Origin: Marinobacterium rhizophilum DSM 18822
GTDB lineage: Bacteria > Pseudomonadota > Gammaproteobacteria > Pseudomonadales > Balneatricaceae
NCBI RefSeq assembly: GCF_000378045.1
Contig: NZ_KB899098.1
Span: forward strand, 62,001 to 126,000
Direction of reading: 5' to 3'
DNA: 64,000 nt
Shown: positions 1 to 64,000 of the stretch, piece by piece
How positions within the stretch are numbered: position 1 is the first letter of the stretch
Layout: every line of letters starts with the position of its first letter
Made by a program: the position numbers and the translations under genes
The notes under the pieces: model-generated
Seen by the model: only the letters and a program-made list of their open reading frames with translations
What the model was told of the DNA's origin: nothing
Database searches by the model: none

Positions 1-125
1 CTGGCAGCTTTCACCCGCCACCAGCACGGCCACATCGCCACCAATGGCCGCCGCAGCAGCAACGGTGTTCAGGGTGGCCGGCTTCAGGGTGCTGTTATCG
101 TGTTCCGCAATAATCAGGGTCGCCA

Positions 126-126
<1 letters not shown>
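1..126 (-). CDS. etfA: Electron transfer flavoprotein alpha subunit, N-terminal fragment (cut by window edge)
   Basis: Only the first 42 codons lie in the window. The ATG (126-124) shares one base with the TGA of etfB (TGATG), which implies translational coupling. The peptide begins MATLIIAEHDNSTLKPAT and continues through an alanine-rich stretch to VAVLVAGESC, typical of the EtfA N-terminal domain. EtfA carries most of the FAD site and passes electrons from acyl-CoA and other dehydrogenases to ETF:quinone oxidoreductase. The identification rests on this short stretch plus its position directly after etfB. Confidence 0.9.
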
Positions 127-875
<749 letters not shown>

Positions 876-1257
876 GCTGTTCTACCTTTTCGCATTACTG
901 TCCAGGCCCACACTCACCGGGGGCGAGCCACATAGATAACCAGAATAGGCGTTCGCCTTGACATAAAGAACGAACTAAAAAGGACACCGACTTACCCAAA
1001 GGGCACGACGGCCATCCAGAAGAACGCTATAAGCGCCGCCATCCGGCCTTTCAATGTCATGCAGTGTCTCGCACCGCCTCTCGCTGGACAATAACAAATG
1101 AAGCCTATTAATTGACATTTGAGGCCATGCACTTAAGAAACAGGGGACACAGGAGGCGACGGCAGACGAAGGATAGTCAAAAAAAACCGCAGCACAGGGC
1201 TCCGGTCTTCGGTTCGGGAGGGCTTTTAGACACTTAAGAAGTCAGGCGCAACCGGCC
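876..1257. other. 382-bp intergenic region between etfB and gph
   Basis: No convincing coding sequence is visible. The region should hold the etfBA promoter, and it contains the terminator of the rpe-gph operon (listed separately). A 10-bp direct repeat, CACTTAAGAA, occurs near 1131 and 1233; its significance is unknown. Confidence 0.5.
1179..1206 (-). terminator. Rho-independent terminator after rpe-gph
   Basis: On the minus strand, 52 bp past the gph stop, a hairpin has a 4-bp outer stem (ACCG/CGGT), one G-G mismatch, a 3-bp inner stem (AGC/GCT) and a 5-nt loop. It is followed directly by a run of T residues (a poly-A run at 1179-1186 on the plus strand). Position and U-tract fit an intrinsic terminator; the stem is moderate in strength. 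Confidence 0.7.
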
Positions 1258-1938
1258 TCAGAGCAGCGCGTCAAGCCGTGCCACGATCAGGTCAGGTGCG
1301 CTGGCCTCGATGGGTTCGCCGTGATTGTAACCATAGGGCACTGCTGCCACCTTGCAGCCCGCCGCGCGACCGGCTTTGATATCGTTGCTCGAGTCCCCCA
1401 CCATCAGCGTGGTGCCAGGCGAGGCGCCGCATTGCTCGATGGCATGAAACAGCATGGCCGGATCCGGCTTGCAGGTGGGCAGGCTGTCGCCACCGATCAC
1501 CACCTGAAAATAGTCAGCGATACCCAGCCCCCGCAGCATCTCGTCGGTAAAACGCATGGGCTTGTTGGTGGCGACGCCCAGCTGGACACCGCGCGCCTGC
1601 AGCCCGTTCAGGCAGTCAATGACACCGGGATAGAGCGTACTCTGCGCTGTGGTGGATTCGCCATAGAACTGCAGAAACAGCGCATACGCCTGCTCAAAGC
1701 AATCCGCCGGGAAAACTGCCCCGGAGATATCCAGGTCACCATGCAGCGCACGCCGGACCAGTGTCGGCGCGCCGTTGCCCACCCAGTCCCGCACCCGCCC
1801 GACGTCGGCAGGCGCACGCCCCAGCGCCTCCAGCATCCGGTCAACGGCAACGGACAGGTCCGGCACGCTATCCACCAGGGTGCCATCCAGATCAAACAGC
1901 ACCAGCGCGGGGTCCTGCCCTGCGAACAAGTGGCGCAT
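1258..1938 (-). CDS. gph: Phosphoglycolate phosphatase (HAD family)
   Basis: This 226-residue HAD-superfamily phosphatase carries the nucleophile motif FDLDGTLVDS (residues 15-24), a central TNKP motif, and the Mg-binding motif GDSSNDIKAGRAAG near residue 180. It dephosphorylates 2-phosphoglycolate formed during repair of oxidised DNA ends. The ATG overlaps the TGA of rpe by one base (TGATG), the usual rpe-gph arrangement of gammaproteobacteria, where trpE often follows. Here a terminator follows and trpE is absent. Other HAD substrates are possible, but the rpe linkage strongly favours Gph. Confidence 0.92.
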   Translation of the reverse strand: MRHLFAGQDPALVLFDLDGTLVDSVPDLSVAVDRMLEALGRAPADVGRVRDWVGNGAPTLVRRALHGDLDISGAVFPADCFEQAYALFLQFYGESTTAQSTLYPGVIDCLNGLQARGVQLGVATNKPMRFTDEMLRGLGIADYFQVVIGGDSLPTCKPDPAMLFHAIEQCGASPGTTLMVGDSSNDIKAGRAAGCKVAAVPYGYNHGEPIEASAPDLIVARLDALL

Positions 1939-2609
1939 CAGGACACTTTCGCCAGCTCGGCACGCATGGCCTGGATCGTGGCGCGGTAATCATCGGTGTT
2001 AAAGATGGCGGATCCCGCCACAAAAGTATCGGCGCCCGCCGCGGCGATCTCGGCGATATTGCCGATGCCGACACCACCGTCGACCTCCAGCCGTATATTC
2101 TTGCCGCTGGCATTGATGCGCTCGCGTACCAGTCGCAGCTTGTCGAGCGTGGAAGGAATAAACTTCTGGCCACCAAAGCCCGGGTTAACGGACATCAGCA
2201 GGATCATGTCCAGCCGGTCCATCACGTGATCAAGGTAATGCAGCGGCGTAGCCGGGTTCAGAACCAGACCGGCCTGGCAACCACCGTCGCGAATCATCTG
2301 CAGTGAGCGATCGATGTGATCCGAGGCTTCGGGATGGAAGGTGATATAGGTGGCACCCGCCTCGATGAACTCGCCAATCATGCGATCCACCGGGCTCACC
2401 ATCAGGTGCACATCAATGGGGGCCTTGATACCGTGATTGCGCAGCGCCTTGCACACCATGGGGCCGATAGTCAGGTTCGGTACATAGTGATTGTCCATGA
2501 CATCGAAATGTACGATATCGGCACCCGCCGCAAGTACATTTTCAACCTCTTCTCCCAGGCGGGCAAAATCGGCGGACAGAATGGACGGGGCTAGCTTGTA
2601 ATCGGCCAT
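1938..2609 (-). CDS. rpe: Ribulose-phosphate 3-epimerase
   Basis: This 223-residue TIM-barrel enzyme interconverts ribulose 5-phosphate and xylulose 5-phosphate in the pentose phosphate pathway. Family motifs are plain: [16 protein letters not shown] at the N terminus, the metal/catalytic segment [38 protein letters not shown], and the phosphate-binding DGGVGIGNI near residue 180. Length is typical. It is the first gene of a two-gene operon with gph and is divergent from the DUF3530 gene, with about 90 bp between the two starts. Confidence 0.97.
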
Positions 2610-2701
2610 GGTCAGACTCTTCGTGAAGGAAAATGTGAATCGGCGCTATTGTAACCAAGCAAGGCCTTGCCTGCGACCGGGCAGTTCTGAATAATCCGAG
2701 C

Positions 2702-3715
2702 ATGAAGCCAACACTCTGCATCCTTACACTGAGCCTCCTGCTGCCCGCCTGCCTGAGCCAGGCGGCGGAGTCCGCCGCCCAGAGCAGCATCGACACCAGC
2801 TCCTCTGCCGCCCTGCGCCCACGGGTGGAACCGGCACCGCAGCAACAGGGCATGCTCGATCTGGCCCGCGCGCTGTCGCTCGCCCCGGAGACCGAAGCCA
2901 ACTGGCTTGAAACCAACAGTGATCGTTCCCTCACGCTCTACCAGCCCGCCAATCAGGCGGAACCTGCCGGGGCCGTCGTTCTGCTGCCCGATGAACACAG
3001 TCATCCGGACTGGCCGCAGGATCTGCATCCACTGCGCACCGGTCTTGCACGTCATGGCTGGGATACGTTATCGATTGCGCTGCCACCGGCCACGCCGATG
3101 CCCGTGCCGCCACGCAGCCGGCCTGATGCTGCCGATCCCGGCGCTGTCGAAGCTGGCACGGCGGAGGCGGACGGGGCCGATGCCGCGTTACAGCAGACGG
3201 CAGAGACTCGAACGCAAGAGTCCGCCATACCGCCGATGGAGCTGTACGCACAGCGTGTGATTAAAATTTGCGAAGCCGCGATCCGGCACCTTGAGTCCCG
3301 CCAGCGCGACTACCTGATCTTTCTGGGCAGCGGCACCGGCGCTACCTGGGCTGCACTTTGCGCCCGGGAATTTCAGCCGAGCCACCCGCTGGGGCTGACC
3401 CTGCTTAATGCCCGCCACCCTGCCACTCCCGGCGCACCACAAATAACCCAGCTGCTGGCAGAACTGGACATTCCGGTGCTGGACATCTACCAGGCCAATG
3501 CCTCCGCAATCGAATCAGCGCGCCTGCGTACCAACAGCGCCCGCCGGGCGGCGCTGCAGAGCTACCACGCCAGCCAGTTGCCCGGTCAGTTGCCGGACGA
3601 CGCTGGCGCCCTGCTTCTGCGTGAAGTGCGCGGACGCATCCAGCGCTACCTGATGCCCAGGCCACTCACCAGGCCGGCTGCGGCACAGGTTGACGAGCAG
3701 CAGCCCGGCCGCTGA
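2702..3715 (+). CDS. DUF3530 family exported protein (alpha/beta-hydrolase-like)
   Basis: This 337-residue protein begins with a hydrophobic leader (residues 1-22). The leader ends in LPAC/QAA, so either a lipobox-like or a signal peptidase I cleavage is possible. The body resembles the DUF3530 family: a segment with LLPDEHSHPDWPQDLHPLR, a central variable Ala/Pro-rich insert, then FLGSGTGATWAALCAREF, which fits a nucleophile-elbow position (GSGTG instead of GxSxG). Enzymatic activity is unproven. It is transcribed divergently from rpe and convergently with djlA. Its substrate and role are unknown. Confidence 0.7.
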   Translation: MKPTLCILTLSLLLPACLSQAAESAAQSSIDTSSSAALRPRVEPAPQQQGMLDLARALSLAPETEANWLETNSDRSLTLYQPANQAEPAGAVVLLPDEHSHPDWPQDLHPLRTGLARHGWDTLSIALPPATPMPVPPRSRPDAADPGAVEAGTAEADGADAALQQTAETRTQESAIPPMELYAQRVIKICEAAIRHLESRQRDYLIFLGSGTGATWAALCAREFQPSHPLGLTLLNARHPATPGAPQITQLLAELDIPVLDIYQANASAIESARLRTNSARRAALQSYHASQLPGQLPDDAGALLLREVRGRIQRYLMPRPLTRPAAAQVDEQQPGR

Positions 3716-3727
3716 CAAGCGCCCAGA

Positions 3728-6295
<2,568 letters not shown>

Positions 6296-6324
6296 ACTTG
6301 GAATCCTCTAGCACTGTCTCTTAC

Positions 6325-6340
6325 GAATGATTTATCATTC
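6325..6340. promoter_or_regulatory. Inverted repeat between divergent amgK and lptD
   Basis: The perfect palindrome GAATGA-TTTA-TCATTC lies in the 160-bp divergent promoter region, 30 bp upstream of the amgK ATG and about 115 bp upstream of lptD. Symmetry and location suggest an operator or overlapping -10 regions. No regulator can be named from sequence. Confidence 0.35.
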
Positions 6341-6455
6341 CATGTTTGGATTTAGGCTGGCACTCATTTGAGGGTGCCAAAGAGCCTCCTATGGTACCGG
6401 TGTTTGGCAATAAACAGGAACCCGTGCTCACAGGCTTGCAACTGGATGTGACTGA

Positions 6456-9101
6456 ATGCCTTTCTTAAGACGCTCTGCTTATAAACTCTCGCTGGCGATT
6501 TCATCCGCCTTGTTTGCACAGATTGCTGCTGCACAGACATCGGACACTCTGGGCTGGGATTGCACCCAGACCTCTCAGGGACAGTGGGAATGCGGTGCAG
6601 GTTCTGTCGACGCCGCCACCCCCGCGCCGACCGCAACGGCGCCCACCACAGCGCCGTCTGTGCAGGCCACAGGCAGCGCCCGGCCCGCCACAGCTGCCCC
6701 CCCTGCGGCAACGACGGGCGAAATGCCGCCCCAGCCGGTGGTTCCCAAGGCCCCAGCTTTCGAGCCCTCAGCCGACGAAAGTGCTGCGCCGGCGATCGCA
6801 CCTGCTGCGACAGCCGCAACACAGACAGCCGCCCCACAAACAGCAGATGCGGCCATCATCACGACGGCACCGCTGCTAACCGACAATCCCTACGCGCACC
6901 TTGACTGGTATCCCTATGCTCCGGGCGAGCAAACCGGCCTGTGCCGGGGCCGCTACATAGAACCGGCCATGGAAGTGGCTGATGGCGACACGCCCTTCAA
7001 CCTTCAACGCGTGCTCATTGCCGCAGCCAGCTCCCAGAGCGAGCTTGGCGGCCTGACCCAGCTCGAAGGCGGTGTCCAGGTAACCCAGGGCGGCCGGCAG
7101 CTGAGCAGCGCCTACGCCGAATATGACCAGCTTACCCAGCTGGTGCGCCTCGAAGGCGACGTCAGCTACCGAGAGCGCGGCCTGTTACTGGTCAGCGATG
7201 CGGCGCAGACCAACCTGAACAACCTGGAAACCATTTTCTCCCAGTCGGAATATGTTCTGCACCCGCAGCATGTGCGCGGCGACGCCGAACGAATCTTGCG
7301 CCTGGAAGACGGTCGTATACGCATAGAAGACGGCTCCTACACCCAGTGCGAACCGGGCAACACCAGTTGGCAACTGGCCGCCGACAGCATCGTGCTGAAC
7401 CCGAACACCGGATTTGGCGAAGCCCGCGGCGCGGTGCTGGAAGTCCTCGACGTACCGGTGCTGTACATGCCGTACTTCTACTTCCCGATTGATGACCGCC
7501 GCGTCTCCGGCTTCCTCTACCCCTCGATCAACTATTCAAGCAGCGAAGGCATCGACATTGCCGCGCCCTACTATTTCAACCTGGCGCCCAACTACGATGA
7601 CACCTTTACGCCACGCATTCTTAGCGAACGCGGCCTGATCCTGGAAAACGAATTCCGCTACATGAACCGCTGGTCCCAGACTGCGCTGAGCAACGGAATT
7701 CTAGTGGACGACGACAAGACCGGCGAAGACCGCTGGCTGCTCGGCGTTGATCACGAGGGCACGCCCTGGGCCGGCTGGCAGAGTTATATCGATTACACCG
7801 CGGTCAGCGATGTTGACTATTTCGATGACCTGGACCCGACCAATCTGGATGTCAGCTACGCCAGCCACCTCAACAAGCTGGGCGAATTGCGCTACAACAC
7901 TCAGAACTGGAGCTTTATCGCCCGGACACACGGGTATCAGTCACTGACTACCAGCGAGAAGTCACCCTACCGTCGCTTGCCGCAGTTCCTGTTCGACGGC
8001 CGGGTACCGGATCTGGGAGGGGGCCTCGAAGCCGATTACCAGGCCGAATACGTGCGCTTTGACCGCGACAGCAGCGATCCGCTGCTGAGCCTGGAAGACA
8101 AGGTGCAAGGCGATCGCGTGCACCTGAGTCCGGGCGTCAGCCTGCCCATGGAGCACAGCTGGGGCTACCTGACGCCGGCATTGAAACTGTGGACCACCCA
8201 GTATCAGCTTGACGACCAAGTGGCGGGACGGGATGAGAACCCCAGCGTCAACACGCTGATCGCCAGCGTGGATTCGGGTCTGACCTTTGAGCGCCGGGCC
8301 AACTTCAAGGACCGCAGCTACACCCAGACACTGGAACCGCGCCTGTTTTACCTCTATGTACCCGAGGAAGACCAGGACGACATTCCGGCGTTTGATACCG
8401 CAGAGCTTGATTTCCGCTACGACAGCCTGTTTCGTACCAACCGCTTCAGCGGCCGTGACCGCATCGGCGACGCCAATCAGCTGAGCCTGGGGCTGGCGAG
8501 CAAGTTCTACGATGATACCGGGCGCGAGCGCTTCGGCGTCGCTCTGGGCCAGGCATACTACTTCGAAGACCGCACCGTACAGCTTGAAACCGGCAACCCG
8601 CCGGACACAGAAAGCACCTCCAACTTCGCCGCCAAGGTTGACTGGAGTCTCACGCCGGATCTGCGCATCAGCCACGACAGCGAACTCGACAAGAACGACT
8701 TAGGCGCCGTGGCCCAGAACTACCGCCTGACGTACTCGCCCAAAGGCGACCGCCTGGTATATGCCAGCTACCGCGACCACGAAGCCGAGCGTCAGCAAGC
8801 CGACATCGGTCTGCGCTGGCCCATTAACCCGCAGTGGAACATACTGGCACGCTGGCGCGAAGACCTGATGGCAAGTGAAACCCTTGATGCACTGCTGGGG
8901 GTGGAGTACAAGGACTGCTGCTGGAAAGTGCGCCTGGGTGTGCGTGAGTGGACCCGTGACGATGATGGTGTTCGCACCACCGATCAGGCCGTTATGCTGC
9001 AGTTTGTACTTCGTGGTCTGGGGTCCGTCGGCGACGACAATACCACCAAGTTTTTACGAGACATCACCGGATTTGACGAGGATAAGGATGAAGAGTTTTA
9101 A
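6456..9101 (+). CDS. lptD: LPS-assembly outer membrane protein LptD
   Basis: This 881-residue outer-membrane beta-barrel protein is the terminal LPS translocon component, working with LptE. A signal peptide (about residues 1-26, ending IAAAQ) is followed by a Cys-containing segment (C36, C46). Next come an Ala/Pro/Thr-rich linker (about 50-145), an OstA/LptA-like periplasmic domain (about 180-300) and the barrel. The adjacent cysteine pair C821-C822 in KDCCWKVRLG matches the conserved C-terminal pair that forms inter-domain disulfides. The long low-complexity linker is unusual. It heads a long operon with surA overlapping its 3' end. Confidence 0.96.
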   Translation: MPFLRRSAYKLSLAISSALFAQIAAAQTSDTLGWDCTQTSQGQWECGAGSVDAATPAPTATAPTTAPSVQATGSARPATAAPPAATTGEMPPQPVVPKAPAFEPSADESAAPAIAPAATAATQTAAPQTADAAIITTAPLLTDNPYAHLDWYPYAPGEQTGLCRGRYIEPAMEVADGDTPFNLQRVLIAAASSQSELGGLTQLEGGVQVTQGGRQLSSAYAEYDQLTQLVRLEGDVSYRERGLLLVSDAAQTNLNNLETIFSQSEYVLHPQHVRGDAERILRLEDGRIRIEDGSYTQCEPGNTSWQLAADSIVLNPNTGFGEARGAVLEVLDVPVLYMPYFYFPIDDRRVSGFLYPSINYSSSEGIDIAAPYYFNLAPNYDDTFTPRILSERGLILENEFRYMNRWSQTALSNGILVDDDKTGEDRWLLGVDHEGTPWAGWQSYIDYTAVSDVDYFDDLDPTNLDVSYASHLNKLGELRYNTQNWSFIARTHGYQSLTTSEKSPYRRLPQFLFDGRVPDLGGGLEADYQAEYVRFDRDSSDPLLSLEDKVQGDRVHLSPGVSLPMEHSWGYLTPALKLWTTQYQLDDQVAGRDENPSVNTLIASVDSGLTFERRANFKDRSYTQTLEPRLFYLYVPEEDQDDIPAFDTAELDFRYDSLFRTNRFSGRDRIGDANQLSLGLASKFYDDTGRERFGVALGQAYYFEDRTVQLETGNPPDTESTSNFAAKVDWSLTPDLRISHDSELDKNDLGAVAQNYRLTYSPKGDRLVYASYRDHEAERQQADIGLRWPINPQWNILARWREDLMASETLDALLGVEYKDCCWKVRLGVREWTRDDDGVRTTDQAVMLQFVLRGLGSVGDDNTTKFLRDITGFDEDKDEEF

Positions 9102-10386
9102 GCAATCCCTGCGCCGCTGCGTGCTGCCGCTGCTGACTGCGACGCTGCTCAGCGCCAGCGTCCAGGCTGAGGTGGTAACGCTCGACCGCATCGTTGCCAT
9201 CGTCAATGACGACATCATCATGCAGAGCGAACTGGAAAGCCGCACCGAGGTTATTCGAGCCCAGCTGAGCGCGAATCAGACCCGCCTGCCTTCAGAGGAA
9301 ATCCTCAACCGGCAGGTACTCGACCGTCTGATCATCGACAGCATTCAACTGCAGATCGCCGAGCAGCAAGGCCTGAAAATATCCGACACCCAGCTCAACG
9401 AAACCCTTGAACAGGTGGCCAGCCGTAACGGCATGACCCTGGCGCAGTTCCGTGAAGCCCTGATCGCCGAAGGCCAGGATTACAACTCGGCACGCGAGCA
9501 GATTCGTGACGAACTGCTGCTGACCCAGGTGCAACAGAGCAGCGTCAACCGCCGCATTCGCGTGTCCGAACAGGAAGTACAAAACTTCCTCGCCTCCGAA
9601 CAGGGCAAGAACGCCATCAGCCCCGACTACCTGCTCAGCAACATCCTGATTGCCATTCCCGACCAGGCGACTCCCAAGATGCTGGCAAGCGCCGAACGCA
9701 AGGCCCTGGATATCTTCCAGCAGCTGCGCGACGGTGCCGACTTCGCCGAAACTGCCGTCGCCAATTCCAATGCCCAGAATGCCCTTAACGGGGGAGACCT
9801 CGGCTGGCGCAAGGCATCGGAACTGCCCGAAGTGATCGCCACGATCGCCAGCACTCTGGCGCCGGGCGAGTTCAGCAAGCCGGTCAAGACCTCATCGGGC
9901 TATATCATTGTCCAGCTGCGCGACAAGCGCGGTGGTCAGTCCGCCCTGGTTGAACAGACGCTGGTCAGCCATATCCTGCTCAAGCCCACCGAGATCCGCA
10001 ACGAAGCGCAGACCCGCAGCCGCATTGAAGAACTGTCGACACGCCTGCGCAACGGTGAGTCCTTTGAACAACTGGCGCGCCAGTACAGCGATGATACCGT
10101 CAGCGGTTCACTCGGAGGCGACCTGAGCTGGACCCAGGAGGGCCAGATGGTGCCCGAATTTGAACAGGTGATGAAAAACACCCCCAACGGACAGGTCAGC
10201 GCGCCCTTCGAGTCCCGCTTTGGCTGGCACATCCTCTGGGTGCGGGACCGCCGCACCCAGGACATGGGGGATGAAATGCGCGAAAGCCGCGCCCGTTTCA
10301 GCATTCGCCAGCGCAAGTTCAACGAAGAGCTGACGACCTGGCTGCGGGAAATCCGCGCTCAGGCTTACGTTGAGCTAAAACTCTGA
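9088..10386 (+). CDS. surA: Periplasmic chaperone / peptidyl-prolyl isomerase SurA
   Basis: The protein is 432 residues from the ATG at 9088, which overlaps the lptD 3' end by 14 bp. Longer open frame upstream lies wholly inside lptD and is discarded. A signal peptide ends near residue 26 (SASVQAE), followed by the SurA N-domain ([20 protein letters not shown]). Two parvulin domains follow (about residues 175-275 and 285-385), each with a GGDLGW/GGDLSW motif, then a C-terminal helix. SurA escorts outer-membrane proteins, including LptD, to the BAM complex, so the lptD-surA coupling makes functional sense. Confidence 0.97.
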
Positions 10387-10396
10387 GGACACCGCA

Positions 10397-11416
10397 GTGA
10401 AACCTCTGACACAGCCCGTACGGCGCCTGGCGATTACGCCGGGCGAACCTGCCGGGATAGGACCAGATCTCTGCATCCAGATCGCACAGCAGGGCCATCC
10501 CCATGAGCTGGTTGCCGTGTGTGACCCGGACCTTCTGCGCCAGCGCGCCGAACAGCTGCACCTGCCGCTGAGTATCGAACTGTTCGACCCCACCGCCGCG
10601 CCCGGGCCAAGCCTGGCACGCACGCTTAAGGTACTGCCTGTTCCGCTGGCCGCGACGGCCAAACCCGGCCAGCTCGACACCCGCAATGCCGCTTACGTAC
10701 TGCAGACGCTGGAGACCGCCACCCGCGGATGCCAGCAAGGCCTGTTTGATGCGCTTGTGACGGCACCGGTGCACAAGGGCGTGATCAACGATGCCGGCGT
10801 GCCCTTCAGCGGGCATACCGAACTCCTTGAGCAACTCACCGGCAGTGACAAGGTCGTCATGATGCTGGCCACCGAAGGGCTGCGTGTAGCCCTGGCCACG
10901 ACCCACCTGCCACTGCGCGACGTCGCAGATGCCATTACAGGTCCGTTGCTGGAACAGGTCATTGGCGTGCTGCACAGTGAGCTGATCCACTCCTTCGGCA
11001 TTGCTGATCCCCGCATCCTCGTTGCCGGCCTGAATCCCCACGCCGGTGAAGGCGGGCACCTGGGACACGAGGAACTCGACACCATCGAGCCCGCACTGGA
11101 GCGCTTGCGCGGCCGCGGCATGCGCCTGAGCGGCCCGCTGCCCGCCGATACACTTTTTAACGAGAAATACCTGAGCCAGGCCGATGCCGTGCTGGCGATG
11201 TATCACGACCAGGGGTTGCCCGTACTCAAATACAAGGGATTTGGCAACGCCGTCAACATCACGCTGGGGATGCCCATCATCCGTACCTCGGTTGATCACG
11301 GCACCGCCCTGGACCTGGCAGGCACCGGCAACGCCGACAGCGGCAGCCTGAAGGCCGCCATCGACTGCGCCGCACTCATGGCCAGCCACCGTCATCTTAC
11401 ACCCGAGGATTCATGA
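10397..11416 (+). CDS. pdxA: 4-hydroxythreonine-4-phosphate dehydrogenase
   Basis: This 339-residue enzyme oxidises 4-phosphohydroxy-L-threonine in the DXP-dependent pyridoxal 5'-phosphate pathway. Family signatures include [13 protein letters not shown] at the N terminus, [27 protein letters not shown] with a metal-binding His, and [15 protein letters not shown] near residue 265. The start is a GTG preceded by a GAGGA ribosome-binding site. It lies 10 bp after surA and overlaps rsmA by 4 bp (ATGA). The surA-pdxA-rsmA order is conserved in gammaproteobacteria. Confidence 0.97.
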
Positions 11417-12237
11417 GCAAAAAACCCGCAGGCCACAAGGCCCGTAAACGATTTGGCCAGAACTTCCTGCACGATCAGGGCATCATCCGTCAGATTATCC
11501 GCTCGATCTCGCCACGCGAAGGCCAGCACCTAGTGGAAATAGGCCCGGGCCTCGGCGCACTGACCGAAGAGCTGCTGGCCGAAGCCAATGCGCTGGACGC
11601 CATCGAGCTGGACCGCGACCTGATCCCGATTTTGCGCACCAAGTTTTTCAACTATGAAGAGCGCTTTCGCATCTTTGAAACCGATGCGCTCAAATTCGAC
11701 TTTGCCGAACTGCGCACCGACGGCCGCCCGTTGCGGATCGTGGGCAATCTGCCCTACAACATCTCCACGCCACTGATCTTTCACCTGCTCAGCCACGCCG
11801 GCCTGATCCAGGACATGCACTTCATGCTGCAAAAGGAAGTGGTTGATCGCCTGGCCTCAGGCCCCGGCACCAGCGACTACGGCCGTTTGGGCATCATGAC
11901 CCAGTATTACTGCAAGGTTGAGCCGCTGTTCCTGGTGCCGCCTGGCGCCTTCAACCCGGCGCCCAAGGTGGACTCGGCCATCGTGCGTCTCACGCCTTAT
12001 GCACAACTGCCCCACCCGGCCAAAAGTGAGCGCATGCTGCAGGATGTACTGCGTACCGCCTTCAGCCAGCGCCGCAAGACACTGCGCAACAACCTGCGCA
12101 CCCTGCTGGATGCCGACGCCCTGACCGCCCTGGGAATAGACCCGGGCCTGCGACCCGAACGGCTTACACTGGAAGAATTTGTTAGAATCAGCGATTACCT
12201 CAGCAGTCAAGAATTGGAACACCATGGAGTCGAGTAA
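11413..12237 (+). CDS. rsmA: 16S rRNA (A1518/A1519) dimethyltransferase RsmA/KsgA
   Basis: This 274-residue SAM-dependent methyltransferase dimethylates two adjacent adenosines in helix 45 of 16S rRNA, a late check on 30S assembly. [10 protein letters not shown] near the N terminus, the SAM-binding [14 protein letters not shown], and the catalytic [10 protein letters not shown] motif are all present. [11 protein letters not shown] marks the C-terminal RNA-binding domain. It starts within the pdxA stop (ATGA) and overlaps apaG by 14 bp. Confidence 0.98.
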
Positions 12238-12610
12238 ATTGGGCGAGAACGTTCAGATCGACGTCAAGACAAACTACCTCAGCGAGCAGTCGGATCCCGA
12301 CAGCAAGCGTTTTGTCTTTTCCTATCACATCACCATCACCAACCACGGCGCACAAAGCGTTCAGCTGCTCAGCCGCCGCTGGCTGATTACCGATGGCAAC
12401 GAACATGTACAAGAAGTGGCTGGTGAGGGCGTCGTCGGCGAGCAGCCGCTGATTGAGCCCGGTGCCAGCTACAGCTACACCAGCGGCACCGTCCTCGCGA
12501 CCCATGTCGGCAGCATGCAGGGGCACTACCACATGCGTAGCGACGACGGACACGAATTCGACGCCCCCATCGTCCCCTTCACGCTCGCCCAGCCCAACGC
12601 ACTGCACTGA
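12224..12610 (+). CDS. apaG: ApaG/CorD family protein
   Basis: The 128-residue product starts at ATG 12224; the open frame extends further upstream only within rsmA. The fold signature is clear: FVFSYHITITNHGAQSVQL, RRWLITDGNE, VVGEQPLIEPGASYSYTSG and GSMQGHYHM, matching the single-domain ApaG beta-sandwich. Its biochemical role is not settled; the family is tied to Ap4A/cobalt resistance phenotypes by its constant linkage to apaH, which follows here after 11 bp. Confidence 0.95.
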   Translation: MESSKLGENVQIDVKTNYLSEQSDPDSKRFVFSYHITITNHGAQSVQLLSRRWLITDGNEHVQEVAGEGVVGEQPLIEPGASYSYTSGTVLATHVGSMQGHYHMRSDDGHEFDAPIVPFTLAQPNALH

Positions 12611-12621
12611 GCCGCGCTGCC

Positions 12622-13479
12622 ATGGCCACTTACGCAATCGGCGATATCCAGGGCTGCTTCGATCAGCTGATGCGCTTGCTGGAGCGCATCGGCTTTGGCG
12701 ACAGCGACCAGCTCTGGCTGGCAGGAGACCTGGTCAACCGCGGCCCCCGCTCGCTGGAAACGCTGCGCTTCGTGCGCAGCCTGGGCAGCCGTGCCCGCGT
12801 GGTGCTGGGCAATCATGACCTGCACCTGCTGGCCATTCATTATGGCGTGACCCAGCCCCGGCGCAGCGACACCCTGGGGCCGATCCTCGAGGCCGACGAT
12901 CGCGACGAACTCATGCACTGGCTGTTGCAGCAGCCCCTGCTGGTGCACGATGCCGAGCTGGACTACGTCATGGTGCACGCGGGCATTCCCCCCGACTGGT
13001 CGCTCAAGCAGGCCAGCCAGCGCGCCCGCGAAGTGGAAACCGTGCTACAGGGTCCCGAGGCAGAATCCTTTTTTCAGCACATGTACGGCAATAAGCCCGA
13101 TTGCTGGAGCAAGGATTTGAAGGGCTGGGACCGCCTGCGCGTTATTACCAACTACCTGACACGCATGCGTTTTTGCGACAGCAAGGGCCGGCTCGACTTC
13201 GCCGCCAAGGGCGGTCTCGATACACAGCCCGCCGGTTTTATGCCCTGGTACAGCCACCCGCGCAAGGCCGCCGAACAGCGCATTATTTTTGGACACTGGG
13301 CGGCACTGGAAGGTGGCCTGCGAAACCCCCAGCTGTTTTCACTGGATACCGGCTGCGTGTGGGGCAACAGCCTCACCGCCATGCGCCTCGAAGACCAGCG
13401 CTATTATTCCTGCGATTGCAGCGCGCTGCGCAATGCCGCCTCCGACACCGCCAAGACAAAGGTACTCTCCGATGGATGA
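12622..13479 (+). CDS. apaH: Symmetrical bis(5'-nucleosyl)-tetraphosphatase
   Basis: This 285-residue metallophosphoesterase cleaves Ap4A to two ADP and also decaps Np4-capped RNA. The metal-binding motifs GDIQGCFDQL, GDLVNRGP and VVLGNHDLHLLA are in the expected order at residues about 6-75, and VMVHAGIPPDW and GHWAALEG follow. Length is normal. The glpE start codon lies inside its last codons, so the two are probably translationally coupled. Confidence 0.97.
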   Translation: MATYAIGDIQGCFDQLMRLLERIGFGDSDQLWLAGDLVNRGPRSLETLRFVRSLGSRARVVLGNHDLHLLAIHYGVTQPRRSDTLGPILEADDRDELMHWLLQQPLLVHDAELDYVMVHAGIPPDWSLKQASQRAREVETVLQGPEAESFFQHMYGNKPDCWSKDLKGWDRLRVITNYLTRMRFCDSKGRLDFAAKGGLDTQPAGFMPWYSHPRKAAEQRIIFGHWAALEGGLRNPQLFSLDTGCVWGNSLTAMRLEDQRYYSCDCSALRNAASDTAKTKVLSDG

Positions 13480-13789
13480 ATTCAAGTGCATCTCCGGCCA
13501 GGAAGCCCTGGCCCTGATCGAACAAGGCGCAACCATCGCCGATATTCGCGACCCCGACAGCTTCGCCCAGAACCACATCACCAATGCCGTGCACCTGAAC
13601 AACGAAACGCTGCAGGACTTTATCCGCGACAGCGACATGGATCAGCCGCTGATTGTCTGCTGCTACCATGGTTTCAGCAGCCAGAACGCGGCGGCCCAGC
13701 TGGCTCACATGGGTTTTGATGCGGTCTACAGCCTCAATGGCGGCTTCGAAGCCTGGCAGGCAGAACATCCGGACAAGTGCAGCCGCTGA
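13472..13789 (+). CDS. glpE: Thiosulfate sulfurtransferase GlpE (single-domain rhodanese)
   Basis: This 105-residue single rhodanese domain starts at ATG 13472, inside the last codons of apaH. The active-site loop CCYHGFSS places the catalytic cysteine at residue 64, and [12 protein letters not shown] and GGFEAWQ are the other rhodanese signatures. GlpE transfers sulfane sulfur from thiosulfate to cyanide or thioredoxin in vitro; the physiological acceptor is unclear. It overlaps cca by one base (TGATG). The longer frame upstream of the chosen ATG is apaH antiframe sequence. Confidence 0.93.
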
Positions 13790-14928
13790 TGCAGACCTAT
13801 CTGGTGGGCGGCGCGGTGCGGGACCGACTGCTCGGCTACCCCATCTACGACCGCGACTGGGTTGTCGTCGGCGCCAGCGCAGAAGAAATGATCGACCGGG
13901 GATACAAGCCCGTCGGCGCCGACTTTCCGGTGTTTATCCACCCCGACAGCGGCGAGGAATATGCCCTGGCCCGCACCGAGCGCAAAACCGGCCACGGTTA
14001 TGGCGGCTTCGTCTATTACGCCAGCCCGGATGTCACGCTGGAACAGGACCTGCTGCGCCGCGATCTCACCATCAATGCCATGGCAGAAGCGCCCGACGGC
14101 AGCCTGACCGATCCCTACGGCGGCCAGCAAGACCTGCAAAAGCGCATTCTGCGCCACGTATCGCCCGCCTTTGCCGAGGACCCGCTACGGGTGCTGCGGG
14201 TGGCACGCTTTGCGGCCCGTTACGCGGCGCTGGGCTTTCGCGTCGCCGATGAAACCCTGGCCCTGATGCGAAAGTTATCCACAGCCGGCGAACTGAGCTA
14301 CCTGAGTGCCGAGCGGGTCTGGCAGGAGTTTGAACGAGCCTTGGGCGAGCCGTCCCCCGGCGTGTTTATCGACGTATTGCAACGCTGTGGCGCGCTGGAG
14401 ATTCTTTTTAGCGAATTCGCAGCGCTGCAACGCAACCCGGCCTGGCCCGCCCTGGCAACCGGACTTGCGGAACTGCCAAAAACACAGGAGCGCTTTGCGG
14501 TACTGACCTGTGCTGCCCTGCTGATCGAAAACATCGCGGCGGATGACATACGCCCGCGCATCGAGGCACTCTGCCTGCGCCTCAAAGCGCCCCGCAGCTA
14601 CCGCGATCAGGCTTTGCTGGTGAGCAGTCAGCAGGCGGGCATGCTGCAGTTGCCCCAGGCCGATGGAGAGGCACGCCTGGCCGTCGCCAATGGGCTGGAC
14701 CTGTTACGCCGCCCCGAACGCATGCCCAGCCTCGCCCGCTGCTTCGACAACCTGGCCGCCTGGCTCAATGTCGATGGCCCGCCCGCGCTTGAGCGCCTGC
14801 AGGCACTGCACCGTGCCCTGACTGAAACAACACCTGCGCAACTGATGCAGCAGGGCTTCAAGGGCAAGGCACTGGGGGATGAACTCAAGCGACGCCAGCA
14901 GGCAGCCTGCGCCCGGCTCACGTTTTAG
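13789..14928 (+). CDS. cca: CCA-adding tRNA nucleotidyltransferase, lacking a recognisable HD motif
   Basis: The 379-residue protein adds or repairs the 3'-CCA of tRNAs. The nucleotidyltransferase head has [13 protein letters not shown], the catalytic [10 protein letters not shown] and [37 protein letters not shown] marks the neck. I chose the second methionine (MQTYLVGG), whose ATG overlaps the glpE TGA. E. coli Cca is about 412 residues with a C-terminal HD phosphohydrolase domain. Here the corresponding part (after about residue 215) is shorter and shows no H..HD motif, so the phosphatase and phosphodiesterase activities are probably missing. It is the last gene of the lptD operon. Confidence 0.94.
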
Positions 14929-14979
14929 CCGGCGCCGCCTGGATGCTCTGCGAATAGTTGGCGCGGCTTAGCCAGACTG

Positions 14980-15498
14980 TCAGGCGTGCGCCTGCGAAAA
15001 CAGGCGCCCGCGCCAGGTGAAATCCACCACCCAGAGTCGCTGTTTCTGCTTGTCATACTGCTGCCAGAGTGATGCGTAGGATTCACCTGTCACCGGATGC
15101 AGGCCCTGGGGGGCGATTTCGGCCAGGGGTTGCAGCACGAAAGCGTTGAACAGAATTTCCGCGCGCGGCAGCTCGACACCGTCGATCAGTCCACAGACGT
15201 CGTCATAGGTCAGGATGTCGATATCCAGTGTACGGCCGCTGAACTTGGGCCCCTGCCGGCAACGCCCATTGCGATCTTCAATGCCCTTGAGTTGCCGCGA
15301 CAGGTCGCCCACCGCCAGCGTTGTTTCGAACCCTGCAACCAGGTTATAGAAATGATCACCGGCAAAGCCGACCGCCTCGCTCTCGAACACCGAGGACAGC
15401 GTCAGCTCGCCAAACGCCTGGGCAAGGCCGTCCAGCCCGGCCGCAATATTACGTTCGCGCTCAATATTGCTGCCGATACTGACATAGACCCTAGTCAT
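14980..15498 (-). CDS. folK: 6-hydroxymethyl-7,8-dihydropterin pyrophosphokinase
   Basis: This 172-residue protein transfers pyrophosphate from ATP to the pterin alcohol in folate synthesis. VYVSIGSNIERERNIAAGL is the N-terminal pterin-binding motif; NRNGRCR-like (DRNGRCRQG), GRTLDIDILTYDD and LPRAEILFNAFVLQPLAEIAP complete the HPPK pattern. The ATG overlaps the folB stop (TAATG). It is convergent with cca. Confidence 0.94.
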   Translation of the reverse strand: MTRVYVSIGSNIERERNIAAGLDGLAQAFGELTLSSVFESEAVGFAGDHFYNLVAGFETTLAVGDLSRQLKGIEDRNGRCRQGPKFSGRTLDIDILTYDDVCGLIDGVELPRAEILFNAFVLQPLAEIAPQGLHPVTGESYASLWQQYDKQKQRLWVVDFTWRGRLFSQAHA

Positions 15499-15854
15499 TA
15501 GAACCTTTCCCCCCGCTCTATCTGCACGCCGACATCCCGTGCCCCGCGAATAGCACCGGGCTTGCCCAGACGCAAACGCAACCAGCGTACACCAAATTCC
15601 TGCATCACCAGCTGTGCAATCTCTTCGGCCATGGTTTCCACCAGCAGAAACTCGCTACCCTCGATGAAGGTAATCAGCCGCTTGGAAACCGACTTGTAGT
15701 TCAGGGTGTTCTCGATATCCTCGGTGGCGGCAGCCTCGCGAATATCAGTGCCCATCTCCAGGTCCAGACTGACCGCCTGGCGCACTTCGCGCTCCCAGTC
15801 GTAAATGCCGATGACGGTCTGCACCTGCAGCTCGCGTATATAGACTATATCCAC
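15498..15854 (-). CDS. folB: Dihydroneopterin aldolase
   Basis: This 118-residue enzyme makes 6-hydroxymethyl-dihydropterin, the substrate of the adjacent FolK. The pattern IYDWEREVRQ, NTLNYKSVSKRL, LVETMAEEIAQLV and RLRLGKPGAIRGARDVGV fits FolB, including the catalytic lysine in the GKP segment. I chose the GTG at 15854, giving MDIVYIREL; a TTG two codons upstream is an alternative. There is no strong Shine-Dalgarno for either. Confidence 0.92.
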   Translation of the reverse strand: MDIVYIRELQVQTVIGIYDWEREVRQAVSLDLEMGTDIREAAATEDIENTLNYKSVSKRLITFIEGSEFLLVETMAEEIAQLVMQEFGVRWLRLRLGKPGAIRGARDVGVQIERGERF

Positions 15855-16316
15855 GTTCAACCCAATAAATTACTGATTTAAATATGTTTTTTAGAACCCG
15901 TCACAGAGGGTCTCTAAGACTTTTTTCACCCAGGCCCAGTAGCTGTCGGTGACAGTCGCCGGCCCTTAAACCACAAGGCACTGGTGCGGACTCTCGCGAC
16001 AACAGTAAGGCAGTACATACTGACACCAACCAGGCCGCCTTTTCAGCCGACTATGTTACCACCGACCGACATCAATTGGCGTGTGGCCGAGCGACATTCG
16101 ATACGCAGAGCAGGCCACCAGCGGATCACTGGATGCAAGAAACATTAATGTGATAGATGCCTGCTACAGGGTGGATTAACGCACGCGGGGCCTGTTCTGC
16201 AGCCCCGACAGAGCCCAACAAACCCTTGATTTAAAAGGTTAACCGGGTCGTTTGTATCTTGATCAAATTGAGATTAGGGTATAGGTCTCGCCGTCGAACA
16301 ACCCGCGGACAGACGC
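15855..16316. other. 462-bp divergent intergenic region between folB and plsY
   Basis: No gene is visible on either strand. A small CTGTC-GGT-GACAG hairpin occurs near 15945. An imperfect sigma-70-like element upstream of plsY (TTGATC at 16259 and a TATA-containing stretch near 16280) could be its promoter, but the spacing is short. Both folB and plsY must be driven from here. Confidence 0.45.
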
Positions 16317-16907
16317 ATGCCGGGATCGGACACTCTCTTGCCCACGCTGATTGCAGCGTTTGCCTATCTGCTTGGCTCTGTGCCAACGGCGGTACTGGTG
16401 TGTCATGCCATGGGGCTCGAGGACCCGCGCCAGCTGGGCTCAGGCAATCCTGGCACGACCAACGTACTGCGCCAGGGCAATCGCACGGCCGCCATCCTGA
16501 CACTGCTGGGCGATGTCGCCAAGGGCGTGATTGCGGTCAGCCTGGCGCGGCACGCCGAACTCGGCACCGCCCAAACCGGCCTTTGCGCACTGGCCGTGTT
16601 GCTGGGGCACATATTCCCGCTGTTCGGCTATATGCGTGGCGGCAAGGGCGTCGCCACCACCTTTGGCCTGTGCCTTGCCCTCAGCCCGCCACTGGGGCTG
16701 CTGGCCCTGGGCATCTGGCTGGTGCTGGCGGCCATTGGCAAAACCGCGTCGCTGGCCTCCGTGGGCACTGCGCTAGTAACGCCATTGGCGACCTACATAC
16801 TGCTGCCGGAGCACCTCGGCGCCATCGCCCTGATTTGCCTGCTGCTGATCGTGCGCCACCGCGACAATATCAGGCGCCTGCTCAAGGGTACTGAACACCG
16901 CTTGTAA
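16317..16907 (+). CDS. plsY: Glycerol-3-phosphate acyltransferase PlsY
   Basis: This 196-residue inner-membrane enzyme with about five transmembrane segments uses acyl-phosphate to acylate glycerol 3-phosphate, the first step of phospholipid synthesis. LLGSVPTAVLVC precedes the G3P-binding loop GSGNPGTTNVLR, GDVAKGVIAV is the second loop, and GHIFPLFGYMRGGKGVATTFG contains the third motif. The usual GSGNxGATN signature reads GSGNPGTTN here. It converges on tsaD with only 22 bp between the stops. Confidence 0.95.
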   Translation: MPGSDTLLPTLIAAFAYLLGSVPTAVLVCHAMGLEDPRQLGSGNPGTTNVLRQGNRTAAILTLLGDVAKGVIAVSLARHAELGTAQTGLCALAVLLGHIFPLFGYMRGGKGVATTFGLCLALSPPLGLLALGIWLVLAAIGKTASLASVGTALVTPLATYILLPEHLGAIALICLLLIVRHRDNIRRLLKGTEHRL

Positions 16908-16929
16908 CGCTTGCCAATACAATGGCGGC

Positions 16930-17958
16930 TCAAATTGCCGGCAGCGTATCCATGGACCAGCGCGGAAAAACACTGATACTCAGATCATTCGACTGGCCGG
17001 CCAGCAGCCGCTGGCAGCCTGCATAGGCAATCATGGCGCCATTATCGGTGCAAAAACGGGGGCGGGCATAAAACAGCGACGCGTGCTGCCGGCGCACCAC
17101 CTCATCAAGCTTTTCGCGCAGACGGGCATTGGCGCTCACTCCGCCAGCAATCACCAGCTGGCGCAGGCCGGTCTGCTGCAGGGCGCGCTTGCACTTGATC
17201 GCCAGGGTATCCACCACCGCCTCTTCAAAGGCGACAGCAATATCGGCCTTGCTCTGTGCATCCAGCTGGCCGTCGGCATCGCGCAACTGGTTGGCGGTGT
17301 TCAGCGTGAATGTCTTGAGACCCGAGAAACTGAAATCAAGCCCCGGCCTGTCGGTCATCGGCCGGGGGAAGCGGAACCGGCTGGCATCGCCATGACGGGC
17401 CAGTTTGGCGATTTCCGGCCCGCCCGGATAGTCCAGCCCCAGCATCTTGCCGGCCTTGTCAAAGGCTTCGCCGGCCGCATCGTCCAGGGACTCGCCCAGC
17501 AGTTCGTAGCGACCAATACCGTCGACGCGCACCAGCTGGGTATGCCCGCCGGATACGAGCAGCGCGACAAAGGGAAATTCAGGCGGCGAATCCTCCAGCA
17601 TCGGTGCCAGCAGGTGCCCCTCCATGTGATGCACACCCACCGCAGGAATACCGAGCCCAAGGGCCATGGCCCGGGCAGTCGAGGCCCCCACGATCAACGC
17701 ACCGATCAGGCCGGGACCTGCAGTGTAGGCAATGGCATCCAGCTCGGACTTGTCCAGCCGCGCCTGGGCCAGGGTTTCGCGCACCAGCGGCAGCAACTTG
17801 CGCACATGATCGCGGGACGCCAGCTCCGGCACCACGCCACCGTATTCGGCATGCATGGCAATCTGGCTGTAGAGAGCATCGCCCAGCAAGCCGTGCTCGC
17901 TGTCGTAAATCGCGACGCCGGTTTCGTCGCAGGATGTTTCGATTCCCAGTACTCGCAT
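16930..17958 (-). CDS. tsaD: tRNA N6-threonylcarbamoyladenosine synthase subunit TsaD
   Basis: The 342-residue protein transfers the threonylcarbamoyl group to A37 of ANN-decoding tRNAs in complex with TsaB/TsaE. I took the start at [14 protein letters not shown]; five upstream in-frame codons are not conserved. Metal-binding histidines are in [37 protein letters not shown] and [13 protein letters not shown] are ASKHA-type signatures. It is divergent from rpsU across about 250 bp, the standard gammaproteobacterial arrangement. Confidence 0.97.
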
Positions 17959-18063
17959 CAGTATCGTCGCCAACCGCTGTAAATGATTCGCCAGGCAGAC
18001 CTGTCACCCAGGCCACAAAGGGCGCATTATCGCGCAAAAATGGTTCAATATCACCGCCTGCAC

Positions 18064-18092
18064 TTTACAGCCAGACCCCTGCGATATAAAAT
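18064..18092 (+). promoter_or_regulatory. Sigma-70 promoter for the rpsU-yqeY-dnaG operon
   Basis: TTTACA (18064-18069), a 17-bp spacer and TAAAAT (18087-18092) form a near-consensus vegetative promoter, about 120 bp upstream of the rpsU ATG. It implies a leader of about 110 nt that contains the hairpin at 18125-18143. Confidence 0.65.
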
Positions 18093-18124
18093 TTTGCGCC
18101 TTCATCGAAGTAGTAAGAGCTGCG

Positions 18125-18143
18125 ACCTCCTCTTGAGGGAGGT
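18125..18143 (+). promoter_or_regulatory. GC-rich hairpin in the rpsU leader
   Basis: ACCTCCT-CTTGA-GGGAGGT forms a 6-bp stem closed by a T-G wobble, 67 bp before the rpsU start. No U-tract follows, so it is not an intrinsic terminator for the plus strand. Because its 3' arm contains GGAGG, it may be a leader structure that sequesters a Shine-Dalgarno-like sequence; the function is unproven. Confidence 0.4.
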
Positions 18144-18210
18144 TTACGGTCTGGATGAAGACATTGATAAAGCCTCATGTAATTGACACTAACAGCAAGG
18201 TCCAAGATAG

Positions 18211-18426
18211 ATGCCTAGCGTAAAAGTTAAAGAAAACGAGCCGTTTGACGTAGCCCTGCGTCGTTTCAAGCGTTCCTGCGAAAAAGCCGGTGTTCTGGCT
18301 GAAGTACGTCGTCGCGAGTTCTACGAAAAGCCAACATCTGTTCGCAAGCGCAAAGCTGCTGCAGCCGTTAAACGTCACATGAAAAAGGTTTCCCGCGAGC
18401 AGTCTCGCCGCGTACGCCTTTACTGA
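18211..18426 (+). CDS. rpsU: 30S ribosomal protein S21
   Basis: This 71-residue basic protein is full length and unmistakable: [20 protein letters not shown], then [20 protein letters not shown] and a Lys/Arg-rich tail. S21 binds the 30S platform near the anti-Shine-Dalgarno. It is the first gene of the classical macromolecular-synthesis operon, here rpsU-yqeY-dnaG-rpoD. Confidence 0.99.
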
Positions 18427-18457
18427 TCGACTCGAGTTGAACGTATGTTCAGTCGAT
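18426..18457 (+). promoter_or_regulatory. Stem-loop just after rpsU
   Basis: ATCGACT (18426-18432) pairs with AGTCGAT (18451-18457), and an inner TGAAC/GTTCA stem closes a 4-nt loop; the two arms share position 18451, so the base pairing is imperfect. It begins at the rpsU stop and has no U-tract. In E. coli an attenuating terminator lies after rpsU; this hairpin may do the same job or protect the rpsU message 3' end, which is inference. Confidence 0.4.
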
Positions 18458-18495
18458 TCCATCAACTAGCAACCACTTTCTAAAAGGGTGTTTTG

Positions 18496-18945
18496 ATGTC
18501 TGAACTCAAGCAGCAAATCAGTACCGAGATGAAAGCAGCCATGCGCGCCAAAGACAAGGCACGTTTGGGGGCTATCCGTCTGATCATGTCTGAGATCAAG
18601 CGCATCGAAGTTGATGAACGCATCGAACTGGATGATACCCGCGTGCTGGCCGTGCTCGACAAGATGCAAAAGCAGCGCCGCGATTCAATCTCGCAGTTTG
18701 ACACAGCGGGTCGCCAGGATTTGGCTGACCTAGAGCGCCAGGAGCTGGAGGTGATTAAAACTTTCCTGCCGCAACCGCTGACAGAACAGGAGCTGGCCGA
18801 CCTGATTGCCCAGGCCATTAGTACTACCGCGGCCCAGTCCATGCAGGACATGGGCAAGGTCATGGCGATTATCAAGCCACAAATTCAGGGACGCGCCGAT
18901 GCAGGTGCAGTATCCAAGCTCGTAAAAGACCAGCTGGCCGGTTAA
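18496..18945 (+). CDS. GatB/YqeY domain-containing protein
   Basis: This 149-residue helical protein is of the YqeY family (MSELKQQISTEMKAAMRAKD, RLGAIRLIMSEIKRIEVDE, LERQELEVIKTFLPQPLTEQ, GKVMAIIKPQIQGRAD). The domain resembles the tRNA-binding tail of GatB, but the free-standing protein has no established function. The ATG at 18496 is preceded by an AAGGGTG stretch. It sits between rpsU and dnaG, as in pseudomonads. Confidence 0.93.
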   Translation: MSELKQQISTEMKAAMRAKDKARLGAIRLIMSEIKRIEVDERIELDDTRVLAVLDKMQKQRRDSISQFDTAGRQDLADLERQELEVIKTFLPQPLTEQELADLIAQAISTTAAQSMQDMGKVMAIIKPQIQGRADAGAVSKLVKDQLAG

Positions 18946-18977
18946 ACTCCCGCTGAATCTTTCTCAGCAGGTCCGCA

Positions 18978-20843
18978 ATGGCAGGTCGTATCCCGCAATA
19001 TTTTATCGACGACCTTCTGGCCCGCGTCAATATCATTGACGTCGTCGACGGCCGCGTCGAGCGACTCAAGCGCACCGGCAAGAACTACTCCGGGCTCTGC
19101 CCGTTCCACAAGGAAAAATCCCCGTCCTTCAGCGTCAGCCCCGAAAAGCAGTTCTACTACTGTTTTGGCTGTGGCGCCGGCGGCAATGCCATCGGCTTCC
19201 TGATGGAATACGATCGCCTCGATTTTCCCGTCGCAGTGGAAGAACTCGCCCGCCTCGTCGGCATGGAAGTGCCACGCGAAAACAACAGCCCGCAGCAGGC
19301 CCAGCGCGAAAAGCAGCTCAAGGATCTGTATGGCATTCTGGATGAAGCCGCGCGCTTCTATCAGCAGCAACTGACACAGCACCCCCAGCGCGACACCGCC
19401 ATAAACTACCTCAAGGGGCGCGGTCTCAGCGGCCAGGCTGCGAAGGCCTTTGGCATCGGCTATGCGCCGCCCGGCTGGGACAACCTGCTGCAGGCACTGG
19501 GTGCAGACAAGCAGCGCACCGACGCGCTGGAACAGGCGGGCATGCTGATCCACAACGAAGAGCGCAACAGCCATTACGACCGATTTCGCGAGCGCATCAT
19601 GTTCCCGATCCGGGACATGCGCGGGCGTGTCATCGCCTTCGGCGGCCGGGTACTGGGGGATGAAAAGCCCAAATACCTTAACTCCCCCGAGACTGAGACC
19701 TTCCACAAGGGCCGCGAACTCTATGGCCTGTACGAAGCACGCCAGACCAACGCCCAGCTGAAGCGCCTGCTGATTGTGGAAGGCTATATGGATGTCGTTG
19801 GCCTGGCCCAGCACGGCATTCATTATGCTGTTGCAACGCTCGGCACCGCCACCAGCGCCCAGCACCTGGAGCGTCTGTTCAAGGTGGTACCGGAAGTCGT
19901 GTTCTGTTTCGATGGCGACGAGGCGGGCCGCAAGGCCGCCGGCCGGGCACTGGAAACCACCCTGCCGGTCATTCGTGACGGCCAGGAAGCCCGCTTCCTG
20001 TTCCTGCCCGAAGGCGAAGACCCCGACAGCCTGGTACGCACCGAAGGACGCGATGCCTTCCAGATCCGCATCGACCAGTCCCTGCCGCTGTCGGAGTACT
20101 TTTTCCGCTCCCAGACCGAACAGGCCGACCTCGAGAGCATGGACGGCCGCGCCCGCTTCAGCACCCGCGCCCTGCCGCTGATCCGCGCCATGCAGCCGAG
20201 CCTGTTGCAGCAAATGATGCTCGAGCGCATCTGCGAGATCACCGGCCTGTCACTGGAGCAGATAAACAGTGTGATCAACCTGCACCAGGCCACCACGGAT
20301 GCCGCAGTACCGGAACAGCCACTGCCGCCGGTACAGCAGGCTCCCCAGGGCACCCGCTCGGCCGGGCCGCACTCGGGCCGAGATGCCGAGCTACCGGCCC
20401 GCAGACCGCGACCGCGCAGCCAGACGGGCAACCTCGACCTGTGCGACAAGGCCATTTCATGCCTGCTGCACTTCCCCCAGCTGGCCGCCAGCATTGCACC
20501 CGCCAGCGAGCTGCAGGGCATGGCCGAACGCAACGCCGACATGCTGATTGCCCTGGTGGATTACCTGCAAACCACACCCAATGCATCCCTCGGCACCCTG
20601 GTGATCGACTGGCAGGAAGATCCGCAGCGCTCAGCCTGGCTGATGATGCTGAACGAAATCGCCCACAACACCCCACTGACGGACGGTGCCGAACGCGAAC
20701 TGCAGGATGCTATTAAACGCCTGCTGCGCGAACGCCGCCCGGAAATGGAACTGGATGCACTGCTGAAAAAGAACCGCCAATCCCCCCTGACGCAGGACGA
20801 AAAACAGCGCCTCACACAGCTCCTGGCCAGCCGGCAAAATTAA
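18978..20843 (+). CDS. dnaG: DNA primase
   Basis: The 621-residue primase synthesises RNA primers at the replication fork. Domains run in the usual order. First is an N-terminal CHC2 zinc finger (about residues 35-65, CPFHKEK...YYCFGCGAGG). Then comes the primase core with a TOPRIM fold (VEGYMDVVGLAQHG and FDGDEAGRKAAGRALE, about 263-325). A C-terminal helical DnaB-binding domain (about 475-621) follows a proline-rich linker. Length is close to other gammaproteobacterial primases. It is flanked by yqeY and rpoD in the macromolecular-synthesis operon. Confidence 0.98.
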   Translation: MAGRIPQYFIDDLLARVNIIDVVDGRVERLKRTGKNYSGLCPFHKEKSPSFSVSPEKQFYYCFGCGAGGNAIGFLMEYDRLDFPVAVEELARLVGMEVPRENNSPQQAQREKQLKDLYGILDEAARFYQQQLTQHPQRDTAINYLKGRGLSGQAAKAFGIGYAPPGWDNLLQALGADKQRTDALEQAGMLIHNEERNSHYDRFRERIMFPIRDMRGRVIAFGGRVLGDEKPKYLNSPETETFHKGRELYGLYEARQTNAQLKRLLIVEGYMDVVGLAQHGIHYAVATLGTATSAQHLERLFKVVPEVVFCFDGDEAGRKAAGRALETTLPVIRDGQEARFLFLPEGEDPDSLVRTEGRDAFQIRIDQSLPLSEYFFRSQTEQADLESMDGRARFSTRALPLIRAMQPSLLQQMMLERICEITGLSLEQINSVINLHQATTDAAVPEQPLPPVQQAPQGTRSAGPHSGRDAELPARRPRPRSQTGNLDLCDKAISCLLHFPQLAASIAPASELQGMAERNADMLIALVDYLQTTPNASLGTLVIDWQEDPQRSAWLMMLNEIAHNTPLTDGAERELQDAIKRLLRERRPEMELDALLKKNRQSPLTQDEKQRLTQLLASRQN

Positions 20844-20945
20844 TCTTCGCCGCCATGCAACTACTCCGGCGGGAATCTGGTCTATTTTTAATGGGTGCGG
20901 GGCCGGGAAAACCGGCGCCAACTGGATTTAAGCCATCTTCGAATG

Positions 20946-20951
20946 TATAAT
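20946..20951 (+). promoter_or_regulatory. Candidate -10 box of an internal rpoD promoter
   Basis: A perfect TATAAT lies 50 bp upstream of the rpoD ATG in the 158-bp dnaG-rpoD gap. The matching -35 is poor (TGGATT at 17-bp spacing). rpoD is known to have its own promoters in several gammaproteobacteria, so a weak or alternative-sigma promoter is plausible. Confidence 0.4.
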
Positions 20952-21001
20952 ATCGCGCTCACTTTTACGTCACCTATCTTTCATCTTCTCGTAGGGCCTC
21001 T

Positions 21002-22843
21002 ATGACAGATACCTCTCAGCAGCAATCTCGTCTCAAGGAACTGATCGCCCGAGGCAAGGAACAGGGTTACCTGACCTATTCCGAGGTAAACGATCATCTG
21101 CCAGAAGATATCGCGGATCCGGATCAGGTCGAAGATATCATCCGCATGATCAACGAACTGGGCATCTCGGTCACCGAGGAAGCGCCGGATGCGGAAACCC
21201 TTCTCATGACCGAAGGCGACTCGGCCGAAGAAGCTGACGAGGATGCGGTTGCCGCACTTGCAGCGGTCGACTCCGACGCCGGACGCACCACCGACCCGGT
21301 GCGCATGTACATGCGCGAAATGGGTACAGTCGAACTGCTGACCCGCGAAGGCGAGATTCTCATCGCCAAGCGCATCGAAGAAGGCATTCGTGAAGTCATG
21401 TCGGCACTGGCCTGCTTCCCGGGTTCTGTCGAAACTCTGCTGGGTGCCTATGAGGTTACCCTGCAGGAAGAAGGTCGCCTGAGCGATATCTTCAGCGGCT
21501 ACATCGATCCGGACGAAAGCAACTTCGTACTCGAAGTGCCGGAGACCGAAGAGATCGACGAAGACGACGACACCGACGATGACGACGATGACGATGACGA
21601 CAGCGATGACGACACCGAGGAAAAGGACCGCGGTCCCGATCCCGAAGAGGCCCGTCAGCGCTTCGCCAACCTGCTGGACAAGCTTGAAGCCGTAAACCTC
21701 GCCCTGGTCGACGGCGACCGCAACGCGCCCGCCGCACAGGAAGCTCTGGCAACCCTGGGTGAAGCCTTCTCGCCGATCAAGCTGTCACCGCGCTATTACG
21801 AGCTGCTGGTCACCCGTGTACGTGCCTGTGTTGCCCGTATTCGCGAGCAGGAAAGATCCATCATGCGCATCTGCACCCAGCGTGCACAGATGCCGCGCCG
21901 CGACTTTATCAAGGCATTCCCGGGCAACGAATCCAACACCCAGTGGTTTGAAGAAATCATTGCCAAGGGCCCGGCCTACGCCGGCGCCATGCAGCGCAAC
22001 CTGGTGGATTTGAAACGGGCCCAGAAAAAGCTGATCCAGATCCAGGAAGAGGCCCGGATTGACCTCGCCGAAATCAAGGAAATCAATCGTCGCATGTCGA
22101 TTGGTGAAGCCCGCGCTCGCCGTGCCAAGAAGGAAATGGTCGAGGCCAACCTGCGTCTGGTTATTTCCATCGCCAAGAAATACACCAACCGGGGTCTGCA
22201 GTTCCTGGATCTTATCCAGGAAGGCAATATCGGCCTGATGAAGGCGGTGGACAAGTTCGAATACCGTCGGGGTTACAAGTTCTCGACATACGCGACCTGG
22301 TGGATTCGCCAGGCGATTACGCGCTCCATTGCCGACCAGGCTCGCACCATCCGTATTCCGGTGCACATGATTGAGACCATTAACAAGCTCAATCGCATTT
22401 CCCGCCAGATGCTGCAGGAAATGGGCCGTGAAGCAACGCCGGAAGAACTGGCCGAGCGCATGGACATGCCGGAAGACAAGATCCGCAAGGTGCTGAAGAT
22501 CGCCAAAGAGCCGATCTCCATGGAAACGCCGATCGGCGACGATGAAGACTCCAGCCTTGGCGACTTTATCGAAGACATCACACTGTCTTCCCCGGTGGAT
22601 TCCGCTACCGGCGAAGGTCTGCGTGAAGCGACCCGCGAAGTTCTGGCCGGCCTGACCGCCCGCGAAGCCAAGGTGCTGCGCATGCGTTTCGGTATCGACA
22701 TGAACACCGACCACACGCTGGAAGAAGTCGGCAAGCAGTTCGATGTCACCCGCGAGCGTATTCGCCAGATCGAAGCCAAGGCGTTGCGCAAACTGCGCCA
22801 CCCGAGCCGCTCCGATCACCTGCGCAGCTTCCTCGACGAGTAA
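21002..22843 (+). CDS. rpoD: RNA polymerase primary sigma factor (sigma-70)
   Basis: The 613-residue protein has region 1.1 (about 1-80) and region 1.2 ([19 protein letters not shown]). A non-conserved region follows with an extraordinarily acidic run at about residues 183-212, mostly Asp. Regions 2-3 ([37 protein letters not shown]) and region 4 with the helix-turn-helix ([17 protein letters not shown]) complete it. It directs transcription of housekeeping genes. Length matches E. coli sigma-70. A strong terminator follows. Confidence 0.99.
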
Positions 22844-22870
22844 CGCTGTGCCGGCGTTACCGCTCTGCAG

Positions 22871-22900
22871 AAACCGCAGCCCACGGGCTGCGGTTTTTTA
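22871..22900 (+). terminator. Rho-independent terminator after rpoD
   Basis: CCGCAGCC (from 22874) pairs with GGCTGCGG (to 22893) around a 4-nt loop, preceded by AAA and followed by six T residues (22894-22899). It begins about 30 bp past the rpoD stop and closes the macromolecular-synthesis operon. Confidence 0.93.
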
Positions 22901-23002
22901 TTGCCGGCCAGTACTTATCTTCGCGCCCAGTGCCTAAACGCGCAAAAACTGCTTTCTTAGGCTCCCTCAACCCATAAAAACCAGAGGAATTTCAAACGGC
23001 TA

Positions 23003-23031
23003 TTGGCTCCGTCTACAGCAGCCGTTATAAT
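23003..23031 (+). promoter_or_regulatory. Promoter of the tRNA-Ile2 gene
   Basis: TTGGCT (23003-23008), a 17-bp spacer and a perfect TATAAT (23026-23031) stand 15 bp before the first tRNA base. The GC-rich discriminator CGCCCTCG is typical of stringently controlled stable-RNA promoters. Confidence 0.75.
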
Positions 23032-23045
23032 TCGCCCTCGTTGAC

Positions 23046-23122
23046 GGGCCCATAGCTCAGTTGGTTAGAGCAATCGACTCATAATCGATTGGTCGCAGGT
23101 TCAAGTCCTGCTGGGCCCACCA
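23046..23122 (+). tRNA. tRNA with CAU anticodon, Ile2 (lysidine) type
   Basis: The 77-nt gene folds as a full cloverleaf: acceptor GGGCCCA/TGGGCCC, anticodon stem ATCGA/TCGAT with loop CTCATAA (anticodon CAT at 23080-23082), T stem GCAGG/CCTGC, encoded CCA at 23120-23122. The anticodon arm and variable loop (CGACTCATAATCG, TTGGTCGC) match E. coli ileX rather than elongator tRNA-Met. ileX also lies just downstream of rpoD in E. coli. The C34 would be modified to lysidine by TilS to read AUA. Call as Ile2 is by similarity; anticodon alone cannot separate it from Met. Confidence 0.88.
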
Positions 23123-23371
23123 CTCCTTCCAGTCGCGCCAGTCCTCATTGGACTATTCAATCCTCAAATCATAGATTTGAGTCGCACAAAACGACCAAAG
23201 CAATGCTTTGGATACTGCTCGTCTTGTTGCTCTGCTGGGCCCACCACTCCTTTCAGTCGCGCCAGTCCTCATTGGACTATTCAATCCTCAAATCACAGAT
23301 TTGAGTCGCACAAAACGACCAAAGCAATGCTTTGGATGCTGCTCGTCTTGTTGCTCTGCTGGGCCCACCAC
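23108..23371 (+). repeat. 124-bp tandem repeats carrying the tRNA 3' end
   Basis: A 16-bp sequence CTGCTGGGCCCACCAC, made of the last 15 nt of the tRNA plus one C, recurs exactly every 124 bp at 23108, 23232 and 23356. Between them are two full units that differ at only about three positions. Each unit contains two small perfect hairpins: CAAATC-ATA-GATTTG (variable loop; first copy from 23165) and CCAAAGC-AAT-GCTTTGG (first copy from 23195). The period is not a multiple of three, so no protein repeat is encoded. The layout resembles the 178-bp repeats after E. coli tyrT, which also carry the tRNA tail. Confidence 0.93.
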
Positions 23372-23422
23372 GTCATTGCATATTTCCGTCGGAACGACGC
23401 ATGGCCGCGAACAGCTGCAAAG

Positions 23423-23449
23423 CTTCGTCGCGGGGCGCGCCTCCTACGG
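23423..23449 (-). repeat. REP-like palindrome
   Basis: The sequence starts CTTCGTCGCGGGGCGCG and ends CTCCTACGG. It is the reverse complement of the element at 27006-27032, with near matches at 60002 and 60085. The core CGCGGGGCGCG is nearly self-complementary, like REP elements of pseudomonads. Here it lies between the tRNA repeats and the MFS gene. Confidence 0.6.
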
Positions 23450-23581
23450 GGTCTCAGTTCGACTGTTCGCCGAGTCCCGCTCATCGCATCGCTTCATCCT
23501 GCTTCAACAGTTCGGCCCGCAGGCTATTATCCCGCCCGGCGTATGCTTTACAGATTTATTTGCTGATTGACCTTTCCCTGT

Positions 23582-23610
23582 TTGACATCGCCTGCCTGCA
23601 AAACTAGATT
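23582..23610 (+). promoter_or_regulatory. Sigma-70 promoter of the MFS transporter gene
   Basis: A perfect TTGACA (23582-23587), a 17-bp spacer and TAGATT (23605-23610) form a strong vegetative promoter. It predicts a short leader of about 33 nt to the GTG start at 23650. Confidence 0.7.
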
Positions 23611-23649
23611 GCGGCTTTCCGTGTTCTCCTATTCGTTTGGAATCCTTTC

Positions 23650-25863
23650 GTGATCGTCACCCTGCTCCCCCTGTTTTCGCTGTTGCTGAGCTGCTTCATC
23701 ATGATGCTCGGCTTCGGATTGATCGGCCTGCTATTGCCCGTGCGCATGGGTATCGAGGGCATGAGTACGGATACCATCGGTATGGTGCTGTCGATGTATG
23801 CCGTCGGCATGCTGTTCGGCGGGCTCTACAGCCGAGTGCTGATTATTCGCGCCGGCCATATCCGCATGTTCGCGGCGGTCGCCGCCCTCGCCGCCATCAG
23901 TATCCTGGCCTGTGGCCTCTCGACCAACCCCTGGCTGTGGGGCGCCATGCGCATGCTCATGGGGTTTTGTATCGCCTGCGCTTTTGCCGCCATCGACAGC
24001 TGGCTGAGCGAAAGCGCTACGGCTAAAACTCGAGGCCGCATTCTGGCTGCCAACCAGATTGTTATCATGGGCGCCTTTTTCATCGGCCAGTTTCTGCTGA
24101 ACCTGGACAGCCCCAGCGCTCAAACCCTGTTCATCGTGGCCGGCATGCTACTGTCGCTTGCGCTGATTCCCATTGTAATGAGCCGCAAGTCAGGCCCCGC
24201 GGTAGCTGACATACGCTCCATGTCGATGCTCGCCCTGTTCCGGCTATCACCGCTGGGTGTTGTCGCCTGCTTTTTCTGCGGCCTTCTGTATAGCGGCCTG
24301 CTCAACATGCTGCCGCTGTTCGCCAACAGCCACGGCCTGAGCGGCTTTGACCTGTCTCTGTTCATGGCCTCGGCCATTTTCGGCGCCTTTATACTGCAGA
24401 TTCCGGTGGGCTTTCTGTCGGATCATTTCGACCGTCGAACCGTGCTCTTCGGGCTGCTTCTAATTACCATCACCGCCTGCCTGTTGGTGCCAGTGCTGTC
24501 GGGGCTGGACAGCCTTTACCCGCTGATGCTGGCGATCGCCATCACCACCGGTATCATCGCCTGCATCTACCCCATGAGCATCTCCGAGACTTTTGACAAG
24601 GTCCTGCAAAATGATATGGTCGCCGCCATGGGGGGACTGATAGCGGTCTACTCGCTGGGCAGCATTATCGGCCCCTACGCGGCCTCGCTGGCAATGAAAA
24701 AATTCGGCAACGACGCCCTGTTCCAGTTCCTTGCTGTACTGGAAGTCCTGCTGGTTATTTTCGTTGTCTACCGCATGAAAGTTCGCCACGCCCTGCCCGT
24801 CGAGGCGCAGGAGAAATTTGTCATGCAGGGCATGACCGGTACCAGCTCCACCGAGATCGACCCGCGCTTCGAATACCACGCGCCCGAACAGCCGCTGAGC
24901 CATGAAGCCTCAATCGCCGTGAAAGTCGCCCAGAACAATCCGGCCGCCGCGGTACGCATGGCCATGGCGCTGGCAGAAAGCGCGCCCGAAGAAGCCGCCC
25001 AGCTGGCCGTGGCCCTGACCAAGGTTGAAAAAGTGGATATTGCCCGGCTCTATGCAGCCATTACCAGTGCAGCGCCCGAACTCAGCCTGGATATCGCCGA
25101 AGCACTCGCTGCCGTCTCCCCCGAGCACACCGATGAGCTGGTGACCTGGCTGGCCCGCGAGCGCCCGGAGCAGCTATCGGAAATACTGGTGGCCATTGCC
25201 GAAGCCGTACCGGAGCATAGCCTCGACATTTTTGGCAGCGCCGCCGAGTCCTTCGCCGAGAGCTATGCAGATGAAGCACCTGAACTGCTGCTGGATATGG
25301 CAGAAACCTACGCCAGCCACCTGTCCGAAGGGCTTGAAGACATGCGTCCGGTCGACCGGGCCGCGACCCACCCCGAGCACCTGGCCGCCGACCTTTACAA
25401 TCGCCTGGTTGAAATCATGCCCGAACATGCCGCGGACCTGGCCTACAAGGTAGCGCAAGCCATGCCTGAAGCCGCCACCGAGGTCGCCGCAGCTTATGTG
25501 CACAGCCTAATTGAAGAGCGGGAACAGAACGCTGCTGTCGTGGAGGATGATGGCATGATTGGCACCCAGGCGCCCCAGCTCGAGACCGACACGCATAATG
25601 AGGCCCATCAGGAAGCCGACGAGCGCGTCGCCGATGCCTTCAGCGATTACATCAGTCACAGCAGCGAGAGCATGCCGGACCAGACCATCGATGTCGCCGC
25701 CATGATGGTGGAGTCGCGCCCGGATCTGGCCTCGGATGTAATCGAGCAGCTGCAGGCGGTAGAAGGCTTTGAAGAACGCCTGACCTCCGACATTGATGAC
25801 CGCCCTCAGGCGAGCATCTTCCCGGACTATGTGCCGGATTCCGAAAAAACCGGCCACAGTTAA
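23650..25863 (+). CDS. MFS transporter with a long C-terminal helical-repeat domain
   Basis: The 737-residue protein has two parts. Residues 1 to about 385 are a 12-segment major facilitator unit resembling the YcaD-type family (GLIGLLLPVRMGIEGMSTDTIG, GGLYSRVLIIRAGHIRMFA, ESATAKTRGRILAANQIVIM). From about residue 418 to 615 comes an Ala/Glu-rich tail of about 20-residue helical units built on a PExxxxIAxAxA pattern (SAPEEAAQLAVAL, AAPELSLDIAEAL, AVPEHSLDIFGSA, IMPEHAADLAYKV). A short acidic end follows. The start is GTG; a strong promoter just upstream supports it. Substrate unknown. The cytoplasmic tail, not found in ordinary MFS proteins of about 400 residues, may be a scaffold or regulatory domain (inference). 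Confidence 0.82.
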   Translation: MIVTLLPLFSLLLSCFIMMLGFGLIGLLLPVRMGIEGMSTDTIGMVLSMYAVGMLFGGLYSRVLIIRAGHIRMFAAVAALAAISILACGLSTNPWLWGAMRMLMGFCIACAFAAIDSWLSESATAKTRGRILAANQIVIMGAFFIGQFLLNLDSPSAQTLFIVAGMLLSLALIPIVMSRKSGPAVADIRSMSMLALFRLSPLGVVACFFCGLLYSGLLNMLPLFANSHGLSGFDLSLFMASAIFGAFILQIPVGFLSDHFDRRTVLFGLLLITITACLLVPVLSGLDSLYPLMLAIAITTGIIACIYPMSISETFDKVLQNDMVAAMGGLIAVYSLGSIIGPYAASLAMKKFGNDALFQFLAVLEVLLVIFVVYRMKVRHALPVEAQEKFVMQGMTGTSSTEIDPRFEYHAPEQPLSHEASIAVKVAQNNPAAAVRMAMALAESAPEEAAQLAVALTKVEKVDIARLYAAITSAAPELSLDIAEALAAVSPEHTDELVTWLARERPEQLSEILVAIAEAVPEHSLDIFGSAAESFAESYADEAPELLLDMAETYASHLSEGLEDMRPVDRAATHPEHLAADLYNRLVEIMPEHAADLAYKVAQAMPEAATEVAAAYVHSLIEEREQNAAVVEDDGMIGTQAPQLETDTHNEAHQEADERVADAFSDYISHSSESMPDQTIDVAAMMVESRPDLASDVIEQLQAVEGFEERLTSDIDDRPQASIFPDYVPDSEKTGHS

Positions 25864-25867
25864 ATTG

Positions 25868-25907
25868 ACAAGCACCAGGGCCTGAAGCTTCAGGCGCTGG
25901 TGCTTGT
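25868..25907. terminator. Long palindromic terminator after the MFS gene
   Basis: A 40-bp inverted repeat runs from ACAAGCACCAG through a GAAGCTTC centre to CTGGTGCTTGT, giving up to 20 paired bases with one mismatch. It begins 5 bp after the MFS stop. The T-tract is weak (TTGTTCC), so it may act as a bidirectional terminator or mRNA 3'-end stabiliser. Confidence 0.65.
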
Positions 25908-26066
25908 TCCCCCGAGCTGGCAACGCGTCTTCGCACCGCCAAACTGCATACCCCTCTTCAAAACAGGGCTGGTAGTGATCGCAACGACCAGCTAGTCTGT
26001 CTGCAGATGCTACGGATCCGGCATCACCATCTATTTTACTGACTCGGTTTCAGGGAGGAAGCCATC

Positions 26067-26918
26067 ATGAACCACGATACCTGTCTGTTACTGGGCGCAA
26101 CCCTGGCGCTTGCACCCGCCATTATCAGCGCCGCACCCGCACCTCTGATGCTGGCTAACGACGCCCAGACCGACGCAGACCTGTCGAGCCTCGACCTAAC
26201 CCAGTACAGCGTGAGCGAGAAGCTCGACGGCGTTCGCGCCTACTGGAATGGCCAGCATCTGCTCAGCCGCGGTGGATATCCCATCAGCGCGCCGACCTGG
26301 TTCACCCGCAACTGGCCCGATACCCCAATGGATGGCGAGCTTTGGATAGGCCGTGGCCGATTCGCCGAAGTATCCGCGATTAGCCGCAGCTATACCCCGG
26401 ATGATGTACTCTGGCGCCAGGTCCGTTACCGGGTATTCGACCTCCCGTCCCACCCCGCCACCTTCGATCAGCGCCAGCGCGCACTGGGGCAACACCTGGA
26501 GCAGCTGAACCTGCCCTGGGTAAAGATCGTCGAGCAACGGATGATGAACAGCAGAGCCCAGCTCGAAGCCTACCTGGCACAAGTCAGCACTCAGGGAGGT
26601 GAAGGCCTGATGCTACAACGGCGCAATGCGTTCTATCACATCGGGCGCAGCAACAACCAGCTCAAGTACAAGCAATACCAGGATAAAGAGGCGACAGTGA
26701 CGGGATACCTGCCGGGCAGCGGCAAGTACGAGGGGATGGTGGGCGCCTTGAGAGTGGAAAACGATGCGGGGCAACAATTCAGCCTGGGCGCCGGCCTCAG
26801 CGATGCGCAACGACGTGACCCGCCACCACTGGGCAGCCGGGTCACGTATCGCTACAACGGACTGACGGCCAACAAGCTGCCGCGCTTCGCCCGCTTCCTG
26901 CGCATTAGGCCCGATTAG
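26067..26918 (+). CDS. ligE: Minimal periplasmic ATP-dependent DNA ligase (Lig E type)
   Basis: The 283-residue protein has a cleavable signal peptide (about 1-23, ending IISAAPA), so it is exported. The adenylation domain carries motif I SEKLDGVRAYW (Lys52 the likely AMP acceptor), motif III YRVFDLP, motif IV GGEGLMLQ and motif V LKYKQYQDKEATV. A compact OB domain follows. Lig E enzymes seal nicks in double-stranded DNA and have been linked to DNA uptake or extracellular DNA. The ATG has a good GGGAGGAAG ribosome-binding site. It stands alone between the MFS gene and the glycan locus. Confidence 0.92.
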   Translation: MNHDTCLLLGATLALAPAIISAAPAPLMLANDAQTDADLSSLDLTQYSVSEKLDGVRAYWNGQHLLSRGGYPISAPTWFTRNWPDTPMDGELWIGRGRFAEVSAISRSYTPDDVLWRQVRYRVFDLPSHPATFDQRQRALGQHLEQLNLPWVKIVEQRMMNSRAQLEAYLAQVSTQGGEGLMLQRRNAFYHIGRSNNQLKYKQYQDKEATVTGYLPGSGKYEGMVGALRVENDAGQQFSLGAGLSDAQRRDPPPLGSRVTYRYNGLTANKLPRFARFLRIRPD

Positions 26919-27005
26919 CCCGCTGTTCGCAGCGGGACGCTACGTCTACGGGAACATGCAGCCGTCGCTACGGAAACATGCAATGACGTGGCCGGCCCAA
27001 ACGCC

Positions 27006-27032
27006 CGTAGGAGTCGCGCCCCGCGACGAAGC
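27006..27032 (+). repeat. REP-like palindrome
   Basis: CGTAGGAGTCGCGCC then CCGCGACGAAGC: the clearest copy of the dispersed element also seen at 23423, 60002 and 60085. It lies in the 161-bp gap after ligE, at the convergence with the glycan locus, a typical REP position. Confidence 0.6.
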
Positions 27033-27079
27033 CCGGCGAATGTTAGCGAGAAGCCGATTCGGCAATATCTGCGCGGCCG

Positions 27080-28990
27080 TTAATGCACTCGCCGGGGTCG
27101 GCTGAAGGGGTCGGGAATTTCATGCGGGGGCTTGTAGCCGCTGACATGACGCAGCAGCAGGTCACGAATACCCTCACAATCAAAGGCATCGCAGCAAGCT
27201 TCGATCTGTTGCAGTACGGGCTGCAACTGCGCCAGCGGCAGCATTTCTTCACTGGCCTTCATGATCATGGGGTGCGAGGTGCCGGTCACGTCCTCGCCGA
27301 TCAGCAGCTCTTCATACAGTTTTTCGCCATCGCGCAGCCCGGTGAATTCGATGCCGATATCGCCGTTGGGCGCCATGTTGTTGCGCACTGAAAAGCCGGC
27401 CAGGCGAATCATCTGCTCCGCCATTTCGAGAATTCGTACCGGCTGGCCCATATCCAGCACGAACACATCGCCGGATTCCGCCATGGCGCCGGCCTGGATG
27501 ACCAGCGCGGCGGCTTCGGGAATGGTCATGAAATAGCGGGTCATTTCCGGATGGGTGACGGTCACCGGACCGCCGGCCACGATCTGCTGGCGGAACAGTG
27601 GAATCACCGACCCCGACGAGCCCAGCACATTGCCAAAACGCACGATGGCAAAGCGGGTGCCATGGCCGGGCTCCGCCGCCAGCGCCTGTAGCATCAGCTC
27701 GGCGCAGCGCTTGGTCGCCCCCATCACATTGGTGGGGCGCACCGCCTTGTCAGAGGAGATCAGGACAAAGTTCTGCACGCCCGTTGCTACCGCGGCCAGA
27801 GCCACAGCCCGCGTACCCAGCAGGTTATTGCGTACCCCCACCACCATATTCCGCTCCATCATCGGCACATGCTTGTAGGCGGCCGCATGGTACAGCGTCG
27901 CCACCCGGTAATGGTTCATGGTCAGCTCCAGCAGGGGCTGCTCGGTCACCGAACCAAGCACTGTCGCAAGCTCGATGCCCTGATCGGCGCAGAGCGGTGT
28001 CAGCTCCTGCTCGATCTGGTAGAGGGCATACTCGGAGCTGTCGAACAACACCAGGCGCTGAGGTTGCTGGCCAATGATCTGGCGACACAGCTCCGAACCG
28101 ATAGAGCCGCCGGCGCCGGTCACCATCACCGCCTGAGTACGGATATTGGCCGCCATCAGGGCCTCATGGGGCGCCACCTCTTCGCGACCCAGCACATCGG
28201 CAATCTCTATTTCACGAATATCGCTGAGGGCCACCTTGCCACTGGCGATGTCAGACAACCCCGGCAGGGTCAGCACCTTGACGGGCAGAGTCTCCAGCAG
28301 TGCCAGCAGTTCGCGCCGTCGCTCCCGCCCGGCCGACGGCAGGGCCAGCAACACCTCCGATGCCTCATAACGGTCAATCAGGCGCTCCAGCTGTTCCGGC
28401 GGATGGATGACCAGCCCGTGCACCTCGAGCCCGGCCAGTGCCGGATTGTCATCCACAAAGGCCACGGCACTGAGCTCGCTGGAGCTTTCCAGCGCTGTGG
28501 CCAGCTGCCGCCCGGCGGAACCGGCACCGTAAATGATGACGCGGTCGGTATTCGCAATACGATGCAGGCCGCCCGGAAACTGCTGCAGCAGCAGCCAGCG
28601 TGCCAGCAGGCGGCTGCCGCCGATAACCACCAGGGCGATAAACCAGTAGATGAGCAGCACCGAGCGCGGTACCCGCATCTCGAAGCCGATCATGTAGGTG
28701 ATGGCCGCCCAGATGAGCACAAACAGCGATACCGCCTTGACCACCGTCCAGAGCGCCCGCGGCCCGATATAGCGCGTTATCGCACGGTACAGCCCCAGCC
28801 GCACGAACACCGGCACCGCAACCACCGGCGCCAGGATATAGGCCGGCCAGTGCGCGAAGCCCATGGCATCCCACTCGCCGTAGCGCAGTGCAAAACTGAG
28901 CCAGCAGGTGACTGTGAGCGCGAGTACGTCGAACAGCAGAAACACCATCCGTTTCTGATTACGCGACATCGACAGCACTTGATTCAGCAT
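27080..28990 (-). CDS. Nucleotide-sugar 4,6-dehydratase, membrane-anchored (PglF/WbpM/CapD family)
   Basis: The protein is 636 residues from the ATG at 28990; the frame extends upstream without conservation. Residues about 15-130 hold four or five transmembrane segments. A Rossmann-like domain follows, then the C-terminal SDR domain with VTGAGGSIGSELCRQ (NAD binding, about residue 285) and SSDKAVRPTNVMGATKR, with the lysine that replaces Tyr in this family. Such enzymes convert UDP-GlcNAc to the 4-keto-6-deoxy sugar. With the aminotransferase, acetyltransferase and PglC-like transferase nearby, it is the first step of a bacillosamine-type pathway. Confidence 0.88.
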   Translation of the reverse strand: MLNQVLSMSRNQKRMVFLLFDVLALTVTCWLSFALRYGEWDAMGFAHWPAYILAPVVAVPVFVRLGLYRAITRYIGPRALWTVVKAVSLFVLIWAAITYMIGFEMRVPRSVLLIYWFIALVVIGGSRLLARWLLLQQFPGGLHRIANTDRVIIYGAGSAGRQLATALESSSELSAVAFVDDNPALAGLEVHGLVIHPPEQLERLIDRYEASEVLLALPSAGRERRRELLALLETLPVKVLTLPGLSDIASGKVALSDIREIEIADVLGREEVAPHEALMAANIRTQAVMVTGAGGSIGSELCRQIIGQQPQRLVLFDSSEYALYQIEQELTPLCADQGIELATVLGSVTEQPLLELTMNHYRVATLYHAAAYKHVPMMERNMVVGVRNNLLGTRAVALAAVATGVQNFVLISSDKAVRPTNVMGATKRCAELMLQALAAEPGHGTRFAIVRFGNVLGSSGSVIPLFRQQIVAGGPVTVTHPEMTRYFMTIPEAAALVIQAGAMAESGDVFVLDMGQPVRILEMAEQMIRLAGFSVRNNMAPNGDIGIEFTGLRDGEKLYEELLIGEDVTGTSHPMIMKASEEMLPLAQLQPVLQQIEACCDAFDCEGIRDLLLRHVSGYKPPHEIPDPFSRPRRVH

Positions 28991-29027
28991 TGGAGTATCC
29001 GTTACGGGTTTGCAGGTGCTCGCGGTA

Positions 29028-30929
29028 TCAGGGCAGGCTTCTGGCCAACTTCTTAAGCCACTGCAGCGCGCCGTCGGTTTCTTCCCAGGTGCTGCGCATG
29101 GCATCACGGTACAGCCAGGCCTGATCCTCCCCGCCCAGGCTGATGCCGTGCTCGCTCAACTCGGGCTGGCGAATGCGCTTGAGGTATAGATAGCGCGCAG
29201 CATAGGGCAAATCCCCATGGGCCTCGCGCAACGCCAACTCGGCTCCAGCCATGTCGCCGAGACGATACAGCGCCAGCACCTGACCATAACGCGTCTGTGG
29301 CGCCACCTCACCGGCGTAGCATTGCGCCAGGGCCAGCGCATCACGATCACGCCCGGCCATCAGGTAGGCGTTCATCAGCTCCCAGCGCAAGCCGTGATTG
29401 TCCCCGGGGTTGAGCCGAAGTATCCACTCACTCAGCGCCAAAGCTTCTTTACTGCGCCCGCTTTCATTCAACAGTGAGACCAGCCGCACCAGCGCCCGCA
29501 GGGCCGGACGGTTCTCCTGCACCAGCCAGGGCAAGTGTGTGTCCGCAGCCACGGCGGCGGTCACAATAGCGCGGCTGCGGCGTAGCACCCTTTCGAGCAA
29601 CTGCTGGGCCGCTGAATCGCCCCAGAACTGCTCGTCGAGCAACAACGCGGCGAGATCATCCAGTACCGCGATATCATCCCAGGCGGCCGGATAACGGCTG
29701 AGCACACCCATCCAGCGGTCAAACAGCTCGGGCTCCCAGGGGTCCAGTTCATCCTGGGTATGCGAGCCCACTCCGAAAGGCGCCTCCAGCGGATACACCT
29801 TTGCCCAGCGCGCGCGCACGGACGTCAATTCGGCGGGGGCAACCAGCACGGCACCCGCGACCGAAACACCCTTGTGATCTTCAAACTCCAGCGGTTCGAG
29901 CTGATACGCAGCAACGGGTCTATCCTGCTGCAGCGTGATCCAGCGGTGCAGCTCCAGCAGCTCCTCGGCACCGGAGACCTCCAGCATCATGCCCACCGGA
30001 TCTTGCGTGAAGCCCTTCAGCAATTCCACCTGGGGGTCATCTTTTTGCAGCCCCGAGCGCAGCAGCTGCCGGCGCCAGAACTCGGCCCGCGGCGGTATTT
30101 CACTCAGGCGCCCGCCGGCCATCAGCAGCTGGATTTCCAGCACGCCCAGGCTATCGCTGTGGGGCGTATCGCGCTGCGCCTTCTGGAACGCCTGCCAGGC
30201 GGCCTTGCCATCCCCCTCATCCATCAGAATGCAGGCCAGGCGCTGCCACGCACTGCCACGCAGCACCGACTTTGGTGCCTGCTCAACCAGGGTATCCAGC
30301 AGCAGCCGCTTCTTGCGATGAAATCCCAGCGCATCGTAGCAATTGCACAGCAGGTTCAGCGCGTAGTCGTGCAGGCCGGAAGAGTTGGTCGCATTGCCCA
30401 GTGCCACCATGGGCTTCAGCAACGCCGCCGATTTGCGGTACTGGTCTTTGTCGAACAGCTCAATGGCGGCCTCAAGCAGGCCTTCCTGCGGAATCTGATG
30501 GCTGGCGATGGCCTGTTCCAGCAGGCCAAACTCCTGCAATGCGGGAATCGCAAACACCCACACCTGCTCACTTTCAAGCGAGAGCGAAAAGCTGCCACTT
30601 AAGGGCTGGCAACATTGCTTGAACATGACACCGGAGCCACAGGCACAGGGGTCGTTGGGTTTCAGCTTGGGCAAGGGGCGCGGCTTGAAATTATTACCAG
30701 GCAGCGGCATGTACTTCCAGATTTCCCGCGCCAAGTGTCCGGTCAGCGCCTGGACAGTACCGGGCGCCAGACCCTCATCAAACATGCCCGGCGCGCAGTA
30801 ATTATCAAAATTATGCCGCAGCCAGCGATTGAACGACCCAAAGCGCTGGTCACGGAAAATCTCGCGGGCAGCATCCTGCAGCAGCGCTTCAAGTTGTAGC
30901 GGCTCATCAACGGGCTCAAATGGATGCAC
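29028..30929 (-). CDS. SEC-C motif protein with TPR-like repeats, unknown function
   Basis: This 633-residue soluble protein has an SEC-C zinc-binding motif at residues 95-107 (CACGSGVMFKQCC) after a helical N-terminal segment. The remainder is Leu/Ala-rich and helical, resembling tetratricopeptide repeats (for example EALALSEWILRLNPGDNHGLR and DRDALALAQCYAGE). SEC-C motifs occur in SecA and in many stand-alone proteins. There is no signal peptide. The start is GTG at 30929 with an AAAGG ribosome-binding site. It interrupts an otherwise continuous glycan operon, between the PglE-like and PglF-like genes, so a link to glycan production is possible but unproven. Confidence 0.75.
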   Translation of the reverse strand: MHPFEPVDEPLQLEALLQDAAREIFRDQRFGSFNRWLRHNFDNYCAPGMFDEGLAPGTVQALTGHLAREIWKYMPLPGNNFKPRPLPKLKPNDPCACGSGVMFKQCCQPLSGSFSLSLESEQVWVFAIPALQEFGLLEQAIASHQIPQEGLLEAAIELFDKDQYRKSAALLKPMVALGNATNSSGLHDYALNLLCNCYDALGFHRKKRLLLDTLVEQAPKSVLRGSAWQRLACILMDEGDGKAAWQAFQKAQRDTPHSDSLGVLEIQLLMAGGRLSEIPPRAEFWRRQLLRSGLQKDDPQVELLKGFTQDPVGMMLEVSGAEELLELHRWITLQQDRPVAAYQLEPLEFEDHKGVSVAGAVLVAPAELTSVRARWAKVYPLEAPFGVGSHTQDELDPWEPELFDRWMGVLSRYPAAWDDIAVLDDLAALLLDEQFWGDSAAQQLLERVLRRSRAIVTAAVAADTHLPWLVQENRPALRALVRLVSLLNESGRSKEALALSEWILRLNPGDNHGLRWELMNAYLMAGRDRDALALAQCYAGEVAPQTRYGQVLALYRLGDMAGAELALREAHGDLPYAARYLYLKRIRQPELSEHGISLGGEDQAWLYRDAMRSTWEETDGALQWLKKLARSLP

Positions 30930-31032
30930 AGTTAACCTTTGGTAATATCAACATATAGGCGGACGCCAGCATAACGACTGCAGCAATGCCGCGTAAAGTT
31001 ATTCGCAGGTAGTATTCAGAAATACGGTTCAT
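30916..31032 (-). CDS. Possible 38-residue single-pass membrane peptide
   Basis: An ATG at 31032 opens a 38-codon frame, MNRISEYYLRITLRGIAAVV then MLASAYMLILPKVNCASI. It has basic residues before one hydrophobic segment, as expected of a small inner-membrane peptide with the N terminus inside. Its stop overlaps the first codons of the SEC-C gene by 14 bp, suggesting translational coupling. No convincing Shine-Dalgarno is seen, and no family is recognised; it may be chance. Confidence 0.3.
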   Translation of the reverse strand: MNRISEYYLRITLRGIAAVVMLASAYMLILPKVNCASI

Positions 31033-31063
31033 ACCAGTAGCATATGCAAAACATCTGCAAATG

Positions 31064-32239
31064 TTATCGAGCCGCCAAGTTCATGACTTCCTCAAGCACC
31101 GTACGGGTCTTGTCAATTTCATACGGTTTTAAGGTCGGGTGCACAAGGAACATTAGAGAGGTTTCGCCGATCTCCTTGGCAATGGGCAGCGGATTTACAG
31201 GCCGCCAACCGGTGTCATCGAAAGCCTTTTCACGATAAACCTCCGAGCAGGAACCCGTGTAACAAGGAACACCTCGTGCGACTATCTCAGCCATTATTCG
31301 GTCCCGGCTCCAGCCCGGCTGCAAGGCAGAGGGCTCGACGAACATGTAACACTTGTACCAGGCATGGCAGATATGGGCTGGTACAGCAGGCACCCGCAAT
31401 CCGGGTAGCTGACGGGCAGTATCCAGGATGCTGTGCGCATTGTGCTGGCGAACTTCGTGCCACCCCTGAAGCTTCTTCAACTGCAGCCTGCCAATCGCCG
31501 CCTGCATTTCCGTCATTCTCGCATTTGTGCCGAAACTCTCATGGAGCCACCGAAACCCTGGCGGATGATCCAGACTCAATACCGCGTTTCTGCTTTTGCC
31601 ATGATCCTTTAACGACCAGAGACGGTCCAGGAGAGCCGGATCATTGGTTGTGACCATGCCGCCCTCTCCGCCCGTCGTGACGATCTTGTCCTGGCAAAAA
31701 GACCAGGCGCCAATATTCCCCAGCGTGCCAACACTCTTCCCATTGTAGGAAGCCCCATGTGCCTGGGCGCAGTCTTCAATCACCTTAAGATTTCTTGACT
31801 TGGCAAGCTGTAGGATCGAATCCATATCGCAGGGCCAGCCTGCAAGGTGCACACAGACCACGGCTCTGGTCCTCGCTGTCAGAACGGATGTGATGGTATC
31901 TACGGTAATATTTTGGGAGTCGCGATCTACGTCGGCAAAAACCGGCACAGCCCCGACCGAAACAATTGCCGAAACCGAAGCAATGAACGTACGACTCGTC
32001 ACGATGACTTCGTCACCGGGACCGATATCCAGCGCTTTGAGACCGAGTTCCAACGCGACGGTGCCATTAGAGACCACTACGGCAAACTGGCAGCCCACTA
32101 GGTCCGCAAACTCGACCTCGAAAGCCTGGCCCTCGTTACCCGTCCAGTAATTGACCCTGTTGGACAGCAGCACTCGCCTGACCGCCTCAGCTTCTTCGTC
32201 GGTGAAACTTGGCCAGGGTGAAAACGGGGTATTGAGCAA
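31064..32239 (-). CDS. PLP-dependent sugar aminotransferase (DegT/DnrJ/EryC1/StrS family, PglE-like)
   Basis: This 391-residue fold-type I aminotransferase has the PLP lysine in the segment SFCQDKIVTTGGEGGM, with VVSNGTVALELGLKALDIGP and EDCAQAHGASYNGKSVG upstream. The start is TTG at 32239, supported by a good AAGGAGA ribosome-binding site 7 nt away. DegT enzymes transaminate 4-keto or 3-keto nucleotide sugars. Lying between PglD-like and PglF-like genes, it most likely makes UDP-4-amino-4,6-dideoxy-GlcNAc. Exact substrate cannot be read from sequence. Confidence 0.88.
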   Translation of the reverse strand: MLNTPFSPWPSFTDEEAEAVRRVLLSNRVNYWTGNEGQAFEVEFADLVGCQFAVVVSNGTVALELGLKALDIGPGDEVIVTSRTFIASVSAIVSVGAVPVFADVDRDSQNITVDTITSVLTARTRAVVCVHLAGWPCDMDSILQLAKSRNLKVIEDCAQAHGASYNGKSVGTLGNIGAWSFCQDKIVTTGGEGGMVTTNDPALLDRLWSLKDHGKSRNAVLSLDHPPGFRWLHESFGTNARMTEMQAAIGRLQLKKLQGWHEVRQHNAHSILDTARQLPGLRVPAVPAHICHAWYKCYMFVEPSALQPGWSRDRIMAEIVARGVPCYTGSCSEVYREKAFDDTGWRPVNPLPIAKEIGETSLMFLVHPTLKPYEIDKTRTVLEEVMNLAAR

Positions 32240-32272
32240 TTACTGTCTCCTTAAAGCTTTGAATAAGATCGA

Positions 32273-32890
32273 TCAGACAATCCGGGCCGGAACACCTAGC
32301 GCAGTACAACGATCAGGTAAGTTCTGGACAACTGCAGCGCCTGCGCCTACAACCACCCCGTCGCCAATACTTACAAGTTGCTTCACAGAGGCCCCAATAC
32401 CGACCCAACTTTCTCGACCCACTTTAACTCCTCCCGCCAAGTGCACCCCCGGACTCAAGTGCACGCCATCACCCAACTCACAATCGTGATCGACCGTAGC
32501 TCCTGTGTTGATAATGCACCCCTTGCCCACATGGGCATCAACATTGATCACAGCGCCGGCCATGACCACAGAGCCGGCTCCGATCGATGCATAGCGGCTG
32601 ACGGAGGCCTGCGGATGTACTAGAGAGATCAACGCACCGCCGCTTTCGGCAAGAAGACGTTGTTTATCCAGGCGGACAAGATTGTCTCCAATCGCGACAA
32701 TTGCCCCGTTATAGGCTTGGATTGTCGCGATCAACTCACTTGTACCACCCTCTACTCGCCACCGACCCGCTTTCTCAATCCAGGGCTTGGCATCGTCGAA
32801 GAAGATTACATCCTGCCAACCGAGCAACTCGGCCATATCAGCCAAAACCTTACCGTGCCCGCTGGCGCCAAGTATTGCCAGCCGCTTCAC
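32273..32890 (-). CDS. Sugar O/N-acetyltransferase (NeuD/PglD family)
   Basis: The 205-residue protein has an N-terminal Rossmann-like domain (MKRLAILGASGHGKVLADMA) and a C-terminal left-handed beta-helix of hexapeptide repeats (IGAGSVVMAGAVINVDAHVG, INTGATVDHDCELGDGVHLS). The catalytic His is expected in the VDHDCE segment. PglD acetylates the C4 amino group of the UDP-amino sugar to give UDP-N,N'-diacetylbacillosamine. The start is GTG and overlaps the stop of the preceding sugar transferase (GTGA), indicating coupled translation. Confidence 0.9.
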   Translation of the reverse strand: MKRLAILGASGHGKVLADMAELLGWQDVIFFDDAKPWIEKAGRWRVEGGTSELIATIQAYNGAIVAIGDNLVRLDKQRLLAESGGALISLVHPQASVSRYASIGAGSVVMAGAVINVDAHVGKGCIINTGATVDHDCELGDGVHLSPGVHLAGGVKVGRESWVGIGASVKQLVSIGDGVVVGAGAAVVQNLPDRCTALGVPARIV

Positions 32891-33483
32891 GAATCACTTC
32901 CTCTGAACTTCTCGCAGGTCGCCTGACCTTGCGCATTGATTCCTTCTCGCAAAATGACCTTCATGACTGTTCGCCAAAGGATCTTCAGGTCCAGCCAGAA
33001 GGTTCGGTTGTCCACATACCAGACATCGAGCTTGAATTTTTCTTCCCAGGACAGGTTGTTGCGCCCATTCACCTGGGCCCAGCCGGTAATGCCTGGCCGT
33101 ACTTCGTGGCGCCGTCTCTGCTTGTCATTGTATAAAGGCAGATACTCCATCAGCAGGGGTCTGGGCCCCACAAGGCTCATATTACCTAAGAGCACATTCC
33201 ACAATTCCGGCAACTCATCCAGGCTGCTCGAACGTAGTAAACGCCCAAATGCGGTCAAGCGATGCTCATCGGGTAACAGTTGGCCGTCCGCGCCTGTTTC
33301 GTCGCTCATCGTGCGAAATTTGAAGAGCTTGAACGCTCGCCCATATTGGCCCGGCCGTATCTGACTGAATAATACCGGCGTGCCGATAAAAAGCCCCACA
33401 AACCCAGCGACTAGTAGATAGATTGGCAGCAACAGCATCAACAGAGAAGCCGATACCAGAATGTCAAAAATCCGTTTACTCAT
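32887..33483 (-). CDS. Initiating phosphoglycosyltransferase (PglC/WeeH type)
   Basis: The 198-residue monotopic enzyme matches the small PglC-like class rather than the large WbaP class. It has one N-terminal hydrophobic re-entrant helix (residues about 7-30), FKLFKFRTM, LDELPELWNVLLGNMSLVGP with the catalytic Asp-Glu dyad, RPGITGWAQVNGRN and DVWYVDNRTFWLDLKIL. It would transfer a phospho-sugar from UDP to undecaprenyl phosphate, starting the lipid-linked glycan. It overlaps the upstream glycosyltransferase by 8 bp. Confidence 0.92.
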   Translation of the reverse strand: MSKRIFDILVSASLLMLLLPIYLLVAGFVGLFIGTPVLFSQIRPGQYGRAFKLFKFRTMSDETGADGQLLPDEHRLTAFGRLLRSSSLDELPELWNVLLGNMSLVGPRPLLMEYLPLYNDKQRRRHEVRPGITGWAQVNGRNNLSWEEKFKLDVWYVDNRTFWLDLKILWRTVMKVILREGINAQGQATCEKFRGSDS

Positions 33484-34705
33484 GCTTACAATATTTCTCT
33501 GTTGCTACTTTCAGCACCTGTTCGAGTTCGGCCGCCAAGCGATCGCGATCAAATCGCTCCCGCGCAAGTCGCAGGGCCTGCTGGCCAGCAATCCGAAGTC
33601 GCGGTTCATCTTTCAGAAACGTCACCAGGGAAGCCGCCGCGGCCCGAGGGTCATGGGTACTGAGCACAAGACCTGCACCGGATTCCTCGATCAAAGTAGC
33701 CTGCCAGCCCCCATAGTTGAGAGCAACAGCAGTGCCCGACGCCAGCGCATCGAAAAACTTGTTCGCAGAATTCGCCCACATTGGCTTCAAGTCAATAAAC
33801 AGGGAAACCGCAATATCACTGGCCCCCAAAACCTGCGGCATCTCATTTTTCGAGACGGGCTCATATAAATATAGATTTCTCCCCAACACACCAAGCTGGG
33901 ATGCTTTATCAAGAACCGCGTCCCGTTCCTGCCCTTGGCCAAAGATTGCGAAGCGACATTCCGGCATCAGAATGAGACACTCGGCAGCGATATCCACCAG
34001 ATAACCGACACCATTGACCCTGCCCAAAGTGCCGGCATAGACAACCAGCTTGCATCCGGCCAGCTCGGGATAACGCTGCTCAAAAGCAGCAGGACGATAG
34101 CCTTCTGGATTGAATAAAGCCAGATCTGCGCTGTTCGGAATAATGGAAACCGATCTCGTCGGATAACCAGCCCGGACGACGCCCTCCTTCATCCCTGGAG
34201 ACAAGGCCACAATACGTTCAGCATTGCGATACGCAAACCGCTCAAGCCAGCGCGCCGCAACGCATAATAACGGATTACGCAGGGCTCCAATAGCGATCGG
34301 CAACTCAGGCCAGAGATCACGCACCTCGAACACCATTGGTATCCCCAGCCGACGGGATGCATAAACTCCAGGAAGTGCAATTGTCAACGGTGTACTCGTT
34401 GCAAAAATAACGTCAGCGTCCCTAAAAGATGCTGATTTAAAGGCGGCGGCGAGTGCAAATCTGAAAAACGCCCGGACTCTAGAGAAAAAACCCATGCTAT
34501 TCGCGTAAAATACCGGCAGCCAGTGCACATGGATGCCATCAACCATCTGTGTAAACCATTCTTCCGAATGGTGTGACTCCCTCCAACTGGTAATCATATG
34601 TACTTCATGGCCACTTTCTACCAGCCTTCGAGCCATTTCATAAGAGCGGGTACTCCCTGACATACAAGGAAAATTAAAATATTGATGCAGATATACTATT
34701 TTCAA
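33476..34705 (-). CDS. Glycosyltransferase family 4 (WbuB-like)
   Basis: This 409-residue GT-B enzyme has N-terminal KIVYLHQYFNFPCMSGSTRS followed by YEMARRLVESGHEVHMITSW, the inter-domain VFEVRDLWPELPIAIGAL, and LVVYAGTLGRVNGVGYLVDI. The donor-binding EEXXXXXXXE-type segment lies near KFFDALASGTAVALNYGG. The pattern resembles WbuB/FnlX transferases that act on amino-sugar acceptors. The start is TTG at 34705; an ATG five bases upstream is out of frame. The 5' end coincides with the border of the AT-rich cassette. Confidence 0.85.
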   Translation of the reverse strand: MKIVYLHQYFNFPCMSGSTRSYEMARRLVESGHEVHMITSWRESHHSEEWFTQMVDGIHVHWLPVFYANSMGFFSRVRAFFRFALAAAFKSASFRDADVIFATSTPLTIALPGVYASRRLGIPMVFEVRDLWPELPIAIGALRNPLLCVAARWLERFAYRNAERIVALSPGMKEGVVRAGYPTRSVSIIPNSADLALFNPEGYRPAAFEQRYPELAGCKLVVYAGTLGRVNGVGYLVDIAAECLILMPECRFAIFGQGQERDAVLDKASQLGVLGRNLYLYEPVSKNEMPQVLGASDIAVSLFIDLKPMWANSANKFFDALASGTAVALNYGGWQATLIEESGAGLVLSTHDPRAAAASLVTFLKDEPRLRIAGQQALRLARERFDRDRLAAELEQVLKVATEKYCKHE

Positions 34706-34756
34706 AACATAATCTTAAAATAAATTACCAAAAATATTGGCGCTTCAATTAAAAAC

Positions 34757-35893
34757 TCAAGCACACGCAATTTCATTACCCGCAATATTAACATAGAACC
34801 TTATCAATTTAATTTCTTCTATACTCCAATTATATTCTCTTTCGACAGCCTCTCGCCCTCTAGCCCCCATATTAAAAGCTTCATCTGGATTCTCTATCAA
34901 CCATTTCACAGCGTCAACAATATCTATAGTATTTTTTGGATCCACTACTATCCCACACCCGACACGTTCAACCAACTCTTTATATAATGGAAAGTTCGAG
35001 ACAACAACAGGAATGCCCATTGTCATATATTCGAAGAGCTTTGTAGGCCAAGACTCTATATAGTTTGGAGTTTCTTCCAGTACTGCAAAGCCTACTTTAC
35101 AATTTGATATTAATTTCCAGCCTTCCGGGCCTTCAAGCCTACCGAGAGATTTAACCCATCCATCTGATAAACTTTTCTGAAAACTATAACTTTTATTTAT
35201 TGACTCACATACAGGACCAATACATAAAAAACTAATATTATAACCTCGCTCTCTTAACATATTTATTGATTCTACGATTCTCAATATTCCTCTTTCCTTT
35301 GTCACCCCTCCAATATAACCAACTATAATAGACGAAGAATTATTTGACCTTGGAATTAATTCCAATATAGGCATATTCTGAACGACTACTGAACGAGCAT
35401 TTATAGTCAACCAAGAATAATCAGCCTCATAAGAACTCTCTGCAAAAACAATAGAAAATCTCTTTAAAAAAACCCTTTCAAAAACACGATAAAAAAAAGA
35501 TACAACCTTTCTAAAAAATGCATAAATCCATGTTTTTTGATAGATTTGTTTAGGAACATTCTCATGCATATCAAAAATAATATTTTCATGGAAAAATGAA
35601 TATATATAGAAAAAAAATATCAACTCCGGATCATGAAAATGCAATACATTGCATTTTCTTTTTTTTAAAAAAGACCATAACCGAATGTACCCTAAAAAAA
35701 ATCTACCTAGACGGCCACACTTGGGCTTACCGAGATCATAAATATTAACACCACTCTTTAACTCATTCCCTTTTCCATCCGCTACGATAAGATCAACATT
35801 GCAGCCACTAAACTTAGACAGAGAAATACATTGTTTAAAAAATATTCTACTATCGTAGCGAGGGTGCACCGTTGTTACATGCGTGATATTCAT
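34757..35893 (-). CDS. Glycosyltransferase family 4, AT-rich
   Basis: This 378-residue GT-B glycosyltransferase has N-terminal MNITHVTTVHPRYDSRIFFK, a central VGYIGGVTKERGILRIVESI, and the donor-site region YIESWPTKLFEYMTMGIPVV followed by VSNFPLYKELVERVGCGIVV. Together these fit the GT4 class. Its codon use is strongly AT-biased, unlike the flanking genes, indicating recent acquisition. The sugar and acceptor cannot be deduced. The start ATG at 35893 has only a weak ribosome-binding site. Confidence 0.82.
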   Translation of the reverse strand: MNITHVTTVHPRYDSRIFFKQCISLSKFSGCNVDLIVADGKGNELKSGVNIYDLGKPKCGRLGRFFLGYIRLWSFLKKRKCNVLHFHDPELIFFFYIYSFFHENIIFDMHENVPKQIYQKTWIYAFFRKVVSFFYRVFERVFLKRFSIVFAESSYEADYSWLTINARSVVVQNMPILELIPRSNNSSSIIVGYIGGVTKERGILRIVESINMLRERGYNISFLCIGPVCESINKSYSFQKSLSDGWVKSLGRLEGPEGWKLISNCKVGFAVLEETPNYIESWPTKLFEYMTMGIPVVVSNFPLYKELVERVGCGIVVDPKNTIDIVDAVKWLIENPDEAFNMGARGREAVEREYNWSIEEIKLIRFYVNIAGNEIACA

Positions 35894-35942
35894 ATATGGT
35901 TATCTTTTGTATTTTAAATAAAGGCTAACCTTATAAATAAAG

Positions 35943-36917
35943 TTACTTACCCATAATTTTGGAAATTAAATTTAATGTTAATGTTCTAGCATCCCATTCA
36001 TGTAACGCAAAATCCTTAGCACCCTTATTATGAAGAAACCCAACATCTTTAGAATTATTAAATATCTCATTCAATGCGGATGCGGCTCCTTCAAAATCAC
36101 CATAATTTACGTAATATGTATGTGGTAATCGATACGTATAAACCACATGACATCCAGCACATAAGGCTTCTCTAACAGTACCACCGATTGCATCATGCTT
36201 AACCAGTCTAAGCAGAATCGGCCTATAGACAAGAAACTGACTTATATCCTCCACCCACCCATGAAACTTCATGTTAATAGGCTTATCCCTTAGCCAAGAA
36301 CCTTCCCCCCCAATAACATCGAATCTAACTGATGAAAATTCAACCGCCAAATCTCTTATTAAATCACCACTATAAAATTTATATCTATCATCTGGTATGT
36401 ACGTTAAGACTCTTAAAGTTTTAGAACTTTTATAACTTTTAATTACCGGCAACTCCAATGGAAACGTAGCCACGAGAGGTTCTATGCCAACTTCTCTCAA
36501 CTCACCAACAAACCACCCCGCTCCGGAAAGGTGCTTCTTATTTAACGCCCTATAAAAATTCCTAGTAATATTACCTTTCAATACATCCCTTTTCTGATAA
36601 TAGACATCACTACCAATCCAATAATAAACAAATCTAGCCCCGGGCTTAAATCTTTCAAACAGTTCAAAGAAGCAATCGAATAACCGACCTCCCCAATGAA
36701 TCATTCCAGGCCTAAAACCAACTCTCACAACAGCATCAGAAGTAGCACACTCATTAAGGGCACAAAAAACACTTTTCAAAGACTTACGTAGATTAACACC
36801 AACTGCATAGGAATTATTATCGGAGTGTGTATTAACCAGATCAGCTAACCGCTTCGGCCAAATCCCGGTCCCTAAAAAAGTTATCTTATATCTTTTTTCA
36901 ATCAAAAAAAATGACAC
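35943..36917 (-). CDS. Putative glycosyltransferase (GT-B-like), AT-rich
   Basis: This 324-residue protein has features of a divergent GT-B transferase. YYWIGSDVYYQKRDVLKG sits in the acceptor lobe; LRVLTYIPDDRYKFYSGDLI opens the second lobe; and LLRLVKHDAIGGTVREALCA then GCHVVYTYRLPHTYYV occupies the usual donor-binding region. The start is GTG at 36917; no ATG gives a better fit. I recognise no specific family member. It shares the AT-rich composition of its neighbour and lies directly after the flippase. Confidence 0.62.
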   Translation of the reverse strand: MSFFLIEKRYKITFLGTGIWPKRLADLVNTHSDNNSYAVGVNLRKSLKSVFCALNECATSDAVVRVGFRPGMIHWGGRLFDCFFELFERFKPGARFVYYWIGSDVYYQKRDVLKGNITRNFYRALNKKHLSGAGWFVGELREVGIEPLVATFPLELPVIKSYKSSKTLRVLTYIPDDRYKFYSGDLIRDLAVEFSSVRFDVIGGEGSWLRDKPINMKFHGWVEDISQFLVYRPILLRLVKHDAIGGTVREALCAGCHVVYTYRLPHTYYVNYGDFEGAASALNEIFNNSKDVGFLHNKGAKDFALHEWDARTLTLNLISKIMGK

Positions 36918-36978
36918 CCATCAAATATAAACATAAATACAAAAACCTTGAACAGATAAAAATTAAAGTTTGATTAAA

Positions 36979-38778
36979 TCACATCATCCCTTGAAAAACC
37001 TTATGTTTACCAGCCAACTCATTATAACAACCTTTACCTATAACCTTCCCATAGGAAAAAATATAAATGTCATCACATATTCTTAATGTAGAAAGCCGAT
37101 GCGCCACAATTATAATTGTTTTTTTACCCGAAAAATCATTAATCGCCTCCATGATCATTTTTTCGGTAATGCCGTCCAGCGCACTGGTCGCCTCGTCCAT
37201 TATTAATACGTCGGCATCATGATAGAGGGCGCGGGCGATGCCGATGCGCTGCCTTTGCCCTCCCGAAAGTTGCACGCCCCTTTCACCTACGCAAGTATTC
37301 ATTCCATCCGGCAACGCTGAGAGCAGTTCGTCCAGATGCGCCATGCTGGCCGCACGATGGACGCGCTCCTCGTCGATCAGCTCCGACGGCAAACCGAAAG
37401 CGATATTCTCCCTAATGCTACTTTCTGCAAGGAAAATCGACTGGGGCACGAAACCTAGGGCGTTTTGCCAGCTGCGCAGGTTAGAGGCAGTAACCGGCTT
37501 TCCATCGATCAAAAGGTTACCTCTTTGCGGTTCGACCAATCCCAGCAGCAGGTCTATCGCTGTCGACTTGCCCGAGCCGGACGCCCCGACGAGGCCTATC
37601 ACCTGGTTGACGGGAATCTCAATGCTCAGCCCGTTCAACGCGGGTTCCTGCTTTCCGGGGTAGGTAAAGGTTACATCCTTCAACTGAAGGGAGTGTTTTG
37701 GGACCCAAGAATCCGTATCCGCCGGTCGATCGGCTGTTGCCAATCTCCTGTTCGAAAAGGCGCTGCTCCGCAGGTCGTCCCGCAGTACCTCGAAGGCTGC
37801 CAGGTTGCCACGGATCTGGGATACGCTGCTGTATACCTGCTGTAGCGCAGGCAGGATCTTGAACCCCGCCAGCGCATAAACGGACAGCAACGGCAGGATG
37901 GTGCCAAGATCGCCCTGATAGGCGGACAGCAGATAAAGCACCAGCAGGATCACGCTGGCGAAGGCGACAAGTTCCATGGCGTAACGCGGCACCAACCCCA
38001 TGGCCTGGGTGGTCCCCTGGGCGCGTGCGAAGCGAATACTGGCCTCGTCGAACCCCTCAGTAAAGATATCCTGCCGCCCCAGCAACAGCACATCCTTGAT
38101 ACCGCCAAAGCCTTCGCTCATGAACTTGAAGCGTTCGCGCTGTGACTGCGTCACGGAATTGCCGTTCGCCATCAGGCGCCGGCGCACCGTGCGGTAGAGC
38201 AGCAGGTAGGCGGAACAGAAAATCAGCAGGCCGGCGATCGCCACCAGAGGGTTGTAGATGAACAAGGCCATTGCCATCAAGAGCGCCATCGCCAGCTTGG
38301 CGTTCATCTGCATCAGCGGGCTAATGATGGTATTGGTGACGCGCAGACACTCCTGCGCGATCTGGTTGGTAAGCTGGCTGCTGTTATTCGTTGTATGGAA
38401 CAGCCAGGGCTGGTGCATATAATGGCGGTACAGCCGGTTGCTCAGCTCGGCACCGACCCTTGCGCCATAAAGCAACAGGCGCCAGATCGTGAACATCGAG
38501 ATAAGGCCGGCAACGCTGAGCACGGCCAGTACGCCGATACCGAGCCAAAACAGAAAATCTCTTGGATCGCTGAGGCCCGTGGCACGGAACAGCTCCGCCA
38601 CCAGCCCTTCGCCCTGCAGCTGGTCAATATCCCCTACCAGCGCCATAAAGGGCCCGATCGAGACCACGCCGGCAATCTCGGCGAAGGACATCAGGATCAC
38701 CAGCAGCTGAAGGCGCAACAGCTTCTTGCGCTGTTCGCGGGTAAGCAGGGAATAGAGTTCTTTAAGGCTCGATAACAT
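36979..38778 (-). CDS. ABC transporter, fused permease-ATPase (PglK/MsbA-like flippase)
   Basis: The protein is 599 residues from the ATG at 38778; a GTG 14 codons upstream is a weaker alternative. Six transmembrane helices occupy about residues 15-320. The nucleotide-binding domain has Walker A GASGSGKSTAIDLLLG, signature VQLSGGQRQRIGIARAL, Walker B VLIMDEATSALD and the H-loop IIVAHRLSTL. The N terminus (LREQ-type helix, then EIAGVVSIGPFMALVGD) resembles PglK/WlaB, which flips undecaprenyl-linked oligosaccharides, more than lipid-A MsbA. The last 50-60 codons are AT-rich while the rest is GC-rich, suggesting a recombination point inside the gene. Confidence 0.88.
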   Translation of the reverse strand: MLSSLKELYSLLTREQRKKLLRLQLLVILMSFAEIAGVVSIGPFMALVGDIDQLQGEGLVAELFRATGLSDPRDFLFWLGIGVLAVLSVAGLISMFTIWRLLLYGARVGAELSNRLYRHYMHQPWLFHTTNNSSQLTNQIAQECLRVTNTIISPLMQMNAKLAMALLMAMALFIYNPLVAIAGLLIFCSAYLLLYRTVRRRLMANGNSVTQSQRERFKFMSEGFGGIKDVLLLGRQDIFTEGFDEASIRFARAQGTTQAMGLVPRYAMELVAFASVILLVLYLLSAYQGDLGTILPLLSVYALAGFKILPALQQVYSSVSQIRGNLAAFEVLRDDLRSSAFSNRRLATADRPADTDSWVPKHSLQLKDVTFTYPGKQEPALNGLSIEIPVNQVIGLVGASGSGKSTAIDLLLGLVEPQRGNLLIDGKPVTASNLRSWQNALGFVPQSIFLAESSIRENIAFGLPSELIDEERVHRAASMAHLDELLSALPDGMNTCVGERGVQLSGGQRQRIGIARALYHDADVLIMDEATSALDGITEKMIMEAINDFSGKKTIIIVAHRLSTLRICDDIYIFSYGKVIGKGCYNELAGKHKVFQGMM

Positions 38779-38827
38779 TAAGTCTAAGCTCTGAAAATCT
38801 GTCGAAAAGCGAATTGGCACTTATGAT

Positions 38828-38886
38828 CGTAGGTGCGAAGCGCACTCGCGGCATTATGTGATTCGCGGCGAGGCGCCTCTCCTACG
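38828..38886. repeat. Paired inverted REP-like element
   Basis: A CGTAGGTGCG half and a GCGCCTCTCCTACG half face each other, enclosing CGAAGCGCACTCGCGG and ATTCGCGGCGAGG. They are diverged relatives of the REP-like element at 27006. The pair lies in the leader between the ops element and the flippase start. Confidence 0.45.
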
Positions 38887-39016
38887 TTATTGGCGTTCAT
38901 TTGTTTCAGTCTTTTGTCGATTCGATCCTGGATCTAAGAAGCTGGCGTTTTAAGCCGATATCACCAAGCTTACTTCAACTCTCTACAACATAGGGGCTTC
39001 GCTGCTCTTTTCAAAA

Positions 39017-39373
39017 TCAGCATGTCGCTGCGTTTGGTGAGCCAATCGATCCAAATTTCGGGTCATCACATCTCAGCATCCGCTCGAACTGCGGCGCATA
39101 ATAATCCGTAAACCCGTACTGAAACTTTGCAATATCGGACGTCGCATAAAACCCGTGCGAAAAGCCTGGCGGCACCCATAGCATTTGCTTTTTGGCTTAA
39201 CTGGGATACACGCCGATACTTGCGAGGATCGGCGAGTCAGGACGTTCCAACGCAACATCACCCTCGGTGACACCTACCAGCTTGCACTGCGGTCGCTCAA
39301 TCTGGGAATGCAGCCCGCACAGCACGCCCTTATGGGAGCGACTGTGGTTTTCCTGCACGAAGATCCAGATACC
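39017..39373 (-). pseudogene. rmlC: Decayed dTDP-4-dehydrorhamnose 3,5-epimerase
   Basis: Reading codons from 39373 down gives FVQENHSRSHKGVLCGLHSQ, then CKLVGVTEGDVALERPDSP, a TAA stop at 39197-39199, and KKQMLWVPPGFSHGFYATSD followed by FQYGFTDYYAPQFERMLRCDDP. This is RmlC from about residue 45 to near the C terminus. The first 45 residues are missing, four or five residues are lost between VTEGDV and ALERPDSP, and the nonsense codon splits it. The catalytic His of GLHSQ and the HGF motif remain. No other rml gene is intact in the window, so the locus probably once made rhamnose. Confidence 0.85.
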
Positions 39374-39448
39374 GTAGTGTGCGTGTATCGAGCCCTGAGT
39401 TGATCAAGCGTTCCACAACCGCAGGATAGTCACTATTGTTAGCTCCAA

Positions 39449-39461
39449 GCACGCTACCGCC
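39449..39461 (-). promoter_or_regulatory. ops element (RfaH recruitment site)
   Basis: On the minus strand the sequence is GGCGGTAGCGTGC, a perfect match to the E. coli ops/JUMPstart core, and the preceding GG also matches JUMPstart. It lies 62 bp past the rfaH stop and is oriented toward the glycan genes. RNA polymerase pauses at ops and loads RfaH, which suppresses termination and couples translation across long horizontally acquired operons. Confidence 0.92.
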
Positions 39462-39522
39462 CCGAGATTGACCGTCAATTTCCCGAGAACGCGGCCTGGC
39501 CAAGTGCTGCCCGCGGGCAGTC

Positions 39523-40026
39523 TCAGGCCTGGCGAATGTTGGCCAGCGGCATGACCAGTCGCTGGGTCCTTTGCATCAGGTTTAGCAGTATCACCACCCG
39601 CTCGGTGCCGTCGTAGCATTCGAACAGGGCATCGAGTTCGGCAAAGGCACCGTCGGAAATGCGCACCGGGTCACCGGGCTTCAGTGCGGTTTCAGCGGGC
39701 TGCTCTTTCTCTCCGGCCACGCGTTTGCGCAACTGGTCGACAATGTCGTGGGCGATGGGCAGCGGGGTATCGTTGAATGTCACCAGGCGACTGACACCAC
39801 GGGTGGAGCGAATCGGGCGCCAGTTGTCGGCTACCTTGTCCAGGTAGATAAACAGATAACCGGGGAAAAGGGGTTCAGATACCTCGCACCGTTTGCCGGC
39901 ACGAATACGCTCAACGGTTATGAAAGGCGCAAAGCAGTCGAAGCCCTGGAACTCCAGATTTTCCAGCGCCCGGGCGTCCTGCCGGGGCTTGGTTTGCAAC
40001 AGATACCAGGCGCGCTTTACAGCCAT
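39523..40026 (-). CDS. rfaH: Transcription antitermination factor RfaH
   Basis: This 167-residue NusG paralogue has a NusG N-terminal domain (residues about 5-105: WYLLQTKPRQDARALENLEF, FPGYLFIYLD, IRSTRGVSRLVTF) and a C-terminal KOW domain (about 115-165, LKPGDPVRISDGAF). The family's start YLLQTKP matches RfaH rather than NusG, and the length fits (E. coli 162). It lies between tviB and the ops element, at the head of the operon it should control, an arrangement like other operon-specific NusG paralogues. Confidence 0.93.
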   Translation of the reverse strand: MAVKRAWYLLQTKPRQDARALENLEFQGFDCFAPFITVERIRAGKRCEVSEPLFPGYLFIYLDKVADNWRPIRSTRGVSRLVTFNDTPLPIAHDIVDQLRKRVAGEKEQPAETALKPGDPVRISDGAFAELDALFECYDGTERVVILLNLMQRTQRLVMPLANIRQA

Positions 40027-40140
40027 TGCGCTCTCCGCATTCAGATTCCGTTTCGGCCGCGCCGAACAGCCGGAATCAATTGTCGAGTTTGTTTCCAGCT
40101 TGAGTATGAGCGGATCGCCAAAAGCTATCCACCCGCATAA

Positions 40141-41424
40141 CTACAGGCGTTTATCCACCTGATCCAGCGCCAGCATGCCTTTCACGTCAAACAATACACT
40201 GTGCTCCCGGTCCTTGCACAGGTCACGGATGCGCTCGGCGCCCATTTCCTGGAACTGCCGGTGCGCCACGGCCAGCACCACGGCATCGAACTGGCCCGGT
40301 TCCAGGGTCTCAAGCAGATCGAGGCCGTATTCATCATGCGCCTCGCGGGCGGAGACCCAGGGATCATGTACCTCGACACGGGCGCCATAGGTTTCCAGTT
40401 CACGCACCACGTCAATGACCTTGGTATTGCGGATATCGGGGCAGTTCTCCTTGAACGACAGCCCCAGAATCAGGATCCGCGCATCCGCCACATGCACCCG
40501 GCGCCGGATCATCAGCTTCACCACTTCTTCGGCCACGTGCAGGCCCATGCCATCATTGATGCGCCGGCCCGCCAGGATAACATCGGGAAAGTAGCCGGCC
40601 GCCTGGGCCTTGTGGGCCAGGTAGTAGGGGTCCACGCCAATGCAGTGCCCCCCCACCAGCCCCGGCCGGAACGGCAGAAAGTTCCATTTGGTGCCGGCGG
40701 CTTCCAGCACCTGGGTCGTGTCAATGCCCAGCTTGCCGAAGATAATGGCCAGCTCGTTGACCAGGGCAATGTTCAGGTCGCGCTGGGTATTTTCGATCAC
40801 CTTGGAGGCCTCGGCCACCTTGATACTGCTTGCCTTGTGAGTACCGGCGGTGATCACGCTGCGATACAGGCTATCGACAAACTCGGCGACCGCAGGCGTA
40901 GAGCCGGCGGTGACTTTCACGATGCTCGGCAGGCGGTGCAGCTTGTCCCCCGGGTTGATGCGCTCGGGGCTGTAGCCGACAAAGAAGTCCTTGTTGAAGG
41001 TCATGCCGGAGGCCGATTCCAGCTCAGGCACACAGACCTCTTCGGTCGCACCCGGGTAGACAGTGGACTCGTAAATGACGATAGAGCCAGGCTTGAGGAC
41101 AGAGCCGATGGCCTGGCTCGACTTGCGCAAAGGCGACAGGTCCGGCTGCTTGTTCTCATCCACGGGTGTCGGCACGGTGACAATAAAGACATTGCACTGC
41201 GCCACATCCGCAAGGTCAGCGCTGAAGCCAAGCCTGTTCGACGAGCGCAGTTCCTCGGGCTCAACTTCCAGGGTGCTGTCCTGCCCGCCCTTGAGCTCCT
41301 CGACTCGCCCCCGGTTGATATCAAAACCGATGGTGTCAAACTGCTTGCCGAACTCGACCGCCAGCGGCAACCCTACGTACCCCAGACCCAACACGCAGAT
41401 CCTGACGTTATTCAGGTCCAACAT
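40141..41424 (-). CDS. tviB: UDP-N-acetyl-hexosamine 6-dehydrogenase (TviB/WbpO type)
   Basis: The 427-residue nucleotide-sugar dehydrogenase has the NAD-binding [17 protein letters not shown] at the N terminus, [29 protein letters not shown] and the catalytic cysteine in [16 protein letters not shown] near residue 265. The C-terminal UDP-binding domain begins at [17 protein letters not shown]. The pattern matches TviB/WbpO, which oxidise UDP-GlcNAc or UDP-GalNAc to the uronic acid, rather than UDP-glucose dehydrogenases. It precedes rfaH by 114 bp and so lies upstream of ops. Confidence 0.9.
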
Positions 41425-41569
41425 TCTTCACGCCCTTGTGCTCGGAATCTCGCAAAGCAGGTATCATAACAGCCACATGCGGATTGCGGGTAGCCGTGGG
41501 TTAATGCTAAACCTGCGCCCGCTAATCCCCGCAAACGTTAGCGAAAAAACCAACGGATTCAATGCGCCT

Positions 41570-43555
41570 GTGAGCAAGATTCAACACGCTGTCATCGACT
41601 GGAAACACAACACTGCGCTATCCGCCCGCTTTGATGATGTGTATTTCAACACCGACGGCGGGCCTGCCGAAGCCAGACACGTATTCCTCGAGGGCAATCG
41701 GCTGGCCACACGTTTCGCGGCGCTCGATCAGCCCCACTTCAGCATTGCCGAAACCGGCTTTGGCACCGGGCTCAATTTTCTTGTCACGCGCGAACTCTGG
41801 TTACAGCGTGCACCCGACAATGCCCGGCTGAATTACATCTCGGTGGAGAAATACCCGCTCAACGCGCAGGACCTGGCCCGCAGCCTGGCGCACTGGCCCG
41901 AGTTTTCGGCGGGGGCCCGTCAGCTGCAGGCGCAGTACCCGCCCCTGCTGGAGGGGTTTCACCGGCTGGAGTTCGACAACGGCCGCATCAGCCTTACGCT
42001 GATATTCGCAGATGCCGCCCAGGGCTACGCCGAGCTCGAAGGCACGGTGGATGCCTGGTATCTCGATGGATTCTCGCCGGCAAAGAACCCGGCGCTGTGG
42101 TCTGCCGAACTTTTTGCACAGGTGGCACGCCTGAGCCACTCCTCGACACCCCACGCCACGACGCTCGCCACCTTCAGCGCGGCGCGCACCGTACGTGACG
42201 GCCTTGCCAACGCGGGCTTTGAACTGACCCGGGCCAGCGGCTTTGGCGCCAAGCGCGAAATGCTCACCGGCACCTATCTCGGGCCCCGGGCAGGTATCTC
42301 AAGCCACCCCTGGTTTGATGCACCCAGCCCCCGCCCGCGGCCCGACTCGGTGCTCATCCTGGGTGCTGGGCTTGCCGGCTGCTGCGCCGCCTATGCGCTG
42401 GCCCGCCGGGGCATTGCGGTCACGGTGCTGGAGCGTAGCGGGCAACCGGCCGGCGCCGGTTCGGGCAATCGCCAGGGGGCGCTCTACGCCAAACTGCCGA
42501 TTCACCCTACCAAACAGGGGCTGCTGCACAGTACCGGGCTTGAATACAGCCGCCACCTGCTGCGACACCTCAGCGCACAGGGGCTGCTGTCGCAACAGGC
42601 CTGGCAGGCCTGCGGGCTGCTGCAACTGGCTCAGAGCGACAAGGAGGCCGCCCGGCAACAGCAGCTGCTCGATGCCGGCGCCTATCCTGAAGCCCTGGTA
42701 CAGGCGGTGGATGCTATCCAGGCGAGCCGCCTGGCGGGATGCGACACCCCTCACACCGGGCTGTTCTTTCCCCAGGCCGGCTGGGTATCACCGGTGGACC
42801 TGTGCCAGGCGCTGTTACAACATCCTCTGATCAGCCTGCGAACGAACACAAGCGTAGAGGCACTGGACTTTCAAACGGATACGCAATGCTGGCAGGCCCG
42901 CTGCGATAGCGGCGAACGGCACCAGGCCGCCGTCGTGATCGTCGCGACTGCCGGTGCCGCCCAAACCCTGGAGCCGCTGACGCACCTGCCGCTCAAGGCT
43001 ATTCGCGGCCAGGTCAGCGAAGCCCCGGTGCCAGCGGCACAAGCGCCGTTGCGCACAGTCGTCTGCGGTGATGGCTACATCCCGCCGCCCATGGGGGGAA
43101 CCTACTGTTTCGGCGCAACTTTTGATCTGCACGACGCAGACACCGAAATTCGCGCACAGGATCACCAGAACAACCTCGACACCCTGAGCAGAACCCTGCC
43201 ATCGCTCGGTGCCGCACTGGCTCAACAGCCGCTGCAAGGCCGTGTCGCATTTCGCTGCTCGACACCGGACTATCTGCCCATCATTGGCCCGGCGCCAAAT
43301 GCAGAACGCTTTGCCACTGACTACGCCCGCCTGCGTCAGGATCGGAACTGGTCTTTCAATACGGAACCCTCACATTACCCCGGACTCTATGTCAGTGTCG
43401 GCCATGGCTCCAAGGGACTGCTCACCTGCCCGCTGGGCGCGGAACTCCTGGCCGGCCTGATCTGCAATGAGCCGCTGCCACTGGGGCGCACGCTTACCGA
43501 AGCGCTGAGTCCGGCCCGCTTTATCATCAAGAATCTGATCCGCGGGTCGATATAG
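41570..43555 (+). CDS. mnmC: Bifunctional tRNA 5-methylaminomethyl-2-thiouridine biosynthesis protein
   Basis: The 661-residue protein starts at GTG 41570 (VSKIQHAVIDW). An in-frame ATG at 41504 adds 22 unconserved residues, and still longer open frame upstream overlaps tviB antisense. The N-terminal methyltransferase (DDVYFNTDGGPAEARHVFL, AETGFGTGLNFL) precedes a C-terminal FAD oxidoreductase (about residues 260-640, LILGAGLAGCCAAYALARRG and GHGSKGLLTCPLGAELLAG). MnmC completes mnm5U34 in tRNAs reading NAA/NAG-type codons. Length equals E. coli MnmC (668). Its last 14 codons are repeated downstream. Confidence 0.95.
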   Translation: MSKIQHAVIDWKHNTALSARFDDVYFNTDGGPAEARHVFLEGNRLATRFAALDQPHFSIAETGFGTGLNFLVTRELWLQRAPDNARLNYISVEKYPLNAQDLARSLAHWPEFSAGARQLQAQYPPLLEGFHRLEFDNGRISLTLIFADAAQGYAELEGTVDAWYLDGFSPAKNPALWSAELFAQVARLSHSSTPHATTLATFSAARTVRDGLANAGFELTRASGFGAKREMLTGTYLGPRAGISSHPWFDAPSPRPRPDSVLILGAGLAGCCAAYALARRGIAVTVLERSGQPAGAGSGNRQGALYAKLPIHPTKQGLLHSTGLEYSRHLLRHLSAQGLLSQQAWQACGLLQLAQSDKEAARQQQLLDAGAYPEALVQAVDAIQASRLAGCDTPHTGLFFPQAGWVSPVDLCQALLQHPLISLRTNTSVEALDFQTDTQCWQARCDSGERHQAAVVIVATAGAAQTLEPLTHLPLKAIRGQVSEAPVPAAQAPLRTVVCGDGYIPPPMGGTYCFGATFDLHDADTEIRAQDHQNNLDTLSRTLPSLGAALAQQPLQGRVAFRCSTPDYLPIIGPAPNAERFATDYARLRQDRNWSFNTEPSHYPGLYVSVGHGSKGLLTCPLGAELLAGLICNEPLPLGRTLTEALSPARFIIKNLIRGSI

Positions 43556-44152
43556 TGGGAAAGTGGTGAGTGATGTGGCGGGAGCCCACTCTGTGGGCGA
43601 ATCGTTAACCCCGCACATCCTTCGCCCGGAGACCGGGCTCCCACCCACTCCGCGAGTCCAGCCCGCTTTATCATCAAGAATCTGGTCCGCGGGTCGGTAT
43701 AGTGGAAAAGTGGTGACTGGTGCGTGATGTGGTGGGAGCCCACTCCGCGAGTCCGGCCCGCTTTATCGTCAAGAATCTGATCCGCGGGTCGGTATAGTGG
43801 GAAAGTAGTGACTGGTGCGTGGTGTGGTGGAAGCCTACTCTGTGGGCGAATCGGTAACCCCGCACCTCATTCGCCCGGAGACCGGGCTCCCACCCACTCC
43901 GCGAGTCCGGCCCGCTTTATCATCAAGAACCTGATCCGCGGGTCGGTATAGTGGGAAAGTGGTGACTGGTGCGTGATGTGGTGGGAGCCCACTCCGCGAG
44001 TCCGGCCCGCTTTATCATCAAGAATCTGATCCGCGGGTCGATATAGTGGGAAAGTGGTGAGTGGTGTGAGTGATGTGGCGGGAGCCCACTCTGTGGGCGA
44101 ATCGGTAATCCCGCACATCCTTCGCCCGGGGACCGGGCTCCCACCCACACTG
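43509..44152 (+). repeat. Tandem repeats derived from the mnmC 3' end
   Basis: A block starting GTCCGGCCCGCTTTATC, which encodes the last codons and TAG of mnmC and runs on into GTGGGAAAGTGGTGA, occurs at 43509 (inside mnmC), 43656, 43751, 43905 and 44000. Spacings are 147, 95, 154 and 95 bp. Long units add a hairpin made of GTGGGAGCCC, GGGCGAAT, ATTCGCCC and GGGCTCCCAC; short units lack it. Thus two unit types alternate. The copies are about 95% alike and would each still encode ARFIIKNLIRGSV plus stop. No gene lies within. Confidence 0.92.
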
Positions 44153-44173
44153 CGGCTACCTCGAGGAGGCACT

Positions 44174-44818
44174 ATGGCACTTGTCATCTACGATCAGGGT
44201 TACAGGATACAGACCCCTGTTCGGGCCCTGTTCAAGCCCGGCGGCGTTGACATTCTTCAGCCGGTCAAGGCACTGCACCCCGCCGCCAGCGAAGAGCAGC
44301 GCATTGAAACCGAAGCGGAGCGATTTTCGCTGCCACACGAACCCCAGCATAAAAAGACAGCTCGGCAACAACCGGCCCAGCGCGCCTACGAAGCCAGCGA
44401 AGAGGTTCTGGAAAAGCGCGGCGCCCCCCAGCTGCTCGCAGCACAGATCATGACCAGCCCGGTCGAGTCCATCAGCCCTGAGACAACCATCAGGGATGCC
44501 CGCGAACGCATGCGGCATCTGCACATCGAACACCTGGTGATTGTCTCGCCACAGGCCCGCCCGCTCGCCATGCTCAGTGCCCGGGATCTGCACCAGAGCG
44601 CACTGCCTGCGCAAAGCCCTGTTGCCGCCATTCACAGCCGCCACCTGCTTGCAGCATCACCGCAAACCGATGCCTCTCACCTGGCAGCCAGCTTTGTCGA
44701 GTTTGATCTGGGTGCAATGCCCATTGTTGATGAAGAGGATGCGCTGGTCGGAATAGTCACGCGCACCGACCTGCTGCGCTTGCTGATCAGTGGCGCCCAT
44801 ATCGAACGATGGGCCTGA
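44174..44818 (+). CDS. CBS-domain protein
   Basis: The 214-residue protein starts at ATG 44174 with a strong GAGGAGG ribosome-binding site; the open frame upstream lies in the repeats. Residues 1-85 are unique and begin MALVIYDQGYRIQTPVRALF. Residues about 90-205 form a CBS pair (AAQIMTSPVESISPETTIRD, LGAMPIVDEEDALVGIVTRT), which usually binds adenine nucleotides. A similar stand-alone CBS protein is common in pseudomonads; its target is unknown. It is monocistronic, immediately downstream of the mnmC-derived repeats. Confidence 0.85.
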   Translation: MALVIYDQGYRIQTPVRALFKPGGVDILQPVKALHPAASEEQRIETEAERFSLPHEPQHKKTARQQPAQRAYEASEEVLEKRGAPQLLAAQIMTSPVESISPETTIRDARERMRHLHIEHLVIVSPQARPLAMLSARDLHQSALPAQSPVAAIHSRHLLAASPQTDASHLAASFVEFDLGAMPIVDEEDALVGIVTRTDLLRLLISGAHIERWA

Positions 44819-45151
44819 TTATTAAGTGCAAGAAGGGGCGAGGTGAATGGTGAATGGTGAATGGTGAATGGTGAAAAGATGATCGCCTGCTCAAACGCCG
44901 CAGGTTTCCCCCTGTTCCCCGATATTTGCACGCATATCCTCGAAACTCGCTTGGGGCTCATTTCCCGGAATTCGCAGGCTCATTCCAGGCTACGGGCTGC
45001 ACGCCGTAGGTTGGTAATGAGCGTAGCGAATTCCAACATCCGCAGCATAGCTGTGGAGAACAGTTCAACGGGGCAGGTCTGATGCTCGCTACGAATGACG
45101 AATCACGGCTCTTTAACCTCCTGCTCGGCGGCCTTGCCCCTTTCCCCGGAT
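44819..45151. other. 333-bp convergent intergenic region
   Basis: Apart from the GGTGAAT microsatellite, I see no gene, RNA or terminator of quality here, between the convergent CBS and DUF4126 genes. Confidence 0.5.
44842..44876 (+). repeat. 7-bp microsatellite (GGTGAAT)
   Basis: GGTGAAT is repeated four times in perfect register (44842-44869), followed by a variant GGTGAAA. It lies 24 bp after the CBS gene. No reading frame appears to depend on it. Confidence 0.85.
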
Positions 45152-45820
45152 TCAGTGGCGGGTGCGCTCGTGCGGCAAGGCCCGGTTCGAGGGCAGTGGC
45201 GGCGCTTCATCGTCCCCGCCACCAAACAGCCGGGCCAGAAAACGAAACACGCGCTTCACGCCGCGCCATACCTTGGGCAGCAGCCACACCAGCAGCAGCA
45301 CGAATACCATGAGACCGGCCAGGAACAGCCAGGGATTGTACAGCGCGGCCCAGACACCACCAATGACCATCACATCTTCGGTAATGGAGGCCGTCCAGTT
45401 ACTGAAGGGTTCGGGCGAGGTATTGATCAGAACCCGGCTACCCGCCTTGGCGGCATGGGTCGCCGTGGCCAGCGTGCCACCGACAATGGCCGCGGCCAGC
45501 TCCACCGGCAGGCCTATTTCACCCACGGCCCCGGCGGCCAGCGCAGCACCCGCCGGTATACGGATAAAGGTATGCAGGGTATCCCAGCCGGTATCAACGC
45601 CGGGTATCTTGTCGGCAAAGAACTCGACACAGTACATGAGGCCCGCCGCCATCAGCACCAGGGGATCCCCCACCACTTCAAGCCCCGGGGGCAGCACGAT
45701 ATTGCCCGTATTGGACAACAGACCCAGCATCAGGAGGGTCGCGTACAGATTGATGCCACTGGCCCAGGCCAGGCCCATGGACAGGGCAATCATTTGGGTG
45801 ATTTGCTCGAGCTGATCCAT
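45152..45820 (-). CDS. DUF4126 family membrane protein
   Basis: This 222-residue protein has about five hydrophobic segments and the DUF4126 pattern: MGLAWASGINLYATLLMLGL at the N terminus, LPPGLEVVGDPLVLMAAGLM, DKIPGVDTGWDTLHTFIRIP and GGTLATATHAAKAGSRVLIN. The C terminus is a basic, Gly/Asp-containing cytoplasmic tail. Function is unknown for the family. It follows yheU on the same strand after 90 bp containing a hairpin. Confidence 0.85.
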   Translation of the reverse strand: MDQLEQITQMIALSMGLAWASGINLYATLLMLGLLSNTGNIVLPPGLEVVGDPLVLMAAGLMYCVEFFADKIPGVDTGWDTLHTFIRIPAGAALAAGAVGEIGLPVELAAAIVGGTLATATHAAKAGSRVLINTSPEPFSNWTASITEDVMVIGGVWAALYNPWLFLAGLMVFVLLLVWLLPKVWRGVKRVFRFLARLFGGGDDEAPPLPSNRALPHERTRH

Positions 45821-45859
45821 AGCGCCTCCGGTTGCGGGTTACAAGGGACTAACAGGGCC

Positions 45860-45885
45860 ACCAGGCCTGATGATCATGGCCTGGT
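45860..45885. terminator. Hairpin between yheU and DUF4126
   Basis: ACCAGGCC pairs perfectly with GGCCTGGT around a 10-nt loop that itself contains TGATCA. No strong U-tract is present on either strand, so it may be a weak terminator or processing site. Confidence 0.4.
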
Positions 45886-45910
45886 GTATGGTTTTGACCA
45901 CAGCGCAGGA

Positions 45911-46125
45911 TTATTTTTCCAGCTGGTCTTTTGCCACTATATTGCACTGCCCTGTACTTTCACTGAACAGTATAACCACCTGGCCGCATTGCAGCAGGTG
46001 GCGTACCTGCCTGATCCGGCTCTCCAGCGGCGTTTCGTGCTCGCCGTAATCGGTGCCGTCACGGGTGACAAATTCGCTGATCAGGTTATCCAGCGTATCG
46101 GGCGAGAGCTCGCCATGGGGAATAA

Positions 46126-46153
<28 letters not shown>
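45911..46153 (-). CDS. yheU: YheU family protein (UPF0270)
   Basis: The 80-residue protein resembles YheU: IIPHGELSPDTLDNLISEFV, then TRDGTDYGEHETPLESRIRQ and VRHLLQCGQVVILFSESTGQ, matching the IP..L...TL..LIEEFVTREGTDYG..E.. pattern of the family. Function is unknown. It starts inside the last codons of the upstream lipoprotein gene (28-bp overlap). Confidence 0.85.
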
Positions 46154-49362
<3,209 letters not shown>

Positions 49363-50988
49363 TCAGGCGCGCGAGCCGCCCCGGCGGGAACGGTTGTGCA
49401 TTTCAAAGTCGCGAATGCGCTGGCGATAATGCTCCTTGGTCTGCGGGCGCAGCACCGAGCGGTTTTCATCCAGCAGGTCGCCATCAAGATGCTCTGCCAG
49501 GGTCTCGGCCGTCGCCAGCATGCACTCGAAAGCATGCATCACATCCCGCGGCTCCTCCATGGACATGAAGAAGGTCACGGCAGGTGTACGTATTTGATCG
49601 ATGGTTACCAAATCAAAAGTACCGGGATTGACGGCATTGGCCATGCTGAACTGCACCGGCCCGGAATCGCTGCCATCTTCGTGACGGTGGAATATCGCCA
49701 TGTCGCCAAAGTGCAGATCACAGGCAGACACGAGCCGGTACAGCAAGCCACCCGCAAAGCCCTCTGCAGCGGTGGAAACCGCCGTAATGACAAGCACATT
49801 GTCCGGGTTCGGCGGGTTGTCGCCAGGCCGGGCCTGTGCCGGACTCGAGGCTTCCTGGGCCGTACCGAACAGCTGATCCTGCTGTGGCTGTGGCGCCGCT
49901 TTCTCCTTCGCCTTCGCGCCAGCGGCCACAGGTGCCGCGTCTGCGCGTTTTTTGTCAGCGGCGGGTGCTGTTGCGGCGGCGGCGCTGGCGCGCTTGGGCT
50001 GACGATTACGCTCCATCAGCAGCGGAATGGGTTTCTCAAGATCGAGCGCAGGTTGTGTTGGAAGGTCGTCGAATAGCGGGTCAGTTTCCCCGAATCCCGG
50101 CGTCTCTTGCAAGGTGTTAGCTTGCAAGGTGCTAGCTTGCCAATTGTCTTGAGTGCTCTGCGCCGAGCCATCCTGTGCGCGGCCCGGTTCAGGTTCGGAT
50201 CGCTTCGCGGCAGGCTCTTTAGCAGACTCGGCAGGCGGCTCCTGTGCAGGCGCAGCTTCAGCCGGCTTGGCGCCAGCGTCTGCAACAGATGCTCCACGGG
50301 GTGACGGGTAGTCGTCTTCGATAGGATCATCAAACAGTGGGTCAGCTTCTGCAACCGGTGTCAGAGGCTGCTTCGATACAGGACGCTGAACCGCTCGGGC
50401 CGGTGCTTCAGCCACGGGGGCAGCGGCGGTGCGAGGTTCAGCCTCAGGCGTTTTAGCCCGCTGGCCATCGACTGCGACATCAGGCTGCACAGCGGCGTCG
50501 CGAGGCGCCGCCGGGCGCGCCTGGGGCGCAGTAGCCGGGCGCGGTGAACTCACCTCCTCAACGTCGTCAGAGAAGCCGAACGTCGGTTCTATTCGTTCAG
50601 GGGCGCGTCGCTCAGATGCATGTCGTTCAGGGGCGCGTCGTTCGGTCGAACGCTCGGTGGTACGCAGCGTCGGCTGTTCAGCAGGCTCTGAAGTCGGCGC
50701 ATCCGCCGCTTTGGGCATGCTTACCATCTTCGCCGCATAGGCTGGGCCCGGTTTGCGCTTGGGCACAAACTCCGGTGCCGCGCCGCTGATGGGCCGGGCA
50801 CCCCCGTTAGGCAACTCGGGATTGCTCGCCGGTTCCGCCACTTCCTCCGGCAGATCACGAGCCTTGCGGTCAATATCCATGCGCAAGCTGTTACGTCCGC
50901 CACGCACACGGCGCCAGCCATCGAAAATGATCAGCACGATGACAACCACACCGCCGATGACGAGCCACTCTCTGAGACTGATTTCCAT
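49363..50988 (-). CDS. zipA: Cell division protein ZipA
   Basis: The 541-residue protein has one N-terminal transmembrane helix (residues about 8-23, WLVIGGVVVIVLIIF) followed by a basic stretch. A very long Pro/Ala/Glu-rich linker (about 30-400) has an RRAPERHASERRAPER repeat and several FGETDPLFDD/ADPLFDDP motifs. The C-terminal FtsZ-binding domain covers about 400-530. ZipA tethers FtsZ to the inner membrane. It is longer than E. coli ZipA (328), with all extra length in the linker. smc, the usual upstream neighbour in pseudomonads, is replaced by ccmI. Confidence 0.94.
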   Translation of the reverse strand: MEISLREWLVIGGVVVIVLIIFDGWRRVRGGRNSLRMDIDRKARDLPEEVAEPASNPELPNGGARPISGAAPEFVPKRKPGPAYAAKMVSMPKAADAPTSEPAEQPTLRTTERSTERRAPERHASERRAPERIEPTFGFSDDVEEVSSPRPATAPQARPAAPRDAAVQPDVAVDGQRAKTPEAEPRTAAAPVAEAPARAVQRPVSKQPLTPVAEADPLFDDPIEDDYPSPRGASVADAGAKPAEAAPAQEPPAESAKEPAAKRSEPEPGRAQDGSAQSTQDNWQASTLQANTLQETPGFGETDPLFDDLPTQPALDLEKPIPLLMERNRQPKRASAAAATAPAADKKRADAAPVAAGAKAKEKAAPQPQQDQLFGTAQEASSPAQARPGDNPPNPDNVLVITAVSTAAEGFAGGLLYRLVSACDLHFGDMAIFHRHEDGSDSGPVQFSMANAVNPGTFDLVTIDQIRTPAVTFFMSMEEPRDVMHAFECMLATAETLAEHLDGDLLDENRSVLRPQTKEHYRQRIRDFEMHNRSRRGGSRA

Positions 50989-51058
50989 AAATCCGCTGCT
51001 ATCTCAAAGTTTTTTGACTGGCGCCCATCCGAATTCTGACCGCCGACTACTTTTACCA

Positions 51059-51080
51059 CCGGGGCAGCGTCGCGCCCCGG
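51059..51080. terminator. GC-rich palindrome between ccmI and zipA
   Basis: CCGGGGC pairs with GCCCCGG around an 8-nt loop, 33 bp past the ccmI stop on the minus strand. There is no U-tract, so it may be a weak terminator or mRNA stabiliser at the end of the ccm operon. Confidence 0.4.
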
Positions 51081-51112
51081 CATAACAGATGCAACTATAG
51101 ACCGAGCGGCGA

Positions 51113-52366
51113 CTACTCCACAACCTGATCAATAACCAGATCAAGCGCTTGCGTCTGTCCACGTACTGAAACAGGGCTCAGAATTGCAAACAGGTCACCC
51201 GGCTTGGGCTCCGGTGTTCCAGTCAGGGAAATGCGCGCGCCAACCTCGACCTCGTCAACGCCGGACAGCCGCGCCTGGGGCGTCATCGCCAGAGTATCAT
51301 CCAGCACCACTTCCAGCGGCAAATCCGAGACTTTAAGCCTGACCGCCGCCAGTGGCATACGCCCCCCAACTGGGCGGGCAAATACAAAAACGGCCTGATC
51401 CGGTGACAGCGTACTGCCGAGCCCCTGCGCCAGGCTCACAGCCAGGCGGATTTGTACCGGTTCCAAGCCCGCAATGTCCGGTACCGGTTCGCCCAGCGCC
51501 TGCAACTCCTGCTGCGCACGTCGAATACCAGACCTCAGCGACTCGGCTGCGCCAGGCTCGGCCTTAACCAGCGCCCTTGACCAGTATTCAATCGCCTGGG
51601 CATAACGCTGCTGTTCAAACGCATCAATGCCCAACAACCCCAGTGCGGTCATCTCGTTCGGGTCGCGCTCAAGCGTTGCAGTCACCTGCGTACGCACCGC
51701 ATCATCCATCTTGCCGCCATTGGCAAAATACAGCGCCTGGGCATACTGTCCCATCACGCCGGTGTACTGGGGTGCATCCTTGGGCAGTCGCTGCAGCACC
51801 TGCTTGAACGCCACAATACCTTCATCGAAACGCCCCGCCCCGACATAGGTGGTCGCCAGCAAATACCAGCCTTCGACATTCTCCGGCGTCACTTCCAGCT
51901 CGTGCTCCAGGCGCGCCAGCGCCTCTTCCAGCGTCGGCGTGCGGCCCTCAAAGGGGTCTGGTTGTGCCTGGCGCTCCAGCGCCAGCTCCAGACGCGGTGC
52001 ACTGCCAAGTTTTGCGTACAGCCCCAGTGCACTGACCACCAGCAACAGTGCCATCACCGTGACTGTCAGTACCTGGGGAGCGCCGATTTTCGACATTTTC
52101 AGCGTGGCATCGCGCTCGCCCACGTCCTGCAGCAGGCTGCGCTCGAGCTCGAGCTTCAGCTCCTCGAACTCGGCCGCGGCCAGGTTGCCCTGGGCCTCTT
52201 CCTGCTCCAGTTCAGACAGGCGCTCACGATAGATGTCGATATTCTGTCGATCCCGATCCTCGGCGACTTCCTGCTGCTGCAATCTGCGCGCGCGCAGCAA
52301 CGGCAACAACACAATGCCCAGTGCACAGAGTGTCAACAGAGCTATTCCGGTCCACAGACCCGCCAT
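51113..52366 (-). CDS. ccmI: Cytochrome c maturation protein CcmI
   Basis: This 417-residue protein has two N-terminal transmembrane segments (about 5-22 and 96-115), as expected of CcmI. A periplasmic TPR region follows (TLEEALARLEHELEVTPENV, EGWYLLATTYVGAGRFDEGI) and then a C-terminal beta-rich domain. CcmI holds apocytochrome c and presents it to CcmF/CcmH. The ATG overlaps the ccmH stop (TAATG). It closes the ccm operon. Confidence 0.92.
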   Translation of the reverse strand: MAGLWTGIALLTLCALGIVLLPLLRARRLQQQEVAEDRDRQNIDIYRERLSELEQEEAQGNLAAAEFEELKLELERSLLQDVGERDATLKMSKIGAPQVLTVTVMALLLVVSALGLYAKLGSAPRLELALERQAQPDPFEGRTPTLEEALARLEHELEVTPENVEGWYLLATTYVGAGRFDEGIVAFKQVLQRLPKDAPQYTGVMGQYAQALYFANGGKMDDAVRTQVTATLERDPNEMTALGLLGIDAFEQQRYAQAIEYWSRALVKAEPGAAESLRSGIRRAQQELQALGEPVPDIAGLEPVQIRLAVSLAQGLGSTLSPDQAVFVFARPVGGRMPLAAVRLKVSDLPLEVVLDDTLAMTPQARLSGVDEVEVGARISLTGTPEPKPGDLFAILSPVSVRGQTQALDLVIDQVVE

Positions 52367-52866
52367 TATTTCTTGTCCTGTTTCAGCAATTCATCCAGCC
52401 GGTGCCGCTCGGCCGCCGACAAACCTTGCGACGGATCGAGCACGTCCGCGGGGCCGTTCCCGGCACCATCGCTGGAACCGGCCCGCTTGCGCCTGCGCGT
52501 CATCACCAGCACCACGACAGCACCGATCGCCAGCAGCACAAAGGGGCCATACCAGAGCGCCAGTGTCTGCGCAGTGACGCGCGGGCGATAGAGTACAAAC
52601 TCGCCGTAGCGTGCCACCATGAAGTCGATAATGTCCTGATCCGAGTCCCCCTGCTGCACCATGCGGTGAATTTCGGTGCGCAGGTCCTGGGCGATGGGCG
52701 AATTGGAATCTGCGATATTCTGGTTCTGGCACTTGGGACAGCGCAGTTCTGCGGTGAGATGCTGAAAGCGCTCACGGGCCTCGTCATCCCGGAACTCGAA
52801 ACTGTCGATGGCCGCCTGTGCACTGAGCGGCAGCCAGAGCAGTAGCATGATCAGAAGCTGCCTCAT
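52366..52866 (-). CDS. ccmH: Cytochrome c maturation thioredoxin-like CcmH
   Basis: The 166-residue protein has a signal peptide (1-18, ending SAQA), then the periplasmic LRCPKCQNQNIADSNS motif with C43 and C46. A C-terminal transmembrane helix and a charged cytoplasmic tail complete the short, CcmI-less form. CcmH reduces the apocytochrome CxxCH disulfide before haem ligation. It overlaps ccmG by 4 bp (ATGA). Confidence 0.96.
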   Translation of the reverse strand: MRQLLIMLLLWLPLSAQAAIDSFEFRDDEARERFQHLTAELRCPKCQNQNIADSNSPIAQDLRTEIHRMVQQGDSDQDIIDFMVARYGEFVLYRPRVTAQTLALWYGPFVLLAIGAVVVLVMTRRRKRAGSSDGAGNGPADVLDPSQGLSAAERHRLDELLKQDKK

Positions 52867-53402
52867 GAGCCGCTCCCGTCAAGGTCCTGCATCAGCGTGC
52901 GCAACTTGCCCCAAACCTTCTCGTTGACCTCACCCACATGGCGGTAACGCACAATGCCATCCTTGTCGAGAATGTAGGTTTCAGGCGCGCCATAGACGCC
53001 GAGATCCAGTCCGAGCGAGCCCTTGTCATCGTAGATATTCAGGGCATAGGGGTCCTCGTAGCGGGTCAGCCAGTCCTGCGCCTTGGCGCGATCATCCTTG
53101 TAGTTGATACCGTAGATGGTCACGCCCTCTTCCTGCGCAATGCGGTTGAGCTGCTCGTGTTCCTGCTTGCAGGTCGGGCACCAGGTGGCCCAGACATTGA
53201 GCAAAGCCGGCTTGCCCTTGAGCTCCTGCTCGCTCAGCAATCTGTTCTCGTCATACACAGAAGAGAGACTGAAACTCGGCACCGGCTTGCCGATCAGTGC
53301 CGAGGGCAGCTCGGCCGGGTCCAATTGCAGTCCGCGCCACAGAAAAATGCCCATCACAAAGAAAATGAGCAGCGGAATAAAAACCAGCAGTCGTCTTAGC
53401 AT
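52863..53402 (-). CDS. ccmG: Thiol:disulfide interchange protein CcmG/DsbE
   Basis: The 179-residue membrane-anchored thioredoxin has an N-terminal transmembrane helix (about 5-23) and the active site WATWCPTCKQE (C75, C78). YGINYKDDRAKAQDWL and VYGAPETYILDKDG are CcmG signatures. It takes electrons from DsbD and reduces CcmH. It lies 17 bp after ccmF. Confidence 0.96.
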   Translation of the reverse strand: MLRRLLVFIPLLIFFVMGIFLWRGLQLDPAELPSALIGKPVPSFSLSSVYDENRLLSEQELKGKPALLNVWATWCPTCKQEHEQLNRIAQEEGVTIYGINYKDDRAKAQDWLTRYEDPYALNIYDDKGSLGLDLGVYGAPETYILDKDGIVRYRHVGEVNEKVWGKLRTLMQDLDGSGS

Positions 53403-53419
53403 GTTCAGAGTCCTTCAAA

Positions 53420-55378
53420 TCAGGCCGCAGCCGGCGCCTTGCGGCGCGCCTGCTTGCGATAGCGCGGGTCGGTCGCGGCCAGCAGGCCGCCGAACGTCAT
53501 CATCAAGCCGCCGAGCCAGAGCCAGCGCACATAGGGCTTGTGCTGCACGCGTATGGCCCAGGCGCCATCCCCCAGGGATTCACCCATGGCCACATAGAGG
53601 TCACGGAACAGGCCCGCATCAATGGCCGCCTCGGTCATGACATTGCCCCGCGCCTTGTAGAAACGTTTTTCCGGGAACATCTCGGTGTATGCCTGGCCAT
53701 CCTTTAATACTCGAATGCGCGCCATGTCAGAGACATAGTTGGGGCCCTGGTGCTCGCGCACACCATCGAATACAAAGGCGTATCGACCAAACTCGACCTT
53801 GTCACCGGGCGCCATGCGCAGATCCCGCGCTTCGCTGTAAAGCGATACCATGGTGACCCCGACCACCACGGCAGCAATACCCGCATGGGCCAGCACCATG
53901 CCGCAATAGCTGCGCGACAGGCCCCGCAGGCCATCCAGCAGATTGCGCTTGCTGCGCACCTTGGCATAGAGGTCACGCAGCTGAGTGAAGGCCACCCAGT
54001 AGGCCAGCGCCATCGCGCTGGCAGCCACTGCATTGAACTTGCCATCCATCAACAAGGGCGTTGCGATACCACACAGAATCGCCAGCAGCGCCGGTAACCA
54101 GAGCACCAGCGACAGCTGCCCCACCCGGCTCTGCTTCCAGCGCGATACGGTGCCGACACTCATAAACAGCACCAGCAGTGACATCAGCGGGATGAAAAGA
54201 CTGTTGAAATACGGAGGCCCGACTGAAATCTTGCCCATGCCCAGCGCATCGATCAGCAGCGGGTACAGAGTCCCCAACAGTACCATCAGGCACACGACCA
54301 CCAGCACGATGTTGTTGACCAGCAGCATGGTTTCGCGCGACAGCAGCGCAAAGCTCGATTCACTTTTCACATGGGCTGCCCGCAGAGCGTACAGCAGCAG
54401 TGAGCCGCCAATGGAGATACCCAGCAGCGCCAATACGAAAAAGCCGCGCTCGGGATCCGTGGCAAAGGCATGCACCGAGGTCAGCACGCCGGAGCGCACC
54501 AGGAAGGTACCCAGCAGACTCAGCGAGAAGGCAAAGATCGCCAGCAGCACCGTCCAGCTTTTGAAAACGCCGCGCTTTTCGGTCACCGCCAGGCTATGTA
54601 CCAGGGCCGTGCCGACAAGCCAGGGCATGAACGAGGCGTTTTCCACCGGATCCCAGAACCACCAGCCGCCCCAGCCAAGCTCGTAATAGGCCCACCAGCT
54701 GCCCAGCGCGATACCCAGCGACAGGAATGCCCAGGCCAGAATGGTCCAGGGCCGCGACCAGCGTGCCCAGGCCGCATCCAGCCGGCCACTCAGCAGCGCC
54801 GCGATGGCAAATGCAAAGGCCACCGAGAAACCCACATAGCCCATATAGAGCATCGGCGGATGGATAATCAGGCCGATATCCTGCAACAGCGGGTTAAGGT
54901 CGCCCCCTTCCGCCGGGAAACCGGGCAACAGGCGCTCGAACGGGCTCGATGTCAGCAGCGTAAACAGAATAAAGCCCACCGCGATCATGCCCATCACGCC
55001 CAGTACCCGCGCGAGAATATCCAGCGGCAGATCGCGACTCTTGGCGGCCACAGCCCAGGTCCAGCCACCGAGGATCAGCACCCACAGCAACAGAGAGCCT
55101 TCGTGCCCTCCCCAGACGGCACTGAACTTGTAGTGATCAGGCAAGGCGGTATTGGAGTTGGCCGCCACATAGGCCACCGAGAAATCGTCGGTCAGGAACG
55201 CATACACCAGACAGAGCATGCTGATCAGCAAAAACAGGAACAGACCACGCGCCAGCGGCCTGGCATAGCCCATCCACAGCAGATTGCCTGTACTGGCCCC
55301 GACCATCGGAACCACCGCCAGCAGCGCAGACATGCACAACGCCAGGATCAGCGCGTATTCACCGAGTTCAGGAATCAT
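53420..55378 (-). CDS. ccmF: Cytochrome c haem lyase subunit CcmF
   Basis: This 652-residue polytopic membrane protein with about 14-15 transmembrane helices carries the WWD haem-handling segment [20 protein letters not shown] near residue 235. Other conserved parts are [34 protein letters not shown] and the C-terminal periplasmic region with [14 protein letters not shown]. CcmF, with CcmH/CcmI, attaches haem from holo-CcmE to the apocytochrome. It overlaps ccmE by 4 bp. Confidence 0.97.
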
Positions 55379-55836
55379 TTGTTAAACACCTCGGGTTCGG
55401 GCGTAGGCAATGTACCTGCAGCCTTGAGCGCCTCGGCCACTTCGGGCGGCATGTAGTTTTCATCATGCTTGGCCAGCACTTCGACTGCGGTAAAGACACC
55501 GCGTTCATCCACCGCGCCCTGGGCCACAATGCCCTGACCTTCACGGAACAGGTCCGGCAGGATTCCGGTGTATTCGACCGGAACGGTTTGCGCGAAGTCC
55601 GTCAGCTCAAAGCGCACCAGCAGCGATTCCGTATCACGGATCACCGAGCCCTCGACCACCATGCCGCCGGCACGTATGCGCGCCCCCTCGGGAGCTTCAC
55701 CGGCAACAATCTGGGTCGGCGAGTAAAACAGGTTGATGTTCTGCTTAAGGGCGAACAGCGCCAGCCCAACGGCCACCGACACACTGACCAGAATGGCCAG
55801 CACGATGGTCAGGCGGCGTTTGCGTTTGGGGTTCAT
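55375..55836 (-). CDS. ccmE: Haem chaperone CcmE
   Basis: This 153-residue protein has an N-terminal membrane anchor (about 9-30) and a periplasmic OB fold. The haem-binding histidine is H124 in [13 protein letters not shown], with the conserved Tyr at 128, and [18 protein letters not shown] is the N-terminal signature. CcmE covalently carries haem from CcmC to CcmF. ATGA overlaps join it to ccmD and ccmF. Confidence 0.97.
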
Positions 55837-55997
55837 GACAGCTCCTTTTCTCGGCGCAGGCGGCGCGCCTGCTGGTTAAGGAACTGGCGCGTCTGGCGCA
55901 GCGGCTGCACCACATTGAGCAACACGATTGCCAGCGCTATGCCATAGGCCAGCCAGACATAGAGTCCGTGTCCGCCCATCCCAATGAAATCTGCCAT
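55833..55997 (-). CDS. ccmD: Haem exporter protein CcmD
   Basis: The 54-residue single-pass membrane protein starts at [20 protein letters not shown], with a basic C-terminal tail ([16 protein letters not shown]). The frame is open 20 codons further upstream, but MADF is the common start of the family and gives the usual length. CcmD stabilises the CcmABC-CcmE complex. It overlaps ccmE by 4 bp. Confidence 0.9.
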
Positions 55998-56089
55998 ACT
56001 CTCGAACTTCACGTTCACCTCAGCAACTTCAATCAAATTCGGTCTGCCCGCCCTCACAAGCCACGTTGCCTGTGCGGGGCGGGCTCAGT

Positions 56090-56857
56090 TCAGCGCGACT
56101 CAGCCAGCGCCTGCACCCAGGAGCTGCGCCGTTCGCGGCGAAGAATTTCGTTACGCAGTCGCAACATCAGCGACACCGCAAAGAAACAGTAAAATCCCAC
56201 CACCATAACCAGCAGCGGCAACCACATTTCAGGTGGCATGGCCGGCTTTTCGGTCAGTTTGAAGGTGGCGGGCTGGTGCAGTGTGTTCCACCACTCCACC
56301 GAATACTTGATGATGGGAATGTTCACCAGCCCCACCAGTGACAGCACCGCGGTTGATTGCGCCGCCGTGGTGTCATTTTCGATTGCCGAGTGCAGCGCCA
56401 TCACACCGAGGTACAGAAACAGCAGAATCAGCATCGAGGTCAGGCGCGCATCCCAGACCCACCAGGACCCCCAGGTCGGCTTGCCCCAGATCGCTCCGGT
56501 GGCCAGGGCCAGCAGGGCCAGGGACGCTCCCAGCGGGGCGCAGGACTTGGCCACCATGTCGGCGACCTTCATCTTCCAGATCAGCCCGATGGCACCGGCG
56601 ATCGCCATCATGATGTAACACGACTGCGCCAGTATTGCCGATGGCACATGGATATAGATGATTCTGAAACTGTTGCCCTGCTGGTAGTCCGCCGGTGCAA
56701 ACAGCAAAGCCCAGACCGTTCCGCCCAGCAACAACACCAGCGCCAGTACGCCAAAGGCGGGCAGCAGCTTGCCGGTGATGTCATAGCACCAGCGTGGTGA
56801 TGCCAGTTGATAGAACCAGCGCGGCATCCAGTTTTTATCGGTTTTGTTTTTGGCCAT
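56090..56857 (-). CDS. ccmC: Haem exporter protein CcmC
   Basis: The 255-residue protein has six transmembrane helices and the tryptophan-rich WWD segment KPTWGSWWVWDARLTSMLIL (about residues 125-144), flanked by histidines in HVPSAILAQ and in MALHSAIE. CcmC loads haem onto CcmE. The C terminus is cytoplasmic and basic. It is followed by ccmD after about 90 bp. Confidence 0.96.
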   Translation of the reverse strand: MAKNKTDKNWMPRWFYQLASPRWCYDITGKLLPAFGVLALVLLLGGTVWALLFAPADYQQGNSFRIIYIHVPSAILAQSCYIMMAIAGAIGLIWKMKVADMVAKSCAPLGASLALLALATGAIWGKPTWGSWWVWDARLTSMLILLFLYLGVMALHSAIENDTTAAQSTAVLSLVGLVNIPIIKYSVEWWNTLHQPATFKLTEKPAMPPEMWLPLLVMVVGFYCFFAVSLMLRLRNEILRRERRSSWVQALAESR

Positions 56858-56867
56858 ATAAAATCAA

Positions 56868-57587
56868 CTATCCGCTCACAGAAATTCGTAAAGCCGCCCC
56901 GATCGCCAGCGGCGCCAGCACCACACCCAGCGCCAGCATGGCGCCCAGCAGCGCCAGATATCCAGCCAGCGGCAATCCCGTCACTGCCGCCTGCACTGCC
57001 CCCGAGCCAAAGATCAGCACCGGGATATAGAGCGGCAGCACCAGCAACGAAATCAGTACCCCGCCCTTGCGCAGCCCAACCGTCAGCGCTGCGCCAATGG
57101 CGCCGATCAGGCTCAGCGTCGGCGTGCCAAGCAGCAAACTCAGCATCAACCCGCCCATGCCTTCGGCCGGCAAGAACAACATCACGCCCAGCAGCGGCGC
57201 CATCAGCGTCAGCGGCAGGCCCGTCATTATCCAGTGTGCCAGCACGCGCGCCAGCACAATCAGAATTAACGGCTGCGGACTCAGCAGCGCCTGCTCCAGG
57301 GTGCCGTCTTCATAGTCGGCCCGGAACAGGCTGTCCATCGACAGCAATGTCGCCAGCAGGGCTGCCACCCAGACCAGCCCCGGAGCCAACTGCGCCAGAA
57401 AACCCGGCTCCGGGCTCACCCCCAGCGGAAAGAGGGTCGCCACCATCAAAAAAAAGATCAGCGGGTTGACCAGATCGCTTCGGCTGCGAAACGCCAGCAG
57501 CAAATCACGCTTCAACGCCGCGCGAAAGACTCCTGCGGCACCGGGCCCCCGCCGCCTGGCCGGCTCATTAGTCGCTATCTCGCTCAT
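56868..57587 (-). CDS. ccmB: Haem exporter protein CcmB
   Basis: The 239-residue ABC permease has six transmembrane segments and the CcmB patterns LKRDLLLAFRSRSDLVNPLI, LFPLGVSPEP, DSLFRADYEDGTLEQALLSP and LGTPTLSLIGAIGAALTVGL. It pairs with CcmA to drive release of holo-CcmE from CcmC. It overlaps ccmA by 4 bp (ATGA) and is separated from ccmC by 10 bp. Confidence 0.96.
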   Translation of the reverse strand: MSEIATNEPARRRGPGAAGVFRAALKRDLLLAFRSRSDLVNPLIFFLMVATLFPLGVSPEPGFLAQLAPGLVWVAALLATLLSMDSLFRADYEDGTLEQALLSPQPLILIVLARVLAHWIMTGLPLTLMAPLLGVMLFLPAEGMGGLMLSLLLGTPTLSLIGAIGAALTVGLRKGGVLISLLVLPLYIPVLIFGSGAVQAAVTGLPLAGYLALLGAMLALGVVLAPLAIGAALRISVSG

Positions 57588-58219
57588 GAAGTTCCAGCCA
57601 GTTGATCCAGATTCAGTCGACGCAGCCCGCCAAGGCGCAACTCATGGTGCGTGGTAAGGATTACCGTACCGCCCGCCGCGGCATGGCGCAGTATCAGCTG
57701 CTCCTTTTGCGCCACCCCCTTTTTGTCGATGGCGGTAAAGGGCTCGTCCAGTATCCACAACGGCGCCTGACTGAGATACAACCGGGCCAGACTCACTCGG
57801 CGGTGCTGCCCGGCGGATAACATGTGACAGGGCACGTCCTCATAACCGGCCAGGCCCACCTGGCGCAGCGCCATATCAATCGACGCCGTATCGGTACCGG
57901 GCTGCAGCGCAGCATACCAGCCGAGGTTTTCCTGCGGCGTCAGCGTCGCCTTTACGCCCGGCAGGTGGCCGAAATACAGCAGCGCCTGGCGGTACTCATC
58001 GACCACCTCGGCCATGGGTTCGCCACGCCAGTACAGGTCACCTTCGTAATTACGTGACAGGCCGCTGAGGATACGCAGCAAGGTGGTCTTGCCACTGCCG
58101 TTCTGCCCTTCAATCTGCAAAACTTCACCGGCACCCACCTCGAACGACAGGCCCTCGAACAGAACCCGCTCATCACGCTCACAGTACAGATTTTCAACTT
58201 TCAGCAACGGCTCAGCCAA
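57584..58219 (-). CDS. ccmA: Haem exporter ATP-binding protein CcmA
   Basis: This 211-residue ABC ATPase has Walker A IEGQNGSGKTTLLRILSGL, signature MLSAGQHRRVSLARLYLSQA, Walker B LWILDEPFTAIDKKG and an H-loop in ILTTHHEL. The start is TTG at 58219 (LAEPLLKVENLYCERDE), preceded by a GAGGG stretch; no ATG or GTG suits. CcmA hydrolyses ATP to release holo-CcmE. It is the first gene of the ccm operon. A decayed copy of its first 33 or so codons lies 160 bp upstream. Confidence 0.93.
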   Translation of the reverse strand: MAEPLLKVENLYCERDERVLFEGLSFEVGAGEVLQIEGQNGSGKTTLLRILSGLSRNYEGDLYWRGEPMAEVVDEYRQALLYFGHLPGVKATLTPQENLGWYAALQPGTDTASIDMALRQVGLAGYEDVPCHMLSAGQHRRVSLARLYLSQAPLWILDEPFTAIDKKGVAQKEQLILRHAAAGGTVILTTHHELRLGGLRRLNLDQLAGTS

Positions 58220-58281
58220 ACCAGGACCCTCAAAACGGCGACAGCACTCTATTCCCCTGCCTGCCCCCCATGCATATACAG

Positions 58282-58390
58282 CACTTCACGAGCACCCGCC
58301 TCGAACGACAGCCCCTTGAACAGAACCCGCTCTGTCACGCCCAGAGTACAGGTTCTCAACTTTCAGCAAAGGCTCAGCCAAACCAGGCCC
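58282..58390 (-). pseudogene. Truncated duplicate of the ccmA 5' end
   Basis: The segment repeats the start of ccmA with an offset of 160-162 bp. It has the same TTG and translates as LAEPLLKVENLYSGRDRAGS, then loses the frame because of a 2-bp length change. The DNA still matches the intact copy down to CGAACGACAG and ACTTCAC. It is a non-functional fragment in the leader of the ccm operon. Confidence 0.85.
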
Positions 58391-58492
58391 CAAAAAGGGT
58401 AAAGGGCTATACTCCCCAAGCATAAAGCCCGCCATTATATACAAATTCTGTGGTGCAAGCGCCGCGCATTCAACCCCTGCTTTGGAGCCATT

Positions 58493-59641
58493 TTGATACC
58501 TACTTTGGGCCCCAGCCTGCTGCTCATACAACCGTCGACCAGCGCACCGGCGTTGGCACGCCTGCTCCCCGCAGGCAGCCAACTGACGGCAACTGTTATG
58601 CAGGTGCACAGCAATGCAAGCGGCATCCAGCTGCAACTGCAGCTGCACCCCAGCGGACAACGGATCGAACTTGGCGTAAAACAGGCACTACCGACCGGCG
58701 CGGGTGTCGTTTTGTCCCGCGACGCCAGCGGGCAGCTCCAGCTCAACCCGTTTCCCAATACGCTTTTACCTCAACCACCGACGCCCACCGCACCGGCGCC
58801 CACACAAATCCGCTCGGCGGCATCACTGGATGGCGTACTGCGCTCCAGCCTGCCCCGCCAGCAGAGTCTGGGGGACGTGCTAAATCAGCTACTGCAGCAG
58901 ACACAGCCAAATCCAGGCCCGGCCAACCAGGCAACACGCCAGCTCGGCCCTATCATGCAGTCACTGTTGCACATGTTTGGCATTACCCCAGGTCAGCGCA
59001 ACGCCAGCCAACCCCTGCGCCGCAATGTTGAAAAAGGCGGATTCTTTACCGAAGCCCAGCTGAGCCGTGGCGCCATCCCGTCTGCCAGCGCGCACTCTGC
59101 CCCTGATCTCAAGGCCAGCATGGGGCAACTACAACAACTGGCCGACGCCTTGCCCCCCCAGGCCCGGGAGCAGATGCACAAGCTGCTGGGGGATTTAATG
59201 GCCCGTGTCACTACAGCCCAGCTGCATAGCGCCAGCCAGAGCCAGGACCTGCCTGACGGGACGAGCGAACGTCACCTGGTGCTGGATTTGCCAATACGTC
59301 TGGGTGAATGCCTGGAAAACGTGGAGCTGAGGCTCAAGCGCCACCGTGCGCGCCAGGGCGATAACCCGGCCAGCAGCCACTGGCTGGTGAGGCTGAGTTT
59401 TGATTTGCAGGCGCTGGGACCACTGGAAGCAGAGTTGCGCCTGGCGGATGATACCCGCCTGAGTGCGCGGTTCTGGGCAACGGAGCCGGACACCGCCCAG
59501 CTGATCGAACAGCGCCTGCCGGCATTTGCCAGCAACCTCAACCAACAGGGTATCCTTGTTGACGAGCTGGACTGCCACCAGGGCACCGCGCCCCGGCGCG
59601 ATAACGGCATCCGCCGCCAGTTGATCAACCTTAAAACCTGA
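58493..59641 (+). CDS. FliK-like flagellar hook-length control domain protein
   Basis: This 382-residue protein has an N-terminal region with SQLTATVMQVHSNASGIQLQ, a variable Gln/Pro-rich middle, and a C-terminal Flg_hook-type domain (about 265-365; ERHLVLDLPIRLGECLENVE, SFDLQALGPLEAELRLADDT). The start is TTG, 8 nt after GGAG. It differs from canonical FliK in position: it stands beside ccmA, divergent from it, and is followed after 12 bp by an FlhB-like gene, a pair also seen in pseudomonads. It likely influences export specificity, but whether it is the true hook ruler is uncertain. Confidence 0.75.
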   Translation: MIPTLGPSLLLIQPSTSAPALARLLPAGSQLTATVMQVHSNASGIQLQLQLHPSGQRIELGVKQALPTGAGVVLSRDASGQLQLNPFPNTLLPQPPTPTAPAPTQIRSAASLDGVLRSSLPRQQSLGDVLNQLLQQTQPNPGPANQATRQLGPIMQSLLHMFGITPGQRNASQPLRRNVEKGGFFTEAQLSRGAIPSASAHSAPDLKASMGQLQQLADALPPQAREQMHKLLGDLMARVTTAQLHSASQSQDLPDGTSERHLVLDLPIRLGECLENVELRLKRHRARQGDNPASSHWLVRLSFDLQALGPLEAELRLADDTRLSARFWATEPDTAQLIEQRLPAFASNLNQQGILVDELDCHQGTAPRRDNGIRRQLINLKT

Positions 59642-59653
59642 CAAGATGACGAC

Positions 59654-59926
59654 ATGAAACCGATCAAGCCTGAAGAGGGTGCCGTTGCGCTGGGTTATGC
59701 CGCGGGGCAGCGTGCGCCGCAAGTGCTTGCCAGGGGGCGCGGTCTTATCGCCGAACAGATCATCGCCCTGGCCGAAGAACACCAGGTGCACATCCACAAA
59801 AATCCGGAGTTACTGGAAGTGCTGGTGCGACTGGAGCTGGGTGATGAAATACCCGAGGGACTTTACCAGGCGATAGCCGAGGTGATTGCCTTTGCCTACC
59901 AGCTCAAGGCCGAACCCCTCGAGTGA
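59654..59926 (+). CDS. Stand-alone FlhB C-terminal-like protein (EscU/YscU/HrcU family)
   Basis: This 90-residue cytoplasmic protein corresponds to the part of FlhB after its NPTH autocleavage site: EEGAVALGYAAGQRAPQVLA, then RGRGLIAEQIIALAEEHQVH and IHKNPELLEVLVRLELGDEI. NPTH itself is absent, and there are no membrane helices. Such FlhB-like (FhlB/FlhX-type) proteins can partly replace the FlhB C-terminal domain in substrate switching. Its pairing with a FliK-like gene fits that role. Confidence 0.85.
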   Translation: MKPIKPEEGAVALGYAAGQRAPQVLARGRGLIAEQIIALAEEHQVHIHKNPELLEVLVRLELGDEIPEGLYQAIAEVIAFAYQLKAEPLE

Positions 59927-60001
59927 GGTGAGGTATCCATCACCGATCACTCACGACTCACGACTGACCAATTACGATTCACCAGTGGTCATTTCCCCTA
60001 T

Positions 60002-60109
60002 CGTAGGAGCTGCGTCCCGCAGCGAAGCTTTCAGGGGTTGTAGATGGCAGGTTCCACGGGGTGCCAACCCTTCGTCACGGGGTGTTCGTCGCGGGGCGCG
60101 ACTCCTACG
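60002..60109. repeat. Two facing REP-like palindromes
   Basis: CGTAGGAGCTGCGTCCCGC followed by AGCGAAGC (60002-60028) and its inverted relative TTCGTCGCGGGGCGCG then ACTCCTACG (60085-60109) lie 57 bp apart in opposite orientation, like a pseudomonad REP doublet. They fill the convergent gap between the FlhB-like and DUF2802 genes. Confidence 0.65.
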
Positions 60110-60132
60110 GTGCGGGCCTGCGCCTACGCATA

Positions 60133-60552
60133 TTAACGTGACTGCTGCGGCAGGGATTCAGTGGACTGCAGCTCGCGGTGCAGCAGCGCCATCAGCTCGG
60201 CCTCCGGTCGGCCGATACCACAGCTTTTCACCAGATCATCGACGTTACCGCCCATCTCCATCAGCCGGGCGGCCTGGTTGTAGGCCAGCACACCAGGGTC
60301 GCGGTTTTCCAGTTCCTGCTGCTTTTCGACCGTGATGTTGAGCCTGCGCTCAGCATCCATCAGGCGGCGCCCCATACCGATGGAGCCACTGGTCATGGAA
60401 CGAATTTCGCCGCGCAGCACATTAACCAGCGCCTTTTGCTGGCGCTCGTAATAGCGCATGCGCCGGTACAGCAGAGTTCCTGCGCCCGCCCCTGCCAGGA
60501 ACAAGAGTGCAAAACCCAGCCAGAGTATTGTTATTTGAGTCACCCGAACCAT
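60133..60552 (-). CDS. DUF2802 family protein
   Basis: The 139-residue protein has one N-terminal transmembrane helix (about 8-30) and a coiled-coil region (MRYYERQQKALVNVLRGEI, GMGRRLMDAERRLN). A C-terminal DUF2802 domain (YNQAARLMEMGGNVDDLVKS, CGIGRPEAELMALLHRE) resembles a helix-turn-helix. The family is typically found at the end of the pseudomonad motility/chemotaxis cluster. Its function is unknown. Confidence 0.85.
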   Translation of the reverse strand: MVRVTQITILWLGFALLFLAGAGAGTLLYRRMRYYERQQKALVNVLRGEIRSMTSGSIGMGRRLMDAERRLNITVEKQQELENRDPGVLAYNQAARLMEMGGNVDDLVKSCGIGRPEAELMALLHRELQSTESLPQQSR

Positions 60553-60625
60553 CCAGTATTCCTGCCAGCGTTCAAGGATACTCGATCCTCTCGTGCGCGG
60601 ACAACGACGTTACACCACTCCTGTT

Positions 60626-60794
60626 CTAGTAGCCTGTCGGGCTTGGCCGGTCGTAGCGAGGGAAAGTCCGTTTTGAGGCAGTTTTGGAGCTCTTTTGAGG
60701 CGAATAGTGGTTCTATTTAACACAAAAGAGTACCTAAAATGGCCAAAATCGGATTTTCCACAGTAGATCAGTGTTAAGTCCGACAGACTGCTAG
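60626..60794. mobile_element. MITE-like element with terminal inverted repeats
   Basis: The left end CTAGTAGCCTGTCGGGCTT and the right end AAGTCCGACAGACTGCTAG are inverted repeats of one another (16 of 19). The outermost CTAG is present at both ends and could be a 4-bp target duplication. The 169-bp element contains no ORF and is less GC-rich than its surroundings. It ends 6 bp before the motD stop. It looks like a non-autonomous transposon derivative; the parent IS is not in the window. Confidence 0.65.
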
Positions 60795-60799
60795 AGCCC

Positions 60800-61711
60800 T
60801 CAGGGCTGCTCACCCGGCTGTTGCCGGGCACGACGGAACAGAACACCGCCGTTATCGGTTTCCAGCTGTTCGATGGCCGGTAGCGGCGGCGCCTCTTCGG
60901 GCTCCAACAGCTCGCTGACCGTATCGTTGCTAATCTGCTGACTGCCGAAGGATGACACCACCCGACGCACCCGCTTGTCACGGGAGACCACAATCAACAC
61001 ACGCCGATTCATGCTGCGCCCTTCCTGCGTGCGATTGCTGTAAGCCGGCTGGTACTCGCCATAGCCGACCGCCGCCATCCGTTGCGGGCTGACACCGTTG
61101 AGCGCAAGAATTCGCACAACCGCCGCGGCCCGGGCCGCAGACAGCTCCCAGTTGGACGGGTACAGGTCGGTCTCGATTGGCCGGTCGTCCGTAAAGCCTT
61201 CGACATGTATCGGGTTTTCGAGTCCGCGCAGCAGTTCGGCAACCTGCCCCAGCAACGCATCGGCTTCTATTTCGGGCAAGGCATCGGCGCTGCCAAACAG
61301 GTTCGATGCGCGCAGTTCGATCGATAGCCAGAGGTCATTGCCATCGATCGTCATGCTACCGGCCTCGATCTGGGGCGAAAAGCGGCGCTTTAACTGCGCC
61401 TGCAGACTGCGCATCTGTTCGGTGATCTTTTCATCGGCCGGATCAATTTCGATGGCGGGCGCATCCGGACGTGGCGAACGGCCAATGGCCAAATCTGTGC
61501 CCGCCGCCTGGGCGGCAGAACCTGCCGGCTTGCCGGTACCCTCGAACACGCCGGACAGGGCCTCGGAAATGGAGCGGTATTTTTCCTCGTTCACCGAGGA
61601 TATGGCGTACATGACGATAAAGAACGCCAGCAGCAGCGTGATGAAGTCGGCATAGGACAGCACCCAGCGATCCTGGCGCGTATCATCAAGCGGTGGGTGC
61701 CGACGCGCCAT
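60800..61711 (-). CDS. motD: Flagellar motor stator protein MotD
   Basis: The 303-residue protein starts at ATG 61711 after a strong GGAGG. It has one transmembrane helix with the proton-binding Asp in VLSYADFITLLLAFFIVMYA (about 18-37), the plug segment (SSVNEEKYRSISEALSG), and a periplasmic OmpA-like peptidoglycan-binding domain (about 145-255; VEGFTDDRPIETDLYPSNWE, LSAARAAAVVRILALNG). With MotC it forms the second stator pair of pseudomonad flagella. The long open frame upstream of the start is motC antiframe. Confidence 0.93.
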   Translation of the reverse strand: MARRHPPLDDTRQDRWVLSYADFITLLLAFFIVMYAISSVNEEKYRSISEALSGVFEGTGKPAGSAAQAAGTDLAIGRSPRPDAPAIEIDPADEKITEQMRSLQAQLKRRFSPQIEAGSMTIDGNDLWLSIELRASNLFGSADALPEIEADALLGQVAELLRGLENPIHVEGFTDDRPIETDLYPSNWELSAARAAAVVRILALNGVSPQRMAAVGYGEYQPAYSNRTQEGRSMNRRVLIVVSRDKRVRRVVSSFGSQQISNDTVSELLEPEEAPPLPAIEQLETDNGGVLFRRARQQPGEQP

Positions 61712-61719
61712 AGTGCCTC

Positions 61720-62460
61720 CTACCCCAGGTAACCTTGCATGCGCTGGCGGATGAGCTGCGGACTCTGCCCTTCGGAAATCGACAGCAGACCTTCCAGCAT
61801 CATTTCCTGATACCGATAGCGCGCCAGCACCAGGCTCTTGATCTTGTTGGCCAGGGGAATCAGCAACAGGTTGGCCAGGGCCACGCCATAGATGGTGGCG
61901 ACAAAGGCGGTGGCAATACCCGCGCCCAGGCCATGCGGGTCTGCCAGATTGCTCATGACCTGGATCAGGCCTATAACCGCCCCCAGAATCCCGAGTGTCG
62001 GTGCATAGCCGCCCATGCTCTCGATCACGCGGGCGCCCTGCAAGTCCCTCTGCTCCTGTGACACCAGCTGTATTTCCAGCATGCCGCGAATGACGCTGGT
62101 ATCCTTGCCATCCACCAGCAGCTGCAGGGCGCCACGCACAACCGGATCCTGCTCGAGCTCGATCTCGGCCTCCAGCCCCAGCAGGCCGAGCTTGCGGGTA
62201 CGCTGGCACCACTGGACGACGCGTTCGATGCCGGCCTCAAAGTCAAATGTGGGCCCGCGCACCAGCCAGCGCATCAGCCAGAGCGCGCGGCGAAATTCAT
62301 TACTGGGGGTCTGGATGGCTGCCGCCGCCAGCGTCCCGCCCACAACGATGACCAGCGCCGGTCCGTTCAGCAGCTGCCGAATCTGCCCACCGTCCAGATA
62401 ATGGCCGCCCGCAATGGCGGCCACCGCGAGCAATAATCCTGCAACACTAAGGCGATCCAT
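61720..62460 (-). CDS. motC: Flagellar motor stator protein MotC
   Basis: This 246-residue MotA-family protein starts at MDRLSVAGLLLAVAAI (ATG 62460, GGAG upstream); an upstream ATG would add eight residues. It has four transmembrane segments, a cytoplasmic loop with charged residues (RTRKLGLLGLEAEIELEQDP) and the conserved GGYAPTLGILGAVIGLIQVM. It ends 8 bp before motD. In pseudomonads cheYZAB lies between fliA and motC; here only 118 bp separates them. Confidence 0.93.
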   Translation of the reverse strand: MDRLSVAGLLLAVAAIAGGHYLDGGQIRQLLNGPALVIVVGGTLAAAAIQTPSNEFRRALWLMRWLVRGPTFDFEAGIERVVQWCQRTRKLGLLGLEAEIELEQDPVVRGALQLLVDGKDTSVIRGMLEIQLVSQEQRDLQGARVIESMGGYAPTLGILGAVIGLIQVMSNLADPHGLGAGIATAFVATIYGVALANLLLIPLANKIKSLVLARYRYQEMMLEGLLSISEGQSPQLIRQRMQGYLG

Positions 62461-62578
62461 GCGACTGGACTCCATCTTGGACAATTGGGTCGCTGCTGCA
62501 CCCTGTTATCATTATGTGCCTGCCGCTATGGCGTCAGGCGCGCTCAACATCATCTGCTTCAGGCCTTAGGCCCAGGTT

Positions 62579-63289
62579 CTAGCGCCAGTCCCGCAACCGG
62601 CCACGCAGGCGATGAGCCGCCTGACTGTGGATCTGGCTGACCCGGGACTCGCTGACGCCCAGCACCTCGCCAATTTCCTTAAGGTTGAGCTGCTCGTCAT
62701 AGTACAGCGCCAGCACCAGCCGTTCACGCTCTGGCAGCCCTTCGATGGCCTTGGCCAGCGCCTGGTTAAAGACATTTTTTTCAACCAGCTGCCCCGGCTG
62801 CGGATCATCGGCCTCGAACTGCTCACCGGCACTGTCGTCGTCAGGTTTTTGCAGCTCTTCGAAACTGAACAGGCGGCTTTCCATCGAGTCCTGCAGCAGT
62901 GCGTGATACTCGCCAAGACTCAGCTCCATCTCGGCGGCCACTTCTGCATCGCTGACATCGCGCCCCAGGCGCGCCTCGAGCTGATGGATCGCATCGGAAA
63001 CACGCCGGCTGTTGCGGTGCACCGAGCGGGGTGTCCAGTCACCACGGCGGACTTCATCGATAATGGCGCCGCGAATACGAATACCGGCGTAGGTTTCGAA
63101 ACTCGCGCCCTTGGAAGGATTGTATTTACGGGAGGCTTCAAGCAGGCCGATCATGCCGGATTGTATTAAATCGTCCAGCACGACACTCGCCGGAAGGCGA
63201 GCGAGCAAATGGTAGGCAATACGCTTAACCAGCGGCGCGTATTGCGTGATCAGATCCTGACTAGAGGTAAATTCCAGCTGGTTATACAT
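62579..63289 (-). CDS. fliA: Flagellar sigma factor FliA (sigma-28)
   Basis: This 236-residue group-3 sigma factor has region 2 (LITQYAPLVKRIAYHLLARL, SGMIGLLEASRKYNPSKGAS, FETYAGIRIRGAIIDEVRRG), region 3 (VHRNSRRVSDAIHQLEARLG) and region 4 with NLKEIGEVLGVSESRVSQIH. Length is normal. It transcribes late flagellar and chemotaxis genes. It follows fleN after 16 bp. Confidence 0.97.
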   Translation of the reverse strand: MYNQLEFTSSQDLITQYAPLVKRIAYHLLARLPASVVLDDLIQSGMIGLLEASRKYNPSKGASFETYAGIRIRGAIIDEVRRGDWTPRSVHRNSRRVSDAIHQLEARLGRDVSDAEVAAEMELSLGEYHALLQDSMESRLFSFEELQKPDDDSAGEQFEADDPQPGQLVEKNVFNQALAKAIEGLPERERLVLALYYDEQLNLKEIGEVLGVSESRVSQIHSQAAHRLRGRLRDWR

Positions 63290-63305
63290 GGAGCCTCTTT
63301 ATTAA

Positions 63306-64000
63306 CTAGCGTCCCTGCACCAGGCGCTCGACAAAGAATTCCAGGTGCCCACGTGGCGTTGTCATCACCGGCCAGCCATCGACCCGGTTTGCCAGCTGGC
63401 GATAGGCAAGCGCCGCATTGCTGCTGGAAAATGCTTGTAAAACAGCTGTTTGTCGCTTAACCGCCTTGCGCACCGCCTCATCATAAGGGATTGATCCGAC
63501 GTATTGAAGCGTTACATCCAGGAATCGATCGGTCACCGTCAGCAGCTTGTTATACATGTTGCGCCCTTCGGACTCATTACGCACCATGTTGGCCAGCACT
63601 CGAAAGCGGGTAACCTTGTGGTCACGATTGAGCAGCTTGATCAGCGCATAGGCATCGGTGATCGAGGTGGGCTCGTCGCACACCACCATCAGGACCTCCT
63701 GGGCTGCACGCAGGAAACTGACCACGGATTCGGAGATCCCCGCCGCGGTATCGATTACCAGTACGTCGATTTCGTCGGCAATATCGGTAAAGGCATGAAT
63801 CAGCTCGGCGTGCTCGTGAACGCCCAGCGCGGTCATGGACTGGGTGCCCGAGGACGCCGGCACGATACGGACATTTTCACCGGCCTGCAGCATCACATCG
63901 GACAGCGCACAGTCGCCGGCCAGCACATCGGAAATGTTGTACTTGGGCCTGAGCCCCAACAACACGTCAACGTTGGCCAGCCCAAGATCCGCATCCAGCA
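63306..64000 (-). CDS. fleN: Flagellar number regulator FleN/FlhG, C-terminal part (cut by window edge)
   Basis: The last 231 codons are present and the 5' end lies beyond position 64000. The visible part is a MinD/ParA-type ATPase lacking only the Walker A region: LDADLGLANVDVLLGLRPKY, DEIDVLVIDTAAGISESVVS, and VCDEPTSITDAYALIKLLNR. FleN limits flagellar number by restraining FleQ and pairs with FlhF. Its position just upstream of fliA is the standard flhF-fleN-fliA order. Confidence 0.95.
   Translation of the reverse strand, partial: LDADLGLANVDVLLGLRPKYNISDVLAGDCALSDVMLQAGENVRIVPASSGTQSMTALGVHEHAELIHAFTDIADEIDVLVIDTAAGISESVVSFLRAAQEVLMVVCDEPTSITDAYALIKLLNRDHKVTRFRVLANMVRNESEGRNMYNKLLTVTDRFLDVTLQYVGSIPYDEAVRKAVKRQTAVLQAFSSSNAALAYRQLANRVDGWPVMTTPRGHLEFFVERLVQGR

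Follow-up and report, generated by a model that had tools for sequence, protein, structure and literature searches.

The tRNA gene at 23046-23122 of the window (the whole 64-kb stretch of DNA analysed here) is followed by two tandem units that each end in a copy of the tRNA 3' end, raising the question of whether such units are segments of the tRNA transcript processed to small RNAs, as a sequence-only reading of this DNA had proposed, or products of a process acting on the DNA itself. Tandem repeats carrying tRNA ends have been known for decades from E. coli tyrT. The features of the locus are given below, with R2 denoting a body-only covariance model of 22 sequences, one of which is window unit 1.

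21002-22843, + strand: rpoD-like open reading frame of 613 aa upstream of tRNA(CAU), from the ORF list and named by reading its translation
23003-23031, + strand: predicted sigma70-like promoter (TTGGCT-17-TATAAT) before the tRNA, by consensus match alone
23046-23122, + strand: tRNA with anticodon CAU (presumably Ile2), by ARAGORN and Rfam
23108-23122, + strand: last 15 nt of the tRNA, recurring (with one more C) as the tail of each unit
23123-23246, + strand: unit 1, comprising spacer, body and tRNA-tail copy (tail 23232-23246)
23140-23154, + strand: hairpin 1 of unit 1, AGTCC-TCATT-GGACT, by folding
23146-23236, + strand: body in unit 1, R2 model match (G000:C10:85146-85236)
23163-23181, + strand: hairpin 2 of unit 1, 8-bp stem and 3-nt loop, by folding, with compensatory changes across genomes
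23195-23211, + strand: hairpin 3 of unit 1, CCAAAGC-AAT-GCTTTGG, by folding, the core of a longer stem
23247-23370, + strand: unit 2, comprising spacer, body and tRNA-tail copy (tail 23356-23370)
23270-23360, + strand: body in unit 2, R2 model match (G000:C10:85270-85360)

The tRNA(CAU) gene and its two units

A single tRNA is found in the window, with anticodon CAT, the ARAGORN label tRNA-Met and an Rfam tRNA score of 77.5 bits; we take this tRNA(CAU) to be tRNA-Ile2. The 16-mer CTGCTGGGCCCACCAC starts at 23108, 23232 and 23356, bearing out the exact 124-bp recurrence first noticed from the sequence alone, with 15 of its 16 letters belonging to the tRNA 3' end and the final C sitting behind CCA. 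Tandem Repeats Finder (TRF) reports a single array at this place (23108-23371, period 124, 97% matches, score 507), which ends directly after unit 2, and the two units (23123-23246 and 23247-23370) are 97.6% identical, in agreement with the earlier estimate of about 97%. Two small hairpins per unit had been described, but folding gives three, with the fold of unit 1, the one unit assessed, reaching z = -3.6 as RNA and -3.7 as DNA, and 0 of 200 shuffles being as good.

Searched against its own genome, the 124-bp unit returns two matches at E<=0.1, namely the two units of the window, and no others. A profile built without the window sequences (the other 21) likewise recovers from the 64-kb window, at a limit of E 10, only 23147-23221 (E 3.9e-6) and 23271-23345 (E 2.6e-6). 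The window units are matched weakly by a profile made from the nine non-Ile2 sequences (E 0.0048, and 0.028, the latter under the inclusion threshold), while 10 of the 11 other Ile2 loci supplied are matched by the same profile, each with a best match better than that of the window. The body end has decayed in the window units, which read TTGTTGCT in place of ..CACCC. Elsewhere in the window, a 249-bp tandem repeat at 43507-44148, with an inner period of 95 bp and about 2.6 copies, contains GTCCGGCCCGCTTTATCATCAAGAATCTGATCCGCGGGTC and lies just before an ATG near 44174.

Absence of the unit from every relative would have pointed to a single local duplication; the unit is instead present in four of the seven genomes of the genus, and the family is spread over the Gammaproteobacteria. 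At the orthologous tRNA, the window's genome (G000) and G001 each carry two units, with a spacing of 124 in G001, whilst G005 carries one unit of 136 bp with an altered tail, and G004 two units at a spacing of 242. The G004 units appear, in our reading, to be enlarged by a REP-like insert, and because of this long insert they were kept out of alignment A1; at this locus (L011 1930-2440) the REP-like sequence (GTAGGAGCGGCGTCCCGCCGCGAAC) is duplicated together with the tRNA-tail unit, now 242 bp. The unit was not matched in the congeners G002 and G003, and G006 holds only a 21-nt fragment of it, on another contig. At the orthologous tRNA of G006, NTP_transf_2 (PF01909) and HepT-like (PF01934) genes, probably a toxin-antitoxin pair, form a two-gene island flanked on either side by a 48-nt copy of the tRNA 3' end (L014 1955-3070).

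Contigs from one genome per species (84,980 species) were also scanned for a pattern consisting of the tRNA tail occurring twice. This returned nine loci, seven of which, all gammaproteobacterial, have a homologous unit body; as the pattern carried no information on the body, its recurrence amounts to an independent discovery. The seven belong to a Saccharospirillum MAG, Halopseudomonas formosensis, H. yangmingensis, Salinibius halmophilus, a Halothiobacillus MAG, a gammaproteobacterial MAG and a Pseudohongiella MAG, the last with nine tails at 132-bp spacing, the tRNA's own included. The Salinibius locus (strain WDS2A16A, L036) has a complete tRNA followed by two units. The retrieved piece contains no complete tRNA in three of the seven (L032, L035 and L039), and in the two Halopseudomonas loci it contains the tRNA 3' part alone. 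In L033 (Lysobacteraceae) and L038 (a Bacteroidetes MAG), tRNA-tail repeats also stand behind tRNA(CAU), with bodies unrelated to the family; both were excluded from the counts. A one-off duplication is thus ruled out, as the body recurs across the class.

Genomic settings and junctions of the body family

R1, a covariance model made from the Ile2-linked units, has matches in 18 of 369 genomes of the class, with several of these lying behind other tRNAs and followed by that tRNA's own 3' end. The body-only model R2 has matches at E<=1e-3 in 78 of the 390 genomes searched from the order and in 30 of 350 from the class; in both the R1 and R2 searches the copies per genome are lower bounds, because Infernal scored 9-12 candidates per genome. 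The hits analysed further number 253, from 193 loci (120 regions from the order and class R2 searches, plus other loci), with 244 distinct once duplicates were removed. Outside this set lie G389 (3 places), G155:C31:34408, places beyond those listed, and R1 loci that did not recur in the R2 searches (among them G468, G475, G259:C58/C29 and G423:C20/C8).

Sorted by right flank, the 244 distinct hits comprise 60 followed by a sense tRNA 3' part, 31 by an antisense tRNA 5' part, 72 bearing the flank motif that marks a dispersed palindrome, 2 joined to 5S rRNA by a strict test, 16 with a tail-like flank and no mapped tRNA, 5 with a flank resembling a tRNA 5' part, and 58 others. These 58 were kept as one group, which takes in more tRNA-like and 5S-like cases, degenerate ones, some units from congeners of the window, and marginal matches. 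Homologous bodies occupy 29 combinations of tRNA isoacceptor and orientation, a few of which were perhaps mapped to the wrong tRNA. Copies are 95-100% identical within arrays and 32-83% identical between genomes. The tRNA-Arg of one genome (G357, L127) has arrays on both sides.

Bodies were also seen beside other genes. In L150 and L270 a marginal hit, likewise joined before CC, has a right flank that reads in reverse complement as the 3' end of an apparent ribosomal protein gene; from reading the sequence, this gene is presumably rpmG-like. In L248, L251 and L247 the body is joined to 5S rRNA sequence (confirmed as 5S by Rfam in L251 alone), with letters of the 5S 3' end forming an inverted repeat around the body in L248 and L251. 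The small RNAs reported between terminators in E. coli rRNA operons may bear on these 5S-linked bodies (PMC8144298). This hairpin-body family beside tRNA and 5S genes of many Gammaproteobacteria is apparently undescribed, with no description of it found in a literature search whose coverage of subscription journals was thin.

The junction between body and gene is closely defined. Of the 119 distinct hits whose locus includes a tRNA, 98 match that tRNA at 10 or more of the first 12 nt to the right of the body, compared with 2 of 119 for random 12-mers. Junctions were anchored on the CC common to the body end and the target, so that the exact junction base is ambiguous by one or two; the window units, whose body end no longer offers CACCC as an anchor, fall outside the 98. 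In the sense orientation, 55 of 60 junctions lie 16 nt from the tRNA 3' end (position 61) and the other 5 at 12 nt; in the antisense orientation, 27 of 38 lie 19 nt from the tRNA 5' end and 4 more at 18 or 20 nt, while the remaining 7 fall at other positions, some of them probably mapped to the wrong tRNA. The body is upstream of and antisense to the tRNA in 31 of the 98 mapped junctions. Most junctions in tRNA genes therefore fall at 60/61 (the T-loop/T-stem border, sense) or at 19/20 (the D-loop, antisense).

Across 37 distinct target sites, the letter before the junction is T in 26, A in 10 and C in 1, and the letters after it read CC[A/T/G][G/A/C][C/T/G][T/C/A], then G in 33 of 37, followed by further G-rich letters. 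On the element's strand, the site at the body end is mostly T or A, then the junction, then CCWRCYGRG. The D-arm and T-arm targets are alike although they are different parts of the gene, with the conservation of tRNA genes accounting for part of this likeness.

In 91 of 253 hits the right flank recurs to the left of the body as a direct repeat of at least 14 nt, compared with 1 of 236 when loci were mispaired as a control; a further 9 hits have 11-13 nt, 136 of 253 have no repeat of 11 nt or more, and 17 were unscored. These direct repeats often take in 40-60 bp or more of host flank, giving beside tRNAs a usual layout of intact gene, spacer, body, and copy of the gene end with spacer.

The body sits in the middle of a dispersed palindromic repeat in 72 of the 244 distinct hits, as judged by the flank motif. 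Copies of this form reach 98% identity over 157 bp in unlike flanking sequence; such likeness at non-orthologous sites was shown for the palindrome-borne form only. Two of these places in G597 were sought in the close relative G643, and both were found there with the same flanks and palindrome, precisely without the body (G643 ..GGCAC-GT-CCCTG.. against G597 ..GGCAC-[body]-CC..). Empty sites were thus seen for the palindrome-borne form and not for the tRNA-linked form; comparison of the two sites with and without the body reveals no duplication, and gain and loss are indistinguishable here. In the family of these two genomes (17 genomes, 15 of genus g306), the body is present at tRNA(CAU) in 2 of 17, G597 and G643; 14 of the 15 remaining genomes were read for 300 nt behind the tRNA, and G502 for only 24 nt, its single R2 match lying elsewhere. 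At L173 700-960, at L289 and at many places in g306 genomes lie high-copy palindromic repeats with long outer stems that differ in sequence from copy to copy and a conserved centre (GCCATCCATGGC...), some of which host body B. A partner transposase of the RAYT (Y1) type was considered and rejected for want of association: Y1_Tnp (PF01797), the only enzyme family compared, occurs in 14 of 20 B-rich genomes and in 11 of 20 without a listed R2 match.

Insertion, template switching or processed RNA

With moderate confidence, we regard the 124-bp unit as an instance of a non-autonomous DNA-level hairpin element, here termed body B, of about 80-90 bp with two to three hairpins and the usual right end CTCAC. 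Body B would insert, or be copied in, before the CC of a short motif, with transposition or template switching at hairpins as the candidate step. Insertion into a palindrome would be harmless, and in a needed tRNA gene the survivors would be only those events that also duplicated the cut-off gene end, the host tRNA surviving because its end is duplicated. The resulting direct repeats would seed arrays in which gene end, spacer and B expand and contract in tandem by recombination or slippage, which would explain why copies within one genome are so alike (about 95-100%). As a direct repeat is found at tRNAs and none at the palindrome, one mechanism must explain both. Also weighing against this account are the failure to find a transposase or other enzyme, with Y1_Tnp the one family compared, the lack of body matches in viral contigs, phages and plasmids for two exact patterns and one query, and the 136 hits with no direct repeat of 11 nt or more.

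A broader reading, which we offer tentatively as possible rather than probable, is that body B represents a new class of tiny mobile DNA elements recognising tRNA genes at their elbow loops, through the T-loop and D-loop hairpins, and comparable sites of 5S genes and palindromes, the recognised form probably being single-stranded DNA, with insertion duplicating the severed gene end such that an essential gene survives. The favoured account itself points to an unannotated repeat family of many Gammaproteobacteria that targets stable-RNA genes without destroying them, and offers a testable origin for tandem repeats carrying tRNA ends. The target motif and the empty sites supplied here make the mechanism itself testable.

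The main rival to an inserting element is template switching at hairpins without any dedicated enzyme, which we consider unlikely. No mobile element would be involved; polymerase stalling and template switching at local hairpins would duplicate the gene end in place and keep palindromes perfect, with the similarity of bodies reflecting old vertical descent or convergence. Correction of quasi-palindromes by template switching is known to keep palindromes perfect, and the predominantly Watson-Crick stems with double changes, the tandem arrays, and the CC shared by body end and target at 37 of 37 distinct sites (junctions being anchored on it) are all consistent with such a process. However, a homologous body at so many tRNA isoacceptors, in both orientations and in palindromes besides, is poorly accounted for by events arising in place, as are the 98% identity at differently flanked places and the precise absence of the body in a related genome.

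Less likely again is that the units are a structured RNA, made as part of the tRNA transcript and then cut into small RNAs or decoys of the tRNA tail, an idea put forward for E. coli rtT as well; such an RNA is a weaker reading than a DNA-level insertion module. The stable fold and the stems, which vary with compensatory changes across genomes, are in keeping with an RNA, and in the window read-through into the repeats is possible, since a promoter-like site precedes the tRNA (two consensus matches in the region against 0.4 expected) and no terminator-like site was found on the + strand of the repeats, the only such sites there being hairpin 3 on the - strand (2 against 1.2 expected). In 8 of 37 distinct first units, however, an intrinsic terminator separates the tRNA from the body, compared with 0.04 in a shuffled control (again 8 of 37 under other settings, partly in other units, with a control of 0.95). 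These are units at Arg-CCG (3 of 5), Pro-GGG (4 of 7) and Ser-GGA (1 of 1), whilst tRNA(CAU), the tRNA of the window, has none in 12. The terminators before the body, together with the antisense positions, make a tRNA-trailer RNA unlikely as a general purpose of the family.

The base pairs of the stems point the same way. A structured RNA family would be expected to tolerate G-U pairs, yet body stems hold 24 G-T against 47-48 A-C among 2,962 pairs, compared with 28 G-T and 0 A-C among 644 pairs in the tRNA acceptor stems of the same loci (Fisher, about 1e-10). The G-T to A-C ratio is 9:11 in sense-tRNA units and 0:8 in antisense units, and whilst it reads 6:3 in Ile2 units and 6:4 in alignment A2 (22 sequences, not structure-fitted), both of these are too few to decide. 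There is thus no overall G-U excess; the mild overall A-C excess (G-T 24 of 72, p 0.006) could reflect an RNA made from the opposite strand.

No known RNA family was identified in the repeats, the tRNA alone reaching a gathering score in the window. In the body loci (9 at E<=5, 15 at E<=1), the sub-gathering Rfam matches besides tRNA and rRNA were to sX4 and isrK, with the rest on the opposite strand over tRNAs or outside the bodies. The sX4 match (38.9 bits, cut-off 70) runs across a tRNA-Ser(CGA) and 48 nt into the repeated spacer behind it (L058 1332-1473, G247), and the isrK matches (26.4 and 21.5 bits, cut-off 50) lie over parts of the Pro units of L057. A tRNA mimic with its own acceptor stem was noticed by eye in single units (G137) and dropped. 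The proposal of a tRNA trailer that yields small RNAs is therefore not supported as a general explanation, given the antisense positions, the terminators, the palindrome setting and the lack of a G-U excess, but transcription into the repeats is possible in the window, and for arrays such as this one the promoter-like site makes a secondary RNA role possible.

That the repeats are footprints of an integrase, with attL/attR remnants at tRNA attachment sites, is very improbable: tRNA 3' parts are indeed duplicated, the T-loop is a known integrase sublocation and G006 carries an island of that type at the orthologous tRNA, but the repeat begins past the T-loop and without its letters, the repeats include locus-specific host flank and terminators, some junctions lie antisense in the D-loop, and the unit is not long enough to encode an integrase. 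No integrase was recognised on reading the open reading frames at 18-29 kb of the window. A phage or plasmid origin was likewise set aside, with no body match among viral contigs, phages and plasmids for two exact patterns and one query, which is weak evidence because the viral patterns were exact and narrow.

Comparison with known systems

Body B, the inserting element favoured here, shares features with several known systems. REP/RAYT-type palindromic repeats are likewise short, intergenic and hairpin-forming, lack a gene of their own and, in some genera, reach many copies per genome; body B differs in its fixed tRNA junction with duplication of the gene end, and showed no link to Y1 in 40 genomes. 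MITE-like elements resemble it in having dispersed near-identical copies with different flanks and precise presence or absence, whereas body B has no recognised constant terminal inverted repeat or short constant target duplication. Integrative elements at tRNA genes, as in the G006 example at the orthologous tRNA, also duplicate the tRNA 3' part; in contrast to these, body B has a junction without T-loop letters, no integrase, host flank in its repeats, and uses both ends of the tRNA.

The closest likeness is to rtT of E. coli tyrT/tyrV and its RttR RNA. The architecture is as the sequence-only reading had described it, with tyrV/rtT also consisting of a tandem array behind a tRNA whose 3' end every unit repeats, and both systems are rich in hairpins. 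The repeated tail is 19 nt in E. coli, 15 nt in the window and mostly 16 nt in its relatives, and the unit is about 178 bp in rtT compared with 124 bp here. The bodies are not detectably homologous, in keeping with the earlier suggestion of an independent case: run on the E. coli loci with filters off, R2 gives a best match of 10.8 bits (E 0.079), on the opposite strand. Furthermore, rttR is annotated as an RNA with the small ORF tpr inside, whereas an RNA product of the window repeats is a possibility. As the architecture matches and the sequence does not, the window repeats were not filed as rtT; if the broader reading of body B is true, long-known tRNA-tail repeats such as rtT would themselves be products of a general insertion process.
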